From positions 124,001 to 188,000 of the forward strand of contig NZ_BCTJ01000003.1 in assembly GCF_001571225.1 (NCBI RefSeq): a stretch of 64,000 bases of DNA, in the 5' to 3' direction. Both the position numbers and the translations under genes were made by a program. A model generated the notes under the pieces. It worked only from the letters and a program-made list of their open reading frames with translations. It made no database searches and was not told the DNA's origin. Shown here piece by piece: positions 1 to 64,000 of this stretch. Origin of the DNA: Hydrogenophaga palleronii NBRC 102513. Lineage in GTDB: Bacteria; Pseudomonadota; Gammaproteobacteria; Burkholderiales; Burkholderiaceae_C. Positions within the stretch are counted from its first letter, which is position 1. Each line of letters begins with the position of its first letter.

Positions 1-520
1 TGAAGCCGACCACGTGCGCCGCCGCTTCGCCTTCGGGGTACTGGCGCTTGTACTCGCGGCGCTGGTAGATGCCCTTGATGCCCAGCGCGGCGATTTCCTT
101 GGCCACCGGCTCGTCCACCTGGCGTTTGACCCAGACGAAGGTCTTGTCTTCGGCCGACAGGCGCTTGCGCAGATCGGCCAGCGGCATCTCCAGCAGCTTG
201 GCGAGCTGGCGCAGGTTGGGGTCGGCGCGGTCCACGTCTTCGGGAATCGCCCAGATGCTCTGCGCCACCACGCTGGAGGCCAGGATCAGGCCATTGCGGT
301 CGAGCACGCGGCCGCGGTTGGCCGGCAGCTCCAGTGTGCGTGCGAAACGCACCTCACCCTGGCGTTGGAAGAAGTCGTTGCCGATCACCTGCACGTAGGC
401 GGCGCGGCCGGCCAGGCCGGCAAAGGCCACGGCCAGCGCAGCCACGATGAACTTGCTGCGCCACACCGGCGTGCGGCTGGCCAGCAGGGGACTCGCGGAA
501 TAGTTGATGCTGCGACCCAT
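1..520 (-). CDS. ftsI: Penicillin-binding protein 3 (FtsI), N-terminal part, cut by window edge
   Basis: This is the septal peptidoglycan transpeptidase of the divisome. Only the first 173 codons are in the window; the gene runs off the left edge. The ATG at 520 opens a protein with a short cytoplasmic N-terminus, one membrane segment (about residues 25-45, rich in Ala/Val/Gly) and then the PBP dimerisation domain, where the RGRVLDRNG-type motif of class B PBPs is readable (residues about 75-85). The catalytic domain is outside the window. The start lies 2 bases after the ftsL stop, so it is in the mraZ-rsmH-ftsL-ftsI operon in the usual order. Identity is clear from the motif and position. 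Confidence 0.93.
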   Translation of the reverse strand, partial: MGRSINYSASPLLASRTPVWRSKFIVAALAVAFAGLAGRAAYVQVIGNDFFQRQGEVRFARTLELPANRGRVLDRNGLILASSVVAQSIWAIPEDVDRADPNLRQLAKLLEMPLADLRKRLSAEDKTFVWVKRQVDEPVAKEIAALGIKGIYQRREYKRQYPEGEAAAHVVGF

Positions 521-522
521 GT

Positions 523-825
523 TCAGCGCTCCGGCGTGGGGGTGGCGGCGGCCGGCGAGGGCTCGAACACGGTGACGTATTGCGTGATGCCCGGCGTGAC
601 CGGGCGCATCTGCAGTTGGCGTGTCGCCAGCAGCTGCACCCGTGCGGGCGTGGCCTGGGCGCGCTTTTGCACCTGCAGCTGTTCGTGCTCGGACTCCAGC
701 CGGTGCGACTGCGCGTTGGAGCGGTCGAGCGCGGTGTAGAGGCGGCGCGAGTCGTACTGGGTGTGCACCAGGTAGAAGGCGCTCAGGATCAGCGCTACCA
801 GCAGCACGAGGTTCAGGCGGATCAT
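523..825 (-). CDS. ftsL: Cell division protein FtsL
   Basis: This is a small bitopic divisome protein that partners FtsB and FtsQ. It has 100 residues: a very short N-terminus, one membrane helix (about residues 4-20, [17 protein letters not shown]), then a Gln/Glu/Arg-rich segment that could form the periplasmic coiled coil, and a Pro/Ala-rich C-terminus. The start overlaps the end of rsmH by 4 bases and the stop is 2 bases before ftsI, which supports translational coupling. Sequence alone is weak for this fast-evolving family; position between rsmH and ftsI decides it. Confidence 0.9.
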
Positions 826-1748
826 GCCGGCGCCTCCGTGCGCACGGCCACGCGCATCACGGCGCTGCGCGAGCGCGGGTTGCCCTTCACCTCTTCGTCG
901 GACGGCATCACGCGCTTCAGGCCGCGCAGGGCCATGGGCGCGGGTTCGGCAAACGGCACGCGGCGGTCCACCACGGCGCGCGAATGGCGCGCCATGAACT
1001 GCTTGACCATGCGGTCTTCGAGCGAATGAAAGCTGATCACCACCAGTTTTCCTTCCGGACGCAATACGTGCAGGCTGGCCTCTAGCGCTTGTTGCAGCTC
1101 TTCAAGCTCGGCGTTGATGAAAATCCGAAAAGCCTGAAATGTGCGCGTTGCAGGGTCCTTGCCCGGCTCGCGGGTTTTGACCGCGCCAGCCACGACTTCG
1201 GCCAGCTCGCCGGTGGTTCGAAAAGGGCCCCGTTCCTGTCGGCGACGATCAATCGCCTTTGCAATCGGTTGAGCAAACCGTTCTTCGCCATATTCACGAA
1301 TGACCTCCGCCATGGTTGAGACGTCGGCCGTCTCCAGCCACTGAGCCACGCTCTGGCCGCGCGTGGTGTCCATGCGCATGTCCAACGGTCCGTCGTGGCG
1401 AAAAGAAAAACCCCGTTCGGGGTCGTCGATCTGCGGGGAGCTCACGCCCAGGTCCATCAGCAGTCCGTCGGCACTCGCCGCCCCCAGCTCGCCCAGATGG
1501 CAGAACCCCTCGTGCCGGATGGAAAAACGGCCATCGCTGGCCGCCAGTTCCTGCGCCGCCTGCACCGCCTGCGGATCCTTGTCGAAGACGGTCAGCCGCC
1601 CCTTGGGGGACAACTGCTCGAGGATCAGACGGGAGTGCCCGCCGCGCCCGAAAGTGGCGTCGACGTAGTGGCCGTCCGGGTTGATGGCGAGGGCTTGCAC
1701 AGCCTCGTTCAACAGGACGGTTTGATGGTTCCATGCGCTTTGCACCAC
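822..1748 (-). CDS. rsmH: 16S rRNA (cytosine-N4)-methyltransferase RsmH (MraW)
   Basis: RsmH methylates N4 of C1402 in 16S rRNA using S-adenosylmethionine. The protein is about 308 residues, normal for the family. It shows the SAM-binding stretch [11 protein letters not shown] near residue 32, the [11 protein letters not shown] motif near residue 108, and the late [13 protein letters not shown] motif. The reading frame stays open upstream into mraZ, but the conserved start [12 protein letters not shown] follows directly after two GTG codons. I take GTG at 1748, 5 bases after the mraZ stop, with AAGG just upstream; GTG at 1745 is an equal alternative. It is the second gene of the mra/fts operon. 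Confidence 0.95.
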
Positions 1749-1753
1749 GGCCC

Positions 1754-2170
1754 TTACAGAGAGAAGTCCTTGAAGACATCGGGCATCTCGGCCTTCATGG
1801 CCTCGGCTTCCTTGTCCGCATAAACCTGCGCGTCCCACAGCTCGAAGTAGGCGCCCATGCCGAGCAGCACCACGTCCTTGCTGATGCCGGCGCCGTTGCG
1901 CAGCTCGGGCGACACCAGCACGCGGCCGGAGGCGTCCATGTCCATGTCCATGGCGTTGCCCAGAAAGATGCGCTTCCACCACTGCGCCTGCATGGGCAAC
2001 GAAGCAATTCGGTCACGGAACTGTTCCCAGGCGCTGCGCGGGAATACCATCAGGCATCCGTGCGGGTGTTTGGTGATGGTGAGTGCCGTTCCCAGCGCGT
2101 CACGGTGCCGGGTCGGCATGGACAACCGACCCTTCGCATCGAGACTGAGAGAAGACGCACCCTGGAACAC
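1754..2170 (-). CDS. mraZ: Transcriptional regulator MraZ
   Basis: MraZ is the DNA-binding repressor of its own division/cell-wall operon. The 138-residue protein carries two AbrB-like half-domains, each with the DxxGRxxxP-type signature ([10 protein letters not shown] near residue 10 and [14 protein letters not shown] near residue 79). The start is a GTG at 2170, with AGGGG about 10 bases upstream. It is the first gene of the operon; rsmH follows after 5 bases. A clear operator of four 10-bp repeats lies 20-60 bases upstream, which fits autoregulation. Confidence 0.95.
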
Positions 2171-2187
2171 CGCTGCTAACCCCTAAA

Positions 2188-2230
2188 AGACACTTTTCAC
2201 CACTTAATTGCACCTTTTCCCACTTTATCA
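2188..2230 (-). promoter_or_regulatory. MraZ operator: four GTG direct repeats at exact 10-bp spacing
   Basis: On the minus strand GTG recurs at exactly 10-bp intervals four times (plus-strand CAC at 2191, 2201, 2211, 2221), each followed by an A/T-rich stretch such as GGAAAA, CAATTAA, GTGAAAA and TCTTTTA. MraZ is known to bind direct repeats of this kind, spaced by one helical turn, in front of its own gene. A TAAAGT-like -10 with an upstream TTGCGC overlaps the distal repeats. The operator call follows from position and repeat pattern, not from a binding test. Confidence 0.8.
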
Positions 2231-2279
2231 GGATTTGTCGGGGGCGCAATGGCCGTGCTACACATTTTTTCAATGAAAT

Positions 2280-2343
2280 CAAGCACTTAGGAAGCATTTA
2301 GAAGCCAGCCGGATTTCAAAAACGCATTAAAAGCAAGCACTTA
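2280..2343. repeat. A/T-rich leader with repeated CAAGCACTTA units upstream of mraZ
   Basis: The gene-free stretch 2171-2499 between mraZ and hslU holds, besides the MraZ operator, two exact copies of CAAGCACTTA (2280-2289 and 2334-2343, 54 bp apart) and a related AAGCATTTAG at 2292. It is much richer in A/T than its surroundings. These units could be binding sites for a second regulator of the division operon or part of a curved promoter region. No protein is known to me for this motif. Confidence 0.4.
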
Positions 2344-2415
2344 CAACAGGCACTGCAAGTGATGCTTCAAGCCCATGCCGCCGGCAGGGCTGTATGAACG
2401 ATCAGGTGTGGAAGG

Positions 2416-2484
2416 AAAAAGCCGGCGCAACACCCGCGACGCACGGTGCGGGTGGGCCGTTCGGACGCCCGGCGCGATGCCGGG
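2416..2484 (-). terminator. Possible terminator after hslU
   Basis: Two GC-rich hairpins follow the hslU stop on the minus strand: CCCGGC/GCCGGG (2468-2484) and CACCCGC/GCGGGTG (2431-2454). A run of five T follows (complement of 2416-2420), but about 10 bases after the second stem, so it is not a textbook terminator. It would separate hslVU from the mraZ operon. Confidence 0.3.
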
Positions 2485-2499
2485 GCCCGGAAAGCACGC

Positions 2500-3843
2500 T
2501 CAGAGGATGTAGCGCGAGAGGTCTTCGTTGCGGCTGAGCTCACCCAGGCGGCCATCGACATAGGCGGCATCGATAGTGATGCTCTGGCCTTGCAGGCGCG
2601 TGGCGTCGAAGCTCACTTCGTCGAGCAGGTGCTCCATCACGGTGGACAGGCGCCGTGCCCCGATGTTCTCGGTGCGCTCGTTGACGTCGCAGGCGATCTG
2701 CGCCAGGCGGCGGATGCCGTCGGGCGCAAACACCAGCGTGACGCCTTCGGTGGCCAGCAGCTCCTGGTACTGGCGCACCAGAGAGGCATGGGTCTGCGTC
2801 AGGATGGCCTCGAAGTCATCGACCGACAGCGACTGCAGCTCGACCCGGATCGGGAAGCGGCCTTGCAGCTCGGGGATCAGGTCGCTCGGCTTGGCGAGGT
2901 GGAACGCGCCGCTGGCGATGAACAGGATGTGGTCGGTCTTGACCACGCCGTATTTGGTGCTCACGGTCGTGCCTTCCACCAGCGGCAGCAGATCGCGCTG
3001 CACGCCCTGGCGCGACACCTCGCCGCTGCTGCCACTGTCGCTGCGCGAAGTGACCTTGTCGATCTCGTCGATGAAGACGATGCCGTTCTGCTCGGCGTTG
3101 TGCAGCGCGCGGGTCTTGATCTCTTCCTCGTTGACCAGCTTGCCGGCCTCTTCGTCGATCAGCAGCTTCATCGCTTCGGCGATCTTGAGCTTGCGTGTCT
3201 GGCGTTTGCCTGCACCCATCTGGCTGAACATGCCACGCAGTTGTTCGGCCATCTCTTCCATGCCGGCCGGGCCCATGATTTCCATCGGCGAGCGCTGCTC
3301 CACCAGATCGATCTCGATCTCGCGGTCGTCGAGCTGGCCTTCGCGCAGCTTCTTGCGGAAGGCCTGCCGTGCCGTGCTCTCGGGCGTGGCCACCGCACTC
3401 GCCTGCGGCTCCGCCGCCACGCCACGCGGTGGCGGGATCAGGATGTCGAGGATGCGGTCTTCGGCCGCGTCTTCGGCGCGCACGCGCTGCTTGCGCATCT
3501 CGACCTCGCGCGTCTGCTTGATCGCGATGTCGGCCAGGTCGCGGATGATGCTGTCCACATCCTTGCCGACGTAACCGACCTCGGTGAACTTGGTCGCTTC
3601 GACCTTGATGAAGGGCGCATCGGCCAACCGCGCCAGGCGACGTGCGATCTCGGTCTTGCCCACGCCGGTGGGGCCGATCATGAGGATGTTCTTGGGTGTG
3701 ATCTCGGGCCGCAGCTTTTCATCAACCTGCTGGCGCCGCCAGCGGTTGCGCAGCGCGATGGCCACGGCGCGTTTGGCGCCCTTCTGGCCGATGATGAAAC
3801 GGTCGAGTTCGGAAACGATTTCTTGTGGCGTCATCGAGGACAT
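2500..3843 (-). CDS. hslU: ATP-dependent protease ATPase subunit HslU
   Basis: HslU is the AAA+ unfoldase that feeds substrates to HslV in the cytoplasm. The protein has 447 residues (E. coli about 443). Walker A GPTGVGKT is at residues 57-64 and Walker B is in [11 protein letters not shown] near 255. The C-terminal EDLSRYIL tail, which docks into HslV, is intact. The frame is open further upstream, but ATG at 3843 overlaps the hslV stop (TGATG) and gives the conserved N-terminus [14 protein letters not shown]. It is the second gene of an hslV-hslU pair. Confidence 0.97.
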
Positions 3844-4388
3844 CAAAGCACCTCCACCGTGTGGTTCATATTGGTGTAGATGCAAAGCTCACCGGCGATG
3901 GCGAGCGACTTGCGCACCACCTCTTCGGCACTCAGCTCGGTGTGGTCGATCAGCGCCTTGGCCGCGGCCTGCGCATAGGCGCCACCCGATCCGATGGCGA
4001 CGATGCCGTGCTCGGGCTCGAGCACGTCGCCGTTGCCTGTGATGATCAGCGAGGCGCTGTGGTCGGCCACGGCGAGCATGGCTTCGAGCCGGCGCAGCAC
4101 GCGGTCGGTGCGCCAGTCGCGCGTGAGTTCGATTGCCGCGCGCACCAGGTGGCCCTGGTGTTTTTCGAGCTTGGCCTCGAAGCGTTCAAACAGCGTGAAG
4201 GCGTCGGCGGTGGCGCCGGCAAAACCCGCGAGCACTTTGTCGTGGTGGAGCTTGCGCACCTTGCGGGCCGTGCCCTTGACGACGATGTGACCCAGCGTGA
4301 CCTGGCCGTCACCGCCAATGGCGACTTGCACGCCCTGGGGTGTCTCGCGCCGCACGCAGACGATGGTGGTTCCGTGAAATGATTCCAT
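3843..4388 (-). CDS. hslV: ATP-dependent protease peptidase subunit HslV
   Basis: HslV is the proteasome-like Thr peptidase of the HslUV complex. The 181-residue protein starts MESFHG followed by TTIVCVRR; in the family the first Thr of TTIV becomes the catalytic N-terminus, so a six-residue leader should be removed here. GDGQVTLG, the [17 protein letters not shown] block and the [11 protein letters not shown] motif are all present. It overlaps hslU by one base. I see no clear sigma-32 promoter in the short region upstream. Confidence 0.97.
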
Positions 4389-4451
4389 GGCGTTTGAGGT
4401 GAGGATGGTCTGTGCGATTGCAACCGCAGCAGATGCGGTTTTGTGCAACAG

Positions 4452-4481
4452 AAAAACAGCGGCGGCCGCAGGAGCGGCCGC
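4452..4481 (-). terminator. Intrinsic terminator of the STAS gene
   Basis: On the minus strand, just past the stop of the STAS gene, GCGGCCGC, a TCCT loop and GCGGCCGC form a perfect 8-bp stem (4462-4481), followed after CGCTG by TTTTT (complement of 4452-4456). This separates the STAS gene from hslV, both read leftwards. Confidence 0.65.
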
Positions 4482-4483
4482 GC

Positions 4484-6370
4484 TCAGTCGATGCGGACCA
4501 CCACCTTGGCGTATTCGGTGATGCCGATGACGTGGAAAAACGCCGACACCAGGCGGTGCGCGTCCACGAACTGCACCAGTCGCCCTTCGGCGTGGTGGCC
4601 CGACACCCAGTTGAGCAGGGTGCCGGCGGCGGAAAAATCGACCCGGATCAGGTGGCGGCAGGAAATGATGAGCACGTCCGCGCCCTTGAGCTTGCGCTCC
4701 AGGGCTTCGAGCGTGGCCTGCGGGTCGCCCCGGATCTCGCCCGAGAGTTCCACCAGCCCCAGGTGGTTGTAGTCGTTGGGGTCGTCGCCATCGGGGATGG
4801 ACTCGCTGTGCGGGTAGCCCGAGGGCACATGCTCCAGCATCGACTCGCCCAGCACCGACTGCCCGGCTTCGCCCGGCTTGTCGGTCGACTGCGAGCTGTA
4901 GTAAGCGCGTGGCTTCTCCCAGCCCGGCGGCGAGACCTCGTAAGTGACGCAGAAATCGAGCGCGGTGAGCTCGAACTCGTCGGGACGATTCATCACGCGC
5001 AGCACCGCCATGCGCAGTTCCCACCACAGCTGCTCGACATCGCGCCGGCCCGACGGCGTCTGGTTCTTGAGCATGTCGCGGAACGCGGCCGCGCCCTGGA
5101 AACGCAGCTCCACGTCCTGGTCGCCCCAGAGGGTGAAGATGCCCAGCAGCGCGCGCGCGGCCTTGAGGTCGATGCTCTCCAGCGGGGTCCAGTCCAGCAC
5201 CCACGGCTGTGGCGCGCGCAGCAGCACGTTCTGCAAGGTGCCCACGGCGTGTGCGTCCAGATCGGCTTCGCTGACCCAGACCGCCCGGTTGTGGCCGGTG
5301 GACGGGGTGTAGACCTTGCCGGTCATGTTCGAGACCTGCTCCGGCATGTCGTACCACTGCGGTGCCGAGCGGTTGAAGCGGTTGACGAAGTCGACCGCAC
5401 GGCTCTCGAAGGGCGCCAGCTGGCCGGTGGCCCGGTACAGATCGAACAGGGCCAGCCAGTCTTCCTGCTGATCGACACGCGAGCCGCCCTCGCCCACCGC
5501 TTCCAGCAGGCCTTGTTCGGCACCGCCGTCGTCGCCGTTGGCAAAACGGATCGCGGCTTCTTCAACCTCGGGGTCCTGCGCGATTTCCTGCACGTCGAGC
5601 GCAAAAAAGTGCGAGGCCGAAAAACCGTTGGCGCCCTGTGCGCCATTGCCGCGGGCCCCGGTGGGCGCCATGAGGCCGGTGCGCGAGACAGACGGCTGGC
5701 TGGGCGCGGGCGCCGCCGGCGTGGGCTCGCTCTCGCGCCGGGGCGCGGGGGGCGGCACAGCAGCCACCGGCGCCAGTACGGGCGCTGGCGGCGGAACCGT
5801 CGCCGGGCCGTTCAGGGCGGCCGTCGATGCGGCCATTCTGGCCATCGGGTTGGGCAGCGGGCTCGGTTCGGTCTCGTCGTACTGGGCCTTGCGCTGGCGC
5901 ACCTCGGCGTCGGGCACGCTGGGCGGCGCCGGCGGAAAGGGCTTGAGCGGCGAAGACGCCGTTCCGCTTTGCGTGCTCATGCCCGAGCCGGTGCTGACCA
6001 GGGAGTCGGGCCCCTTGGTCTTCCACCACTGCATGGACATCTGGGCTTCGATCTCGTCGATCTTCTTGAGCGTCTCGGCGCGGTCGTCCGGCTTGGACGG
6101 CAGGCTGCTCTGGAAGAACGAAGGACGCATGCCCGGACCTTCCAGCCCGGTGCCTTCGCGGCTGCGGATCTTGCGCAGCATGTCGAACTCGCGCTTGCGC
6201 ACGAAGTCGTTGCGCCGCTTGCGCTCGATCATTTCCTTCAGCGCGGCCTTGCTGTACTCGCTCTCGCGATCGGCCATCCGCGTGTCCAGGTCCGACCAGC
6301 TGGTGGTCGGATGGCGCACGAATTTCACCACCTTGGACAGGAAGCCGCCGCTGGAATCGTCCTTGGACAT
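4484..6370 (-). CDS. Large STAS-domain protein of unknown role
   Basis: The product is a 628-residue soluble protein with no signal peptide and no membrane segment. Residues about 1-80 are highly charged, with many Arg/Lys/Glu ([20 protein letters not shown]) and likely helical. Residues about 135-235 are a Pro/Ala-rich linker. The middle (about 250-470) has no motif I recognise. The last 90 residues read as a STAS fold ([14 protein letters not shown], then [22 protein letters not shown]). In anti-anti-sigma factors a Ser at the start of the second helix is phosphorylated; here the DFSAAG serine is a candidate. It is followed leftwards by a terminator and hslV, and preceded by dksA, so it may be expressed with dksA. 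Function unknown. Confidence 0.75.
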
Positions 6371-6421
6371 GGGAAATCGCTACCGGAAAGGGGTCGAGGA
6401 GTGGGTGGCCGGAATCGTGGG

Positions 6422-7633
6422 TCAGTCCCCGAACATCTTCTGCTTGAGTTCCCGGCGTTGCTGGGCTTCGAGCGAAAGGCTGGCCGTGGGACGCGCCATG
6501 AGGCGGCCAACACCGATGGGCTCGCCGGTTTCTTCGCAGTAACCGTAGTCGCCGGAGTCGATGCGCGCGATGGCCTGTTCGATCTTCTTCAGCAGCTTGC
6601 GCTCGCGGTCGCGCGTGCGAAGTTCGAGCGCGTGCTCTTCTTCGATCGTCGCGCGGTCGGCCGGGTCGGGCACGACCACGGTGTCTTCACGCAGGTGCTC
6701 GGTGGTTTCACCGGCGTTGGCGAGCATGTCGGCCTTGAGCTGGGACAGCTTGCGACGGAAGTACGCGAGCTGCAGGTCGCTCATGTATTCGCTGTCGGGC
6801 ATGGCCTGCACGTCCTGGTCGGTCAGTTGCTCGACAGGCAGTGTCTTCCAGTTGTTGGCCCGCTTGGGGTCCTTCTGGATGGAGGATGGCACGGGAGGAG
6901 TCATGACGGCACGTTGATTCATATTGGAAAAAGTCGCTTTAGCAGCGTCGGGGGCGTGTGTGGGCACGACCGCAGCCTGCGTCATCTGTTCCATCATGAC
7001 CTTCTTGGCGGCCCGTTTGCCGAGTGGACGCGGCGTGGGCTCGACCACGACCGGCGTGGCCGGGCGCTTCGCGCTGGAGGATTTTGAAACAGCGGCTGCA
7101 GGAGCGGCCTTGGGAACCGAAGGGGACACGGCGGATACAGCCGCTTTGGCAGCGGGCTGGGTCGTGGCTTTGGTGGCCGTTTTGGCCACCGGTTTCGCCG
7201 TGGCTTTCACCACGGGCTTGGCCGCCTTGGCGGGCGCAGGGGTCTTGGCCGCAACCGCTGGCGCACGGGGCGCGGGGCGGGCGGGTGAGAGTTTTTTCGT
7301 CGCCGCGGCCTTGGCCGCCGGCTTCACCGGTGCCTTGGCCACGGGTTTGGCGGATTTGGCCGGCACGCTGCTCTTTTTGGCGGCGGGCGCGGCTTTGGCG
7401 ACGGGCTTGGCAGCTGTCTTGGCGACCGGCTTTGTGGCTGCCGGTTTGGTGGCGGCCACTTTGCTGACGGGTCTGGTGGTCTTGGCGGCGGTCTTGGCAG
7501 CGGGTTTGGCCACAGCCTTCGGGGCCGGCTTGGCCTTGGCCGAAGCCTTCGGGGTGGCGACCGACACGCGTGCCTTGGCCTCCGTCACGGCGGCCTTGCC
7601 TGATTTCGCTGTCTTGGTTGCCGGGGCTTTCAC
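6422..7633 (-). CDS. dksA: DksA-family RNA polymerase regulator with a long histone-H1-like N-terminal extension
   Basis: DksA binds the RNA polymerase secondary channel and, with ppGpp, adjusts rRNA and amino acid promoters. The protein has 403 residues, against about 150 in E. coli. Residues about 1-215 are almost only Ala, Lys, Pro, Val and Thr in KPVAKAA-like repeats, resembling histone-H1-like tails. The C-terminal 150 residues are DksA: the coiled-coil tip has the key DPADRA (two Asp), followed by LELRTRDRERKLLKKIEQA. The finger keeps one Cys (YGYCEETGEPIG) but the other three positions are not Cys, so no zinc site. GTG at 7633 is chosen because GAGGAG lies 7 bases upstream. The COG0523 gene lies upstream on the same strand. 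Confidence 0.9.
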   Translation of the reverse strand: MKAPATKTAKSGKAAVTEAKARVSVATPKASAKAKPAPKAVAKPAAKTAAKTTRPVSKVAATKPAATKPVAKTAAKPVAKAAPAAKKSSVPAKSAKPVAKAPVKPAAKAAATKKLSPARPAPRAPAVAAKTPAPAKAAKPVVKATAKPVAKTATKATTQPAAKAAVSAVSPSVPKAAPAAAVSKSSSAKRPATPVVVEPTPRPLGKRAAKKVMMEQMTQAAVVPTHAPDAAKATFSNMNQRAVMTPPVPSSIQKDPKRANNWKTLPVEQLTDQDVQAMPDSEYMSDLQLAYFRRKLSQLKADMLANAGETTEHLREDTVVVPDPADRATIEEEHALELRTRDRERKLLKKIEQAIARIDSGDYGYCEETGEPIGVGRLMARPTASLSLEAQQRRELKQKMFGD

Positions 7634-7947
7634 GACGGGTCTCCTCTCAGTGACTGACGAAGCGGGATCTCGGACGGTGCGCAACACCGGGTTCTCGCCC
7701 GGGCTGCGTCACGCGGGCCGCCGGATGCAACGTTATACCCCCATTGCCCAGCGGTGCTCGACAGCGGCAGACCAGTGTCCGCGAGGACGGCTGGCTGGTC
7801 ACTTTGGGCCGCGATTGTAACGATGCCGGTCTCGCCGTCGCACATTCCCTCGGCCACTGCCGGTCCTGCCGTGGGGGAAGCGAGACAGACCGCACGCTCA
7901 CGGGGTGTGAGATCCGGCAATAAAAGGTGGAGGCGGCCAGCTCATGC
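7634..7947 (-). promoter_or_regulatory. dksA upstream region with two candidate promoters
   Basis: This 314-base stretch has no convincing gene. On the minus strand I see TACAAT (complement of 7814-7819) with a weak TGCGAC 17 bp upstream, and TATAAC (complement of 7732-7737) with TCGAGC about 18 bp upstream. Either could drive dksA and would leave a leader of about 90-170 bases. A small frame crosses the region, but its composition and lack of a ribosome site do not support a gene. Confidence 0.35.
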
Positions 7948-9012
7948 TCATGCCAGGCTCTGGTCCAGGCCTTGCACCAGGATGTCCTTGGGCAGGTCGA
8001 TGCCGATGAAAACCATCTTGCTGGTGCGCTGCTCGCCCTCGGCCCAGACCGGCCCGAGGTCGCTGCCCATGAGCTGGTGCACGCCCTGGAAGATCACCTT
8101 GCGATCGGTGCCTTCCATGTGCAGCACGCCCTTGTAGCGCAGCATGCGCGGGCCGTACACCTGCACGATGGCGCCCAGGAAGTCTTCCAGCTTCTCCGGC
8201 ACGAAGGGCCGGGTGGCACGGTAGACGAAGCTTTTCACATCGTCGTCATGGTGATGGTGGTGGCCATGGCCCTCGTGACCGTGCTGGTGCGAGGGGTGGT
8301 TGCAATGCTCGCCGTGCGCATGGTCGTGGTGCTCGTGACCATGGTCATGGTCGTCCACCTTGAGGAAGTCGGGGTCGATATCGAGCTTGGCGTTCAGGTT
8401 GAAGCCGCGCAGGTCGAACACTTCTTTCAGCGCCACTTCGCCGAAATGCACCGGGCGCATCGGGGCGCGCGGGTTCATGTGCTTGAGGCGGTGGGTCAGC
8501 GCAGACAGTTCGTCTTCGCTCACCAGGTCGGACTTGCTGATGAAGATCTGGTCGGCAAAACCCACCTGGCGGCGCGCTTCCTGGCGCTCGTTGAGCTGCT
8601 CGGCCGCGTGTTTGGCGTCCACCAGCGTGAGTACCGAGTCCAGCAGGTACTGCTCGGCGATCTCGTCGTCCATGAAGAAGGTCTGCGCCACGGGGCCCGG
8701 ATCGGCCAGGCCGGTGGTCTCGATCACCACGCGCTCGAAGTCGAGCTCACCCTTGCGCTTTTTCTCCGCCAGGTCCTGCAGCGTGGCGCGCAGGTCGTCG
8801 CGGATGGTGCAGCAGATGCAGCCGTTGCTCATCTGGATGATGTTTTCCGTGGTGTCGGCCACCAGGATTTCGTTGTCGATGTTCTCTTCACCGAACTCGT
8901 TTTCCACCACAGCAATCTTCTGGCCGTGCGCCTCGCTCAGCACGCGCTTGAGCAGCGTGGTTTTGCCCGAGCCGAGGAAGCCGGTGAGGATGGTGGCGGG
9001 GATGAGTGACAT
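7948..9012 (-). CDS. COG0523 (CobW/ZNG-type) GTPase with His-rich metal-binding loop
   Basis: This is a G3E-family GTPase thought to insert or deliver a metal, usually zinc or cobalt. The 354-residue protein has Walker A GFLGSGKT near residue 11, the family signature CICC (NGCICCTIRDD near 64), ETTGLADP near 98 and the SKSD G4 motif. Residues about 218-260 are a dense His/Asp run (DHDHGHEHHDHAHGEH and on), more extreme than in most relatives, followed by the CobW C-terminal domain. It is upstream of dksA on the same strand, but 314 bases apart. COG0523 genes are often controlled by Zur; I looked for a Zur-like palindrome upstream and saw none. The metal is not predictable from sequence. Confidence 0.88.
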   Translation of the reverse strand: MSLIPATILTGFLGSGKTTLLKRVLSEAHGQKIAVVENEFGEENIDNEILVADTTENIIQMSNGCICCTIRDDLRATLQDLAEKKRKGELDFERVVIETTGLADPGPVAQTFFMDDEIAEQYLLDSVLTLVDAKHAAEQLNERQEARRQVGFADQIFISKSDLVSEDELSALTHRLKHMNPRAPMRPVHFGEVALKEVFDLRGFNLNAKLDIDPDFLKVDDHDHGHEHHDHAHGEHCNHPSHQHGHEGHGHHHHHDDDVKSFVYRATRPFVPEKLEDFLGAIVQVYGPRMLRYKGVLHMEGTDRKVIFQGVHQLMGSDLGPVWAEGEQRTSKMVFIGIDLPKDILVQGLDQSLA

Positions 9013-9108
9013 GACAGCAGCAGGCAGTGAGAGAAGCGGTGGCCAAAACGGCAGCCGGGAGTGTATGCCACCCTCGTGACTTGTGCTGCCTTAAGGGGAC
9101 ATACCAGC

Positions 9109-9130
9109 AAAAAGCCGGGCGATGCCCGGC
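9109..9130 (-). terminator. Intrinsic terminator of the DsrE-like gene
   Basis: On the minus strand GCCGGGC, ATC loop, GCCCGGC (9114-9130) is followed directly by TTTTT (complement of 9109-9113). It lies about 45 bases past the stop of the DsrE-like gene and upstream of the COG0523 gene, which therefore needs its own promoter. Confidence 0.85.
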
Positions 9131-9174
9131 TCTGGCGCGGCCCGCCGGGGCCGCAACGGAAGAAACCTGCGGCC

Positions 9175-9627
9175 TCAGGGACGCAGGTAGACAAAACCTT
9201 CACGCGCCTGCAGGCGCGCCACCTCGGCCACGCCGGAGGGCACGACCTTGGCTTCCATCGCCACCTTGGCGGGGTCGATGTTGCGCGACACCAGGGTGTT
9301 GTTGCAGACAAAGAAGTCCACGCCCTTGGACGCCAGGTCGCCGATGGCGCCGGCGAAGGACTGCTGGGCGGTGTTGGTGGCGCCGTCGAGCAGGAAGTCG
9401 ATGCCCGCGCCGTGGGTGACGACCGCGATCTTCGCCGTCGGGTCGGCCGCCAGGTGGTTGCGGATGTTCTGGATGGCGCGGGTCGCCTGCGGGATGCCGT
9501 CGGACAGGTGGTACACCACCTTGATCGGGGCAGCCGGCGCGGCGGCGGTCTGGGCCTGGGCTTGCAAGGTGGTCGCCAGCACGGCGCCCAGCAGCAGGGT
9601 CTTGAAGAAGGTGAGGAACTTGAACAT
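9175..9627 (-). CDS. Exported DsrE/DsrF-like protein
   Basis: The product is a 150-residue protein with a Sec signal peptide (MFKFLTFFKTLLLGAVLATT, then AQA cleavage site), followed by a DsrE-like alpha/beta fold: KVVYHLSDG at the first strand, AVVTHGAGIDFLL in the middle and DFFVCNNTL with one Cys near the third strand. DsrE-type folds are known from sulfur-transfer proteins, but exported versions have no settled function. ATG at 9627 is chosen over a longer frame because GGAGA lies just upstream and the signal peptide begins there. It stands alone, with a strong terminator behind it. Confidence 0.75.
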   Translation of the reverse strand: MFKFLTFFKTLLLGAVLATTLQAQAQTAAAPAAPIKVVYHLSDGIPQATRAIQNIRNHLAADPTAKIAVVTHGAGIDFLLDGATNTAQQSFAGAIGDLASKGVDFFVCNNTLVSRNIDPAKVAMEAKVVPSGVAEVARLQAREGFVYLRP

Positions 9628-9714
9628 GGCGGTCTCCGAAAAGGGGTTTTGGCGCGCTGGCGCCTGGCGGACCCGCATCCTACAAGCAATGCCTGCGTGC
9701 CGGGCGCGGCTGTC

Positions 9715-10728
9715 TCAGCGTTTCGACCGGGGCGTGGTGCGTGGTGTCGATGGCATGGCGGGCCCGCCTGCCAGCGGTTCGGGCGACTGGCCGCTGCGCG
9801 CACCGGCGCGCGGGTGGGCCGCGTCGTAGACCTGGGCCAGGTGCTGGAAGTCGAGCCGGGTGTAGACCTGGGTGGTGCTGATGCTGGCGTGGCCCAGCAG
9901 CTCCTGCACCGCGCGCAGGTCGCCGCTGGACTGCAGCACGTGGCTGGCGAACGAGTGGCGCAGCATGTGCGGGTGCACCGGCGTGGCCAGCCCGGCCAGC
10001 AGCGAGCGGCGCTTGAGCCGCACGCGGATGTGCTGCGGCGTCAGGCGCTGGCCGCGCGCGCCGATGAACAGCGCCGGATCGTCGCCGGCCCAGGCCGCGC
10101 GCTGCTGCAGCCAGGTGGCCAGGGCGGCAAGCGCCTGCCGGCCCACCGGCACGCTGCGGCGCTTGGAGCCCTTGCCGAGCACATGGGCTTCGCCGTCCTG
10201 GGCGTCGATCCAGCCGCGGGCACTGCCGCTGGCCGCCACGTCCAGGCCCACCAGTTCACCGATGCGCAGGCCGCAGCCGTACAGCAGTTCGGTGATGCAG
10301 GCGTCGCGCGCCTCCAGCGCCGGGTCGTCGCCGGCCTCGTGGTGGCTGGCCAGCTGCATGGACTCGTCCACCCCCAGCGCCTTGGGCAGCGGTTTGCCGG
10401 CCTTGGGCGCGCGCACGTCCTGCACCGGGTTGTGATCGATGCGGCCCTGGCGGCCGAGCCAGATGTAGAAGCCGCGCCAGCCGGAAAGAATGAGCGCGAT
10501 GCCGCGCGCGCTGCGCCCGGCGCCGTGCATCTGCGCTACCCAGCGGCGGATGTGGGTGTTCTGCACCGCGGTGAGCGCCACCTGCGCTTCACGTGCCTGG
10601 GCGCTCAGGCGCTCCAGATCCAGCGTGTACAGCGCGACGGTGCGTTCGGCCAGGCGTTTTTCGACCCGCACATGGTTCAGGTAGGCCTGTACCAGCGCGG
10701 CGTCGTCGGCGCTGGCCGATGCGCTCAT
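9715..10728 (-). CDS. xerC: Tyrosine recombinase XerC
   Basis: XerC, with XerD, resolves chromosome dimers at dif. The protein has 337 residues with the N-terminal SAM-like core-binding domain (about 10-100) and the catalytic domain. The catalytic set is readable: Arg155 (CGLRIGEL), Lys in GKGSKRR (186-191), His254 and Arg257 (HPHMLRH), His280 (LLGHAS) and the nucleophile Tyr289 (TTQVYTR). ATG at 10728 overlaps the DUF484 stop (ATGA) and is taken over an upstream open frame without conserved sequence. The gene order dapF-DUF484-xerC matches the known chromosomal xerC locus, so this is not a phage integrase. The C-terminus has about 35 extra Pro/Ser/Arg-rich residues. Confidence 0.93.
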   Translation of the reverse strand: MSASASADDAALVQAYLNHVRVEKRLAERTVALYTLDLERLSAQAREAQVALTAVQNTHIRRWVAQMHGAGRSARGIALILSGWRGFYIWLGRQGRIDHNPVQDVRAPKAGKPLPKALGVDESMQLASHHEAGDDPALEARDACITELLYGCGLRIGELVGLDVAASGSARGWIDAQDGEAHVLGKGSKRRSVPVGRQALAALATWLQQRAAWAGDDPALFIGARGQRLTPQHIRVRLKRRSLLAGLATPVHPHMLRHSFASHVLQSSGDLRAVQELLGHASISTTQVYTRLDFQHLAQVYDAAHPRAGARSGQSPEPLAGGPAMPSTPRTTPRSKR

Positions 10729-11411
10729 GGCCGCAGGCGGGTCAGCGCGGCGCTGGTGAGTTCGCCGATGCGCTCGAGGAAGTCGGTGCCCATGTCGGAC
10801 GCAAACCGCTGTGCATCGGGCGAGGCCAGCACCAGCAGGCCAAAGGCCTCGGGGCCCTCGCCGGCACGCAAGGGAATCAGGGCCAGCGAGGTGGCCGAGG
10901 CCGGGTCGACCAGCCACTTGGCGGCTTCCAGGTCGGGATTGGCGCCGCAGTAGGGCCGGGTGAGCGAAGAGGCAAAGGCCTTCACGTCGTCGCTGGCGCC
11001 CTGGGCAAAAGGCTCGGTGGCGAACTCGGGCGCGACGTCCCAGGCCTTGATGGCGACCTGCGGCACGCCGAACTGCTCGGCAATGGCGGTGGCGGCGGTG
11101 GTCGGCAGCGCCCGCGCGTCGCGCGCCAGCAGCAGCTCACGCGTCCAGCGGTGCAGCTTGTCGGCGATGCCGGTGTTCTCGTTGCCGTGTCGGATCATCT
11201 CGGCGCCCTTGAGCTCCAGGCCGCGGATCTTCTCGCGCAGCATCTCGGCCTGGCGCTCCTGCAGGCTCACCGCGCGGTGGCCGTGCGGGCTGGTCAGCTG
11301 CACCGCCGCCAGCAGGCTGGCGTGGCGCTCGAAGAAGTCGGGCGTGTTGGCCAGGTAGTTGGCGATGTCGTCTTCGGTGATTGGCGGAATGTGGTTGTTG
11401 TTGGCGTTCAT
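10725..11411 (-). CDS. DUF484 (GAF-like) protein
   Basis: The 228-residue protein belongs to the DUF484 family, which is usually encoded between dapF and xerC, as here. It begins with a helical segment containing the family motif ITEDDIANYLANTPDFFERH, followed by Gln/Arg/Glu-rich helices likely to form a coiled coil (about 45-80), then a GAF-like alpha/beta domain ending LERIGELTSAALTRL. The function is not established. The stop overlaps the xerC start; dapF ends 31 bases upstream. Confidence 0.88.
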   Translation of the reverse strand: MNANNNHIPPITEDDIANYLANTPDFFERHASLLAAVQLTSPHGHRAVSLQERQAEMLREKIRGLELKGAEMIRHGNENTGIADKLHRWTRELLLARDARALPTTAATAIAEQFGVPQVAIKAWDVAPEFATEPFAQGASDDVKAFASSLTRPYCGANPDLEAAKWLVDPASATSLALIPLRAGEGPEAFGLLVLASPDAQRFASDMGTDFLERIGELTSAALTRLRP

Positions 11412-11442
11412 GTGGTGCGTGCGGGCTGTGCGGTGGCGGGGA

Positions 11443-12318
11443 TCAGGCGAGGTCGGGGATGGTGATCTCGCCGTCGAAGACCGTGGTGGCGGGGCCGGTC
11501 AGGCGCACCGGCTGGTCGTGGCGCGGGCTGTCCTGCCAGTTGATGGTGAGCACGCCGCCGCGGGTGTGCACGTCCACCTCGTTGTCGAGCAGGCCCAGGC
11601 GGATGCCGGCCACCACCGCGGCGCAGGCGCCGGTGCCGCAGGCCAGGGTTTCGCCGGAACCGCGCTCGTGCACCCGCAGGCGCACCTCGTTGCGGCTCAC
11701 GATCTGCAGGAAACCGGCGTTGACACGCTGCGGAAAACGCTCATGCGTTTCGATCCACGGGCCGGACGATGGCACGGGCGCGGTGTTGACGTCGTCCACC
11801 AGCATCACGGCATGGGGGTTGCCCATGGACAGCACGGCCACCGGCACATCACCCGCGTAGGGCAGCGCCAGCGGCCAGCGTTCGTAGTTGCCCATGGGCT
11901 CGGGAGCCAGGCCGGTGTTGTCGAATGGCACGCGGGCGAGATCGAACACAGGCGGGCCCATGTCCACCGTGACCCGGCCATCGGCGTGCATCTGCAGCTC
12001 GAGCTCGCCGTTCTGCACTTTCACGCGCAGCGGGTTGCGACCGCTCAGGCCCTTGTCGTGCACGTAGCGCACGAAGCAGCGCGCACCGTTGCCGCAGTGT
12101 TCCACCTGGCCGCCGTCGGCGTTGTGGATCACGTATTCGAAGTCCAGGCCTTCGCCGGGCGAAGGCCGCACGCTCAGGATCTGGTCGGCGCCGACGCCGA
12201 AGTGGCGGTCGGCCAGGAAGCGGTATTGCGCCGCGCTCAGCCCGAGTTGGCCGCGTGTTTCGTCGAGCACGACAAAGTCGTTGCCCGCGCCCTGCATCTT
12301 GGTGAACCGGATGTGCAT
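11443..12318 (-). CDS. dapF: Diaminopimelate epimerase
   Basis: DapF converts LL- to meso-diaminopimelate for lysine and peptidoglycan synthesis. The 291-residue protein starts [17 protein letters not shown]. Its two catalytic cysteines lie in HCGNGARCF (near residue 76) and ACGTGACAA (near residue 226). ATG at 12318 is chosen because the conserved N-terminus begins there, although the frame is open further upstream. It is the first gene of dapF-DUF484-xerC and diverges from the NUDIX/MBL gene over 67 bases. Confidence 0.96.
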
Positions 12319-12385
12319 GGGCGCGATTATCCGTCGACAGGCCCGTGCCTCTGCACGGCAGGGTTGCTTGTCGCAAAATGCCCGC

Positions 12386-14107
12386 ATGGTCCGCCCTACC
12401 CAACTCCTGCACCCGTCCCGCGCGCTCGCCAGCCTGCGGCCCGCTGCCACCGTGCTGCTGCTGCGCGACAGCAGCGACCCGGCGCGCCCCGGCATCGAGG
12501 TGCTGATGACGCGCCGTTCCATGACGGCCAGCTTCGCGCCCGGCGCCTACGTGTTCCCGGGCGGTGGCATCGACGCCACCGATGCCCAGGCGCACGGCAT
12601 CAGCACGCGCCGCAGCACGCAGAGCGACCTGCACCTCACGCAGGCCATCGCCGCCATCCGCGAGAGTTTTGAAGAACTCGGTGTGCTGCTCGCGCACCGC
12701 GCCGACGGCACGCCGGTGGACGACGGCGACATTGCCACGCTGGACCGCAAGGCGCCGTTTGCCACGCAGTGCGAAGCCAAAGGCCTGCGGCTCGACGGCG
12801 CCGGCGTGTACGTGCTGGCGCACTGGATCACCGACCGCGATCTGCCACGCCGTTTCGACGTGCCCTTTCTGGTCGCCCGCATGCCCGAAGGCCAACAGCC
12901 CGTGGCCGACGAAGCCGAACAGTTCGAGCCCTGCTGGGTGCGCCCGGCCGACGCGCTGGAGCGCCACCAGGCCGGCAGCTTCTTCATCATCTTCCCGACC
13001 ATCCGCACGCTGGAACGCCTGCAGGCCTATGGCTCGGTTCAGGCCGTGCTCGACGCCTGCGGCCGCAACGACGAACCGCTGTGGACCAGTTGTCCGCGCG
13101 CCGGCCTGACGCACGGCGCCGAGTCGCGCCACATGGAGCACGAGCCCTCCTTCGGCGAGCTCGCCATGGTCTGCCCCGACGGCCAGATCGCGCACAGCCT
13201 GGACTGGCAACACGAGCAACCGGTGCAGCTGCTGAAGAACGTGCAGCGCCTGACCGCGCCCAACCCCGGCTTCATGACCGGCCCGGGCACCAACAGTTAT
13301 GTGGTGGGTGACCCGGCCAGCGGCCACATCGTGATCGACCCGGGCCCGGACGAACCGGCCCACATCGAACGCCTGTGGCGCGCGGCCGGCGGCCGCATCC
13401 AGGCCATTGTCTGCACCCATTCGCACCCCGACCACTCGCCCGGCGCGCCTCGCCTGCAGGCCCTGTGCGTGGCGGCTGGCCTGGAGAAGCCCCCCATCCT
13501 CGGCCTGGCCAGCGCCAGCACCTCACGCGAGAACAGCCGCTTCACACCCGAACGGGAACTGGCCGACGGCGAGCAGCTGGTGCTGCTCGGACAGTCGGGC
13601 GAGGCCACCGTGTCGCACACGCTCGAAGTGGTGCACACGCCGGGCCACGCCGCCAACCACCTGTGCCTGGCGCTGCTGGAAGACGGCCTGCTGTTCACCG
13701 GCGACCACATCCTCAACGGCAGCACCACCGTGATCGACCCGCCCGACGGCAACATGGCGGCCTACCTCGACTCGCTCGACAAGCTCGACGCGCTGTGCGA
13801 GCGCCACGGCATCGAGTTCCTGCTGCCGGCGCACGGCTACGTGTTGGGCGACCTGCGACGCAGCGCCGACAACCCGAGCGCACCGCCCCTGGGTGGCGCG
13901 CGTGCGGCGATTGCCCACCTCAAGGCACACCGCCTGCAACGCGAGGCCAAGGTGGCGCGCGCCATGCAGGCCGCGCCCGAAGGCTCCCCCGACGACTGGG
14001 TGAAGCTGGCCTACGACGACGTGCCAGAGCGCCTCTGGCCGGTGGCCAAACGTTCGCTGATGGCGCACGTGGAACGCATCCAGAGCCTGGGCGGCTTCAA
14101 CCTTTGA
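12386..14107 (+). CDS. NUDIX-like / metallo-beta-lactamase fusion hydrolase
   Basis: This 573-residue protein has two enzyme-like parts. Residues about 10-240 resemble a NUDT19-type NUDIX hydrolase: FPGGGID, a spacer with an insertion, then the [11 protein letters not shown] half of the Nudix box. Residues about 275-480 are a metallo-beta-lactamase domain of the LACTB2 type: THSHPDH (HxHxDH), [15 protein letters not shown] and a late HGY. The C-terminus ([13 protein letters not shown]) looks like the winged-helix tail of that family. NUDIX proteins of this type cleave CoA or nucleotide diphosphates and LACTB2-type domains can be RNases or hydrolases; the joint substrate is unknown. Two iron/transport genes follow, not obviously linked. 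Confidence 0.85.
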
Positions 14108-14124
14108 ACCGACGGAGCGAGACC

Positions 14125-14523
14125 ATGGCTCGATCGTCCAGCTGGTACTCGCGCTTCGCCAAATCGGCCTCGCACTTCTGCGGCCGCCCACCCATCTTCA
14201 CGCTGGCCGTGGCGCTGATCCTGGTGTGGCTGGTGACCGGGCCGCTGTTCCACTTCAGCGACACCTGGCAACTGGTGATCAACACCGGCACCACCATCGT
14301 CACCTTCCTGATGGTGTTCCTGATCCAGAACACGCAGAACCGCGACACGCAGGCGATCCAGGTGAAGCTGGACGAACTCATCCGCGCCACCCGGGGCGCA
14401 CACAACGCCCTGCTGGATCTGGAAGAACTGGAGGCGTTTCGCGACAAGTACGAAGCGCTGGCCGCCGCGGCGCGGACGCGGCTCACGCAAGGCGATGCCG
14501 ACACCGACAGCCCGGAGGCTTAG
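14125..14523 (+). CDS. Low-affinity iron permease family protein
   Basis: This 132-residue membrane protein has two hydrophobic helices (about 20-40 and 50-70) around the signature TGTTIVTFLMVFLIQNTQNR, which marks the Fet4-type low-affinity iron permease family. The C-terminal half (TQAIQVKLDELIRATRGA and on) is a charged helix. Bacterial members are short and their transport role is assumed from yeast Fet4. The ATG is 17 bases after the preceding stop, with GGAG-like GACGGAGCGAG upstream. The stop overlaps the convergent transporter gene by 4 bases. Confidence 0.8.
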   Translation: MARSSSWYSRFAKSASHFCGRPPIFTLAVALILVWLVTGPLFHFSDTWQLVINTGTTIVTFLMVFLIQNTQNRDTQAIQVKLDELIRATRGAHNALLDLEELEAFRDKYEALAAAARTRLTQGDADTDSPEA

Positions 14524-15524
14524 GTCTGCTTCGCCTCTTCCAGCGCCGCGCTGGCAGCAGGCTCGGGGCGGCGCGCATACCGCTGTGCCAGCAGCGCGCA
14601 CACCATCAGCTGCATCTGGTGGAACAGCATCAGCGGCAGCACGATGGCGCCGGCCACGTTGGCGGCGAAGAGCACGTTGGCCATCGGCACACCGCTGACC
14701 AGGCTCTTCTTTGAGCCGCAGAAGACGATGGTGATCTCGTCTTCCTTCGAGAAGCCCAGCCGCCGCGCGCTCCAGGTGGTGATGGTCAACACCAGGCCCA
14801 GCAGCACCGCACACACCACCAGCAAGCCCAGCAGTGCGGTCAGCGGCACCTGCGACCACAGGCCGTCGATCACCGCGTGGCTGAAGGCGGCGTACACCAC
14901 CAGCAGGATGGAGCCCTGGTCCACCACCTTCATGACCGCGCCGCGGCGCTGCAGGAAACCGGAGATCAGCGGGCGCATCAGGTGGCCGACCACGAAAGGC
15001 AGCAGCAGCTGCAGGCCGATGCGGCCGATGGCCTCCAACGGGTCGCCCATCACCGCGTTCTGCGTCAGCAGCAGGCCCACCACCAACGGCGTGAACACCA
15101 CGCCCAGCAGTGTGGAGGCCGAGGCGCTGCAGATCGCCGCCGGGATGTTGCCACGCGCCATCGACACGAAGGCAATCGCCGACTGCACCGTGGCCGGCAG
15201 CGCACACAGGAACAGGATGCCGGTGTACAGGTCGCGCGTCACCAGCGGCTCCAGCAGCGGCCGCAAGGCCCAACCCAGCAGCGGGAACAGCACGAAGGTG
15301 CTGGCCACCACCATCAGCTGCAGGCGCCAGTGGCCCAGGCCGGCCCAGATTGCCGGGCGCGAGAGCTTGGCGCCGTGCAGGAAAAACAGCAGGCTGACCG
15401 CCACGGTGGTCGCCACCTCCAGCACCTGCGCGAAGCGGCCCGAGGCCGGCAGCAGGCTGGCCAGGATGACGGTGGTGACCAGGTAGATCGTGAAGTTGTC
15501 GGGCAGCAGGCGGGAGCGGGCCAT
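14520..15524 (-). CDS. Bile acid:sodium symporter family (BASS/SBF-like) transporter
   Basis: The 334-residue integral membrane protein has about ten hydrophobic helices and SBF-like signatures: LFFLHGAKLS early, ALPATVQSAIAFVSMARGNIPAA in the middle, and FCGSKKSLVSGVPMANVLF late. Relatives carry organic anions with sodium; the cargo here is unknown. ATG at 15524 begins the conserved MARSRLLPDNF. The divergent LysR-type gene 111 bases away is a likely regulator, since this pairing is typical for that family. Confidence 0.87.
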   Translation of the reverse strand: MARSRLLPDNFTIYLVTTVILASLLPASGRFAQVLEVATTVAVSLLFFLHGAKLSRPAIWAGLGHWRLQLMVVASTFVLFPLLGWALRPLLEPLVTRDLYTGILFLCALPATVQSAIAFVSMARGNIPAAICSASASTLLGVVFTPLVVGLLLTQNAVMGDPLEAIGRIGLQLLLPFVVGHLMRPLISGFLQRRGAVMKVVDQGSILLVVYAAFSHAVIDGLWSQVPLTALLGLLVVCAVLLGLVLTITTWSARRLGFSKEDEITIVFCGSKKSLVSGVPMANVLFAANVAGAIVLPLMLFHQMQLMVCALLAQRYARRPEPAASAALEEAKQT

Positions 15525-15618
15525 GGCAAACGAGGGGCGCGCGCGGCGCCTTTGAAGGCTGTAGGGAGCGCCATTGGACCCGAGACAACGGCCTACGTAA
15601 AATGCATTTGTCTGATCT

Positions 15619-15635
15619 ATTGATGAATCATTGAT
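15619..15635. promoter_or_regulatory. Candidate LysR binding site in the divergent promoter
   Basis: Directly before the LysR ATG two ATTGAT units lie 11 bp apart (15619-15624 and 15630-15635), and TGATGAATCA (15621-15630) is an inverted repeat. The stretch is A/T-rich compared with its neighbours. Position in a LysR/target divergent region suggests autoregulation. This is inference from pattern only. Confidence 0.4.
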
Positions 15636-16538
15636 ATGAATGTGAGCCTGCGCCAGCTGCGCGTGTTCCAGGCCGTCGCCCGCCACGGCAACTTCACCCG
15701 CGCCGGCGCGCAGGTGGGGCTGAGCCAGCCGGCGGTGAGCCGCTGCATCACCGAACTGGAACAGCAGCTGGGCCTCAAGCTGCTCGACCGCACCACCCGC
15801 GAGGTGCTGCTCACCGACGGCGGGCGCAGCCTGGCGGTGCGGCTGGAACGTGCGCTGGAAGACCTGGACGCGGTGCTGCAGGACACGCGCGGCAAGGCCC
15901 AGCAACGGCAGGGCCGGGTGCGTGTGGCCAGCAGCCCGACCCTGTCGGCCAACCTGCTGCCCGAGTGCATCGCACGCTGCCGCGACGAACACCCCGGGCT
16001 GGCGCTGCTGCTGCTCGACCGCATGCAGCACGATGCGCTGGCCAGCGTGCGCTCGGGCGAGGTCGATTTCGGCGTCGTCATCGACCCCGGCCCCGCCGAC
16101 GATCTGCATGCCGAAGCGGTGCTGACCGAGCCCTTCGTGCTGGTCTGCCCGCCCACGCACCGGCTGGCGCGGCGGCGCGGCGGTGCGAAGTGGGGGGATC
16201 TGGCCGGTGAGCCGCTGGTGCTGCTGGACCACGCCTCGGGCAGCCGCCGCCTGATCGACGATGCCCTGCGCCAGCACACGGTGACGGCCTCGGTGGTGCA
16301 GGAGGTGGGCCATGTCACCACCATCTTCCGCATGCTCGACGCCGGCCTCGGCATCTCGGTGGTGCCCACGCTCGCCCTGCCACCGGCCGGCTTGCAAGGC
16401 CTGGTGATGCGACCCCTGCTGCCCCGCATCGACCGCGACATCACGCTGGTGCGCCGCGCCAACCGCACCCTGTCGCCGGTGGCCGAGCTGGCCTGGGCGC
16501 TGGTGCGTGGCGTGGCACGAGAGCGCGCACGTGCATAG
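15636..16538 (+). CDS. LysR-type transcriptional regulator
   Basis: The 300-residue protein has the LysR winged helix at the N-terminus (LRQLRVFQAVARHGNFTRAG, SQPAVSRCITELEQQLG) followed by a periplasmic-binding-like effector domain with QGRVRVASSPTLS at its start. It diverges from the BASS transporter and probably regulates it. The effector is unknown. rnpB follows on the opposite strand after about 108 bases. Confidence 0.9.
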   Translation: MNVSLRQLRVFQAVARHGNFTRAGAQVGLSQPAVSRCITELEQQLGLKLLDRTTREVLLTDGGRSLAVRLERALEDLDAVLQDTRGKAQQRQGRVRVASSPTLSANLLPECIARCRDEHPGLALLLLDRMQHDALASVRSGEVDFGVVIDPGPADDLHAEAVLTEPFVLVCPPTHRLARRRGGAKWGDLAGEPLVLLDHASGSRRLIDDALRQHTVTASVVQEVGHVTTIFRMLDAGLGISVVPTLALPPAGLQGLVMRPLLPRIDRDITLVRRANRTLSPVAELAWALVRGVARERARA

Positions 16539-16646
16539 CCGCGCGGCCTGATGCTTGCTGTGTGTGTGGGGGGAAGAAGACGCACCCGCCGCTGGCGAGT
16601 GCGGTGACGGAAGCGCTGAGGCAGAAGGCCTCTGCCGGAAAAGTGT

Positions 16647-16992
16647 GAAGCGCGCCGTTACGCCGGATTCTGTGCATCCGGGTTGCCCCGGATGTGACCG
16701 CCATTCATCTGGGCCGGGGGTCGCCCACCCGGCTCGGTGCTACCTACCCGCCAGCTCCGCGGAACCACGTCAACGCTGGCCTATTTGGTATTGCTGCGCG
16801 TAGAGATTGCCCGTTTCACCCGAACTGAATCGGCTCGTCTCTGTTGCTCTGATCCTCACCTTAGGGCCCTTCGGGCGAACCCTCGGGGCTTGTCGGTGGA
16901 GAGGTGTTACCTCCTACGCTGTCCTGTGCAGTCCGGACGTTCCTCCAGCACACCCTTTCGGGCGACGTGCCAGCGGCGGCCTGGCGCGCTTC
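16647..16992 (-). ncRNA. rnpB: RNase P RNA, bacterial class A
   Basis: This is the catalytic RNA of RNase P, which matures tRNA 5' ends. Read on the minus strand, GAAGCGCGCC at the 5' end (near 16992) pairs perfectly with GGCGCGCTTC at the 3' end (16647-16656), the P1 helix. Inside are the conserved GAGGAACGTCCGGACT block with CACAGGACAG, GGGTGAAACGG, GCAATACCAAATAGGCCAG, GGGTAGGTAGCACCGAGC and ACAGAATCCGGCGTAAC. The last blocks match the betaproteobacterial type. A GACAAT -10-like box (complement of 17002-17007) lies 8-10 bases upstream. Ends are set by P1 and may be off by a few bases. A 6-bp-stem palindrome at 16620-16636 follows but has no T run. Confidence 0.95.
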
Positions 16993-17025
16993 ACGGGGCG
17001 GATTGTCCCACGCTTCGGGCCGGCC

Positions 17026-18393
17026 TCAGACCAGGCGCTCGATCCTGCGGTGCCGCCACACCAGTTGGTAGAAGGCACTCTGCAGCACCAGCATCACGAT
17101 GTAGGCCACCGGGAACGCCACCCACACACCCGCCAGGCCCATGTGGGCGTCGAGCAGGTAGGCCACCGGCAGCTGCACCACCAGGATGCTGAAGACGGAG
17201 ATCGCCATCGGCACCATCACCACGCCGCTGGCGCGCATGATGCCGCCCACCACCGCCTGGAAGCCGAACACCAGAATGCTCCACAGCATGATGTGCAGCA
17301 GGTGGTCGGCCTGCGCGAGCACCTCGGGCTGCGTCAGGAACAGGCCCAGCAGGAGGTTCGAGAGCGCATAACCGAGCAGCACCAGGCCACCGGTGATGAC
17401 GGCGTTGAGCCACAGGCCGGTGCGCAGGATCGGGCTCAGGCGCTCCACGCGGCCTGCGCCGATGGACTGCGCTGCCAGGATGGAGGCGGTGATGGCAATC
17501 GACAGTGCCGGGAACTGCACGTAGTTGACGATCTGCGTCACCGCGCCGTAGGCCGCCGTGGCCTGCGAGCCGTGGCCGTTGACCAGCGCGAGGATGACCA
17601 GCTCGGACATCGAGATCACCACCATCTGCATGCCGGTCGGCAGGCCGATGCGCATCACCTTGCCGAGGATCACGCGGTCCAGCCGCAGCGCGGCGAGCAG
17701 TTCGCGGTCGAATGCCAGCACGTGCTTCAGCCGCCGCAGGCGCCAGACCAGAAAACCCAGCGCCGTCGCGTACGACACCAGCCCCGCATAAGCCGCACTC
17801 TGGATGCCCAGGCGCGGCAGGCCGAGCCAGCCCTGGATCAGCGCCGGCGTGACCAGCAGGCCGACCACCGTCGACAGCATCAGCGCGAACAGCGGCGACA
17901 CGGTGTCGCTCACGCCGCGCAGCAACTGCGTGAACAGGATGAACACCAGCAGCACCGGCATGATGAGCAGCATCACACGCGCATAGGCCACGGCGTCGTC
18001 GATCACGTCCAGCGGCGTGCCCAGCGCCTGCAGGGCCGGGCGCGCAAACACCACGCCCAGCACCGCCGCCACCAGGCCGATCAGGGCGCCCAGCACCAGC
18101 GCCGTGCCGGCGATGGCCTTGACCTTGTGCGGCTCGCGCGCGCCCCAGGCCTGGCCAATCAACACCGAGGCACCGGCGCCGATGCCGATCACCAGCGAGA
18201 TGAAGAAGAACACGATCGGGAACATGCCCGAGACCGCGGCCAGCGCGTGCGTGCCCAGCATCTGGCCGATGTAGATGCCGTTGATGGTGCCCTGCAGGCC
18301 CTGCAGGATGTTGGACAACACCATGGGCACGAGGAACACGAGGTAGATCCGCCAGAGCGGGCCTTTGGGAGCGGCGGGAGGGGAAGAAGCCAT
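17026..18393 (-). CDS. MATE family efflux transporter
   Basis: The 455-residue inner-membrane protein has about twelve hydrophobic helices in two similar halves, as in the multidrug and toxin extrusion family, which exports cationic compounds using sodium or proton gradients. Family-like stretches are NGIYIGQMLGTHALAAVS near residue 40, GIGAGASVLIGQAWGA near residue 70 and the equivalent ITASILAAQSIGAGRVER in the second half. It ends just upstream of rnpB, on the same strand. The substrate cannot be read from the sequence. Confidence 0.92.
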   Translation of the reverse strand: MASSPPAAPKGPLWRIYLVFLVPMVLSNILQGLQGTINGIYIGQMLGTHALAAVSGMFPIVFFFISLVIGIGAGASVLIGQAWGAREPHKVKAIAGTALVLGALIGLVAAVLGVVFARPALQALGTPLDVIDDAVAYARVMLLIMPVLLVFILFTQLLRGVSDTVSPLFALMLSTVVGLLVTPALIQGWLGLPRLGIQSAAYAGLVSYATALGFLVWRLRRLKHVLAFDRELLAALRLDRVILGKVMRIGLPTGMQMVVISMSELVILALVNGHGSQATAAYGAVTQIVNYVQFPALSIAITASILAAQSIGAGRVERLSPILRTGLWLNAVITGGLVLLGYALSNLLLGLFLTQPEVLAQADHLLHIMLWSILVFGFQAVVGGIMRASGVVMVPMAISVFSILVVQLPVAYLLDAHMGLAGVWVAFPVAYIVMLVLQSAFYQLVWRHRRIERLV

Positions 18394-18417
18394 GAACGCT
18401 TTCAGAAAAAACGGGGG

Positions 18418-19041
18418 TCAGCCGGCTTGCGCCTCGCTGGGGTGTGGGGTATCGAACGCATCGCGCGCCAGCCAGGCCAGGTGCGCCTGCACGGCGGGTG
18501 GCCAGGCCGCGATGCGCTGGTGGAAGGCCTCGGCGTCCTGCGCGAACAGCGCACGCGAAGCTTCTTCAAAACCGGCGTAGCCGCTGGCGATGGCGCTCAT
18601 GAAACGGTAGGCGCGCTCCTTGGCCAGGCGCGAGCCGTCGCGCGCGGCGTGCGTGCGGCGCGCTTCCTCCACCAGGCGGCGCAAGGCGGCCGAGGCGCCG
18701 CCGGGCTGGTGCGACAACCAGGCCCAGTGGCGCGGCAGCAGCGTCACCTCTCGCGCCACCACGCCCATGCGCGGCCGGCCCACCTGGGGTGCAGCGGCCG
18801 CGCTCGCGGCGGCCACCGGTTCTTCGTCGGGCGCTGCCGGCGCACCCGGCACTTCGGTCGGCCAGGGGTAGTCCACCTGGGCACCGCTCTGGTCGTCGAA
18901 CACCAGCAGGCCGCCGGCGGAAAGGTCGAGCCCGGCCAGCGCACGGGCCACCTCGGGATAAGGGCCGAAGGCCACGCGCTGCCCTTGCAGAAAGGCGGTG
19001 CAACTCGGCAACAGGGGGATGGGAGAGGGATCGGTTTGCAT
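18418..19041 (-). CDS. DUF2239 family protein
   Basis: The 207-residue cytoplasmic protein matches the DUF2239 family: an N-terminal domain (CTAFLQGQRVAFGPYPEVARAL, then LLVFDDQSGAQVDYPW), an Ala-rich linker near residues 70-85, and a helical C-terminal half with GRPRMGVVAREVTLLPRHWAWL. Function is not known. It lies 24 bases upstream of the MATE gene on the same strand, so the two may be co-transcribed. Confidence 0.8.
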   Translation of the reverse strand: MQTDPSPIPLLPSCTAFLQGQRVAFGPYPEVARALAGLDLSAGGLLVFDDQSGAQVDYPWPTEVPGAPAAPDEEPVAAASAAAAPQVGRPRMGVVAREVTLLPRHWAWLSHQPGGASAALRRLVEEARRTHAARDGSRLAKERAYRFMSAIASGYAGFEEASRALFAQDAEAFHQRIAAWPPAVQAHLAWLARDAFDTPHPSEAQAG

Positions 19042-19056
19042 GATGCCGCAGATTCT

Positions 19057-19083
19057 ACCCGGGTCTTTTGTTTTTACCCGGGT
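19057..19083. repeat. Two ACCCGGGT palindromes in a divergent promoter region
   Basis: Two identical self-palindromic 8-mers, ACCCGGGT, lie at 19057-19064 and 19076-19083, 19 bp apart, separated by a T-rich spacer. They sit in the 136-base region between the divergent DUF2239 and FAD-oxidoreductase genes. A TAGAAT-like -10 for DUF2239 abuts one of them. A dimeric repressor binding two helical turns apart is plausible but unproven. Confidence 0.4.
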
Positions 19084-19177
19084 TTATTTTCAACCCACCC
19101 CAAAAAAATACCTCGTGGGGCATTGGCGACAATACGGGGGCTCCGTCCTCTGCTTGATCAACACAAGCCCCACGACC

Positions 19178-21004
19178 ATGATCCGCCTCTCCGAACTCAA
19201 ACTCCCCCTGGCCGCCCTGCCGGCCGAAGAGCGCCGCGCCGCCGACGCACCGAGCGAAACCGACGACGACCGCCTGCCGCCGCCGCACCCGGTGGCCGCC
19301 CTCACCGCCCTGGCCGCGGACGCACTCGGCATTGCGCCGGAACAGATTGCCCACCTGCACGTCTTCAAGCGCAGCTTCGATGCGCGCAAGGCCGACCTGC
19401 TGGCGGTGTACATCGTCGACGTCACGCTGGGCGATCCGGCCCACACCGCCGCCCTGCTCGCCACCCACGCCGGCAAGCCGCATGTGCAGCCCACGCCCAA
19501 CATGGCCTGGCACGCCCCCGGCCACGCACCCGCGCACTGGCCGGGGGACGAGAGCGAACGCCCGGTGGTGGTGGGCCTCGGGCCCTGCGGCCTGTTCACC
19601 GCATTGGCGCTGGCACAGATGGGGTTCAAGCCCATCGTGCTCGAACGCGGCAAGCCGGTGCGCGAGCGCACCAAGGACACCTGGGGCCTGTGGCGCAAGC
19701 AGGTGCTCAACCCCGAGAGCAACGTGCAGTACGGCGAGGGCGGCGCCGGCCTGTTCTCCGACGGCAAGCTCTACAGCCAGATCAAGGACCCGCGTTTCCT
19801 CGGCCGCAAGGTCATGCAGGAATTCGTCGATGCCGGCGCGCCGCCCGAAATCCTGTACACCGCGCACCCGCACATCGGCACCTTCAAGCTGGTGCGCGTG
19901 GTCGAGGCCATGCGCGAGAAGATCGTCGCGCTCGGTGGCGAAATCCGTTTCCAGCACCAGGTCAGCGGCATCACGCTGGCGCACGACGCCAACGGCCAGC
20001 AGCGCATCACGCAATTGCAAGTGCGCCGCTTCGAACACGGCGACACGGTGCAGATGCCGGTTCAGCACGTGGTGCTGGCGCTCGGCCACAGCTCGCGCGA
20101 CACCTTCGCGCTGCTGTGGGACGCCGGCGTGTTCATGGAAGCCAAACCCTTCTCCGTCGGCTTCCGCATCGAGCACCCGCAGGGCGTGATCGACCGCGCG
20201 CGCTGGGGCCGCCACGCCGGCCACCCGCTGCTGGGCGCGGCCGACTACAAGCTGGTGCACCACGCGAAGAACGGGCGCGCGGTCTACAGCTTCTGCATGT
20301 GCCCGGGCGGCATGGTGGTGGCCGCCACCTCCGAGCCCGGCCGCGTGGTCACCAACGGCATGAGCCAGTACTCGCGCAACGAACGCAATGCCAACGCCGG
20401 CCTGGTGGTCGGCATCGAGCCGGTGGACTTTCCGCAAAGCTTCCCGCAGGACATGCCGCTGTGGACCGCCGCCTTCGGCGAGGCCGACGGCACACGTTAC
20501 GCGGGCCAGGCGCAGCAGCTCGCCGCGCAAGGCAAGCCGCACCCGCTGGCCGGCATCGTGCTGCAGCGTGAACTCGAAGCGCGCGCCTACACGCTGGGTG
20601 GCGGCACCTACGAAGCACCGGGCCAGCTGGTGGGCGACTTCCTGCTGCAGCGTCCGTCCAGCGCGCTCGGCGAGGTGATGCCCTCGTACCAGCCGGGTGT
20701 GAAGCTGGGTGACCTCGCCCCCGCCCTGCCCGCCTACGCCATCGAGGCCATGCGCGAGGCGGTGCCGGTGTTCGGCCGCAAGATCAAGGGCTACGACATG
20801 GCCGACGCGGTGCTCACCGGCGTGGAAACACGCACCTCGTCGCCACTGCGCCTCACGCGGGGCGACGACTGCCAGAGCCTGAACACGCGCGGCCTGTACC
20901 CGGCCGGCGAAGGCGCGGGTTACGCCGGCGGCATCCTGTCGGCCGGTGTGGACGGGCTGAAAGTGGCCGAGGCGCTGGCGCGCGAACTGCTCACGGGCGC
21001 TTGA
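19178..21004 (+). CDS. FAD-dependent oxidoreductase (COG2509-like)
   Basis: This 608-residue flavoprotein resembles uncharacterised FAD-dependent dehydrogenases of the COG2509 type. The N-terminal 120 residues form a separate small domain (AALTALAADALGIAPEQI, HVFKRSFDARKADLLAVYIVDV). The dinucleotide-binding motif VVVGLGPCGLFTALALAQMG is near residue 130, followed by YGEGGAGLFSDGKLYS; PAGEGAGYAGGILSAGVDG near the end is the second FAD contact region. ATG at 19178 is chosen because the conserved domain starts there. The substrate is unknown. Its last 14 bases overlap the convergent M20 gene. Confidence 0.85.
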   Translation: MIRLSELKLPLAALPAEERRAADAPSETDDDRLPPPHPVAALTALAADALGIAPEQIAHLHVFKRSFDARKADLLAVYIVDVTLGDPAHTAALLATHAGKPHVQPTPNMAWHAPGHAPAHWPGDESERPVVVGLGPCGLFTALALAQMGFKPIVLERGKPVRERTKDTWGLWRKQVLNPESNVQYGEGGAGLFSDGKLYSQIKDPRFLGRKVMQEFVDAGAPPEILYTAHPHIGTFKLVRVVEAMREKIVALGGEIRFQHQVSGITLAHDANGQQRITQLQVRRFEHGDTVQMPVQHVVLALGHSSRDTFALLWDAGVFMEAKPFSVGFRIEHPQGVIDRARWGRHAGHPLLGAADYKLVHHAKNGRAVYSFCMCPGGMVVAATSEPGRVVTNGMSQYSRNERNANAGLVVGIEPVDFPQSFPQDMPLWTAAFGEADGTRYAGQAQQLAAQGKPHPLAGIVLQRELEARAYTLGGGTYEAPGQLVGDFLLQRPSSALGEVMPSYQPGVKLGDLAPALPAYAIEAMREAVPVFGRKIKGYDMADAVLTGVETRTSSPLRLTRGDDCQSLNTRGLYPAGEGAGYAGGILSAGVDGLKVAEALARELLTGA

Positions 21005-22337
21005 GGAAATCCACCGCCAGCGCGGCCAGCGAGCGCGCGCCCACCGGCAACTGGGCTTCGTCGATGTCGAACAGCGGCGAGTGGTTGGACGGCGCCTTGG
21101 CGAAGTCCTGCCCCTGCTGCGGCGCGCCCAGGAAGTAGAAGAAGCCCGGCACCACTTTCTGGAACTCCGAGAAGTCTTCCGAGCCGCTGACCTTGGGAAT
21201 GATCATGACCTTGCCGCCCATGGTCTCGCGCAACGCAGGCAACGAAGCCTCGGTGAGCGCGGCCGGGTTGGTGGTGACGGGGTAGGCCACCGGCCCGAAG
21301 GTGACACGCGCCTTGGCGCCGCTGGAGGCGGCGATGGATTCGGCGGTGGTCACGATGCGCTTCATCGCCTCGGCGCGCATCTCTTCGTCGAAGGTGCGCA
21401 GCGTGCCCAGCATCTCCACGCTGTCGGGAATGATGTTGTAGCGCGTGCCGCCGTGAATCGAGCCGATGGTGATCACCGCCGGCTCCTTGCTGATGTTGAG
21501 CTGGCGGCTCACCACCGTCTGCAGGCCCAGCACCACCTGGCTGGACGCCACCACCGGATCGACCGCCATCCAGGGCGAAGACCCGTGGCCGCCACGGCCG
21601 TCGATCTGGATGCTCAAACTGTCGGACCCGGCCATCAGCGGGCCGCTGCGGTAACCCACCACACCCGAAGGCAGGTTGGAGGTGATGTGCAGGCCGTAGA
21701 TGGCCTGCACGTCTTTCAGCGCACCGGCCTCCACCATGGACTTGGCACCGAAGCTCGGCACCTTGCCATTGGAGTCCGGCACCACCGGCGCACCCTCTTC
21801 AGCCGGCTGGAAGATGAACTTCACCGTGCCGGGCAGGCGTGCGCGCATGCCGGCCAGCGCTTCGGCCGCGCCCATCAGCATGGCCACATGGGCGTCGTGG
21901 CCGCAGGCGTGCATCACCGGCACTTCCTTGCCGTGGTACTGCGCCTTCTGTTTCGACGCGAACGGCAGGCCGGTCTTTTCTTCCACCGGCAGCGCGTCCA
22001 TGTCGGCGCGCAGCGCCACCACCTTGCCCGGCAGGCCGCCGCGCAGCGTGCCCACCACGCCGGTGCCGCCCACGCCGGTCTGCACCTCCATCCCCAGGTG
22101 GCGCAGGTGGGCGGCCACCAGCTTGGCGGTGCGCTCTTCCTGGCCCGAGAGTTCAGGGTGTTCGTGGATGTCGCGCCGCCAGGCCACCATCTTCGGTGCC
22201 AGCGCGTTGACGGCGGTCTCGATCTGCTGGAAGCCGGCGGCGTCGAGCGACTGCGCGGCAGCGGGCAGCGTGAGCGTCAGCACCGAGCTGGCCAGCAGGG
22301 CCGAAGCGAGCGTGGAAGGCGTGAAAGACAGGCGCAT
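20991..22337 (-). CDS. Exported M20 family amidohydrolase
   Basis: This 448-residue protein is an M20D-type metal-dependent amidohydrolase, the family that removes acyl groups or opens hippurate-like and IAA-amino-acid substrates. It has a Sec signal peptide (MRLSFTPSTLASALLASSVL, cleavage after PAAAQ), so it is periplasmic. Motifs are RRDIHEHPELSGQE, LRADMDALPVEE, MHACGHDAHVAMLMGAAEAL and FQPAEEG; the His/Asp/Glu metal ligands are in place. It diverges from the AraC-type regulator gene. Substrate is not predictable. Confidence 0.9.
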   Translation of the reverse strand: MRLSFTPSTLASALLASSVLTLTLPAAAQSLDAAGFQQIETAVNALAPKMVAWRRDIHEHPELSGQEERTAKLVAAHLRHLGMEVQTGVGGTGVVGTLRGGLPGKVVALRADMDALPVEEKTGLPFASKQKAQYHGKEVPVMHACGHDAHVAMLMGAAEALAGMRARLPGTVKFIFQPAEEGAPVVPDSNGKVPSFGAKSMVEAGALKDVQAIYGLHITSNLPSGVVGYRSGPLMAGSDSLSIQIDGRGGHGSSPWMAVDPVVASSQVVLGLQTVVSRQLNISKEPAVITIGSIHGGTRYNIIPDSVEMLGTLRTFDEEMRAEAMKRIVTTAESIAASSGAKARVTFGPVAYPVTTNPAALTEASLPALRETMGGKVMIIPKVSGSEDFSEFQKVVPGFFYFLGAPQQGQDFAKAPSNHSPLFDIDEAQLPVGARSLAALAVDFLKRP

Positions 22338-22447
22338 CGTGAAGGGTCCGTGACGGGATGATGAAGCCGCCCATGCTACGGGTGGCAGCCCCCTTTGGCA
22401 AAGCTAATATCGCCATTCAGCAAGCCGATCCAGCCACCCCGCCACCC

Positions 22448-23542
22448 ATGCCCGCCCCCAAGCCTTTCGTGATCGACATCGCCGTGCTGCCCGACAGCGC
22501 ACCCGGCCATGCGCTGGCGCTGGTGGAGTTGCTGCGCACCGCCAACCTGCTGGCCCGCCTGCGCCTGGGTGCACGCGCGCCGCGCATGGCCTGGCGCTTC
22601 GTGCAGGCCGGCGGCCAGCCGCTGCCGGCCGAAACCGGCCTGCTGCGTGGCCTGGCCGCCGAAGGCGATGGGGGCGACACACCGGCCAGCGCGCTCTTCA
22701 TCCCGCCGCTGCACCTGGCCGAGATCCCGTCCATCCGCGAAACGGTGCGCGCACAGCGTGCGCTCGGCCAGCGCGTCGCGCATCTGGTCGACACCGGCGG
22801 CCTGGTCTGCACGCTGGGCAACGCCGCCTGGTTCGCCGCCTTCAGCGGGCGGCTGGACCACCACCGCCTGGCGCTCGCCTGGTACTACGTCGCCGCCATC
22901 GCCCGCGACGCGCCCGGCCTGCGGCCCGTGGCCGGCCAGGGCTTCTGCGAAGACGGCGCCTGGCTCAGCGCGGCCTACCCCGGCGACCTCGGCCCGCTCG
23001 CCATCGCGCTCACCCGGCGCGCACTCGGGGCCGATGCGGCGCAGGCGCTGGCCGTCGTGCTGCAGCCCGACCGCGAACGCGAAAGCGCCGCCGCCCAGGC
23101 CTCGCACGCCATCCCGAACACACGCGACAGCACGCTGGCGCGCGCCATCGCCTGGATGGAGCAGCATGTGGAGCAGCCCTACGATCTGGCCGCCCTGGCC
23201 ACCGCCGCCGCGGTGAGCCCACGCACCCTGCTGCGCCACTTCCGGCAGGAGCTCGGGCACTCGCCGCTGGACCACCTGCACGCCCTGCGCTGCGCCCGCG
23301 CCCGGGTGCTGCTGGAGATCACGCTGGAGAGCGTGCCCACCGTTGCCGTGGCCTGCGGCTACGCCGACCCGGCGGCATTCCGGCGCATCTTCGTGCGCCA
23401 CACCGGCCTGACGCCCTCGGCCTACCGCGAACGCCACGCCCTGCGCGCGCCGCGCAGGCGCTGGCGGGTGGACACCGGCGCCAGCGCCGACGCCGCCCTG
23501 GCGGCCCTGCGCCTGGCCGCCAAACGGCCGGGAACTGCGTAA
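22448..23542 (+). CDS. GlxA-type AraC family transcriptional regulator
   Basis: The protein of 364 residues (394 from an upstream ATG at 22358) has an N-terminal DJ-1/PfpI-like domain (FVIDIAVLPDSAPGHALALVEL, later LVDTGGLVCTLGNAAW) and a C-terminal AraC double helix-turn-helix (DLAALATAAAVSPRTLLRHF, then CGYADPAAFRRIFVRHTGLTPSAYR). I choose ATG at 22448 because a TAATAT box at 22405-22410 would place the transcript start after the upstream ATG and because domain similarity begins there. It is divergent from the M20 gene and may control it. Confidence 0.85.
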   Translation: MPAPKPFVIDIAVLPDSAPGHALALVELLRTANLLARLRLGARAPRMAWRFVQAGGQPLPAETGLLRGLAAEGDGGDTPASALFIPPLHLAEIPSIRETVRAQRALGQRVAHLVDTGGLVCTLGNAAWFAAFSGRLDHHRLALAWYYVAAIARDAPGLRPVAGQGFCEDGAWLSAAYPGDLGPLAIALTRRALGADAAQALAVVLQPDRERESAAAQASHAIPNTRDSTLARAIAWMEQHVEQPYDLAALATAAAVSPRTLLRHFRQELGHSPLDHLHALRCARARVLLEITLESVPTVAVACGYADPAAFRRIFVRHTGLTPSAYRERHALRAPRRRWRVDTGASADAALAALRLAAKRPGTA

Positions 23543-23622
23543 GACGACACGAATCTTTACATGGGGTGCATGTGCAATTGACACAAGCGGCGCATGCTCC
23601 ACGCATCCCACAGGAGACCCTC

Positions 23623-24402
23623 ATGAAAACCCCCGTTCTGATCCCCGTGATGACCGGCCTGCTCGCCCTCGCCGGCAGTGGTCTGGCGCAGGCGCAGGAT
23701 GAACAAGGCCGCGTCATCAGCAGCACGCCCGTGATCCAGCAGGTGGCCGTGCCGCGCGAGGTGTGCGGCGACCAGCAGGTGACCTACCCCGGCCAGAAAT
23801 CCGGCGCCGGCGCGCTGCTCGGCGGCATCGCCGGTGGTGCGATGGGCAATGCCATCGGCGACGGCAGCGGCCGTGCCGCCGCCACCGTGATCGGCCTGAT
23901 CGGCGGCGCGATGCTGGGCAACCGCATCGAAGGCCCGAGCCAGCCCTACACCGAAACCTACCGCCAGTGCGGCACGCAGACCTTCTACGAAAACCGCACC
24001 GTGGCCTACGACGTGGTCTACGAGTACGCCGGCCGCCAGTACCGCACGCAGATGCCGCAAGACCCGGGCCGCTACGTGCGCCTGAACGTCTCGCCGGCCG
24101 ACGCCATGCCCATGCCGCCGCCCCCGCCGCCGGCCGTGGTCTACCCCTCGTACCAGCCCCAGGTGCAGTACGTGGAGCCGAGCACCCGCATCACCATCGG
24201 CACCACCTACTACCCGCACCCCGGCACGGTGATGCCGATCCACGGCTACCGCTGGGGTCCGGGTTACCAGCCACGCCCACGCAACGACGTCTACATCGAC
24301 CGCCGCGACCGCCGTGACAACTGGCGCCACGACAACCGCCCGGACAACCGGCCCGACAACGGCCGCTGGGAACGGGAACTGCAACGGGAACGCAACCGCT
24401 GA
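23623..24402 (+). CDS. Exported glycine-zipper (2TM-like) protein
   Basis: The 259-residue protein has a signal peptide (MKTPVLIPVMTGLLALAGSG, cleavage near AQAQ) and a glycine-zipper segment at about 65-105 (GALLGGIAGGAMGNAIGDGS, then GLIGGAMLGNRI), the pattern of SlyB/PcpY-type envelope proteins. After it comes a YETYRQCGTQ-type region, a Pro run near residue 165 and a Tyr/Arg/Asn-rich tail with repeats of DNRP. No lipobox Cys is seen at the signal cleavage site. AGGAG lies 8 bases before the ATG. A strong terminator follows, so it is monocistronic. Confidence 0.8.
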   Translation: MKTPVLIPVMTGLLALAGSGLAQAQDEQGRVISSTPVIQQVAVPREVCGDQQVTYPGQKSGAGALLGGIAGGAMGNAIGDGSGRAAATVIGLIGGAMLGNRIEGPSQPYTETYRQCGTQTFYENRTVAYDVVYEYAGRQYRTQMPQDPGRYVRLNVSPADAMPMPPPPPPAVVYPSYQPQVQYVEPSTRITIGTTYYPHPGTVMPIHGYRWGPGYQPRPRNDVYIDRRDRRDNWRHDNRPDNRPDNGRWERELQRERNR

Positions 24403-24433
24403 GACCAACGAGGCCCTGGGCCCAAGCCCCAAC

Positions 24434-24462
24434 AAAAAAGCGACCCGAGGGTCGCTTTTTTT
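24434..24462. terminator. Strong bidirectional intrinsic terminator
   Basis: AAAAAAGCGACCC, GAG loop, GGTCGCTTTTTT forms a stem of about 13 bp with an A run before and a T run after it. It ends the glycine-zipper gene on the plus strand and could also stop transcripts coming past htpX on the minus strand. Confidence 0.92.
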
Positions 24463-24590
24463 ATGGCCGGCAAACAAACCTTCAGAGATCCATCGCCAGC
24501 GCCCTTTCGTGGTGAGCCGTCAAGCGAAGCGCATCCGGCGCAAGTGCCTTCATCCAGGGGCATCAAGGGACGGCTCAGCCGGCCCAAGAT

Positions 24591-24660
24591 GCCGCCCCCC
24601 CTCGAAGCGCCGCAGGCGCGCCACGGAGGGGGGAAGCCGCGTCAGCGGCGCAGGGGGGAG
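24591..24660. repeat. GC-rich palindromic intergenic element, copy A
   Basis: The gene-free stretch 24463-24660 ends in a C-run/G-run palindrome (CCGCCCCCCCTCGAAG paired with GGAGGGGGGAAG), followed by the small palindrome CCGCGTCAGCGGCG and a final G run, directly against the htpX stop. The same architecture occurs twice more in the window (29849-29886 and 55525-55567), each time directly 3' of a minus-strand gene. The rest of the stretch (24463-24590) shows nothing I can name. Confidence 0.6.
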
Positions 24661-25530
24661 TCAGTTCCGTTGCAGCGCAGCGATGCGCTCTTCGATCGGC
24701 GGGTGGGTCGAGAACAGCTTGCCCAGGTTGCCGGTGATGCCCAGCGCCTGCATGGTCTTGGGCAGTTCGCCCGGCGTCAGGCCACCCAGGCGGGCCAGCG
24801 CGTTGATCATGGGCTGCTTGCGCCCCATCAGGTCGGCGGCACCGGCGTCGGCGCGGTACTCGCGCTGGCGGCTGAACCAGGCCACGATGATGGCGGCCAG
24901 AAAACCGAGCACGATGTCCATCACCACCGTGGTGATCATGTAGCCAATGCCGGGGCCGGAGTTGTTGTCGCTGCCGCGGCGCAGGAAGGCATCCACGGCG
25001 TAGCCAATGACGCGGCTCAGGAACACGACGAAGGTGTTCATCACGCCCTGGATCAGCGTCATGGTGACCATGTCACCGTTGGCCACGTGGGCCACCTCGT
25101 GGCCGATCACCGCCTCGACCTCTTCCTTGGTCATGTTCTGCAGCAGGCCGGTGGACACCGCCACCAGGGCCGAGTTCTTGAACGCGCCGGTGGCGAAGGC
25201 ATTGGGTGCGCCGTCGAAGATGGCGACCTCGGGCATGCCGATGCCGGCCTTGTCGGCGAAGCGGCGCACGGTTTCCACGATCCAGGCTTCGTCGGCATTC
25301 TGCGGCTGGTTGATCACGCGCGCGCCGGTGCTGCGCTTGGCCATGAACTTGCTCATCAGCAGCGAGATGGTGGCGCCGCCGAAACCGATGACCAGCGAGA
25401 AGATCGCCAGGCGTGGCAGATCCAGGCCGTTGGCCGTGAGGAAACGGTCCACGCCCAGCAGGCGGGTGGTGATCAGCAACACCGCCATCACGGCGAAGTT
25501 GGTCAGGAGAAATAGCACAACACGTTTCAT
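24661..25530 (-). CDS. htpX: Membrane zinc metalloprotease HtpX
   Basis: HtpX is a membrane-bound M48 protease of envelope quality control. The 289-residue protein has two N-terminal membrane helices (about 5-25 and 35-55), the zinc motif HEVAH within [15 protein letters not shown] (near residue 140), two more hydrophobic helices, and the third ligand region EYRADAGAA. The start [14 protein letters not shown] is the usual N-terminus and gives ATG at 25530; GGAGT lies just upstream. It stands alone. Confidence 0.96.
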
Positions 25531-25648
25531 GGGGACTCCGGTTTTTCTGTGTCGAATTCTGTGTCGAAGGCAGACAGCGGGATGATAAGTGGGGCCGGTG
25601 GCGGCACTGTTCAAGCGCCACCGCGCAACGATTTCCGGCCCCCTGGCA

Positions 25649-27046
25649 TCAGACCTGCGGCAACAGGAAGCGGCGCTCCCAGGCGCTGATCTCGTTCAGG
25701 AAGCTGTCGTGCTCCAGCGCCTTGACCGCCACGTATGCGCGCACGAAACGCTCTCCGAGCAACCGCGGCGCATGGCCGCTCTGCGCCATTTGTTCGTGGG
25801 CGGCGGAAAAAGTTCGCGGCAATCCGCGCGGCAGGTCATACCCGTTGCCCTGCACCGGCGCGCCCGGCGACAGGCGCTCTTCCATGCCCGCCAGGCCAGC
25901 GGCCAGCGTCGCGGCCATGGCCAGGTACGGGTTGGCGTCGGCGCCGGCCAGGCGGTTCTCCACCCGGCGCGCCACCGGCGGGCTGACCGGCACGCGCAGG
26001 CCGGCGGTGCGGTTGTCGTGGCCCCACTCGACGTTGATCGGCGCCTGGCTGCCCGTCACATAACGCCGGTAGGAGTTGACGGTGGGTGCGTAGATCAGCG
26101 TGAGATCGGGCGTGTAGGCCTGCAGGCCGGCGATGTAATGCAGGAAGGCCTCGCTCTCGCTGCCGTCGGCCTGGCTGAAGATGTTGCGGCCTTGCGCGTC
26201 CACCACGCTCTGGTGCAGGTGCATCGAGCTGCCGGCCTCGCCGGCCAGCGGCTTGGCCATGAAGACCGCGTTCAGCCCGTGCTGCAGCGCGATCTCGCGC
26301 GCGGCGGTCTTGAACAGGAAGGCCTGGTCGGCCACCGCCACCGGGTCGCCATGCAGCAGGTTGATTTCGTACTGGCTGGGCCCGACCTCGTGCAGCCAGG
26401 TGTCGGCGCGGATGCCCAGCGCATCGATGGCGGCGTGGAACGCGTCCCAGAACGGCGCCAGCTCGTTGAGTGCATTCAGGCTGAAGGCCGACTGGCCCAC
26501 CTCGGGCCGGCCACCGCGCCCGAGCGGCGCGCTCAGCGGCTGCGTGGGGTCGGTCATGGCGGCGGTCAGGTAGAACTCGATCTCGGGCGCCACCACCGGC
26601 GTGAGGCCGCGCGCCTGGTAACGCGCCACCACGTTCTTCAGCACCGAGCGCGGCGCAAACTCGCACAGGCTGCCGTCCAGCTCCACGCAGTCGTGCACCG
26701 CGAGGTAACGCGGCACGCTGGCCCAGGGCGCACGCAGCAGCGTGGCCAGGTCGGGCACCAGGCGCACGTCGGGGTCGCTGTCGGGAAAGATCGGGTCGTA
26801 GGAGTACTCGCCGGTCACGCACTGCATGGGAATGGCCTGGCAGATGCGCAGTTCGCCGCCAGCGGCAAAGCTGGCCGCCGGCATCAGCTTGCCGCGTGGG
26901 TAACCGGTGACGTCGGCGAACAGGCACTCCACGTCGCGCACGCCGCTGGCGCGGAAATGCGCCGCGAGCTCGGCGCGGTCGGCGTCCTGCGCCAGGTTCA
27001 GGCGGGACCAGGAAGTGATGGCGGTGGCGGCGGGCTGGGTGGTCAT
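25649..27046 (-). CDS. Glutamine synthetase family protein (gamma-glutamylputrescine synthetase-like)
   Basis: The 465-residue protein has the glutamine synthetase fold: the beta-grasp N-terminal domain ([15 protein letters not shown]) and the catalytic domain with APEIEFYL, the ATP-binding [10 protein letters not shown] motif, [13 protein letters not shown] and [19 protein letters not shown]. Length and sequence fit the PuuA-like branch, which ligates glutamate to amines such as putrescine, rather than true GlnA; the adenylylation Tyr region of GlnA is not recognisable. The ATG at 27046 overlaps the DUF3025 stop (ATGA). No other polyamine genes are near, so the amine is uncertain. Confidence 0.85.
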
Positions 27047-27834
27047 GCTTTGTCCATCAGGGCGTTGGCGGGGCGCGGCGGTCGGAACACGCTGGCGTCG
27101 GCATAGTAAGCGGGATCGTGGTTGTCCGGGCACCAGCCCGGCACGCCCAGCACCGGCAGCGGCGTGAAGGGTTTGCCGGCCAGCAGCGGCGCGTTCAGGC
27201 ACCCGGCCAGCCAGCCATCCCAGGCCACGAGGTCGTCACCCAGGTGCAGGGGCACCGGTTCGCGGAACACGTGGGCCGTGATGGATTTGTAGGGCGTGAC
27301 CAGTTTTTCCAGCAGCGCATGGCCGAACAGCACCAGCCGCGCCTCGGCCCACAGCGGGCGCAGCGTCACGCACAGGCGAAACCAGTCGCGCGCCAGCAAG
27401 GCGTCCCACAAGGCCGGCGGCGCCTGCAGCAGCGCGGCGTTTTCGTCGAACAGGGTCAGCGCGTCGCGCACCGGGCCACGCACGGCACCCACACCCGCCG
27501 CCGCGATCTGCGCCGCCTGCAGGTGGTTGAGCCGCTGCTTGGTGAGCGGAAAACGCAACCAGCACAGGCCGTTGAAAAAGTCGTGCAGGTTGTTGCGCGT
27601 GGGCACGCAGCCGGTGTCGAAGATGAACTGCTCGTAGGCGGTACCGGCGGGCAGCTCGGTTTGCGGGACGAAGCGCTTCGGGCACGGGCCCAAGCGATTT
27701 AAAACCTCGTGGTGTTCATAGCCAAACCCGGCATGCCAGACACAGGATTCTGCAGTCACACGGTACGGTACATACCACTCGGCACTCCAGTCGATCAAAG
27801 AGTCATCTTCCCGACAAGCGATGTTGTGTTTCAC
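27043..27834 (-). CDS. DUF3025 domain-containing protein
   Basis: The 263-residue cytoplasmic protein has the DUF3025 signature YEQFIFDTGCVPTRNNLHDF followed by FNGLCWLRFPLTKQRLNHLQ. No catalytic motif is known. The start is a GTG at 27834 that overlaps the stop of the NYN gene (GTGA), and its own stop overlaps the glutamine-synthetase-like gene (ATGA), so four genes from pyrC to the synthetase are linked by start/stop overlaps. Function not known. Confidence 0.82.
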   Translation of the reverse strand: MKHNIACREDDSLIDWSAEWYVPYRVTAESCVWHAGFGYEHHEVLNRLGPCPKRFVPQTELPAGTAYEQFIFDTGCVPTRNNLHDFFNGLCWLRFPLTKQRLNHLQAAQIAAAGVGAVRGPVRDALTLFDENAALLQAPPALWDALLARDWFRLCVTLRPLWAEARLVLFGHALLEKLVTPYKSITAHVFREPVPLHLGDDLVAWDGWLAGCLNAPLLAGKPFTPLPVLGVPGWCPDNHDPAYYADASVFRPPRPANALMDKA

Positions 27835-28643
27835 AAGCCCAGAGTCGCCAGGAAGTGACGCTTGTCGCGCGCACTAACCTTCGAAGTACCCTCATCGCGC
27901 AAATCAAAAGCTCCACTTGCCGCCAACAATTTGGTCAAGGTGGCGTACCCATAGTTGCGCGCATCGAAGGATGTTTTGTTGCCAATGTGTGTCCCCACAA
28001 GGCCCACTTTGGCCCAACCATCCTCGTCTTCACACGCAATGACCGCTCCTCTGAGCAGGCTGATCAACTTGGCGTCTTTGGCCAACTGGGCGGGTGAGAT
28101 TCGCAGGTTTTGTGCGGGCTTGGCAACGGCAACTGTCGCGTCCTTCGCAGCAGGCGCCTCGACTGCCGCTGCCACCTCGACAGGCTCTACAACGCCCAGA
28201 CGATCCAGGTACAGGAACCGGGAGCACGCATTCACAAAAGGTTCGGGTGTCTTCTGAGCACCAAAGCCGTAAACGGCCGCGCCCTTGGCTCGCAGATGCA
28301 TCACCAGCGGTGTGAAGTCGGCGTCCGACGACACGATGCCGAAAGCGTCGGGGCGGTCGGTGTAGAGCAACTCCAATGCATCGATCACCATCGCCATGTC
28401 GCTGGCATTCTTTCCCTTCGAATAGTCAAACTGCTGCATCGGTCGAATGGCATGCTCATGCAGCTTTTCCTCCCAACTTTTCAGCTCGTTCTTCTTCCAG
28501 TTGCCGTAAGCGCGACGGACATTGGTCACGCCGAACGTCGACAGTTCGGTCAGGATGGCGTCGATTTTGGCTGCCGGCGAATTGTCGGCATCGATCAACA
28601 GCGCAATATGCGCCTCCGATCGTGTCGAGTCGCGTGCACTCAC
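27831..28643 (-). CDS. NYN (PIN-like) domain protein with C-terminal OST-HTH/LOTUS-like domain
   Basis: The 270-residue protein starts with a NYN nuclease-like domain: acidic residues in LLIDADNSP (near 16), [17 protein letters not shown] (near 78) and [20 protein letters not shown] (near 100) are in the order expected for a PIN-type metal site. A short Ala/Val-rich linker leads to an OST-HTH/LOTUS-like domain ([41 protein letters not shown]). Such proteins are thought to act on RNA. The start GTG at 28643 overlaps the pyrC stop and has GGAGG 5 bases upstream. Its GC content is lower than its neighbours' (one line counted 50%), hinting at transfer. Confidence 0.85.
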
Positions 28644-29680
28644 ACCACCCTCCACGGCAGCGCCTCACCACCACGCAGTGGCTTGAGGTCGGCTTCGCCG
28701 AAGCGGAAGCTCTCGGGCGTGGTCCAGCTTTCGCGCTTCAGGGTGATGGTGCCGCTGTTGCGTGGCCGGCCGTAGAAGGCCGGGCCGTTGAAGCTGGCGA
28801 AGGCTTCGAGCTGGTCGAGAGCACCCGCGTTGTCGAAGGCTTCGGCGTACATCTCGATCGCGGCGTGCGCGGTGTAGCAGCCGGCGCAGCCCAGGGCGTG
28901 TTCCTTCAGGTGCGCGGCGTGCGGCGCGCTGTCGGTGCCGAGGAAGAAGCGGTCGCTGCCGCTGGTGGCGGCGGCCACCAGGGCCTGGCGGTGGGTCTCG
29001 CGCTTGAGCACCGGCAGGCAGTAGTAGTGCGGGCGGATGCCGCCGGTGAAGATGGCGTTGCGGTTGTAGAGCAGGTGGTGCGCGGTCAGCGACGCGGCGG
29101 TGAAGGGACCGGCCTGGCCCACGTACTGCGCGGCTTCTTTCGTGGTGATGTGCTCCATCACGATCTTCAGTTCGGGAAAGTCGCGCCGCAGCGGGATCAG
29201 TTGCTGGTCGATGAAGACGGCCTCGCGGTCGAACAGGTCAACCTCGGGGTTGGTCACCTCGCCGTGCACCAGCAGCAGCAGGCCGGCGCGCTGCATGGCT
29301 TCCAGCGTTTTATAGGTCTTGCGGATGTCGGTCACGCCGGCGTCGCTGTTGGTGGTGGCACCGGCCGGGTAGAGCTTGAGGGCCACCACGCCGGCGTCCT
29401 TCGCACGCACGATCTCTTCGGGCGGCAGGTTGTCGGTGAGGTAGAGCGTCATCAGCGGCTCGAAGTCCACGCCCGCCGGCACTGCGGCCTGGATGCGCTC
29501 GCGGTAGGCCACGGCCAGGGCGGCGGTGGTCACCGGCGGCCGCAGGTTGGGCATGATGACGGCGCGCCCGACCTGGGCGGCGGAGTGTGGCACCGTGGTG
29601 CGCAAGGCGTCGCCGTCGCGCACGTGCAGGTGCCAGTCGTCGGGGCGGGTGATGGTGAGGGTGTCGATGGCGCGGTTCAT
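28640..29680 (-). CDS. pyrC: Dihydroorotase
   Basis: PyrC closes carbamoyl-aspartate to dihydroorotate in pyrimidine synthesis. The 346-residue protein is of the class II (E. coli) type: [10 protein letters not shown] carries the first two His metal ligands, [16 protein letters not shown] holds the carboxylated Lys region, LVHGEV and MEHITT give further His ligands, and GTDSAPH the catalytic Asp. ATG at 29680 begins [19 protein letters not shown]. It is the first gene of a four-gene overlapping set. Confidence 0.96.
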
Positions 29681-29848
29681 GGCCGTATTGTCCCATTCGG
29701 CGGCGCCGGCACGGCGCGTGAGAAGGGGCGCCGCAGCGCCCCTGTGATGTCCAGTGCCCCCAAGGAGTCGCCTGCTCACCCCGGCTACGGCGCGACGTGC
29801 ATGCATCCAGAGCACCCGAGGATCCGGCTTCGCCGGTCCCAGGGTGCG

Positions 29849-29886
29849 CCCCCCTTCAGGGGGGTCGCGCGAAGCGCTGCGGGGGG
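29849..29886. repeat. GC-rich palindromic intergenic element, copy B
   Basis: CCCCCC, TTCA loop, GGGGGG (29849-29864) is followed by TCGCGCGAAGCGCTGC and a run of six G (to 29886), only a few bases from the gltL stop. It repeats the layout of copies at 24591-24660 and 55525-55567. The remaining gene-free stretch 29681-29848 contains a small palindrome GGCTTCGCC and nothing else that I recognise. Confidence 0.6.
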
Positions 29887-29893
29887 TGCTCCC

Positions 29894-30631
29894 TCAATGC
29901 GCCAGGATCTTGTTCAGGAAGTCCTTGGTCCGCGGCTGGCGGGCTTCGGGGTGGTTGAAGAAGTCGTCCTTGGAGCAGTCTTCCAGGATCTTGCCGCCCA
30001 CGTCCATGAAGATCACGCGGTTACTGACCTTGCGTGCAAAACCCATTTCGTGCGTCACGCACATCATGGTCATGCCTTCGTTGGCCAGGCCAATCATCAC
30101 GTCCAGCACCTCGCCGACCATTTCCGGATCGAGCGCGGAGGTGGGTTCGTCGAACAGCATCACGATCGGGTCCATCGACAGCGCGCGCGCAATCGCCACA
30201 CGCTGCTGCTGGCCACCCGAGAGCTGGCCCGGGAACTTGTCCTTGTGGGCGATCAGGCCCACGCGCTCCAGCATCTTCAGGCCGCGCTTCTTGGCATCGT
30301 CGGCCGAACGACCGAGCACCTTGATCTGCGCGATGGTGAGGTTCTCGGTCACCGACAGGTGCGGGAACAGCTCGAAATGCTGGAACACCATGCCGACGCG
30401 GCTGCGCAGCTTGGGCAGGTTGGTCTTGGGGTCGTGCACGGCGATGCCGTCGACCGTGATCTCGCCCTTCTGGAAGGGTTCGAGCGCGTTGATGGTCTTG
30501 ATGAGGGTGGACTTGCCGGAGCCCGACGGGCCGCAGACCACCACCACTTCACCCTTCTGGATGTTGGTGGAGCAATCGGTCAGCACCTGGACGCTGCCGT
30601 ACCACTTGGAGACGTTCTTGAGTTCAATCAT
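29894..30631 (-). CDS. gltL: Glutamate/aspartate ABC transporter ATP-binding protein
   Basis: The 245-residue ATPase powers the gltIJK importer. Walker [10 protein letters not shown] is near residue 35, the Q-loop near 83, the signature LSGGQQQR near 139, Walker [12 protein letters not shown] near 160 and the H-loop in CVTHEMGFA. It is the polar-amino-acid type. The gene follows gltK after 24 bases and ends against a palindromic element that may terminate the operon. Confidence 0.93.
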
Positions 30632-30655
30632 GGCTATTCCTGGGTTTCGGTTGCA

Positions 30656-31330
30656 TCAACGGATGATGGCGATCTTCTTGTGCAGTTGTTTGACGGCCCA
30701 CGACAGCGCGAAGCAGATGACGAAGTACGCCACCGCCGCCGCCAGATAGGCCTCGATCGGGCGGCCGTAGTTCTTGCCGGCGATCTCGAAGCCCTTGAGC
30801 ATGTCGTAGGCGCCGATGGCATAGACCAGCGAGGTGTCCTGGAACAGGATGATGGTCTGCGTGAGCAGCACCGGCAGCATGTTGCGGAAGGCCTGCGGGA
30901 GCACCACCAGTTTCATGTTCTGGCCGTAGGTCATGCCCAGCGCCTGGCCCGCATGCACTTGGCCACGCGCGATCGACTGGATGCCGGCGCGCATGATCTC
31001 GCTGAAGTAGGCAGCCTCGAAGGCGATGAAGGTGACTACCGCCGACACCTCGGCACCGATCGGCCGCCCGATCAGCAGCGGCACCAGCAGGAAGAACCAC
31101 AGGATCACCATCACCAGCGGAATGCTGCGCATGCCGTTGACATAGATGGTGGCCGGCGTGTCCAGCCACTTCTTGCCCGACAGCCGCATCAGCGCCAGGA
31201 TGGTGCCGAACAGGATGCCGCCGATGGTGGCCACGATGGTCAGCATGACGCTGAAGTACAGGCCCTTCAGCACGAAGTTGCTGATCAGGTCCCAGTTGTA
31301 GAAGGAAAAGTCCAGGCTGATGAGGTTCAT
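30656..31330 (-). CDS. gltK: Glutamate/aspartate ABC transporter permease GltK
   Basis: The 224-residue inner-membrane permease is of the HisMQ type, with about five helices and the EAA loop (EIMRAGIQSIARGQVHAGQALGM) that contacts the ATPase. ATG at 31330 begins MNLISLDFSFYNWDLI and is 1 base after the gltJ stop. Together with GltJ it forms the membrane channel. Confidence 0.92.
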   Translation of the reverse strand: MNLISLDFSFYNWDLISNFVLKGLYFSVMLTIVATIGGILFGTILALMRLSGKKWLDTPATIYVNGMRSIPLVMVILWFFLLVPLLIGRPIGAEVSAVVTFIAFEAAYFSEIMRAGIQSIARGQVHAGQALGMTYGQNMKLVVLPQAFRNMLPVLLTQTIILFQDTSLVYAIGAYDMLKGFEIAGKNYGRPIEAYLAAAVAYFVICFALSWAVKQLHKKIAIIR

Positions 31331-31331
31331 C

Positions 31332-32087
31332 TCAGTGGCCTCCCGATCCGCCGGCCACGACAAAGCCCGGTATGCGCGCGCGTCTTTCGATGAACGCCAT
31401 GATGCGGTTGATGGCGAACGCCGAGATCACGTACAGCGCGGTCACGGCGAGGTACACCTCGACGCCGCGCGAGGTTTCTTCCTGCGCCTGCATGGCGAAC
31501 ATGGTGAGCTCGGCCACCGACACCGCGAACGCCACCGAGGAGTTCTTGAAGATGTTCATGGTCTCGCTGGTGAGCGGCGGGATGATGATGCGAAACGCCA
31601 TCGGCAGCAGCACGTAGCGGTAGTACTGGAAGGTGGTGAAGCCCATCGCCATGCCCGCGTAACGCTGGCCGCGGGGCAAGGTCTGGATGCCCGAGCGCAC
31701 CTGCTCGGCAATGCGCGCCGAGGTGAAGAAGCCGAGCGCAAACACCACCAGCACGAAGCCGGACACACCGCGCAGCACCGGGAAGATCGCCGGCATCACG
31801 TGGTACCAGAGGAAGATCTGCACCAGCAGCGGGATGTTGCGGAACAACTCCACCCAGGCATTGCCCAGCCGCACCACCATTGGCCGGTCGGGCAGCGTGC
31901 GCAGCGTGCCGATCACCACCCCCAGCACCACCCCCAGCACCAGCGCCAGCAGCGAGACCGACACCGTCCAGCCCCAGGCCGACAACATCCAGTCGAGGTA
32001 GGTGATGTCGCCTCCCTTGCCAAAGCAGCCCTGTACGGGCTGCCGCTCGATGGTGTCCTCGCAGAACACCTGCCAATCCCAGGCCAT
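31332..32087 (-). CDS. gltJ: Glutamate/aspartate ABC transporter permease GltJ
   Basis: The 251-residue permease pairs with GltK. It starts MAWDWQVFCEDT, has an N-terminal periplasmic loop as in E. coli GltJ, several hydrophobic helices and the EAA loop (EQVRSGIQTLPRGQRYAGMAMG). A perfect stem-loop lies between it and gltI, which probably lowers expression of the permease relative to the binding protein. Confidence 0.92.
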   Translation of the reverse strand: MAWDWQVFCEDTIERQPVQGCFGKGGDITYLDWMLSAWGWTVSVSLLALVLGVVLGVVIGTLRTLPDRPMVVRLGNAWVELFRNIPLLVQIFLWYHVMPAIFPVLRGVSGFVLVVFALGFFTSARIAEQVRSGIQTLPRGQRYAGMAMGFTTFQYYRYVLLPMAFRIIIPPLTSETMNIFKNSSVAFAVSVAELTMFAMQAQEETSRGVEVYLAVTALYVISAFAINRIMAFIERRARIPGFVVAGGSGGH

Positions 32088-32155
32088 ATGCGCCCCTTTT
32101 CTCTTTCTTGTGTCCAGCCCGACCAACGCACTGCAACGCCCGAGCTGCTACGAAA

Positions 32156-32188
32156 ACGCCCCTTCAAATGTGGCATTTGAAGGGGCGT
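32156..32188 (-). terminator. Perfect 15-bp stem-loop between gltI and gltJ (attenuator or stabiliser)
   Basis: ACGCCCCTTCAAATG, a TGG (plus strand) loop, and CATTTGAAGGGGCGT form a perfect 15-bp inverted repeat. On the transcribed minus strand it is followed by TTTTC. It starts 18 bases after the gltI stop and 69 bases before gltJ. Such structures in ABC operons act as leaky terminators or protect the 3' end of the binding-protein message. Which one applies is not visible. Confidence 0.85.
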
Positions 32189-32205
32189 GCCTGAAGCAAT
32201 GAACC

Positions 32206-33105
32206 TTATTTGACTTCGTACTCTTCCATCGGCTTGTCGTTCGGGTTGGCCCAGGCTGCCTTGGTGGCGGCGGAAGCGGGCAGACCGATCTTCACGTTTG
32301 CTGGCGGGATGGGTTGCAGGAACCACTTGTCGTACAGCTTGGCGAGCGAGCCGTCGGCGATCTGGCGCTTGATGCTGTCGTCCACGGCCTTCTTGAAGGC
32401 CGGGTCATCCTTGCGCAGCATGCAGGCGATGGGTTCCACCGACAGCACTTCGCCGACCATCTTGTAGTCGTTGGGGCTCTTGGACTTGGAGGCATTGGCC
32501 GCCAGGATGGAGCCGTCCATCACGAAAGCGTCGGCACGGCCGGACTCGAGCAGCAGGAAGCTGTCGGCGTGGTCCTTGCCCAGCACTTCCTTGAAGTCGA
32601 TGCCTTCGGCGCGCTTGTTGCGGCGCAGGGTCTGCACCGAGGTGGTGCCGGTGGTGGTGGCCACGGTCTTGCCCTTGAGGTCGGCAATGCCGTTGATGCC
32701 CGAACTGGTCTTGGTCAGGATGCGGACTTCTTCCACGTAGGTGGTGACCGCAAAAGACACGTCCTTCTGACGCGTTGCGTTGTTGGTGGTGGAGCCGCAT
32801 TCCAGATCCACGGTGCCGTTCTGCACCAGCGGGATGCGGTTTTGCGAGGTCACGGGCTGGTACTTGATGTCCAGCTTGGGCAGGCCGAGCTGCTTCTGGA
32901 TGTCCGCCAGAACGATTTCACCCATTTCGGTGTGGAAGCCGACGTACTTGCCGTTGCCCAGCGTATAGCCCAGGCCCGACGACTCACGCACGCCCAGAGA
33001 CACGCTGCCGGACGCCTTGATCTTGGCCAGCGTGTCGCCGGCTTGTGCAAAGGCGCTGCTGGCGGCCAAGGTGGTAATGGCCAGGGCGAGCAGGTGTTTT
33101 TTCAT
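32206..33105 (-). CDS. gltI: Glutamate/aspartate ABC transporter substrate-binding protein
   Basis: The 299-residue periplasmic binding protein has a signal peptide (MKKHLLALAITTLAASSAFA, cleavage after AFA) and the type II binding fold: GSVSLGVRESSGLGYTLGNG, YQPVTSQNRIPLVQNGTVDLE and DLECGSTTNN, which is the typical GltI ligand region. AAGGAG lies 6 bases before ATG 33105, the strongest ribosome site of the operon. It is first of gltIJKL, consistent with higher expression. Confidence 0.94.
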   Translation of the reverse strand: MKKHLLALAITTLAASSAFAQAGDTLAKIKASGSVSLGVRESSGLGYTLGNGKYVGFHTEMGEIVLADIQKQLGLPKLDIKYQPVTSQNRIPLVQNGTVDLECGSTTNNATRQKDVSFAVTTYVEEVRILTKTSSGINGIADLKGKTVATTTGTTSVQTLRRNKRAEGIDFKEVLGKDHADSFLLLESGRADAFVMDGSILAANASKSKSPNDYKMVGEVLSVEPIACMLRKDDPAFKKAVDDSIKRQIADGSLAKLYDKWFLQPIPPANVKIGLPASAATKAAWANPNDKPMEEYEVK

Positions 33106-33365
33106 AAGGATCTCCTTTAGTGAAACAGAACGATGAAACGGTTTGCGATGGGACAGCATTCGGAGGATGCATCGGTGCATCATGCTCCTGACGCAAGCTT
33201 CGTTCCACCCGGGAATTCCCACCCTGCAAGCAGCGGAACCCGCGACTGTAATCAGCGCTCCAATGGCACGCCAATGCCGAATGCAGAGGCGGTCATGCAA
33301 ACCGTTCATGTCCGAATTTACCCCAATGGCGGGGGCGGTCGAATCGGTCTAGGCGCCCAAGCGAC
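33106..33365 (-). promoter_or_regulatory. gltI leader with candidate promoter and inverted repeat
   Basis: The 260 bases between the LysR gene and gltI hold no gene. On the minus strand TTGGCG (complement of 33269-33274) and TACAGT (complement of 33245-33250) are 18 bp apart and could be the promoter. GATGCATCGGTGCATC (33166-33181), in the leader, is a 6-bp inverted repeat that could be a regulator site or an RNA hairpin. Confidence 0.35.
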
Positions 33366-33383
33366 AAACGCCCTCAGGCGTTT
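33366..33383 (-). terminator. Hairpin overlapping the LysR stop codon
   Basis: AAACGCC, CTGA-type loop, GGCGTTT is a 7-bp stem whose loop contains the stop codon of the LysR gene. The T tract is short, so it may be a weak terminator that separates the LysR gene from gltI. Confidence 0.35.
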
Positions 33384-34291
33384 TCCAGCTGCTGGCGCAG
33401 GTCGTTCCAGAACTTCTCCACCGGGCCCTTGGCCTTGCGCGCGACCGGGCGCTCCCGGTACAGGCGGATGTCCAGCGCGGTCTCCAGCGAGCCACCGGCC
33501 GGCACCAGCTTGCGCGCCCGCACTTCCTTGCGCACCGCGCTGGCCGGCAGGAAGGCGATGCCGTGGCCTTCCAGCGCCATGGCCTTGAGGCCCTCGGCCA
33601 TGTCGGTCTCGTAGATGCGGTCCAGGTGCACCGGCGTGGCGCTTTGTTTGAGCATCTGCTCCACCGCCCGCCCCAGGTAGGCGCCAGGCGCGTAGGCCAG
33701 GTAGGGCAACAGCTGCTGGGGCGTGCCGGGCAGGGTGTGCAGCGGCTCACCGTGCGCGTCCGGCTGCACATAGGGCGACAGCATCTCGGTGCCCAGGTGC
33801 AGCATCTCGTAGCGCGCGGCGTCGAGCTGGATCGGTTGCGAGGCGTGGTGGTAGGCAATCAGCAGGTCGCAACTGCCCTCCACCAGGCGCATCACCGCGT
33901 CGTGCACGTTGAGCGCGATCAGGCGGCTCTTGATCGGCCCGCAGTGCTCGCGCAGGCCCGACAGCCAGGATGGGAAAAACGTGAACGCCAGGGTGTGCGG
34001 CACGGCGAACTCGATCACGTCCTGCGCTGCGGCGGTGTGGGCGCGCAGCGTGGCGCGGGTGCTCTGCAGCGCCTGCAGCATCTCCAGCGCCTGGTCGTAC
34101 AGGGTCTGGCCGGCGGGCGTCAGGCGCGTGGGATAGGAGGAGCGGTCCACCAGGTCGGTGCCGGCCCAGGCCTCCAGCGACTGGATGCGGCGCGAAAAAG
34201 CGGGCTGCGTCACGTGCCGCAGCTGCGCCGACCGGCTGAAGCTGCGGGTTTCAGCGAGGCTGACGAAATCTTCGAGCCATTTGGTTTCCAT
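33374..34291 (-). CDS. LysR-type regulator resembling HypT
   Basis: The 305-residue protein has a LysR winged helix at its very start (METKWLEDFVSLAETRSFSR, then TQPAFSRRIQSLEAWAG) and an effector domain. The opening METKWLxDF, the QPAFSRRI recognition helix, and the late GHGIAFLPASAVRKEV and VEKFWNDLRQ blocks recall E. coli HypT (YjiE), the hypochlorite-responsive regulator controlled by Met oxidation. That resemblance is from memory of the family and needs alignment. It lies upstream of gltI on the same strand, so it may control glutamate uptake instead. Confidence 0.82.
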   Translation of the reverse strand: METKWLEDFVSLAETRSFSRSAQLRHVTQPAFSRRIQSLEAWAGTDLVDRSSYPTRLTPAGQTLYDQALEMLQALQSTRATLRAHTAAAQDVIEFAVPHTLAFTFFPSWLSGLREHCGPIKSRLIALNVHDAVMRLVEGSCDLLIAYHHASQPIQLDAARYEMLHLGTEMLSPYVQPDAHGEPLHTLPGTPQQLLPYLAYAPGAYLGRAVEQMLKQSATPVHLDRIYETDMAEGLKAMALEGHGIAFLPASAVRKEVRARKLVPAGGSLETALDIRLYRERPVARKAKGPVEKFWNDLRQQLENA

Positions 34292-34300
34292 GAAACGCGA

Positions 34301-36163
34301 TTATGGAGCGACGGCCGCCTCCGAACCGCTCTGCTGCAACGCCCACATGCCCGCATACACGCCATCCCGGGCCACCAGCTCGGCGTGGGTGCCGCGCTCC
34401 ACGATCTCGCCGTGCACCAGCACCAGGATCTCGTGCGCATCGACCACGGTGGACAGGCGGTGCGCGATCACCAGGGTGGTCTTGTTGCGCGCCGCGCTTT
34501 TCAGCTCGCCCTGGATCGCGCGTTCGTTGGCCGAGTCCAGCGCCGAGGTGGCTTCGTCGAAGATCACGATCGGCGGGTTCTTCAGCAGGGTGCGGGCAAT
34601 CGCCACCCGCTGCTTCTCGCCGCCCGAGAGCTTGAGGCCGCGCTCGCCGACCATGGTGGCGTAGCCCAGCGGCAGGCGCTCGATGAAGGGGTGGATGTGC
34701 GCCGCCTGCGCCGCCTGCACCGCCGCCGCATGCCCGGCGTCGGGCCGGCCGTAGAGGATGTTGTATTCGATGGTGTCGTTGAACAGCACGGTGTCCTGCG
34801 GCACGATGCCGATGGCCTGGCGCACGCTGGCCTGGGTCACGGCCTTGATGTCCTGGCCGTCGATGGTGATGCGCCCGCCCTCCTGCGCGTTGCTGACGTC
34901 ATAGAAGCGGTACAGCAGGCGCGCCAGCGTGCTTTTGCCCGAGCCGGACGGGCCGACCACCGCCACCGTCTTGCCGGCCGGGATCTCGAAACTGATGCCG
35001 TGCAAGATCTCGCGCGCCGGCTCATAGGAGAAGCGCACGTTCTCGAAGCGCACCGCCGGCGGGCCGGCGAGCCGCAGTGGCAAGGCACCCGGCGCGTCGG
35101 CGATCTCGCGCTCTTTCTCCAGCAGCGAGAACATCTTCTCCAGGTCGGTCAGGCTCTGCTTGATCTCGCGGTAGAGCACGCCCAGGAAACCGAGCGGGAT
35201 GTAGAGCTGGATCATGAAGGCGTTGACCATCACCAGGTCGCCCAGCGTGAGCTGGCCGCTGACCACACCCTGGGTGGCGCGCCAGAGCATCAGCACCAGG
35301 GCCACCGCGATCACCAGTTGCTGGCCGGCGTTGAGCATCGACAGCGTGGTCTGGCTCTTGATGCGCGCGCGGCGGAGTTTCTCCAGCGCCTCGTCGTAGC
35401 GCCGGCCTTCAAAGCCTTCGTTGTTGAAGTACTTGACGGTTTCGTAGTTCAGCAGCGAGTCGATGGCGCGGCTCTGGCTGGTGGACTCCAGCTCGTTCAT
35501 GGTGCGGCGGAACTGGCTGCGCCACTCGGTCACGATCACGGTGAAGGTGATGTAGAACACCAGCGCCGCCGCCGTGATCCAGACATAACCCATGTCGAAC
35601 CGGGTGCCCAGCAGGGTGAGCACCATGATGACCTCGATCAGCGTCGGGATGATGCTGTAGAGCGAGTACGAGATGAGCGACTGCACGCCGCGCGTGCCGC
35701 GCTCGATGTCGCGCGTCATGCCGCCGGTCTGGCGCTCCAGGTGAAAGCGCAGGCTGAGCGCGTGCAGGTGGCCGAACACCTGCAGCGAGATGCTGCGCGT
35801 CGCGCCCTCGGTGGCCTTGGCAAACACCAGTTCGCGCAGTTCGGTGAACACGCTGGTGGACAGGCGCAGCAGGCCATAGGCCAGCAGCAGGCTCAGCGGC
35901 ACCACCAGCATCGACTCGACGCTGCCGGGCTGGATGGTCATCGCATCCACCAGCTGCTTGAGCAGCAGCGGCACGCTCACGTTGGCGGCCTTGGCCGCCA
36001 CCATGAAGCCCAGCGCCAGCGCCACGCGCAGCTTGTACTGCCACAGGTAGGGCAGCAGGCGCTTGAGGGTGCGCCAGTCGGAACGCGGCGGGGTCGGGGT
36101 GCCCGGTGCGCCAGGGCTGGCCGGGGGTGCGAGAGCGGAACGGGCGGAGGAGTCGGGGCGCAT
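34301..36163 (-). CDS. Atm1/HMT1-type ABC exporter (fused permease-ATPase)
   Basis: The 620-residue half-transporter has six membrane helices (about 45-330) and an ATPase domain: Walker [10 protein letters not shown] near residue 420, signature LSGGEKQR near 524, Walker B IVIFDEATSALD near 545 and H-loop AHRLST. YETVKYFNNEGFE and FHLERQTGGMTRDIERGTRG are typical of the Atm1/HMT1 group, which exports glutathione-linked sulfur or metal compounds. It functions as a homodimer. It ends 10 bases before the LysR-like gene and is divergent from the thioesterase gene. Substrate unproven. Confidence 0.9.
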   Translation of the reverse strand: MRPDSSARSALAPPASPGAPGTPTPPRSDWRTLKRLLPYLWQYKLRVALALGFMVAAKAANVSVPLLLKQLVDAMTIQPGSVESMLVVPLSLLLAYGLLRLSTSVFTELRELVFAKATEGATRSISLQVFGHLHALSLRFHLERQTGGMTRDIERGTRGVQSLISYSLYSIIPTLIEVIMVLTLLGTRFDMGYVWITAAALVFYITFTVIVTEWRSQFRRTMNELESTSQSRAIDSLLNYETVKYFNNEGFEGRRYDEALEKLRRARIKSQTTLSMLNAGQQLVIAVALVLMLWRATQGVVSGQLTLGDLVMVNAFMIQLYIPLGFLGVLYREIKQSLTDLEKMFSLLEKEREIADAPGALPLRLAGPPAVRFENVRFSYEPAREILHGISFEIPAGKTVAVVGPSGSGKSTLARLLYRFYDVSNAQEGGRITIDGQDIKAVTQASVRQAIGIVPQDTVLFNDTIEYNILYGRPDAGHAAAVQAAQAAHIHPFIERLPLGYATMVGERGLKLSGGEKQRVAIARTLLKNPPIVIFDEATSALDSANERAIQGELKSAARNKTTLVIAHRLSTVVDAHEILVLVHGEIVERGTHAELVARDGVYAGMWALQQSGSEAAVAP

Positions 36164-36199
36164 GCGGGAGAATATGAAACCAGTTCAGAGATTGTGCCC

Positions 36200-36640
36200 A
36201 TGTCCCCCCATTCAAGCCCCACCCCACAAACCGCCCTGCCCACCGACCGCGAGCTGGTGCTCAAAGTCATTCCCATGCCGGGTGACACCAACGGCAACGG
36301 CGACATCTTCGGCGGCTGGGTCATGGCCCAGGTCGACCTCGCCGGCTCGGTGCTGCCGGCGCGTTACACGCGTGGCCGCTTCGCCACCGTGGCAGTAAAC
36401 GAGTTCATCTTCAAGCAGCCGGTGCGGGTGGGTGACCTGCTGAGCTTTTTTGCCCATGTGTCGCGCGTGGGCCGCACCTCGGTCACGGTGCAGGTCGAGG
36501 TGTATGCCGAACGCATGTCGGCGCAGGGCCAGTACGTGAAGGTGACCGAGGCCAGCCTGACCTATGTGGCCATCGACCTCGAAGGCCGGCCGCGCCCGAT
36601 CCCGCGCGAAAGCCTGGACCAGCTCGGCCAGCCGGGCTGA
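36200..36640 (+). CDS. YciA-like acyl-CoA thioesterase
   Basis: The 146-residue hotdog-fold enzyme hydrolyses acyl-CoA esters. The acyl-CoA thioesterase motif is clear: PGDTNGNGDIFGGWVMAQVD near residue 27, with Asn/Asp in the usual active-site positions, then VNEFIFKQPVRVGD. ATG at 36200 is used; GTG at 36194 is also in frame. It diverges from the ABC exporter over about 36 bases, so the promoters overlap. Confidence 0.9.
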   Translation: MSPHSSPTPQTALPTDRELVLKVIPMPGDTNGNGDIFGGWVMAQVDLAGSVLPARYTRGRFATVAVNEFIFKQPVRVGDLLSFFAHVSRVGRTSVTVQVEVYAERMSAQGQYVKVTEASLTYVAIDLEGRPRPIPRESLDQLGQPG

Positions 36641-36652
36641 GCCCGCGCGGCG

Positions 36653-37396
36653 TCAGCCCGCCGGCCAGCGCGCCCGCCAGGTGCTGTAGATGTGCGCCGC
36701 CAGCGCCTGGCTGCCGGCCAGGTGTTGCAGCGTGCCGGCGTGCATCGACGCCGGGTCCTGCACGCTGTCGCGGTGCAGCAGCACCTTGACCGGGTAGGCC
36801 TGGCCCGGGTTCTCGAGCCAGGCCTTGATCTTGGCGGGGTCGATTTCGATGTGGAACTGCATGCCCAGGTGCGGGCCGATGGCAAACGCCTGGTGCGCGC
36901 AGGCGGGCGACGCCGCCAGCGACTCGGCGCCGGGCGGCAAGGCCACGAAACTGTCCTCGTGCCACTGGTACACCGTGTGTTCGCGCGGCTCGCCGAACCA
37001 CTCGCGGGCCGCCGCGCTGTCGTTGTGCGTGAGCGGCCACCAGCCGATCTCGGGCTGCGACAGGCGCTCGACCCGCCCGCCAAAGGCGCGCGCCATCAGC
37101 TGGCCGCCCAGGCAGTGGCCGATCACCGGAATGCCCAGCGCATCGGCCTCGCGGATCAGGGCTTCTGCGCGGCGCAAGGACGGGCGGTCGTCGTTCGCGC
37201 TCCAGGCGCCGCCGAGCACCGCCAGGCCGCGGTAACCCCGCACCGACTCGGGATACGGTTCGCCGGCCTCGGCACAGCGCAGGTCCCAGCGGATGCCTTG
37301 CGCGTCCAGCCACTCGCCCAGGTAGGCGGGGCCGTCTTCGATCAGGTGTTGCAACACCAGCACCTCGGCGCCGGTGGAAGGGAATGAAGCGCTCAT
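36653..37396 (-). CDS. Class I glutamine amidotransferase-like protein
   Basis: The 247-residue protein is a stand-alone GATase domain. The nucleophile elbow GHCLGGQL (Cys near residue 94) and the QFHIE motif (His/Glu near residue 180) complete a Cys-His-Glu triad. It resembles GuaA-like amidotransferase domains of unknown acceptor. It lies between the thioesterase and the crotonase genes, with no obvious partner synthase. The name of the substrate cannot be given. Confidence 0.85.
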   Translation of the reverse strand: MSASFPSTGAEVLVLQHLIEDGPAYLGEWLDAQGIRWDLRCAEAGEPYPESVRGYRGLAVLGGAWSANDDRPSLRRAEALIREADALGIPVIGHCLGGQLMARAFGGRVERLSQPEIGWWPLTHNDSAAAREWFGEPREHTVYQWHEDSFVALPPGAESLAASPACAHQAFAIGPHLGMQFHIEIDPAKIKAWLENPGQAYPVKVLLHRDSVQDPASMHAGTLQHLAGSQALAAHIYSTWRARWPAG

Positions 37397-37438
37397 GCCG
37401 CCATCATAGGCAGGCGCGGTGCACTGGCGCGAAGGCCC

Positions 37439-38242
37439 TCAGAACTTGCCGTGCCGCCCCTGCCCGGCGGCAAAGCGCCGGGCACCGGCCAGTGCGTCGG
37501 GAATGCGCTCGCGCCCACGCTCCCACTCCTGGTGCAGCGCTTCGCCCAGCGGCAGGTCCCACTGGCGCAGCGCGCTCTCGCGGTCGGCGCGCATCGTTGC
37601 CTGCGGGAAGCCGGCGAGCTGACGCGCCAGGGCGATGGCGGCTTCGCGCGCCTGGCCGGTGGGCACGACGCGGTTGGCCAGGCCCATGTGCAGGGCCTCG
37701 GCGGCCTCGACCTTGCGGCCGGTGAGGATCAGGTCCATCGCATGGCCCATGCCGATCAGGCGCGGCAGGCGCACCGTGCCGCCGTCGATCAGCGGCACGC
37801 CGAAGCGGCGGCAGTAAACGCCGAAGTAGGCGTCTTCTTCCATCACGCGCATGTCGCACCAGAGCGCCAGCTCCATGCCGCCGGCCACCGCCGCACCGCT
37901 CACCGCGGCGATCACGGGCTTGCCCAGTTGCAGGCGCGACGGGCCCATGGGACCGAGGGCGCGCCGGTCGTCGGCGGCAAAGTCCAGGTCCAGCGCGCCG
38001 GCCTCGCCGGCTTCCGCGAGGCGGGCGCCGTGCTGCAGGTCCCAGCCGGCGCAGAAGTGGCCGTGCGCGCCATGGAACACCGCCACGCGCGCCTCGGCAT
38101 CGGCGTCGAAGGCGAGAAAAGCCTCGTACAAGGCCTGCGCGGTGGCGCTGTCCACCGCGTTGCGTTGCGCCGGGCGGTCCAGCGTGACCACCCACACCTC
38201 ACCCAGGCGCTCGGTGGTGACGGCGTTGGCCGCGCTGCTCAT
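37439..38242 (-). CDS. Crotonase / enoyl-CoA hydratase family protein
   Basis: The 267-residue crotonase-fold enzyme has LDRPAQRNAVDSATAQALYE at the N-terminus, the first oxyanion-hole stretch HFCAGWDLQ near residue 67 and the second VAGGMELALWCD near residue 115. One of the two Glu acids of true hydratases is hard to place, so the reaction is open. ATG at 38242 overlaps the stop of the small AtuA-like gene (ATGA). It forms an operon with the AtuA pair and probably works on the same acyl-CoA pathway. Confidence 0.85.
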   Translation of the reverse strand: MSSAANAVTTERLGEVWVVTLDRPAQRNAVDSATAQALYEAFLAFDADAEARVAVFHGAHGHFCAGWDLQHGARLAEAGEAGALDLDFAADDRRALGPMGPSRLQLGKPVIAAVSGAAVAGGMELALWCDMRVMEEDAYFGVYCRRFGVPLIDGGTVRLPRLIGMGHAMDLILTGRKVEAAEALHMGLANRVVPTGQAREAAIALARQLAGFPQATMRADRESALRQWDLPLGEALHQEWERGRERIPDALAGARRFAAGQGRHGKF

Positions 38243-38613
38243 GGCCACACCCCCACGCGTGGTGTGGCCAGGGTTTCGTCGAGTTCGGCTTGTGTCACGC
38301 TGATCTCCATGCGCAGCAGGGCGCCGGCCATGGCCTTGCCCAGGTTGTCCAGCCGCAGGTTGCGCGCGCCGCCGCCCTGCAGCGCTCCGCGCAGCACGAA
38401 CTTGAGCGCCAGGATGTTGGGCAGCGGCCAGGCGTCCACCTCGCCAGGCAACCAGGGCGCAAAGTGGGCCTGCACGCGCGCGGCCGTGACCTCGCGTTCG
38501 AGCAGGCGGTAACCGGCGGCGTTCCAGGCGAACAGGCCGAAGTCGACCCAGTCGGCCTTGTCGCCGCTGCGGGCGTGTGCAATGCGCACCAGCGGAATCT
38601 GGATCTGGCTCAT
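38239..38613 (-). CDS. Small AtuA-related protein (AtuA C-terminal-like domain)
   Basis: The 124-residue protein begins IPLVRIAHARSGDKADWVDF and continues RVQAHFAPWLPGEVDAWPLP, NILALKFVLRGALQGGGARN, the pattern of the small domain found C-terminal to the DUF1446 domain in long AtuA proteins. Here it is a separate gene whose ATG overlaps the stop of the AtuA gene (ATGA). It likely forms a complex with it. No enzymatic function is established. Confidence 0.78.
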   Translation of the reverse strand: MSQIQIPLVRIAHARSGDKADWVDFGLFAWNAAGYRLLEREVTAARVQAHFAPWLPGEVDAWPLPNILALKFVLRGALQGGGARNLRLDNLGKAMAGALLRMEISVTQAELDETLATPRVGVWP

Positions 38614-40028
38614 GCCTCCACCCCCTGCGCTGGCGTGCCCAGCAGTTCCACCTGCACGCCGGCTTCGACCGCCGCGCGCGGGATCAGCGTGGGCCAGATG
38701 CCGAGCAGCTCGCTGGTGTTGTGCAGGCCGGTGAAGCCGCAGGTGTAGGCCGGGCCGCTCAAGCCCAGCCAGGGGAACAGGCGGCCGAAACCGTCGGCGG
38801 CGGCCTTGTCGTGGGTGCGCAGCACCAGGCGGGTCCAGATCTCGTTGCTCTGGTTGAGCGCGTCCGCCTTGGGCAGCGGCGCCAGCGCGCCGTGGGCGGA
38901 GTTGAGGCCGGGGTATTCCACGTACAGCTCCTCGTGGGGAATGGCTTTGTCTTGCAGCAGGGTGCGGATGGTGGCCTGCGCGGCCTGCGCCTTGTCCCAG
39001 GCGTCGGGCCAGGAGAAGCCCCAGGTCACCTCGGCCTTGTAGCCGTCGCGGAAACCGGCCACCACTTTCAGCGTGTCGGTGGGTGCCGCGCCGCGTGCGC
39101 CGGTGAGCTTCACCCGGTCGCCGCCTTCGTCGTCGAGCCGGATACCGCCCATGTCCAGCACCACGTCGGGTGAAAAGTAGGCGTGCGGGTTGTGCACCTC
39201 GTACAGCAGCTGCTGGCGCACGGTGTCGAAGTTGATCCGGCCACCGGTGCCCGGCGCCTTGGTAATGAAGGCGGTGCCGTCTTCGTGCACCTCGGCAATC
39301 GGGTAACCGATGTGCGCCAGATCGGGAATCGCCTGCCACGCGCCCTGGCTGCCGAAGTTGCCGCCACTGCCCTGCCCCGAACACTCCAGCAGATGGCCGA
39401 CGGTGAGGCCTTGCGCGAGCCGGTCCAGGTCGGGCTGCGCTGTGGCGCCTTCCAGCGTCCAGCCCAGGCCGTGCACCAGCGGGCCGAGGAACAGCGCGGC
39501 ATCGGCCACGCGGCCGGTGATGACGATCTCGGCCCCGGCATCCAGCGCGGCCACGATGGGTTTCGCGCCCAGGTAGGCGTTGCCGAACACCAGGTGTTCG
39601 CGCACGCCGGCCACCGGGGCCTGGGTGAAGAGATGGGCAAAGTCCTCGGCCGGTGCCTGGGCGTCGAGCAGTTGCGGCAACACGTCGTCGCCCGTCACCA
39701 CCGCCACGCGCGCGCTCCAGCCCTTGGCCTTGAACGCGGCCAGCACCGCCTGCGCCGCGCCACGCGGGTTCAGGCCGCCAGCGTTGCAGACGAAGCGCAC
39801 GCCGCGTTCGCGCATCAGCGGCCACAGCTTGAGCAGCATGGGCACGACGTCGCGCGCGTAACCCAGCGCCGGGTCGCGCTGGCGGTCTTTCTGCAGGATG
39901 GCGAGCGTGAGCTCGGCCAGATGGTCGCTGGCGATGAACTGCACGCCGCCGCGTTCGATGCTCGCGGCCACAGGTTCCCAGTTGTCGCCGTAGAACCCGA
40001 GGCCGGCACCGATGCGTATGGATTTCAT
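38610..40028 (-). CDS. atuA: Acyclic terpene utilization AtuA family protein (DUF1446)
   Basis: The 472-residue protein matches the AtuA/DUF1446 family: SIRIGAGLGFYGDNWEPVAA at the N-terminus, ELTLAILQKDRQRDPALGYA, VCNAGGLNPRGAA, EIVITGRVADAALFLGPLVH and CSGQGSGGNFG. AtuA is needed for growth on citronellol in Pseudomonas, but its reaction is not settled. ATG at 40028 begins MKSIRIGAG. It leads an operon with a small AtuA-like protein and a crotonase, and diverges from livH. The atuRBCDEF-like genes lie about 12 kb away. Confidence 0.8.
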   Translation of the reverse strand: MKSIRIGAGLGFYGDNWEPVAASIERGGVQFIASDHLAELTLAILQKDRQRDPALGYARDVVPMLLKLWPLMRERGVRFVCNAGGLNPRGAAQAVLAAFKAKGWSARVAVVTGDDVLPQLLDAQAPAEDFAHLFTQAPVAGVREHLVFGNAYLGAKPIVAALDAGAEIVITGRVADAALFLGPLVHGLGWTLEGATAQPDLDRLAQGLTVGHLLECSGQGSGGNFGSQGAWQAIPDLAHIGYPIAEVHEDGTAFITKAPGTGGRINFDTVRQQLLYEVHNPHAYFSPDVVLDMGGIRLDDEGGDRVKLTGARGAAPTDTLKVVAGFRDGYKAEVTWGFSWPDAWDKAQAAQATIRTLLQDKAIPHEELYVEYPGLNSAHGALAPLPKADALNQSNEIWTRLVLRTHDKAAADGFGRLFPWLGLSGPAYTCGFTGLHNTSELLGIWPTLIPRAAVEAGVQVELLGTPAQGVEA

Positions 40029-40191
40029 CTCAGCGATCTTCAAGGCACGTGCGCGACTCTGGATGGGGGTCAACCCCTAGCGGCAGTCTCTCGCAAGACA
40101 GCTATAAATTGCCCACCCCATTTGGTGTCCATGCCACCAGAAACGCAGTGACATTCCGGGTCCCGGCGCTGAGAACATCAAGGAGACATGC
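40029..40191. promoter_or_regulatory. Divergent promoter region between atuA-like and liv operons
   Basis: This 163-base region carries a GGGTCAACCCC-type palindrome (GGGGTTGACCCC on the minus strand, near 40066-40077) and an A/T-rich CTATAAATT at about 40102-40110. TATAAA could be a -10 for the liv operon, but I cannot find a good -35. The ribosome site AAGGAG precedes the GTG start of livH. Confidence 0.35.
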
Positions 40192-41067
40192 GTGCAATTG
40201 CTGCAACTGCTCATCAGCGGTGTGGCCCAAGGCTGTATCTACGGACTCATCGCCCTGGGCTTCGTGCTCATTTACAAGGCCACCGAAACGGTGAGCTTTG
40301 CCCAGGGCGACCTCATGATGGTGGGCGCCTTCGGCGGCCTGGCTGCCATGACCATGCTGGGCTTCCCGTTCTGGCTGTCGGTGCCGGCCGCCATCATCGG
40401 CATGGGCGTCTTCGGCGTGGTGCTGGAGCGGGTGGTGATCCGCCCCATCCTCGGCCAGCCCGCCTTCTCCATCGTGATGCTGACCATCGGTGTGGGCTAC
40501 ACGCTGCGGGGCCTGATCACCATGCTGCCCAACATCGGCACCGAAACCCACACGCTGCCTGTGCCTTATGCCAACGAGGTCTTGCGCCTGGGCGCGCTGG
40601 TGGTGTCGGCCGAGCAGATCGTGGTGATCGGCTCCACCTCCATCCTGTGCGCCGGGCTGTTCGCCATGTTCCGCTACAGCAAGCTCGGCATCGCCATGCA
40701 GGCCTCGTCGCAGAACCAGCTGGCGGCCTATTACATGGGCATTCCGGTCAAGCGGCTCAACGGCCTGGTGTGGGGCCTCGCGGCCGCGGTGGCGGCGGTG
40801 GCCGGCCTGCTGCTCGCGCCCATCACCTTCGTACACGCCAACATGGGCTTCATCGGGTTGAAGGCGTTTCCGGCGGCGGTGGTGGGCGGCTTCGGCAGCC
40901 TGCCCGGCGCCATCGTGGGCGGGCTGATCATCGGCATCGTCGAAGCGTTCTCCGGTTTTTACCTACCCGAAGGCTTCAAGGACGTGGCGCCCTACATCGT
41001 GGTGCTGATCATGCTGGTGCTCAAGCCCAACGGGCTGTTCGGCGAAACGCTGCGCAAGAAGGTCTGA
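40192..41067 (+). CDS. livH: Branched-chain-type ABC transporter permease LivH
   Basis: The 291-residue permease has about eight hydrophobic helices and LivH signatures: YGLIALGFVLIYKATETVSF, AQGDLMMVGAF, and GLKAFPAAVVGGFGSLPGAI. The start is GTG at 40192, with AAGGAG 8 bases upstream. It opens the operon livH-M-G-F followed by an acyl-CoA ligase and two binding proteins. Family members import branched-chain amino acids, but clusters with acyl-CoA ligases often import other carboxylic acids. Confidence 0.93.
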   Translation: MQLLQLLISGVAQGCIYGLIALGFVLIYKATETVSFAQGDLMMVGAFGGLAAMTMLGFPFWLSVPAAIIGMGVFGVVLERVVIRPILGQPAFSIVMLTIGVGYTLRGLITMLPNIGTETHTLPVPYANEVLRLGALVVSAEQIVVIGSTSILCAGLFAMFRYSKLGIAMQASSQNQLAAYYMGIPVKRLNGLVWGLAAAVAAVAGLLLAPITFVHANMGFIGLKAFPAAVVGGFGSLPGAIVGGLIIGIVEAFSGFYLPEGFKDVAPYIVVLIMLVLKPNGLFGETLRKKV

Positions 41068-41068
41068 C

Positions 41069-42145
41069 ATGAGATTTCTCTTCAAGACCGAATACAACCA
41101 GGACATCCAGCTCGCCAAACACGGCGGCCACCGCTTCTGGTACGGCCTGCTGGTGCTGTTCCTGCTGGGCGCGCCCTGGCTGATCGCGGAGTACTGGCTG
41201 GCGCAGCTCACCTTCGTGCTGATCTATTCCGTCGTCGGTCTGGGGCTGATGCTGCTGGCGGGCTTCACCGGCCTGTTCTCGCTCGGCCACGCGGCCTTCC
41301 TCGGCGTCGGCGCTTACACCCAGGCCATCATGGTCAACGCCGGCATTCCTTTCCCGATCGCGCTGGCCTGCGCCGGCCTGCTGTCGGCCGCGGTCGGCAT
41401 GGTGGTGGGCCTGCCGGCGCTGCGTGTGAAAGGCATCTACCTCGGCATGGCGACGCTGGCGTTCGGCTTCATCGTGGAAGAGGTGATGGCGCGCTGGGAG
41501 CACGTGACCGGTGGCAACGCCGGCCTGATGGTGCAGTACCCGGCGATGTTCGGCTGGACGCTGGACACCACCAACGAGTTCTACTTCCTGTGCCTGGTGG
41601 TCGCGGTGCTGGCCACGCTGGCCATCGTCAACCTGATGCGCTCCAGCACCGGCCGGGCCTTCGTCGCCATCCGCGACTCGGAGATTTCGGCGCAGAGCAT
41701 GGGCATCCAGCTGGCGCGCTACAAGACCCTGAGCTTCGCGCTGTCGGCCGCGCTGGCCGGCATTGGCGGCGCGCTGTACGCGCACAAGATCCAGTTTCTC
41801 TCGCCCGAGCAGTTCAGCATCATCCAGTCGATCGACCTGCTGTTGATGGTGGTCATCGGTGGCCTGGGCTCGATCCACGGCGCGTTCCTGGGTGCGATCT
41901 TCCTCATCGTGATGCCGCAGCTGATCTCGCTCGGCAAGGACTACCTGCCCGAAGCCATCGGCCAGGCCACCGGCTTGCAAGGCACGGTGTACGGCATCGT
42001 GCTGATCGCCTTCGTGCTGTTCGAGCCCATGGGGCTGTATGGACGCTGGCTGAAGATCCGCACCTGGTTCCAGCTGTTCCCGTTCTACCGCAAGGGGATG
42101 TTCAAGCGGCAGAAATCCTTCCAGAAATCGGACAGGTTGAAGTGA
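41069..42145 (+). CDS. livM: Branched-chain-type ABC transporter permease LivM
   Basis: The 358-residue permease has about ten helices with LivM signatures: LMLLAGFTGLFSLGHAAFLG, LRVKGIYLGMATLAFGFIV, RDSEISAQSMGIQLARYK and VVIGGLGSIHGAFLGA. It has an unusually long charged N-terminus (MRFLFKTEYNQDIQLAKHGG) and a basic C-terminal tail (RKGMFKRQKSFQKSDRLK). It begins 1 base after livH, and its stop overlaps a possible GTG start of livG. Confidence 0.93.
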   Translation: MRFLFKTEYNQDIQLAKHGGHRFWYGLLVLFLLGAPWLIAEYWLAQLTFVLIYSVVGLGLMLLAGFTGLFSLGHAAFLGVGAYTQAIMVNAGIPFPIALACAGLLSAAVGMVVGLPALRVKGIYLGMATLAFGFIVEEVMARWEHVTGGNAGLMVQYPAMFGWTLDTTNEFYFLCLVVAVLATLAIVNLMRSSTGRAFVAIRDSEISAQSMGIQLARYKTLSFALSAALAGIGGALYAHKIQFLSPEQFSIIQSIDLLLMVVIGGLGSIHGAFLGAIFLIVMPQLISLGKDYLPEAIGQATGLQGTVYGIVLIAFVLFEPMGLYGRWLKIRTWFQLFPFYRKGMFKRQKSFQKSDRLK

Positions 42146-42150
42146 ACGCC

Positions 42151-42975
42151 ATGAACGACATCCTTCTTTCGGCCCAGAACCTGAGCGTGCGCTTCGGCGG
42201 CGTGCTGGCGGTGAACAACGTGAGCTTCGACGTCAAGCGCGGCGAGGTGTTCACCCTGATCGGCCCCAACGGCGCCGGCAAGACCACGGTGTTCAACCTG
42301 ATCAGCCGCATCTACACGCCCACCACCGGCCACATCGACTACACCGGCCCGAACGGCACCTTGCGGCTGACCGAGCAGGCGCCGCACCAGATCGCCAAGC
42401 TGGGCATTGCGCGCACCTTCCAGAACATCGAGCTGTTCGAACACGCCACCGTGCTGCAGAACCTGCTGATCGGCCGGCACACGCACCGCAAGACAGGACT
42501 CTGGAGCGAGATCTTCTTCACCGGCAAGACGCGCGCGGCCGAGATCGAAGCCCGCGAGAAGGTGGAACAGGTGATCGACCTGCTCGACCTGCAGCACCAC
42601 CGCGAGTCCATGGTGGCCGGCCTGCCCTACGGCGTGCGCAAGGTGGTGGAGCTGGCGCGCGCGCTCTGCACCGAGCCCCAGCTGCTGTTGCTCGACGAAC
42701 CGTCTTCGGGCCTGAACGTGGAAGAAACCGAAGACATGGCGTTCTGGATCACAGACATCAAGGAAGAGCTGGGCATCACGGTGCTGATGGTCGAGCACGA
42801 CATGAGCCTGGTGTCCAAAGTGTCTGACCGCGTGCTGGCCATGAGCATGGGCACCGAACTGGCCACCGGTACACCCGCCGAAGTGCAGGCCGACCCGGGT
42901 GTGATCGAGGCCTACCTCGGTTCGGTGGACGACTTGTCCAGCCTGCGCCGGGAAAACAGCAAGGTGGCGGCATGA
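42151..42975 (+). CDS. livG: Branched-chain-type ABC transporter ATP-binding protein LivG
   Basis: The 274-residue ATPase has Walker A GPNGAGKTT near residue 41, Walker B LLLLDEPSSGLN near 181 and the H-loop in MVEHDMSLV. The signature motif is the degenerate PYGVRKVVELARAL in place of SGGQ, as often seen in LivG. I use ATG at 42151; GTG at 42142, overlapping the livM stop, is an alternative. The stop overlaps livF (ATGA). Confidence 0.92.
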   Translation: MNDILLSAQNLSVRFGGVLAVNNVSFDVKRGEVFTLIGPNGAGKTTVFNLISRIYTPTTGHIDYTGPNGTLRLTEQAPHQIAKLGIARTFQNIELFEHATVLQNLLIGRHTHRKTGLWSEIFFTGKTRAAEIEAREKVEQVIDLLDLQHHRESMVAGLPYGVRKVVELARALCTEPQLLLLDEPSSGLNVEETEDMAFWITDIKEELGITVLMVEHDMSLVSKVSDRVLAMSMGTELATGTPAEVQADPGVIEAYLGSVDDLSSLRRENSKVAA

Positions 42976-43760
42976 GCGTTCCGACTTCAGACGTCCCCGT
43001 GCTCAAGCTGCTCAACGTCGAGAGCGCCTACGGCCCGATCAAGGCGATCCGCGGCGTGAGCCTGCAGGTGCGCCGCAGCGAGATCGCCACCGTGCTCGGC
43101 AGCAACGGCGCGGGCAAGACCACCATCCTCAAGACCATCAGCGGCATCATCGATCCGCGCAAGGGCAGCATCGAGTTCAAGGGCGAGAACATCACCGCGC
43201 AAGACCCGGCGCTGATCGTGCAGCAGGGCCTGAGCCATGTGCCCGAGGGACGCGAGGTGTTCCCGCTGCTCTCGGTGCGCGACAACCTGCTGATGGGCGC
43301 CTACACCCGCAAGGACCGCGACGGCGTGGCGCGCGACATGGAGCTGGTGTTCAGCTACTTCCCCATCCTGCGCGAGCGCGCCCTGCAGGACGCCGGCCTG
43401 CTCTCCGGCGGCCAGCAGCAGATGCTCGCCATCAGCCGCGCGCTGATGGCCAACCCCGACCTGATCCTGCTCGACGAACCCAGCCTGGGCCTGAGCCCGA
43501 AGCTGACCAAGGAAATCTTCGAGATCGTGGTGCGCATCAACCGCGAACGCGGCACCACCATCCTGCTGGTGGAGCAGAACGCCAACATGGCGCTCAACGC
43601 CTCCGACTACGGCTACGTGCTGGAGAACGGCCGCATCGTGATGGAAGACACCTGCGCCCGCCTGCGCGAGAAAGACGACATCAAGGAGTTCTACCTCGGC
43701 ATGAAGGAAGAAGGCGTGCGTGCCGACCGGCGCTGGAAAAAGAAGAAGAACTGGAGATGA
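42972..43760 (+). CDS. livF: Branched-chain-type ABC transporter ATP-binding protein LivF
   Basis: The 262-residue ATPase shows Walker A GSNGAGKTT near residue 44, signature LSGGQQQM near 144, Walker B LILLDEPSLGLSP near 164 and VEQNANMAL. The PEGREVFPLLSVRDNLLMGAY stretch is typical of LivF. A basic tail RRWKKKKNWR extends the C-terminus beyond the usual end. It completes the transporter core; the ligase starts 49 bases on. Confidence 0.93.
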   Translation: MSVPTSDVPVLKLLNVESAYGPIKAIRGVSLQVRRSEIATVLGSNGAGKTTILKTISGIIDPRKGSIEFKGENITAQDPALIVQQGLSHVPEGREVFPLLSVRDNLLMGAYTRKDRDGVARDMELVFSYFPILRERALQDAGLLSGGQQQMLAISRALMANPDLILLDEPSLGLSPKLTKEIFEIVVRINRERGTTILLVEQNANMALNASDYGYVLENGRIVMEDTCARLREKDDIKEFYLGMKEEGVRADRRWKKKKNWR

Positions 43761-43809
43761 GGATGAACCACCCCCGCAGCGCCTCTGGCGTGAAGATGGG
43801 AGCACTGCA

Positions 43810-45666
43810 ATGAGCAACCTTTGGGATCTCTCCGGCATCCAGCCACAAACCGACGTGGTGCTGGAGGGCGACACCATCCCCGCCCTGTTCTGGAACGGCG
43901 TGGCCGCGCGCGGCCCCCAGGTCTGGATGCGGCAGAAAGACTTCGGCATCTGGCGCGCCTGGACCTGGGACCAGACCGGCACCGCGGTGCGCGAGATCGC
44001 CCACGGCCTGATGGCGCTGGGCTTCGAGTCGCGCGATACCGCGTCCATCCTCTCCAACACCACGGTGGAATGGGTGCTCTGCGACCTGGCCGTGCTGAGC
44101 GCGGGCGGCGTGTCCAACGGCATCTACCCGACCGACGCGGCCGAGCAGGTGCAGTACCTGTGCGAGGACTCGCGCACCACCATGCTGTTCGTGGAAGACG
44201 ACGAGCAGCTGGACAAGGCACTGGCCGTGCGCGCGCAGCTGCCGCTGCTGAAGAAGATCATCGTGAGCGACATGGACGGCCTGCGCGACCTCGACGACCC
44301 GCAGGTGATCAGCCTGGCGGCGCTGCGCGAGATCGGCCGCGAGCACCTGCGGCAGCATCCGCAGATGCTGGACGCGCGCGTGGCCGCCATCCAACCCGAG
44401 GAACTGGCCATCCTGGTCTACACCTCGGGCACCACCGGCCGGCCCAAGGGCGCGATGCACAGCCACCACGGCCTGGTCTACACCGTGCGCGGCTACAACA
44501 CGCTGATCGCCCGCAACCAGGACGACGAGTGCATGTGCTTCCTGCCGCTCTGCCACATCGCCGAGCGCATGGGGGGCGAGTACTTCTCGCTCTACACCGG
44601 CGCCAGGCTCAACTTCGTGGAGAACCCCGAAACCGTGCCGGAGAACGTGCGCGAGATCGCACCGACGGTGTTCACCGCCGTGCCACGGGTGTGGGAGAAG
44701 TTCTATTCGGGCGTGATGATCACGCTCAAGGAAGCCGGCAAGGTTCAGCAAGGCGCCTACGCCTGGGCCATCGGCGTCGGCCAGCAGGTGGCCGACCTGG
44801 TGATGGCCGGCCAGCCGGTGCCCGCCAGCCTGCGCATGCGCTTCACCGTGGCGCGCCTGCTGGTGCTGGACAACGTGCGCAAGCTCATCGGCATCCACCG
44901 TGCGCGTTTCCTCGTCACCGGCGCGGCGCCGATCTCGCCCGATCTGGTGCGCTGGTACCTGGCGCTGGGCGTGCCCATGCTGGAGGTGTGGGGCATGACG
45001 GAAACCTGCGGCGCCGCCACGGGTGTGCCGGCCGCGCGCATCAAGCCCGGCTCCATCGGCCCGGCGGCCAGCTACAACCAGATCCGGCTCGATGCGCAGA
45101 CCGGCGAGATCCTGGTGCGCGGGCCCAACGTGTTCATGGGTTACCTCAACCTGCCCGAGAAAACCGCCGAGACCATCGATGCCGATGGCTGGCTGCACAC
45201 CGGCGACGTGGGCACGGTCGATGAGGAAGGGTTTTTCCGCATCACCGACCGCATGAAAGACATCATCATCACCGCAGGGGGCAAGAACATCACGCCGAGC
45301 GAGCTGGAGAACGAACTCAAGTTCTCGCCGTACGTGACCGACGCCGTGGTGATCGGTGACAAGCGGCCCTACCTCACCGTCATCATCATGATCGACCAGG
45401 AAAACGTGGAGAAGTACGCACAGGACAACGACGTGCCGTTTTCCAACTACGCCAGCCTGACCCGGTCGACCGAGGTGCAGGCCCTGATCCAGACCGAGAT
45501 CGAACGCGTGAACAAGAAGTTTGCGCGCGTCGAACAGATCAAGAAGTTCTTCCTGCTCGACACGCAACTCAGTGCCGAAGACGAAGAACTCACCCCCACC
45601 ATGAAGCTCAAGCGCAAGCTGCTGCAGACCAAGTACGAACCCCAGATCGAAGCCATGTACCGCTGA
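43810..45666 (+). CDS. AMP-dependent acyl-CoA ligase (long-chain type)
   Basis: The 618-residue adenylate-forming enzyme makes acyl-CoA from a free acid, ATP and CoA. The P-loop-like YTSGTTGRPKGAM is near residue 205, WGMTETCG near residue 396, DGWLHTGDVG near 460 and the GGKNITPSELEN core with its Lys near 495; the catalytic Lys lies in MKLKRKLL. Sequence type is long-chain/ACSBG-like. It sits between livF and two binding proteins, so the importer and ligase probably serve one substrate. It could fill the role of AtuH in the proposed terpenoid pathway. Confidence 0.88.
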   Translation: MSNLWDLSGIQPQTDVVLEGDTIPALFWNGVAARGPQVWMRQKDFGIWRAWTWDQTGTAVREIAHGLMALGFESRDTASILSNTTVEWVLCDLAVLSAGGVSNGIYPTDAAEQVQYLCEDSRTTMLFVEDDEQLDKALAVRAQLPLLKKIIVSDMDGLRDLDDPQVISLAALREIGREHLRQHPQMLDARVAAIQPEELAILVYTSGTTGRPKGAMHSHHGLVYTVRGYNTLIARNQDDECMCFLPLCHIAERMGGEYFSLYTGARLNFVENPETVPENVREIAPTVFTAVPRVWEKFYSGVMITLKEAGKVQQGAYAWAIGVGQQVADLVMAGQPVPASLRMRFTVARLLVLDNVRKLIGIHRARFLVTGAAPISPDLVRWYLALGVPMLEVWGMTETCGAATGVPAARIKPGSIGPAASYNQIRLDAQTGEILVRGPNVFMGYLNLPEKTAETIDADGWLHTGDVGTVDEEGFFRITDRMKDIIITAGGKNITPSELENELKFSPYVTDAVVIGDKRPYLTVIIMIDQENVEKYAQDNDVPFSNYASLTRSTEVQALIQTEIERVNKKFARVEQIKKFFLLDTQLSAEDEELTPTMKLKRKLLQTKYEPQIEAMYR

Positions 45667-45711
45667 AGCGGCCACCTTTCCCCCCGCCCATCAACCCCCA
45701 GGAGACCCACT

Positions 45712-46878
45712 GTGAGCACCTCCCGACACACCCTGATCGCCTTCGCACTGAGCCTCTCGGCCGGTGCCGTCCTCGCGCAGACGCAGGGCGTGAGCAAGGA
45801 CGAGATCGTGCTCGGCTCCATCCAGGATCTCTCTGGCCCGCTGGCCGGCTTCGGCAAGTCGGTGCGGCAAGGCATGATGCTGCGCGTTGACGAAATCAAC
45901 GAACAAGGTGGCATCAACGGCCGCAAGATCCGTCTGCTGGTGGAAGACAGCAAATACGACCCGCGCAACGCGGTGCTGGCGGCACAGAAACTGGTCAACC
46001 AGGAAAAGATCTTCGCCATGGTTGGCCACCTGGGCACCGCGCAGAACATGGCGGCGATGACAGTGCAGTTTCCGAAGAACGTGGTGAACTTCTTGCCCGT
46101 GACGGCGGCACGCGAAATGTACGAGCCCTTCCACAAGCTCAAGTTCGCCAGCATCGCGCCTTACTACGAGCAGATGCGCATCTTCCTGCCGCGCATGGTG
46201 CAGGAGAAAAAACCCAAGGCGGTGTGTGCGATCTACCAGGACGACGAGTTCGGCCTGGAAGTGCTGCGCGGCGCGGAAGAAGGCCTGAAGGCCGTGAACA
46301 TGACGTTGGTGGAAAAGACCTCGTTCAAGCGCGGCGCCACCGACTTCTCCTCGCAGGTGGCGCGCATGAAGGCGGCCAACTGCGACCTCGTGGTGCTGGG
46401 CACCATCATCCGCGAGACCATCGGCACCATTGGCACCGCGCGCAAGCTGGACTACAACCCCACCTTCTTCGGCTCGCAGGCGGCCTACACCGACCTGATC
46501 CACAAGCTGGGCGGCCCGGCCATGAACGGCCTGTACGCCACCATGACCATCCAGCATCCCTACCTGGACGAGACCTCGCAGCCTATCCGCTTCTGGGCCA
46601 ACAAGTTCAAGACCAAGTTCAACGAAGATCCCAACGTGTTCTCGGTCTACGGCTACAACGCGATCGACATCTTCGCCCGTGCGGCAGGCCGAACCGGTGC
46701 AAACCTCACCACTGACGCATTTGTCAAGACCATGGACAGCCTGACCGTGCCAGCCGACATCTTCGGTTCGCCCGAGCTGCGCTTCAGCCCGCAGCGCCGC
46801 TACGGCAGCATGGCCACGCGCCTGTCGCAGATTCAGGATGGGCGCTGGAAGGTCACCTCGGAGTATGTGAACCAGTGA
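45712..46878 (+). CDS. Branched-chain-type ABC transporter substrate-binding protein 1
   Basis: The 388-residue periplasmic protein has a signal peptide (residues about 1-23, ending SAGAVLAQ) and the Peripla_BP_6 fold (DEIVLGSIQDLSGPLAGFGK, NEQGGINGRKIRLLVEDSKY, MVGHLGTAQNMAAM). The start is GTG at 45712 with AGGAG 9 bases upstream. The next gene is a close paralogue, so there was a tandem duplication. Ligand unknown; the context with an acyl-CoA ligase suggests a carboxylic acid rather than leucine. Confidence 0.9.
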   Translation: MSTSRHTLIAFALSLSAGAVLAQTQGVSKDEIVLGSIQDLSGPLAGFGKSVRQGMMLRVDEINEQGGINGRKIRLLVEDSKYDPRNAVLAAQKLVNQEKIFAMVGHLGTAQNMAAMTVQFPKNVVNFLPVTAAREMYEPFHKLKFASIAPYYEQMRIFLPRMVQEKKPKAVCAIYQDDEFGLEVLRGAEEGLKAVNMTLVEKTSFKRGATDFSSQVARMKAANCDLVVLGTIIRETIGTIGTARKLDYNPTFFGSQAAYTDLIHKLGGPAMNGLYATMTIQHPYLDETSQPIRFWANKFKTKFNEDPNVFSVYGYNAIDIFARAAGRTGANLTTDAFVKTMDSLTVPADIFGSPELRFSPQRRYGSMATRLSQIQDGRWKVTSEYVNQ

Positions 46879-46965
46879 AGCAGGGTCGCCCCCACAGGGA
46901 TCCGATAGAGAACAAGAAGAAGCGCTGCTTTTCGATGTGAATACAACTTTCAGGAGACAAGCACC

Positions 46966-48138
46966 ATGAAGAACACACTGACTCTGATGGCCACGGCGCT
47001 CGCGCTTGGCGGCACCGGCGGCGCCGCTTTTGCGCAGTCGCAGGGCGTGAGCAAGGACGAGATCACGCTGGGCAGCATCCAGGATATGTCGGGCCCGCTT
47101 GCCGCTTTCGGCAAGCAAGTTCGAATGGGCATGCTGCTGCGTGTGGACGAGGTCAACGAACAAGGCGGCATCAACGGCCGCAAGGTCAAGTTGCTGGTGG
47201 AAGACTCTGGCTACGACCCCAAGCGCGCGGTGCTGGCGGCACAGAAGCTGGTGAACCAGGACAAGATCTTCATGATGGTCGGCCACATCGGCACGGCGCA
47301 GAACATGGCCGCCATGCCGGTGCAGTTCCAGAAGAACGTGATCAACTTCTTCCCTGTGACGGCCGCGCGCGAAATGTACGAGCCCTTCCACAAGCTCAAG
47401 TACTCCTTCGCAGCCACCTACTACGACCAGATGAAGATCGTGGTGCCCAAGCTGGCGAAAGAAAAAGGCGCCAAGAAGGTCTGCACCATGTACCAGGACG
47501 ACGAGTTTGGCCTCGAAGTGAAACGCGGTGCCGAAGACGGCCTGAAGGCAGCCGGCATGACCCTGGCGGTGGAGACCACCTACAAACGCGGCGCCACCGA
47601 CTTCGCCTCACAAATGCAGAAGCTGCAGGCCGAACAGTGCGACCTGGTGGTGATGGGCACCATCATCCGCGAGACCATCGGCGGCATCGCCACCGCGAAG
47701 CGCCTGGGCTTCAACCCCACCTTCGTTGGCTCCAGCGCGGCCTACACCGACCTCATCCACAAGCTCGGCGGCCCTGCCATGAACGGCTTCTACGCCGCCA
47801 TGACGGTGCAGAACCCCTACACCGACGAAGCCTCGCAGCCGATCCGCTTCTGGGCCAACAAGTACAAGACCAAGTTCAACGACGACCCGACCGTGTTCTC
47901 GGTGTACGGCTACTCGGCCATCGACGCCTTCCTGCGCGCGGCCGGCAAAACCGGCGGCAACCTCAACACCGAAACCTTCATCAAGGCGATGGACACCATG
48001 ACCATTCCGCCCGACATCTTCGGCAGCGCCGAAATGACCTTCGGCCCGCAGAAGCGCCTGGGCAGCAACGCCACCCGCCTGTCCCAACTGGTCGACAATC
48101 GCTGGAAGGTGGTGTCCGACTACACGAGAATCCAATAA
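46966..48138 (+). CDS. Branched-chain-type ABC transporter substrate-binding protein 2
   Basis: The 390-residue paralogue of the preceding protein has its own signal peptide (ending GGAAFAQ) and ribosome site (AGGAG before ATG 46966). Long stretches are identical or nearly so, for example the NEQGGINGRK and FPVTAAREMYEPFHKLK regions, while ligand-facing segments differ (QMKIVVPKLAKEK versus QMRIFLPRMVQEK). A strong terminator follows about 95 bases later, ending the operon. Two binding proteins could widen the substrate range. Confidence 0.9.
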   Translation: MKNTLTLMATALALGGTGGAAFAQSQGVSKDEITLGSIQDMSGPLAAFGKQVRMGMLLRVDEVNEQGGINGRKVKLLVEDSGYDPKRAVLAAQKLVNQDKIFMMVGHIGTAQNMAAMPVQFQKNVINFFPVTAAREMYEPFHKLKYSFAATYYDQMKIVVPKLAKEKGAKKVCTMYQDDEFGLEVKRGAEDGLKAAGMTLAVETTYKRGATDFASQMQKLQAEQCDLVVMGTIIRETIGGIATAKRLGFNPTFVGSSAAYTDLIHKLGGPAMNGFYAAMTVQNPYTDEASQPIRFWANKYKTKFNDDPTVFSVYGYSAIDAFLRAAGKTGGNLNTETFIKAMDTMTIPPDIFGSAEMTFGPQKRLGSNATRLSQLVDNRWKVVSDYTRIQ

Positions 48139-48232
48139 GCAAAAGATAACTAGAAGGATGACATGGTGATGGAAGACTGACAGCCTGAGTTCACCCATAT
48201 CGCGACGCCTGCTTCGGCAGGCCATGCGTGAA

Positions 48233-48264
48233 CCGCCAGCGCCCCGTGCGCTGGCGGTTTTTTT
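48233..48264 (+). terminator. Strong intrinsic terminator of the liv operon
   Basis: CCGCCAGCGC, CCCGT loop, GCGCTGGCGG gives a perfect 10-bp stem followed directly by seven T (48258-48264). It closes the livHMGF-ligase-binding-protein operon. The stretch 48139-48299 holds nothing else. Confidence 0.93.
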
Positions 48265-48299
48265 ACGCCCGACGACAGCGCGATGACTACCATGGGGCG

Positions 48300-48767
48300 G
48301 TGATCAACACACCACTCAGCCCCACCACCGCCGCCCTGCTGGCCGACGCCCTGCTCGCGCTGCACGTGGGCGTCGTGCTCTTCGTGGTGGGCCTGCTGCC
48401 GCTGGTGCTGCTGGGCGGCGCACTCGGCTGGCGCTGGGTGCGCCACCGCGGCCTGCGCCTCACGCATCTGGGCTTGATGGTGTTCATCGTGGTCCAGACC
48501 TGGCTGGGCCAGCTGTGCCCCCTCACCGTGTGGGAGCAGAACCTGAGGCAGATGGCCGGCCAGGGCAGCTACCGCGAGAGCTTCATCGAACACTGGCTTT
48601 CAAGGCTGCTGTATTGGGACGCGCCTTGGTGGGTGTTTGTGGCGGGGTATACCGGGTTTGCGGCGTTGGTGGGGGTGGGTTGGTGGTGGGTGAGGCCGGG
48701 ATCAATCCGCAGTGGAAAGCCAACCAAGACAACAGCTGTCTCTCGCATAAAAAAAGTGGACCTGTGA
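48300..48767 (+). CDS. DUF2784 membrane protein with an altered C-terminus
   Basis: The 155-residue protein has three to four membrane helices and the DUF2784 pattern (ALLALHVGVVLFVVGLLPLV, LTHLGLMVFIVVQTWLGQLC, CPLTVWEQNLR, FIEHWLSRLLYWDAPWWVF). The start is GTG at 48300, after the terminator; an upstream frame-start would lie inside the terminator and is not used. The last 25 codons (IRSGKPTKTTAVSRIKKVDL) fall in lower-GC DNA and do not look like the family end, so the insertion of the restriction-modification genes may have replaced the original C-terminus. Confidence 0.75.
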   Translation: MINTPLSPTTAALLADALLALHVGVVLFVVGLLPLVLLGGALGWRWVRHRGLRLTHLGLMVFIVVQTWLGQLCPLTVWEQNLRQMAGQGSYRESFIEHWLSRLLYWDAPWWVFVAGYTGFAALVGVGWWWVRPGSIRSGKPTKTTAVSRIKKVDL

Positions 48768-48804
48768 GAAGAGGCGTCGACTCAAGGGCTCGTCAAAATA
48801 TCGA

Positions 48805-48833
48805 TCGACAGCCCGACTCGGCACTTGTAAGAT
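48805..48833 (+). promoter_or_regulatory. Promoter of the restriction-modification operon
   Basis: TCGACA (48805-48810), exactly 17 bp, then TAAGAT (48828-48833) fits a sigma-70 promoter, with a start near 48840 and a leader of about 30 bases to the methyltransferase ATG. The DNA is A/T-richer than the host region. A palindromic ATCGAT lies at its upstream edge. No separate controller-protein gene is present. Confidence 0.55.
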
Positions 48834-48870
48834 ACCCACGTCACATGTTCATCTTTATCACGCGCACCAA

Positions 48871-50148
48871 ATGAATCGACCCATCGGAGTAGACCTGTTC
48901 GCGGGCGCAGGCGGCCTTTCACTTGGATTCGAGCAAGCCGGGTTCGACGTTGTGGCAGCAGTTGAAATCGACCCCATACATTGTGCGATTCACGAACGAA
49001 ATTTTCCGCTAACGAAGACGATTTGTGCAAGCGTTGTCAACCTAACGGGGACAGATCTACGCAGGCTAGCTGGTCTGGGCTCTACAGACATTGATGTGGT
49101 CTTCGGCGGAGCACCATGTCAAGGCTTTTCTTTAATCGGCAAACGCGCACTAGATGACGAAAGAAATCAGCTAGTGTTTCACTACGTTCGGCTGATAAGG
49201 GAGCTACAGCCCAAGTACTTCGTTTTCGAAAATGTGAAGGGCCTTACGCTTGGCCTTCATTCGAAATTTCTACACGAACTAATAGATGCACTAGCCGACG
49301 CCGGGTACGACGTACTCACGCCGTACCAAGTTCTAAATGCGTCGTCCTACGGGGTCCCTCAAGACCGGAAGCGGCTGTTTTTGATGGGTGCTAGACGTGG
49401 TCTCACGTTGCCCACATATCCCAAGCCCCTCAATCAAACGGTCACGGTCGCTGACGCTATCGGAGACCTGCCCGATGCCGACAAATTCAAAACGCTTAAG
49501 GTCAGCGACTCTGTTTCCGTCAAGTGGGAGACGCTGTCAATTTATGGCCGCCGACTTCGCGATCTAGAGAGAGACCCGTTGGACTTCGGGTATCGACGCG
49601 AGTTTGATCGAGACCTCTTGTCATCGAGCCTGCGCACAGAACATACTCAAGTCTCGAAGCAGCGGTTCCGAGCAACTCTGCCAGGGGAAACTGAGCCCAT
49701 TAGCAGGTTCAGAAAGTTGCCAAGTGATGGGTTGTGCAACACGCTGCGAGCGGGCACTGACAGCGCAAGAGGTGCATTTACATCTCCACGCCCAATTCAC
49801 CCGACAGCGCCTCGGGTGATCACCGTTCGCGAAGCAGCAAGACTCCATTCTTTTCCAGATTGGTTCCGATTTCACTCGACCAAATGGCACGGGTTTCGTC
49901 AAATCGGAAACAGCGTTCCTCCGCTACTCGGAAGAGCTGTTGCAGCTGAAGTGCTCAAGGCTCTCGGGCTTAAACCGAGCAAGCCTCAGGAGAAATTGCA
50001 GCCCGGCCTCGCCGAGCTGCTGCAGTTCGATATGGGACAGGCGGCGCGGCACTTTGAAGTTCCACGGAACACCATTGCTCAACGCTCGCGCGCACGTGAA
50101 ATCCTGACAGCAGAAGAGACAGCCGAGTCTCAAGCTCAACATGCCTAA
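48871..50148 (+). CDS. DNA (cytosine-5-)-methyltransferase with HTH-like C-terminal tail
   Basis: The 425-residue enzyme carries all key motifs of Dcm-type methyltransferases: DLFAGAGGLSLG (residues 8-19, SAM binding), GGAPCQGFS with catalytic Cys83, FENVKG (119-124), QDRKRLF (164-170), the target-recognition region about 190-310 and RQIGNSVPP (343-351). It protects DNA against a partner nuclease; the recognition sequence is unknown. The last 60 residues are extra and contain DMGQAARHFEVPRNTIAQRS (387-406), which looks like a helix-turn-helix and could give autoregulation. GC content is low: two 60-base lines counted gave 48% and 57%. The nuclease-like gene starts 3 bases after its stop. Confidence 0.92.
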   Translation: MNRPIGVDLFAGAGGLSLGFEQAGFDVVAAVEIDPIHCAIHERNFPLTKTICASVVNLTGTDLRRLAGLGSTDIDVVFGGAPCQGFSLIGKRALDDERNQLVFHYVRLIRELQPKYFVFENVKGLTLGLHSKFLHELIDALADAGYDVLTPYQVLNASSYGVPQDRKRLFLMGARRGLTLPTYPKPLNQTVTVADAIGDLPDADKFKTLKVSDSVSVKWETLSIYGRRLRDLERDPLDFGYRREFDRDLLSSSLRTEHTQVSKQRFRATLPGETEPISRFRKLPSDGLCNTLRAGTDSARGAFTSPRPIHPTAPRVITVREAARLHSFPDWFRFHSTKWHGFRQIGNSVPPLLGRAVAAEVLKALGLKPSKPQEKLQPGLAELLQFDMGQAARHFEVPRNTIAQRSRAREILTAEETAESQAQHA

Positions 50149-50151
50149 GAC

Positions 50152-50970
50152 ATGACCACAGACATCTCGACAAGTCCTGCCCGCGGATCGGCCCACCGCT
50201 ACAAGCTCATCATTGCTCACATTTTTAAGACGCATTACAGAGCGGGCTCCACCGGCTTCGATTTCAACCGAGAGGAAATCAACGAAGCGGCAACTTTCCT
50301 AAAGCTGCCGCTTATAAAGAATGTCGGAGACCTCCCTTACACGTTTCGCTACCGCGTAGATCTGCCGGAAGAAATCACAAGCACAGCCAAGGCAGGCTAT
50401 GAATGGATTATCAGAGGCGCCGGACAAGCGATGTACCGGTTCAAGCAGATTCGTAAGGTGCGCATCAGCCCCCGAGAGGAGTTGGTGAAAGTCAAAATTC
50501 CAGATGCGACGCCCGAAATCATCGTGGCGTACGCCATGACTGATGAGCAAGCACTGCTAGCTAAGGTTCGTTACAACAGGCTCATCGACATCTTCCTCGG
50601 CGTGACAACTTACTCTTTGCAAAGCCATCTACGCACGACTGTCAAAGATATTGGTCAGATTGAAATTGATGAGGTATACGTCGGAGTTGATCGAAATGGC
50701 GGCCAGTACATCATCCCCGTCCAAGCAAAGGGCGGTAGTGATCGCCACGGGGTCACGCAGACTGAGCAAGACATCCTTTGGTGCGCTCAACGTTTCCCCA
50801 ACTTGAAATGCCGCGCTATTTCGGCGCAGTTCACGCAAGAGGGGCATATCGTCATGTTCGAACTGACGCTGCAACAGGAACAAATTTTTGTCGTGGACGA
50901 GCGTCACTATCAACTCGTTCCAGCGAACTCGATAAGTGCAGAGGATCTGCGAACCTACGCAGCGAAATAG
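50152..50970 (+). CDS. Putative type II restriction endonuclease (PD-(D/E)xK-like), family not recognised
   Basis: The 272-residue protein follows the methyltransferase after 3 bases, the usual place for the partner nuclease. I do not recognise the family. In the second half, EIDEVYVGVD (171-180), a turn, and IIPVQAKGG (187-195) form a strand-turn-strand with Glu171/Asp173/Glu174 and Gln191-Ala-Lys193, a pattern of PD-(D/E)xK nucleases in the QxK variant. The N-terminal part (FNREEINEAATFLKLPLIKN, then YTFRYRVDLPEEI) looks like a winged-helix recognition domain. YNRLIDIFLG and SLQSHLR may complete the core. It is not a Vsr protein. Low GC agrees with transfer together with the methyltransferase. 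Confidence 0.7.
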   Translation: MTTDISTSPARGSAHRYKLIIAHIFKTHYRAGSTGFDFNREEINEAATFLKLPLIKNVGDLPYTFRYRVDLPEEITSTAKAGYEWIIRGAGQAMYRFKQIRKVRISPREELVKVKIPDATPEIIVAYAMTDEQALLAKVRYNRLIDIFLGVTTYSLQSHLRTTVKDIGQIEIDEVYVGVDRNGGQYIIPVQAKGGSDRHGVTQTEQDILWCAQRFPNLKCRAISAQFTQEGHIVMFELTLQQEQIFVVDERHYQLVPANSISAEDLRTYAAK

Positions 50971-51013
50971 CTATCTCGAACTCGGCTGTGAACTCAAGCA
51001 TTACCTTCAAGTT

Positions 51014-51520
51014 TCAAGACACGATATAAGCCCCAGCCCCCGCACAAAGCAACTTCCCATCCGCCCCCCGAAACTCCATGCGTGTGTTGGCCACGCGGGA
51101 GCCCAGGCGCAGCACTTCGGCGTGCATGTCGAAATGCACGCCCACGCAGGGGCGCAGGTAGTCGATGCGCAGGTCGATGGTGCCGAGTTTGCTGAAGCGT
51201 TGCAGGCGCTGCAGCGGCTCTTCGTTCAAGTGGCGTGCGCCGATGGCGGCGATGCAGGCGAGGCCGCCCAGGGCGTCGAGGCAGGCACTGACCACGCCGC
51301 CGTGCACGCGGCCGTGCTGGTAGTGGCCGATGAGTTCGGGCTTCATCTGGATGCGTCCGGTCACGCGCTCGGGGGTGATGTCCTGGATCTTCAGGCCCAG
51401 CACTTTGTTGAAGACGATCTTCTCTTCAAACAGGTCTTTGAGCTGCACGATGAACTCGGGCTCGAAGACCACCGGGGTGGCGGCGGGGTGGGTATTGGAT
51501 GTGGCGTGTTTGCTGCTCAT
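51014..51520 (-). CDS. PaaI-type hotdog thioesterase
   Basis: The 168-residue hotdog protein has the PaaI-like motif HYQHGRVHGGVVSACLDALGG (split here by function: the HGGVV with its Asp/Asn-like active residues) followed by TIDLRIDYLRPCVG. It likely hydrolyses an acyl-CoA of the neighbouring catabolic operon. ATG at 51520 overlaps the stop of the broken acyl-CoA dehydrogenase (ATGA); ATG at 51529 is possible. It is the last gene of the atu-like operon and touches the foreign island at 51013. Confidence 0.85.
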   Translation of the reverse strand: MSSKHATSNTHPAATPVVFEPEFIVQLKDLFEEKIVFNKVLGLKIQDITPERVTGRIQMKPELIGHYQHGRVHGGVVSACLDALGGLACIAAIGARHLNEEPLQRLQRFSKLGTIDLRIDYLRPCVGVHFDMHAEVLRLGSRVANTRMEFRGADGKLLCAGAGAYIVS

Positions 51521-52669
51521 AGGTTCCATTGCCGGGCGGCGAGTTCTTTCATGATTTCTTCAGCACCGCCGCCGATCATCATCACCTTCACTTCGCGGTA
51601 CACGCGCTCGCTCACGGTGCCGCGCATGTAGCCCATGCCGCCGAGGATCTGCACCGCGGCGTCGGCGCAGAACTGCATGGCCTGGGTGGCGTGGTTCTTG
51701 AGCAGGCAGACGTTGGCCACCCAGTCGGTGCCTTCGTCGCCCGCGTCCACGCGCGCGCCCAGCGCTTCCAGCCAGGCCTGGGTGGACTGGATGCGCATCT
51801 GCATGTCCATGAGTTTGTGGCGGATCACCTGGCGTTCGATCAGCGCGGCGCCGAAGGTGTTGCGTTGCCGCGCCCAGGCCAGGGCTTCGTCGTAGCAGGC
51901 CTCGGCAAAGCCGAGTGCCATGGCAGACAGGGCCAGGCGCTCGCCGTTGAAGTTGCCCATGATCATGCGAAAGCCCGCGCCCTCCGCGCCCAGGCGGTAG
52001 CGCACGGGCACGCGCACGCCGTCGAAGCGCAGTTGCGCGGTGTCCGAGCACAGCCAGCCCATCTTGCTCAGCGCGGTGCGCGAGAGGCCGGGCGTGTGGC
52101 AGGGCACGGCGATCATCGAGATGCCGCCAGCGCCCGGTGCGCACGGCCAGCGTGATCCAGTCGCAGCGCATGCCGGAGGTGATGAAGATTTTTTCGCCGT
52201 CGATGACGTAGTGATCACCATCCAGCCGCGCGGTGGTGCGCAGCGCAGCCACGTCGGAGCCGCCGCCGGCTTCGGTGATGCCGAGCGCGGCGATCTGCTC
52301 GCCGCGCAGCACCGGCGGCACCACCTCCTGCTGCAGCTCGGGCGTGCCGTGTGCCAGCACGGGCGGCAGGCCGATGTTGTGGGTGAACAGGCTGGCCATC
52401 ACGCCGCCGCTGCCACCATAGCGCGCCAGCGTGCGCGACATGGCGTTGCGCGTGCTCCAGGGCGCGGGCGTGCCGCCCAGGTGTTCGGGGTAACCGAGGC
52501 CGAGCAGCCCGATGTCGGCGGCCTGGCGGTGCAGTGAGCGCGGCAGTTCGCCTGCGTCTTCCCAGGCGGCCACGTTCGGCGCAATGGCCTGGGTGGCGAA
52601 GCGCTGCACGGTGTCCACCAGGGCGCTGCGGTCTTCGGCGGTAAAGGCGTGATCAGGACTGGGGTTCAT
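51517..52669 (-). pseudogene. Acyl-CoA dehydrogenase interrupted by a frameshift
   Basis: The first part (from ATG 52669) reads a normal acyl-CoA dehydrogenase to FITSGMRCDWITLAVRTG. The frame then goes wrong and the homologous sequence resumes in the next frame with GGISMIAVPCHTPGLSRTAL, FDGVRVPV, and the catalytic-domain end LGGMGYMRGTVSERVYREVK, IGGGAEEIMKELAARQW. The shift is at 52131-52138, in a GGGCG run on the minus strand; the total of 1153 bases is one base more than a whole number of codons, so one extra base (or two lost) explains it. Repaired, it would have about 383 residues, normal for the family. It follows the biotin carboxylase gene. Confidence 0.85.
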
Positions 52670-52692
52670 GGCGCCATTCAGGGGTGTTCAGG

Positions 52693-54654
52693 TCACGCGG
52701 CAAAGCCAATGAGCAACTGGCCGGGCGCCAGCTGCTGGCCCACGACCACCGACACGCTGTCGACGGTGGCGTCGCGCGGGGCGGCCAGGGTGTGTTCGAG
52801 CTTCATGGATTCGATCACCAGCAAGGGGCTGCCCCGGGTGACGTGGTCGCCGGGCGCCACGTGCACGGCGATCAGCTTGCCGTTGAAGGGCGCGCGCAGT
52901 TCGCGCGCGGCGGCACCGCCACCGGCGCGTTCGCGCGGCGCCAGGCTGAGGTCGGTCAGCGCCAGGGTGTGTGCACCCGCCTGCGCCTGCCAGCGGCCAG
53001 GGCCATCGAGCGCGGCCAGAGCCACCGGCCAGGTGACGCCGTCCACCACCACGCGCACGATGCCGTCGCGGCCGGCGGCCTGCACGCGGGCGGCCACGCA
53101 ACGCTCGCCCCACGACACGCGCAGCGCACCGCCCGGCCCAGCTTCCAGCACCGAAATCTCCAGCGGCGGTTGCGTATCGTCGCCGTGCGCCCAGCGCAGC
53201 GGACGCGCGAACGGGCACGGCAGCGCTGCGGCGGCGCTGGCGGACGGCGCCTGTGCGGGGAAGGCGGCCGCGAGGATGGCGGCCAGCACCGCGTCAGGTG
53301 GTGGTTGCAGCATGCTGCGCACCGCGTCGCCCTCGTCGGCCAGGAAGGCGATCAGCGCGCCGCCTTCATGGAACACCGGGTGGCGCAAACAGGCGGCCAG
53401 AAAGCCACGGTTGGTGGGCAGGCCGAGCACGCGCGTCTGGTCCAGCGCGTGGGCCAGGCGGTCGATCGCTTCGCGGCGCGTGGGCGCGTGCACGATGAGC
53501 TTGCCCAGCATGGCGTCGTAGTGCGGCGTGATCTCGCTGCCGGTCTCCAGTGCGTGGTCGAAGCGCTGGCCGGGCACGGCGGGTGGTTCGTCGAAGCGCA
53601 GCACGCGCCCGGTGTGCGGCGTGTGTTGGTCGTCCTCGGCGCACAGGCGCACTTCGATGGCGTGGCCGTTGAAAGTGATGGCTTCTTGCGCCAGCGGCAG
53701 TGCTTCGCCGCGCGCCACGCGCAGTTGCCACGCCACGAGGTCGAGGCCGGTCAGGGCTTCGGTCACCGGGTGTTCCACCTGCAGGCGGGTGTTCATCTCC
53801 ATCAGGAAGAACGCATTGCCTTCAAGCAGGAACTCGACCGTGCCCACGCCCACGTAGCCCGCCGCTTGTGCCAGCGCCACGGCGCAGCGGCCGAGCTCGG
53901 CGCGCAGCGCGGGCGACACCGCCGGGCTGGGTGCTTCTTCGATGATCTTCTGGTGCCGGCGCTGCACCGAACAGTCGCGCTCGCCCAGGTGCACGCAGTG
54001 GCCCAGCGCGTCGGCAAACACCTGCACCTCCACATGGCGCGGGCGCAGCAGGGCGCGTTCGATCAGCAGGTCGCCATTGGCAAAACCGGCCAGCGCTTCG
54101 GAGCGCGCGCTGGCCAGCGCGGGCAGCAGCTGGGCGGCCTCGTGCACCAGGCGCATGCCGCGGCCACCGCCACCGGCCACGGCTTTCACCATGAGCGGAA
54201 AACCGATGCGCTGCGCTTCGGCCACAAAGGTCTGATCGCGCTGGTCGTCGCCGAAGTAACCCGGCAGGCAGGGAACGCCGTGCGCGATGGCCAGGGCCTT
54301 GGCGGCCGACTTGCTGCCCAGCGCGCGGATGGCCGCAGGTGGCGGGCCAACCCAGACCAGGCCGGCGTCGATCACGGCCTGCGCGAAGTCGGCGTTTTCG
54401 CTCAGGAAACCGTAGCCGGGGTGCACCGCGTCGGCGTTGGTGGCCACGGCGGCGTCGAGCAGGCGGTCGACCCGCAAGTACGAATCGGCAGAGGACGCGC
54501 CGCCGAGCGCATAGGCGCTGGTGGCTTCGCGCACGTGCAGCGCCTGGGCGTCGGGTTCCGAATACACGGCCACGGTTTCGATGCCCATGGCGTGGGCGGT
54601 GCGGATGATTCTTCGGGCAATCTCCCCGCGATTGGCAATCAGCAGTCGCTTCAT
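52693..54654 (-). CDS. atuF: Acyl-CoA carboxylase alpha subunit (biotin carboxylase + biotin carrier), AtuF-like
   Basis: The 653-residue subunit carboxylates its own biotin using ATP and bicarbonate. It has the biotin carboxylase domain (KRLLIANRGEIARRIIRTAH; ATP loop GGGGRGM; EMNTRLQVEHPVTE with catalytic Glu/Arg), a linker, and the carrier domain with the biotinylated Lys in VIESMKLEHTL near residue 618. In the atu pathway this subunit works with AtuC on geranyl-CoA; methylcrotonyl-CoA carboxylase is a close alternative. ATG at 54654 overlaps the stop of the hydratase gene. Confidence 0.85.
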   Translation of the reverse strand: MKRLLIANRGEIARRIIRTAHAMGIETVAVYSEPDAQALHVREATSAYALGGASSADSYLRVDRLLDAAVATNADAVHPGYGFLSENADFAQAVIDAGLVWVGPPPAAIRALGSKSAAKALAIAHGVPCLPGYFGDDQRDQTFVAEAQRIGFPLMVKAVAGGGGRGMRLVHEAAQLLPALASARSEALAGFANGDLLIERALLRPRHVEVQVFADALGHCVHLGERDCSVQRRHQKIIEEAPSPAVSPALRAELGRCAVALAQAAGYVGVGTVEFLLEGNAFFLMEMNTRLQVEHPVTEALTGLDLVAWQLRVARGEALPLAQEAITFNGHAIEVRLCAEDDQHTPHTGRVLRFDEPPAVPGQRFDHALETGSEITPHYDAMLGKLIVHAPTRREAIDRLAHALDQTRVLGLPTNRGFLAACLRHPVFHEGGALIAFLADEGDAVRSMLQPPPDAVLAAILAAAFPAQAPSASAAAALPCPFARPLRWAHGDDTQPPLEISVLEAGPGGALRVSWGERCVAARVQAAGRDGIVRVVVDGVTWPVALAALDGPGRWQAQAGAHTLALTDLSLAPRERAGGGAAARELRAPFNGKLIAVHVAPGDHVTRGSPLLVIESMKLEHTLAAPRDATVDSVSVVVGQQLAPGQLLIGFAA

Positions 54655-55445
54655 GGTGTGTCGGCCCAGGGCGCAGGTTGTTTCTTGGCGAACGCGACCA
54701 GGCCACCAGCCGCTTCGGGGCTGCGCAGTGCGCTGGCGAATGCGATGGCGGCTTCGCTGCGCAGGTCGGGCACATCGGTGCGCAGGCGCTGCAACAGGCG
54801 TTTGGTGCTGGCCACCGCGGCCGGTGCGGCGCGGCACATCTGCAACACGCGCTGGCGCAGCGCGGTGTCGAGCGCGCCATCGGCCACCACCTCGTCCACC
54901 AGCCCCAGGGTGCGTGCGCCCTCGGCGTTGTAGCTGCGGCCTTGCAGCAGGCACTGGCGCGCGGCGGCGTCGCCCAGGCGTTGCCAGACGAAGGGCGCGA
55001 TCTGCGCCGGTGGCAGGCCCAGCGTCACCTCGGGCGTGGCGAAGCTGGAGCTTTCGGTGGCGATCACGTGGTCGGCGCAGCACAGCAGGCCAAAGCCGCC
55101 ACCCATGGCCGGACCGTCCACCGCGGCCACCAGCAGTTGCGGCAACGCACAGAGTGCGTGCAGCGTGTCACCGAACACGCGGTTGAGCGCGATCAGCGGA
55201 TCGTCCTCGCCAGCTTGCAGCGGCTGGCCGATGGCGCTGGCGAAACGGCCCAGGCTGCCGCCGGCACTGAAGGCACCCGGCGCGCCGGTGAGGATGACCA
55301 CACGCAGGGTCTCGTCCTGCTGCGCGCGCAGGCAGGCCTCGTACAGGCCGAGCACCATGGCGTCGCTCAGGGCGTTGCGCGTGGTGGGGTCGTTGAGGGT
55401 CCAGCGCTCCACCGCGCCCGCGCGTTCGGTCAGAAAAGTGCTCAT
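54651..55445 (-). CDS. atuE: Enoyl-CoA hydratase family protein, AtuE-like
   Basis: The 264-residue crotonase-fold protein has GAPGAFSAGGSLGRF near residue 58 (first oxyanion stretch, with SAGG in place of CAGAD) and AAVDGPAMGGGFGLLCCAD near residue 107. At the position between the carboxyltransferase/dehydrogenase and the biotin carboxylase genes, the counterpart is AtuE, isohexenylglutaconyl-CoA hydratase. The exact substrate is inferred from order only. It is coupled to atuF by ATGA. Confidence 0.75.
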   Translation of the reverse strand: MSTFLTERAGAVERWTLNDPTTRNALSDAMVLGLYEACLRAQQDETLRVVILTGAPGAFSAGGSLGRFASAIGQPLQAGEDDPLIALNRVFGDTLHALCALPQLLVAAVDGPAMGGGFGLLCCADHVIATESSSFATPEVTLGLPPAQIAPFVWQRLGDAAARQCLLQGRSYNAEGARTLGLVDEVVADGALDTALRQRVLQMCRAAPAAVASTKRLLQRLRTDVPDLRSEAAIAFASALRSPEAAGGLVAFAKKQPAPWADTP

Positions 55446-55524
55446 CGGTTCAAGTTCCTCTCTGTGCGTTCAATGTGATCGTCGAGGGGCGGCGCCGGTC
55501 CGGCTCCGCCGGCCGCGGCCGCCG

Positions 55525-55567
55525 TCCCCCATCGGGGAGGGGAAAGCCGCGCAGCGGCGCTGGAGGG
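55525..55567. repeat. GC-rich palindromic intergenic element, copy C
   Basis: CCCCC, ATC, GGGGAGGGG followed by AAAGCCGCGCAGCGGCGC and GGAGGG ends 2 bases from the atuD-like stop. Layout matches the copies at 24591-24660 and 29849-29886. Immediately before it (55495-55524) a GCCGGTCCGGCTCCGCCGG palindrome occurs. It interrupts the atu-like operon between atuD and atuE. Confidence 0.58.
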
Positions 55568-55569
55568 TT

Positions 55570-56742
55570 CTATTTCACCGGCCTCTTGGCAATGCCCATG
55601 ATCTTGCTCAGGATGCCGAGCATCACCTCATCGGCACCACCGCCGATGGAGGCCAGGCGGCCGTCGCGGTACATGCGCGACACCTTGTTCTCCCAGGTGA
55701 ATCCCATGCCGCCCCAGAACTGCAGGCAGGTGTCGGGCACCACGCGGTTCAGGCGCCCGGCCTTCAGCTTGGCCATGGTGGCCCACTCGGTCACGTCTTC
55801 GCCGGCCACGTAGCGCTCCACCGCCAGGTAGGTCAGTGCGCGCAGGCTCTCCACCTCGGTTTTCAGTTCGGCCAGCTTGAACTGCACCCACTGCTGGTCG
55901 GCCAGGCTGGCGCCGAAAAGCTTGCGCTCCTGCGCCCACTCCACCGTCCATTCGATGCAGTTGGAGAGGCTTTGCAGCGTGCTCGCGGCGCACCACAGGC
56001 GCTCTTCCTGGAACTGCTGCATCTGGTAGATGAAGCCGGCGCCTTCCTGGCCGATCAGGTACCGCTGCGGCACGCGCACTTCGTCGAAATAGATCAGGCC
56101 GGTGTCGCTGCTGTGCATGCCGATCTTCCTGATCTTCTGCGCCACCTCGATGCCTTTGACGAGCTTGCCGTTCTCGCGCATCGGCACCATCACCAGGCTC
56201 TTGTTCTTGTGCGCCGGGCCGTCGCTGGTGTTGACCAGCATGCACATCCAGTCGGCCTGCAGGCTGTTGGTGATCCACATCTTCTGGCCGCTGATGACGT
56301 AGTCGTCACCGTCCTTGCGCGCCACGCTCTTGATGGCCGACACGTCGCTGCCCGCACCCGGCTCGCTCACGCCGATGCAACCCACCGTGTCACCGGCGAT
56401 GGCGGGCGCGAGGAAATCGCGTTTCAGTTCTTCGCTGCCAAACCGCGCCAGTGCGGGCGTGGCCATGTCCGTCTGCACGCCAATGGCCATGGGCACACCG
56501 CCGCAGTGGATGTGGCCCAGCGTCTCGGCCATGGCCATGCCGTAGGAATAGTCGAGCCCCGCGCCGCCGTAGGCCTCGGGCTTGGTGAGGCCGAGCAGGC
56601 CGAGATCGCCCAGGCCCTTGAAGATGTCATGCGCGGGCATCATCTCGGCCACCTCCCACTCGTCCACGTGCGGGTTGATGTGTTCGTCGATATACCGTTT
56701 GAGCGTCTTCTGAATTTCCCGGTGCTCGTGTGTGAACTGCAT
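55570..56742 (-). CDS. atuD: Acyl-CoA dehydrogenase, citronellyl-CoA dehydrogenase (AtuD)-like
   Basis: The 390-residue flavoenzyme oxidises an acyl-CoA at the alpha-beta bond. Motifs are IGVSEPGAGSDVSAIKSVA and GQKMWITNSLQADWM (FAD binding), LQFWGGMGFTWENKVSRMYR and DGRLASIGGGADEVML near the end. This C-terminal block resembles AtuD, the citronellyl-CoA dehydrogenase. AGGAG precedes ATG 56742 by 7 bases; an upstream open frame is not conserved. Upstream is the carboxyltransferase gene, and downstream a palindromic repeat separates it from the hydratase gene. Confidence 0.82.
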   Translation of the reverse strand: MQFTHEHREIQKTLKRYIDEHINPHVDEWEVAEMMPAHDIFKGLGDLGLLGLTKPEAYGGAGLDYSYGMAMAETLGHIHCGGVPMAIGVQTDMATPALARFGSEELKRDFLAPAIAGDTVGCIGVSEPGAGSDVSAIKSVARKDGDDYVISGQKMWITNSLQADWMCMLVNTSDGPAHKNKSLVMVPMRENGKLVKGIEVAQKIRKIGMHSSDTGLIYFDEVRVPQRYLIGQEGAGFIYQMQQFQEERLWCAASTLQSLSNCIEWTVEWAQERKLFGASLADQQWVQFKLAELKTEVESLRALTYLAVERYVAGEDVTEWATMAKLKAGRLNRVVPDTCLQFWGGMGFTWENKVSRMYRDGRLASIGGGADEVMLGILSKIMGIAKRPVK

Positions 56743-56869
56743 GTTTGTCTCCTGGTCGTTGAATCCAAAAACTCTTCTGAGCGGGCTGCGCTGGTCGAAA
56801 CCCTCGCCAACCGCTTGACAAACCCTTTCACACAGTCCGGGTGAACAGGGTGGAGCCGAACGGGTCACC

Positions 56870-58483
56870 CTACATGCGGGCCACTCCGAACTGCATGCGC
56901 CGCGGCGTGCGTGTGGCCGCCTCGGCGCAGGTGTCGAGGCAGAAGGACAAGACCGCGCGCGTGTCGCGCGGGTCGATCACGCCATCGTCGAGCACCAGGC
57001 CGCTGGTGTAGAAGGCGTCGGCCTGGCTCTCGAACACGTTGACGATCTGGTCGAACTGCGCCTGCATCTGCGCCGGGTCGGGCGTGATGCCCTTGCGCGC
57101 CATGCCGGCCTCGGCCACGATCTGCATGGTGCGTGCGGCCTGCTCGCCGCCCATCACCGCCGTCTTCGCCTGCGGCCAGCTGAACAGGAAACGCGGCGCA
57201 TAACCACGCCCGCACATGCCGTAGTTGCCGGCACCAAACGAGGCGCCGCACTGGATGGTGATCTGCGGCACGCTGGCGTTGGTCACGGCCTGGATCATCT
57301 TGCTGCCGTGTTTGATCATGCCGCCCTGCTCGCTGTCCTTGCCCACCATGTAGCCGGTGGTGTTCTGCAGGTAAACGATGGGGTGGCCGAGCTGGCACAT
57401 CCAGTGGATGAAGTGCGTGGCCTTGTTGGCGCCGGCCACGTCGATCGGGCCGTTGTTGCTGATGATCCCCACCGCATGGCCGCCAATGTGCACCTGCACG
57501 CACAGCGTGGCCGCGCCATACAGCGCCTTGAACTCCAGCAGCTCGGAGCCATCGACGATGCGCGCCATCACCTCGCGCATGTCCACCGGCTCGCGATGGT
57601 GGGCCGGCATCAGGGCCAGCAGTTCGTCGCGCTCGAAGCGCGGTGCCGCTGCGGCCAGCGCCGCCGCAGAGGCAGCGGTTTGCCAGCCGGTGCGCCGCAC
57701 CACGTCGCGCGCGATGCCCAGCGCCTGGCGGTCGTCTTCGGCCAGGTGTTCACCCAGACCGGAGAGGCCGGTGTGCATTTCTGCGCCGCCCAGTTCTTCT
57801 TCCGTCGCCACCTCGCCCGTGGCCGCCATCAGCAGCGGCGGCCCGGCCAGAAAGGCGCGCGAGCGGCCACGCACCATGATGACGATGTCGCTCAGGCCCG
57901 GCATGTAGGCACCACCGGCCGTGCCCGAGCCGTGCTGCACGGTGATCACCGGAATGCCCGCCGCCGACAGCCGCGCCAGGTTGCGGAACAGGGAGCCGCC
58001 GAGCACGAAACCTTCCACCCGGTACTGCGTGAGGTTGGCGCCCGCGCTCTCCACCAGGTGCACGAAGGGCAGTTTGTTCTCCAGCGCGATCTCCTGCACG
58101 CGCAGGATCTTCTCCAGCCCACGTGCCTGGATCGCGCCGGCCTCGATGCCGGAATCGCTCGCCACCACCATGCAGCGCACACCGCCGATGAAGCCCATGC
58201 CGGCCACCATGCCGCCACCGGGCACGGAGCGGGCCGGGTCCTTGTGGTCTTGCAGGTACCCGGCCAGCGAGCACAGCGGCACATAGGGCGCACCGGGATC
58301 GAGCAGCAGGGCCACGCGTTCGCGCGGCAGCAGCTGGCCGCGTTTGTCGAACACCGGCCTGGACTTCGCCGATGTCTGGGCGCTGCGTTCTTCGAGTGCG
58401 CGCAGCTGCGCCACACGCGCCAGCATGGCCTCGCGCCGCTGCAGGGCCAAGGCGCTCTGGGGGTTGAACGACGACTCAAACAT
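56870..58483 (-). CDS. atuC: Acyl-CoA carboxylase beta subunit (carboxyltransferase), AtuC-like
   Basis: The 537-residue carboxyltransferase transfers carboxyl from biotin to a branched enoyl-CoA. Both halves are there: RERVALLLDPGAPYVPLCSL, SAGANL near residue 150, TAGGAYMPGLSDIVIMV near 200, FLAGPPLLMAATGEVATEEE, and in the second half CGASFGAGNYGMCGRGYAPR and MGGEQAARTM. Order with AtuB, D, E and F favours geranyl-CoA carboxylase, but methylcrotonyl-CoA carboxylase cannot be excluded by sight. ATG at 58483 overlaps the SDR gene by 8 bases. Confidence 0.83.
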   Translation of the reverse strand: MFESSFNPQSALALQRREAMLARVAQLRALEERSAQTSAKSRPVFDKRGQLLPRERVALLLDPGAPYVPLCSLAGYLQDHKDPARSVPGGGMVAGMGFIGGVRCMVVASDSGIEAGAIQARGLEKILRVQEIALENKLPFVHLVESAGANLTQYRVEGFVLGGSLFRNLARLSAAGIPVITVQHGSGTAGGAYMPGLSDIVIMVRGRSRAFLAGPPLLMAATGEVATEEELGGAEMHTGLSGLGEHLAEDDRQALGIARDVVRRTGWQTAASAAALAAAAPRFERDELLALMPAHHREPVDMREVMARIVDGSELLEFKALYGAATLCVQVHIGGHAVGIISNNGPIDVAGANKATHFIHWMCQLGHPIVYLQNTTGYMVGKDSEQGGMIKHGSKMIQAVTNASVPQITIQCGASFGAGNYGMCGRGYAPRFLFSWPQAKTAVMGGEQAARTMQIVAEAGMARKGITPDPAQMQAQFDQIVNVFESQADAFYTSGLVLDDGVIDPRDTRAVLSFCLDTCAEAATRTPRRMQFGVARM

Positions 58484-59387
58484 CCTGGAACACCTTTGGT
58501 ACGACGTAGCGGTGGAAACCGTCAAACGGCTTGACCGCATCGCGGCCCTGGGCCTCCCTGGGCGCGGCCACCTGGCCCCAGCCCATGCGCACTTGCGGCC
58601 GCGCGCCGTCCACGCGCAGCACCGTGCCGCTGATGAAGCTGGCGGCGGGCGAGAGCAGGAAGACGATGGCAGCCGAGGTTTCGGCCTCGTTGCCGAAGCG
58701 CCCGGCGGGCACCGTTGCGCGCATCTCGCGCAACATGGGGCCGGCCTCGGGCGGGTAGTGGTCCATGCCGTGCGAGGCGATGTAGCCCGGCGCCACCGCG
58801 TTCACGCGCACACCGCTCATGGCCCATTCCATCGCCGCGGTTTCGGTGAAGCTCACCATGCCGGCGCGTGCCGCACCGCTGTGGCCCATGCCGGGCATGG
58901 AGCCCCACATGTCGGCCACGATGTTGACGATGGCGCCGCCCTGCGCCTGCATGCTCTGCAGGTAACACTCGCGCGCGAACAGGAAGCCGCCGGTGAGGTT
59001 GGTGTCGAGCACCGCCTGCCAGCCCTTGGCGCTGATCTGTTCCAGCGGCGTGATGTACTGGCCGCCGGCGTTGTTCACCAGGCCGTCGATGCGGCCGTGC
59101 GCCACCACGATGGCGGTGACCACGCTGCGCACCGTGTCTTCCTGCCGGATGTCGCAGGGGTGGAAGCTCACGCGGCCGCCGTCGGCCACGATTTCACCGG
59201 CCGTGTCCTGCAGCTTCTGCAGGTTGCGCCCGATCAGCACCACATGGGCTCCGAGGCTGGCCAGTTCGTGCGCGGTGCAGCGGCCGATGCCCGAGCCCCC
59301 GCCCGTGACCACCACCACCCGGCCGTGCAGCAGGTCGGGGGCGAAGGCAGAGCGGTAACGCGGTGCGTCGTGGTGGTTGTGGCTCAT
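58476..59387 (-). CDS. atuB: SDR family oxidoreductase, AtuB-like, atypical active site
   Basis: The 303-residue short-chain dehydrogenase has the nucleotide motif VVVTGGGSGIGRCTAHELAS near residue 25 and LVNNAGGQYITPLEQISAKG near 100. Where the usual YxxxK should be it reads GHSGAARAGMVSF, so Tyr and Lys are replaced by Ser and Arg. The sequence type resembles peroxisomal trans-2-enoyl-CoA reductases (PECR). ATG at 59387 overlaps the TetR stop (ATGA). In the atu cluster AtuB is the SDR in this place, thought to oxidise citronellol-type alcohols or act on an acyl-CoA. Confidence 0.78.
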   Translation of the reverse strand: MSHNHHDAPRYRSAFAPDLLHGRVVVVTGGGSGIGRCTAHELASLGAHVVLIGRNLQKLQDTAGEIVADGGRVSFHPCDIRQEDTVRSVVTAIVVAHGRIDGLVNNAGGQYITPLEQISAKGWQAVLDTNLTGGFLFARECYLQSMQAQGGAIVNIVADMWGSMPGMGHSGAARAGMVSFTETAAMEWAMSGVRVNAVAPGYIASHGMDHYPPEAGPMLREMRATVPAGRFGNEAETSAAIVFLLSPAASFISGTVLRVDGARPQVRMGWGQVAAPREAQGRDAVKPFDGFHRYVVPKVFQDV

Positions 59388-60073
59388 GCCGGCTCCTTCA
59401 GAAACAAGGCCAAGGCGGATTCGGTGAGTTCGTCGAGCGTGGCGCGCGCGCGTGTCCTGGCGCTGCGGCCCGAGGGGGGCAGGTACCACTGGGCCGACCA
59501 GTTGAGCGCGCCGAAGATCATCAGCCGCGCCAGCACCGGCTGGCCACCCAGTTCACCGCTGGCGTGCAGGGCCTCGAACACCGGCACCCACTCGGCCTCG
59601 TAGCGGTCTTTCAGGCGGTTCACGTCGCTGCGCTGCGCGGTGCTGAGCGAGCGCCATTCGTACAGCATCACGGGGATGAAGTCGCTGTCGGGCCCGAGCA
59701 GCACATCGAAGTGGTTGCGCACCAGCGCGCGCAGGCGTTCGCGCTGCGTCACGCCCGGCGCCAGCCGCGCCAGCGCGGCCTGCTGGCGCTGCAGCGCGCC
59801 CTGCATGCCTTCGAGCATCACCGCGGCCAGCAGCGCCTCCTTGCTTTCGAAGTGGTAGAAGGGTGAACCCGAGCGCATGCCGACGGCGGCGGCGATGTCG
59901 CGCGTGGTGGTGGCGGCAAAGCCCTGCTGGCGGAACAGGCGCGCGGCGCCGGTGATCAGCTCCTGGCGGCGGTTGCCGTCGTCGCGTTCGTCGGCGGTCT
60001 TGCGGGGGCGGCCACGCGGGCGGCGCGAGGCCTGCGGCGGGGCGGTGGAAAGTTCGGTGTCGGCCAGGCTCAT
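59384..60073 (-). CDS. atuR: TetR family regulator, AtuR-like position
   Basis: The 229-residue protein has a basic N-terminal arm (SRRPRGRPRKTADERDDGNR), a TetR helix-turn-helix (ATTTRDIAAAVGMRSGSPFY, HFESKEALLAAVMLEG) and an all-helical ligand domain with WRSLSTAQR. It is first of the atu-like operon, so it probably represses its own transcription and is released by an acyl-CoA, as known for AtuR. ATG at 60073 is chosen; the frame runs further upstream without conservation. An inverted repeat lies 35 bases upstream. Confidence 0.78.
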   Translation of the reverse strand: MSLADTELSTAPPQASRRPRGRPRKTADERDDGNRRQELITGAARLFRQQGFAATTTRDIAAAVGMRSGSPFYHFESKEALLAAVMLEGMQGALQRQQAALARLAPGVTQRERLRALVRNHFDVLLGPDSDFIPVMLYEWRSLSTAQRSDVNRLKDRYEAEWVPVFEALHASGELGGQPVLARLMIFGALNWSAQWYLPPSGRSARTRARATLDELTESALALFLKEPA

Positions 60074-60107
60074 GCAAGGCACGATAGCAGCCGCCTGAAT
60101 TTTCAAC

Positions 60108-60119
60108 AAGCAAGTGCTT
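60108..60119. promoter_or_regulatory. Candidate TetR operator upstream of the atu-like operon
   Basis: AAGCAAGTGCTT is an inverted repeat (AAGCA/TGCTT, 2-base centre) in an A/T-rich part of the 116-base region between the TetR gene and the glycosyltransferase gene. Its place, just upstream of the regulator start, fits autorepression. Whether neighbouring genes carry the same site was checked by eye: the mraZ leader has a partly similar AAGTGCTTG, probably by chance. Confidence 0.45.
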
Positions 60120-60189
60120 TCCATAAATACCCTGATGCCTGTCACCCGCTGGACAGCGGGGCGGCACCGGCCCGGCGCGGCGCGCGGCG

Positions 60190-61347
60190 CTAGAACGACG
60201 GCAGCGCGTCGGCCTGCGGCACGCTCTGCGACTGCGCCAGGATGCGGTCGAGCAGTTGCGGAATCTCGAACAGGGCGCGGTTGTCCATGCCGCGCACATG
60301 GGTGCGGTGGCTCTCCAGGTTGGCCAGCAGCAGGGCCACCGCGCGGTCGATGCGGCGAAAGCTCGGCGCCACCACGCCCAGGCCGTTCTCGCGCACCCAC
60401 TGCGCGTTGTAGCGCTCCTGCGGCATGGTCCAGGCGTTGTCCACCACGATCACCGGCAGGCCCTGCTGCACCGCTTCGCTCACGCTGCCCGGCCCGGGCT
60501 TGCCGATGAAGAAATCGGCCAGCTGCATGTAGCGCGACACCTCGTTGCTGAAACCCACCACCAGGCGCGGCGCGCCACGCGGCATGGCCAGCAACTGGGC
60601 GGCCAGGCGCCGGTTGTGGCCGCACACCAGAATGAGCTGCGTGCTGTCGGCCAGGCGTTCGGCGATGCCGAGCATGGCCTTGGAGCCGTGGCCGCCGAAC
60701 ATCACGATGCCGGTGGGGCGCGCCGGGTCGAGCCCGAGGCGGCGCAGTTCGGCCTCGCGGTCCTGGCGCACCGGTTGGTAAAAGTCGGGCCGGATGATCA
60801 TGCCCGAGGTGGCGTGCACACGTTCGGGCGGGTGGCCCATGGCCCAGGCCTGGCCCACCGCGCGCGGCGTGCCGCAGATGAAGTGCTGCGGCTGGCCGGG
60901 CTCGATCCAGAAATGCGGTGGCACATCGGCCAGGTCGGTCAGCACCGTGGCGTAGGGCACACCCGGCAGGGCCGAGGCCAGGCCCTGGTACATGGCGCGG
61001 TTGAAGTTGGGCACCAGCGAGACCACCATGTCGGGTTCGGTGCGCAGCCAGTGCTGCTGCAGCTGGCGCACCAGCATGGGGTGGGCGAGCCGGATCAGGC
61101 CCTGCAGCAGCTTGAGCTCCTGCGCCATGCCCACCGTCCAACCACGCGCGAGGCGGCGGTTGTACCAGTCTTCCGGCGCGCTGCCGGTCATCTGCAGGAA
61201 CTTGGCCTTGGGGTCGATCACCTCGAACAGGTTGACCAGGCGCGCGTTCCAGGGCGACGCTTGCTCGCGCAGCACCGCCTGCAGCGCCAGGGCCGAGGCG
61301 CGGTGTCCACCACCGGCATTGAAGTAGATCAGGTCAACCGTGCGCAT
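60190..61347 (-). CDS. MGDG-synthase / MurG-like glycosyltransferase
   Basis: The 385-residue protein starts VDLIYFNAGGGHRASALALQ, the glycine-rich acceptor loop of MGDG/diglucosyldiacylglycerol synthases, and has a second domain with GIVMFGGHGSKAML, LILVCGHNRRL and the sugar-nucleotide site FIGKPGPGSVSEAVQQGLPV, then NAWTMPQERYNAQWVRENGLG. GT28 enzymes of this kind attach a sugar to diacylglycerol or lipid II. It is not MurG, which lies elsewhere in division clusters. It could make glycolipids at the membrane. No neighbour defines the product. Confidence 0.82.
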   Translation of the reverse strand: MRTVDLIYFNAGGGHRASALALQAVLREQASPWNARLVNLFEVIDPKAKFLQMTGSAPEDWYNRRLARGWTVGMAQELKLLQGLIRLAHPMLVRQLQQHWLRTEPDMVVSLVPNFNRAMYQGLASALPGVPYATVLTDLADVPPHFWIEPGQPQHFICGTPRAVGQAWAMGHPPERVHATSGMIIRPDFYQPVRQDREAELRRLGLDPARPTGIVMFGGHGSKAMLGIAERLADSTQLILVCGHNRRLAAQLLAMPRGAPRLVVGFSNEVSRYMQLADFFIGKPGPGSVSEAVQQGLPVIVVDNAWTMPQERYNAQWVRENGLGVVAPSFRRIDRAVALLLANLESHRTHVRGMDNRALFEIPQLLDRILAQSQSVPQADALPSF

Positions 61348-61398
61348 GGCCCGATTGGATCGGCGCCGTGTGTCAGACGTGTGGCAGTCGGGGTGCTG

Positions 61399-62028
61399 TC
61401 ACTGCGGCGCCAGGTAGGCCGCCATCATCTGCCGGGCCATGTTCAGGTGGGCCTTCTGCCACGCGGGCTTCAGCAGGTCTTTGTGGAAGATGCGCGAGAG
61501 GGTGAAGGCGTGGGCGCGGCCGTAGTACGACAGGCTCACCATGACCACGTAGAGGTGCAGGGCATCGACACCCGCGCGCACCTCGCCGCTGGCGGCGCCG
61601 AGCGCCAGCAGCTTGCGGATGCGGCTGAGCACCGGCGAAGCCATTTCCGGAATGCGCGCCGAGCACGCCAGATGGCGCGCCTCGTTGAGGTTCTCGAAGG
61701 CGAGCAGCTTGCGCAGGCGCGGGTGCGCGGCGAAGTGGCTTTCCACAAAGTCGAAGATGCACAGCAGGCCTTCCAGCGGCGACAGGGTGCCGATGTCGTG
61801 CTGCAGTTCGTCGTGGCGCAGGTCGGCCAGCACGGCTTCGAGCACGGCGACGTAGAGGTCGTCCTTGCTGCCGAAGTAGTGGTAGAGCATGCGGATGTTG
61901 GTGCCCGCCTGGCGCGCGATGCGGTCGGTGCGGGCACCGCTGAAACCGTGGTCGGCGAACTCGTCCACGGCGGCGTCCAGCAACCGGGCGCGTGTGCGCG
62001 CGGGGTCGCGGCGCGCGGGCGTTTCCAT
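61399..62028 (-). CDS. TetR family regulator of the amidase operon
   Basis: The 209-residue protein has a TetR helix-turn-helix (RARLLDAAVDEFADHGFSGA, RTDRIARQAGTNIRMLYHYF) and a RutR-like helical C-terminal domain. ATG at 62028 is taken; the frame can also begin at a TTG at 62085 that overlaps the amidase stop. The order isochorismatase, amidase, TetR on one strand suggests it controls this operon. Confidence 0.82.
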   Translation of the reverse strand: METPARRDPARTRARLLDAAVDEFADHGFSGARTDRIARQAGTNIRMLYHYFGSKDDLYVAVLEAVLADLRHDELQHDIGTLSPLEGLLCIFDFVESHFAAHPRLRKLLAFENLNEARHLACSARIPEMASPVLSRIRKLLALGAASGEVRAGVDALHLYVVMVSLSYYGRAHAFTLSRIFHKDLLKPAWQKAHLNMARQMMAAYLAPQ

Positions 62029-62081
62029 CTCAGGATCGGCCTCGGGAACGGGCGCGGGTCGGGGGGCTGGTGAAGCACGTG

Positions 62082-63269
62082 TCAAGAGGTTCTCCCGTTT
62101 TCAGAGAATGCCATGGCGAGGTCGAGCAGGCGTTCGTCCTGCCCGGGCGCCGCGATGAAGGATATGCCGACCGGCAGCCCTTGTGCACTGGCCAGCGGCA
62201 GCACCACCTGGGGCAGGCCCGCGTGGCCCGCGAGAGAACCGAGGGCCAGCGCGCGGCTGTAGAAAAACGCGCGCTCGTCGGCATCGGCGCTCTTCTGGAG
62301 GGCCACGCAGGGCGCCGCGGGCACCAGCCAGGCTTCGTCGGCACCCAGCTGCTGCACCAGCCGCTGCGCCGCCTGCACGCGCCAGGCCTGCCAGCGTGGC
62401 CGCTGCGCGGTGTCGAGTGCGAGCGCCTGCTGAAAGCGCGGCGCGATGGCCGCACCGAACGTGGGGCGCGTCTGCCGGATCCAGGGGCCCAGCTGCGCCG
62501 CGATCTCGTGGCCTTGCAACTCGGCATAGGCCTGCGCCCAGGTGGCCCATTCGCCCGTGAAGGCCTGGCGGGTTTCATGGATGCCGGCCCGTTGCGCCCA
62601 GCCGTGCAGGGCTTCGCGCACCGGCGCGTCTGCCAGGGCAACGGCGTCTTCGGCAATGCACAGGCGCAGCGGCGAACGGCCGCTTGCCGCCGTGCGGCCC
62701 AGCAGCGCGTGGCCTGCGCTGCGCAACAAGGCCGCGTCGCGTGCGAACCAGCCCACGGTGTCGTAACTCGGCGCGAACGGCAGCACACCGGCCAACGGCA
62801 CGCGGCCATGGGTGGGACGCATGGCAGCCACGCCGCAGAACGAAGCCGGCACACGCACCGAGCCACCGGTGTCGGTGCCCAGCGCCACGTCGGCCTCGCC
62901 CCAGGCCACGGCCACCACCGAGCCGCTGGAGGAGCCACCGGGCAGGCGGTCTGCCTGCACGGGATGGCGCGGTGTGCCGTGGAAGGCGTTCTCGCCTTCG
63001 AGGCTGAAGGCGAGTTCGTCGGTGATGGTCTTTCCCACCACGCGCGCGCCGGCCGCGCGCAAGGCCGCCACACAAGCGGCATCGGCCGTTGCGGCCGCCG
63101 GGTGGCTGGCGGCCCAGTCCGGGTTGCCCGCGCCGGTGGCCGCGCCCTGCACATCGATCAGGTCCTTCACCGCCAGGCGCACGCCGCCGAGCGCGCCGCT
63201 GCCGGTGGGGCCGCGTTCACACACCGGGCCGGGCACGAAGGCACCCGATGAGCACGCCGGCACGGTCAT
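62082..63269 (-). CDS. Amidase signature family hydrolase
   Basis: The 395-residue enzyme hydrolyses a C-N bond in an amide or ureido compound. The Ser-cisSer-Lys triad is visible: Lys in GVRLAVKDLIDVQG near residue 35, and the two Ser in LPGGSSSGSVVAVAWGEADV near residue 115, followed by GTDTGGSVRVPASFCGV. It is shorter than typical 450-500-residue members. ATG at 63269 overlaps the isochorismatase stop (ATGA). Substrate unknown. Confidence 0.87.
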   Translation of the reverse strand: MTVPACSSGAFVPGPVCERGPTGSGALGGVRLAVKDLIDVQGAATGAGNPDWAASHPAAATADAACVAALRAAGARVVGKTITDELAFSLEGENAFHGTPRHPVQADRLPGGSSSGSVVAVAWGEADVALGTDTGGSVRVPASFCGVAAMRPTHGRVPLAGVLPFAPSYDTVGWFARDAALLRSAGHALLGRTAASGRSPLRLCIAEDAVALADAPVREALHGWAQRAGIHETRQAFTGEWATWAQAYAELQGHEIAAQLGPWIRQTRPTFGAAIAPRFQQALALDTAQRPRWQAWRVQAAQRLVQQLGADEAWLVPAAPCVALQKSADADERAFFYSRALALGSLAGHAGLPQVVLPLASAQGLPVGISFIAAPGQDERLLDLAMAFSENGRTS

Positions 63270-63970
63270 GCAGCGGGCAGCGCGTCGAGCACCTGCTGCG
63301 ATCCGGTGACGAAGCCGAAGCACTTCTTGACGTTCCACACCGTGGCTTCGGCACAGAACGCGGGCGAGCTGGTGGCGCAGCAGTCTTCCAGCATCACGCA
63401 GCCGTAGCCCAGGAAGTTGGCATCGGTCAGGGTGTGCAGAACGCACTGGTCGGTGTTGCAACCCGCGAACAGGATGCTCTTGATGCCGAGGTTCTTCAGG
63501 ATGCTGTCCAGAGGCGTGTCCCAGAAGCCGCTGATGCGGTACTTGTCCACCTGGATGTCGCCGGGCAAGGGGGCGAGCTCATCGACGACGGCCGCGGCCC
63601 ACGAATCCTTCTCCAGCACATTGCCCTTGCCATTGGGCAGCGGGTGGCCCAGGCCGATGTCCTTGCCGCCGTTGTCGTACAGGTGGATCTGGTTGGGCGG
63701 CATGTTGGCGAGGTCGGGCCGGTTGCCCCAGTTGACCCAGATCACCGGCACACCCGCGTGGCGCAGCGAAGGCAGCAGCTTCTGCAGCGGCGCGATCGGT
63801 GCGCGGTCGGCGGTGTGGTCGAAGCCGAGCGAATCCACCCAGCCGCCTTCAGCGCAGAAGTCGTTCTGCATGTCGATCACCACGATAGCCGTGCGCCGCA
63901 AGTCCAGCACCACGTTCTGCGGCGCGGCGTCGATGCGGGCACGCACGGGCGCGGGTGGCGGCGTGGCCAT
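63266..63970 (-). CDS. Isochorismatase-like (RutB-type) cysteine hydrolase
   Basis: The 234-residue protein has the cysteine hydrolase set: Asp in VVIDMQNDFCAEGG near residue 33, Lys in VDKYRISGFWDTPLD near 142, and Cys in GCNTDQCVLHTLTDANFLGY near 165. Ureidoacrylate hydrolase RutB and biuret hydrolases are relatives; the TDQC variant does not decide between them. ATG at 63970 with GAGG 5 bases upstream is preferred; the frame is open to a GTG at 63994 and may go beyond the right edge. Coupled with the amidase gene. Confidence 0.84.
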   Translation of the reverse strand: MATPPPAPVRARIDAAPQNVVLDLRRTAIVVIDMQNDFCAEGGWVDSLGFDHTADRAPIAPLQKLLPSLRHAGVPVIWVNWGNRPDLANMPPNQIHLYDNGGKDIGLGHPLPNGKGNVLEKDSWAAAVVDELAPLPGDIQVDKYRISGFWDTPLDSILKNLGIKSILFAGCNTDQCVLHTLTDANFLGYGCVMLEDCCATSSPAFCAEATVWNVKKCFGFVTGSQQVLDALPAA

Positions 63971-64000
63971 GTCCACCTCGTCGGGCCGCGCCACCCAGTA

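Follow-up and report, generated by a model that had tools for sequence, protein, structure and literature searches.

What do two adjacent low-GC genes, lying between host metabolic genes on the Hydrogenophaga palleronii chromosome, encode, and were they acquired from elsewhere? A preliminary description of the locus read them as a foreign restriction-modification island, i.e.: a 5mC methyltransferase followed by an unrecognised nuclease. We analysed both genes (M and R, Table 1) in the window, the whole 64-kb stretch of DNA under study, and compared them with their relatives in other genomes and plasmids. Judging from sequence comparison, M and R very probably form an orthodox type II restriction-modification system of two genes that was acquired horizontally, and it would be an ordinary and probably working one. 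The basis computed here for this reading is homology, gene linkage, intact motifs, foreign composition and patchy distribution.

Table 1. Features of the locus, in positions of the window.
Feature	Position	Strand	Details
DUF2784 host gene, upstream island boundary	48300-48767 (ORF open from 48228)	+	PF10861 E 7.8e-24
Leader 5' of M	48768-48870	+	one sigma-70-like match at 48805-48833
M, C5-cytosine DNA methyltransferase	48871-50148	+	ATG start, 425 aa, intact; PF00145 E 5.9e-69; PADLOC MTase_II PDLC03326 E 1.5e-172
Helix-turn-helix-like conserved tail of M	49990-50148		residues about 374-425
R, type II restriction endonuclease (predicted)	50152-50970	+	ATG start, 272 aa, intact; PADLOC REase_II PDLC03404 E 9.5e-117, residues 15-270/272
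4HBT thioesterase host gene, downstream island boundary	51014-51529	-	PF03061 E 5.4e-9
Acyl-CoA dehydrogenase (putative), split	51517-52669	-	two overlapping ORFs in different frames, 369 + 234 aa

The gene pair does look foreign by composition. In a GC scan of the 64 kb (segments of 2.1 kb, step of 100 bases), the segment with M and R was the lowest of the window (53%, against a window mean of 67%), and the eight lowest segments all start within 48501-49201. GC is 0.539 in M and 0.518 in R vs 0.617-0.715 in five neighbouring genes, and GC3 is 0.53 and 0.60 vs 0.83-0.89 in the same five. The values of 48% and 57% first given for the pair were those of single lines and do not hold as gene averages (54% for M, 52% for R), although the low GC itself does. 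Similarly, the gene positions first proposed were correct, including a second gene of 272 residues that starts 3 bases past the stop of the first, but the island does not begin at 48690: its coding part starts with M and is preceded by the leader. The sigma-70-like match in this leader is not clearly above chance, and the two strands of 48600-51120 together hold 3 promoter-like sites vs 1.1 expected (sd 1.2). Terminal repeats of a diagnostic kind were not seen in 48600-51120, nor was any tRNA within 45000-55000. The upstream flank also includes a liv-type periplasmic binding protein (Pfam), and past the thioesterase we read an acyl-CoA dehydrogenase and a biotin carboxylase, by eye from the ORF list only. 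The putative dehydrogenase is split in the window; in four regions of the same genus (L095, L097, L099, and L107) there is a single ORF of 386-389 aa in its place, and the split reflects either disruption of the gene or an error in the sequencing.

We then looked at the distribution of R and at the insertion spot among relatives. R was found in its own genome only, among 60 searched (its own, 35 of the same genus and 24 of the same order), so that none of the other 35 genomes of the genus has it. Together with the foreign composition, this supports the proposed horizontal transfer of the pair. As a marker of the insertion spot we used the downstream thioesterase gene, which has a DNA match in 31 of those 35 genomes (at E <= 1e-69 in 29), and compared 14 same-genus regions around it. 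From 13 of these, 20 ORFs picked by eye were scanned with PADLOC, the first 10 also with Pfam; the remaining region (L096) stops less than 0.5 kb from the thioesterase gene. Defence-type genes lie on the island side of the marker in 7 of the 14 regions: a Schlafen-group-3 helicase domain and PDC-S41 (L095 and L100), Z1 and DUF4420 genes (L099), a different C5-methyltransferase with an FRG gene and a GmrSD_N gene (L101), an HNH nuclease with another C5-methyltransferase, 1.5 kb or more off (L104), a type IV REase-like and a SoFic-like gene (L098), and a PD-T4-3-like gene (E 6.7e-11) about 1.7 kb off (L102). A GIY-YIG-like gene, judged by eye, is also among the defence-type genes of the genus at this spot. 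Five regions (L095, L099, L100, L103, and L107) show both DUF2784 and the thioesterase, and in three of these the defence-type genes lie between the two, the same interval as the island of the window. Six regions (L097, L103, L105, L106, L107, and L108) gave no defence match among the ORFs scanned, and a clean empty site was not found in the relatives examined. The interval next to this thioesterase gene of a catabolic operon is likely a defence hot spot in the genus.

The first gene is a complete 5mC methyltransferase, as had been proposed. Apart from the PF00145 match in Table 1, it matches TIGR00675 (E 1.1e-59), and carries the catalytic PCQ (residues 82-84) along with the other family motifs, FxGxG (10-14), ENV (120-122) and QxRxR (164-168). 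The motif columns are invariant in 54 aligned sequences, i.e.: the window and 53 of the 64 non-self loci, omitting those with a stop in the aligned frame (L002, L007, and L045-L048), with M on the opposite strand (L037), with a long ORF extension (L040), with a partial M (L049 and L057) or with none (L063). M was modelled by AlphaFold2 with a pLDDT of 88.1 and a pTM of 0.89; its target recognition region would, from position, span residues roughly 200-290. M is also the sole PF00145 match of the host genome at E <= 0.001.

Beyond these motifs, the C-terminal 45 residues of M form a motif kept in distant members, with L383, M388, A391, I402, R405, and R407 conserved at 90% or more. The model places short helices at 381-385 and 388-394 of this tail, and Pfam similarity to helix-turn-helix families is sub-threshold (E 0.012 and 0.022). 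Since the ORF list shows no controller gene next to the pair, the tail is possibly autoregulatory, yet that it binds DNA or regulates its own operon is conjecture.

The second gene, R, had been described as a nuclease of no named family, which has to be corrected: a PADLOC type II restriction enzyme profile (PDLC03404) matches it near full length, and also matches 66 of 66 rows of the R alignment. The alignment combines the sequence of the window with those of 6 viral-contig loci and of 59 among the 64 non-self genome loci (L049, L051, L062, L063, and L064, with short or interrupted matches, are omitted); one of the 66 members also weakly matches the PADLOC model IetA (E 4e-4). Pfam gave no match to R at E <= 1 (best E across all 66 members: 0.033) and NCBIfam no significant match (best E 0.076), while PDB sequence searches gave no credible match, whether the query was R itself (best E 0.24) or the R profile. 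Scans with Pfam, NCBIfam, and PADLOC saw no ATPase or helicase domain in R. By its sequence, then, R is a member of a catalogued type II REase profile family that has no Pfam model. The searches we made returned no named enzyme, cleavage target or solved structure for this family and no experiments on R or a named close homologue, and term searches of the open-licence literature found no paper on it.

To ask what kind of nuclease this could be, we examined an AlphaFold2 model of R from the 66-row alignment (pLDDT 88.5, pTM 0.79). In residues 10-101 the predicted order is helix, strand, helix, helix(es), strand, strand, and from this topology, rather than from any fold match showing it, the N-terminal part may be winged-helix-like. 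Residues 131-227 are predicted to hold helices, strands 152-164, 168-179, and 185-194, a helix at 201-214 and a strand at 222-227. D173 is on the second and Q191-x-K193 on the third of these core strands, so that the predicted fold presents a D and then a (D/E/Q)xK on successive strands, and the region of about 131-227 is compatible with a PD-(D/E)xK core. All 66 rows have E171, D173, Q191, and K193 (A192 is kept in 65 of them), and likewise the residues from G168 to Y176 and P189. Metal-dependent catalysis would fall to D173, Q191, and K193.

In a Foldseek search against the PDB, ranks 1-6 and 8 were ACE1 and EndoMS/NucS-type nucleases, with E of 2.5e-3 to 1e-2 and TM of 0.21-0.26; none reached E <= 0.001, so that even the best match to a solved PD-(D/E)xK member (E 2.5e-3, TM 0.26) is weak. 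EndoMS and ACE1 (Cas4-family) belong to the PD-(D/E)xK superfamily. The protein at rank 7 is unrelated, as are most of those from rank 9 on (conoid fibre, SAS-6, Rep15, and ribosomal proteins); a few nucleases, SSO0001 and AdnAB for instance, also appear at these later ranks. As these matches are weak, the fold assignment leans mostly on topology and on the invariant residues. At this computational level, the points first noted in R hold: E171/D173 and QAK 191-193 are where they had been placed, their PD-(D/E)xK-like arrangement agrees with the expected core order of the predicted fold, and the possible winged helix at the N-terminus agrees with the topology of residues 10-101.

We sought relatives of R in 84,980 species genomes by exact peptide patterns from R, a scan that therefore finds close relatives. 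At least 80 stretches matched the patterns, and at least 64 non-self relatives were confirmed. M is encoded in the same locus as R in 63 of the 64 listed non-self genome loci, at most about 0.9 kb away: in one locus (L037) it is on the opposite strand, and in another (L040) its match ends about 0.85 kb ahead of that of R. The sole locus with no M (L063) is on a contig that starts within R (near query residue 104), and the genome loci found gave no case of R kept without the methyltransferase. The proposed type II pairing is borne out by this linkage and by the REase_II profile, with a cognate endonuclease gene adjacent to M and co-inherited with it. Very-short-patch repair genes are typical beside 5mC systems, and a Vsr-like gene is present in 23 of 70 loci of R relatives, and also at L072:4222-4680; none was recognised beside the pair of the window, as read from the ORF list only.

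The family spans Pseudomonadota, Verrucomicrobiota, Cyanobacteria, Acidobacteria, Bacillota, and mobilizable plasmids. PLSDB has 65 plasmid records with R relatives, of which 39 are from Klebsiella and 17 from Salmonella, and 57 are typed mobilizable; many of the plasmid homologues are annotated merely as 'hypothetical protein', and in three small plasmids examined a DNA cytosine methyltransferase gene overlaps R. The phage collection gave no record with an R relative, and six viral-classed contigs of IMG/VR (L066-L071) carry relatives 62-64% identical to R, which suggests prophage carriage or misclassified islands.

We also asked if palindrome counts could reveal the recognition sequence. Among 6-mers, CCGCGG showed the strongest depletion in the 64 carrier loci (349 seen vs 630 expected), and it was depleted too in the 14 same-genus control regions (87 vs 132). 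Ten proteobacterial carriers compared to the same-genus controls gave a z of -2.1, the lowest of 39 words. We do not claim CCGCGG as the site, and dropped it, because the controls are depleted too and z is just -2.1. Among 16 four-letter words, with carrier and control groups unmatched by taxon, TGCA (z -4.9) and GGCC (z -4.6) were low. CTGCAG was absent from six cyanobacterial loci (0 vs 18.4 expected), as were three other words. Among 12 chosen genomes, five carriers showed a depletion of CTGCAG and two non-carriers showed it to the same degree; carrier G071 did not, nor did the host genome (5137 sites vs 1011 for the reversed control). The rarity is extreme in those seven genomes (G060, G108-G110, G112, G113, and G116), which have 3-17 sites vs 201-282 for the reversed control, and the other five genomes counted show no such pattern. 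Palindrome avoidance was set aside as a route to the site, the counts giving no clean answer.

In the system that we propose, M would methylate cytosine (5mC) in a short sequence of host DNA, and R, of PD-(D/E)xK type with a QxK variant and a winged-helix-like N-terminal part, would cut the same sequence where it lacks the mark. Its targets would be unmarked incoming DNA, e.g. of a phage or plasmid. Cleavage by R, a specificity common to M and R, and phage restriction are what we infer for the pair. A relic could nevertheless look just as intact, with only M, or neither gene, working. The lack of CTGCAG avoidance in the host genome (5137 sites) would agree with an inactive pair, yet it says little on activity because CTGCAG is a candidate site only; neither ORF is truncated, both retain the family-invariant residues, and we regard inactivity as very unlikely.

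The active site of R raises another alternative. The invariant motif is Q191-x-K193 and not D/E-x-K, and Mrr-like enzymes have QxK, as would be expected if R were a modification-dependent enzyme of the Mrr-like type IV kind, with the methylase beside it serving something else. Yet with a C5-methyltransferase adjacent in 63 of 64 loci, an R that cut its mark would be self-destructive, and the PADLOC model that R matches is a type II and not a type IV one, which makes this alternative barely credible. The reading as an acquired type II system is that of the preliminary description, which was right in substance, with support from tool results at the computational level. A more ambitious version is possible but doubtful: R would represent a sizeable PD-(D/E)xK restriction family, new to biochemistry, with an invariant QIEIDE...PVQAK-type site and a recognition part resembling a winged helix, and the helix-turn-helix-like tail of M would repress its own operon, replacing a controller.

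How does the pair compare with known systems? EndoMS/NucS and ACE1, the top Foldseek matches to R at the TM given above, are absent from the PDB sequence search results and are nucleases of different biology. The Eco29kI-type system of Salmonella plasmid pC is likewise a small-plasmid 5mC restriction-modification system, with a nuclease annotated as Eco29kI family. Eco29kI is a GIY-YIG enzyme. We rejected membership in this type: the methyltransferase of pC is 29% identical to M, and pC is not among the 60 listed of the 65 plasmid records with R relatives. The label 'Modification methylase AplI' stands on some Klebsiella plasmid M genes next to an R of the family, and the AplI nuclease of Arthrospira platensis, according to PMC5741684, cuts CTGCAG. 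In the record examined this label sits on a shortened M ORF of 738 bases, while comparable records say 'HaeIII'; the 'AplI' label is probably an automatic best-match name, and both labels are leads only. In the family of a Lyngbya carrier, 11 of 61 genomes have a match (4 of the 11 as fragments only), with a locus GC of 36-40% in the four best-matching carriers and of 40% and 44% in two others; a plasmid search with one such locus gave a 40-base match only.

The closest likeness is to the PADLOC profiles REase_II PDLC03404 and MTase_II PDLC03326, which both genes match near full length; nothing tested sets the pair apart from this profile family, which is unnamed and does not correspond to a named enzyme. 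The small-plasmid systems of Klebsiella, Salmonella, and Citrobacter likewise have M followed by R, in genes that overlap, and their R is 52-55% identical to that of the window in full-length listed matches, but they are plasmid-borne, whereas the pair of the window is chromosomal and lies between metabolic genes. The finding is that of a defence pair of a catalogued kind, at a likely hot spot of the genus, which in relatives is occupied by different defence genes. With it, a broadly spread restriction-modification family, whose R has no Pfam or NCBIfam match and no structure detected by sequence, gains a chromosomal member.
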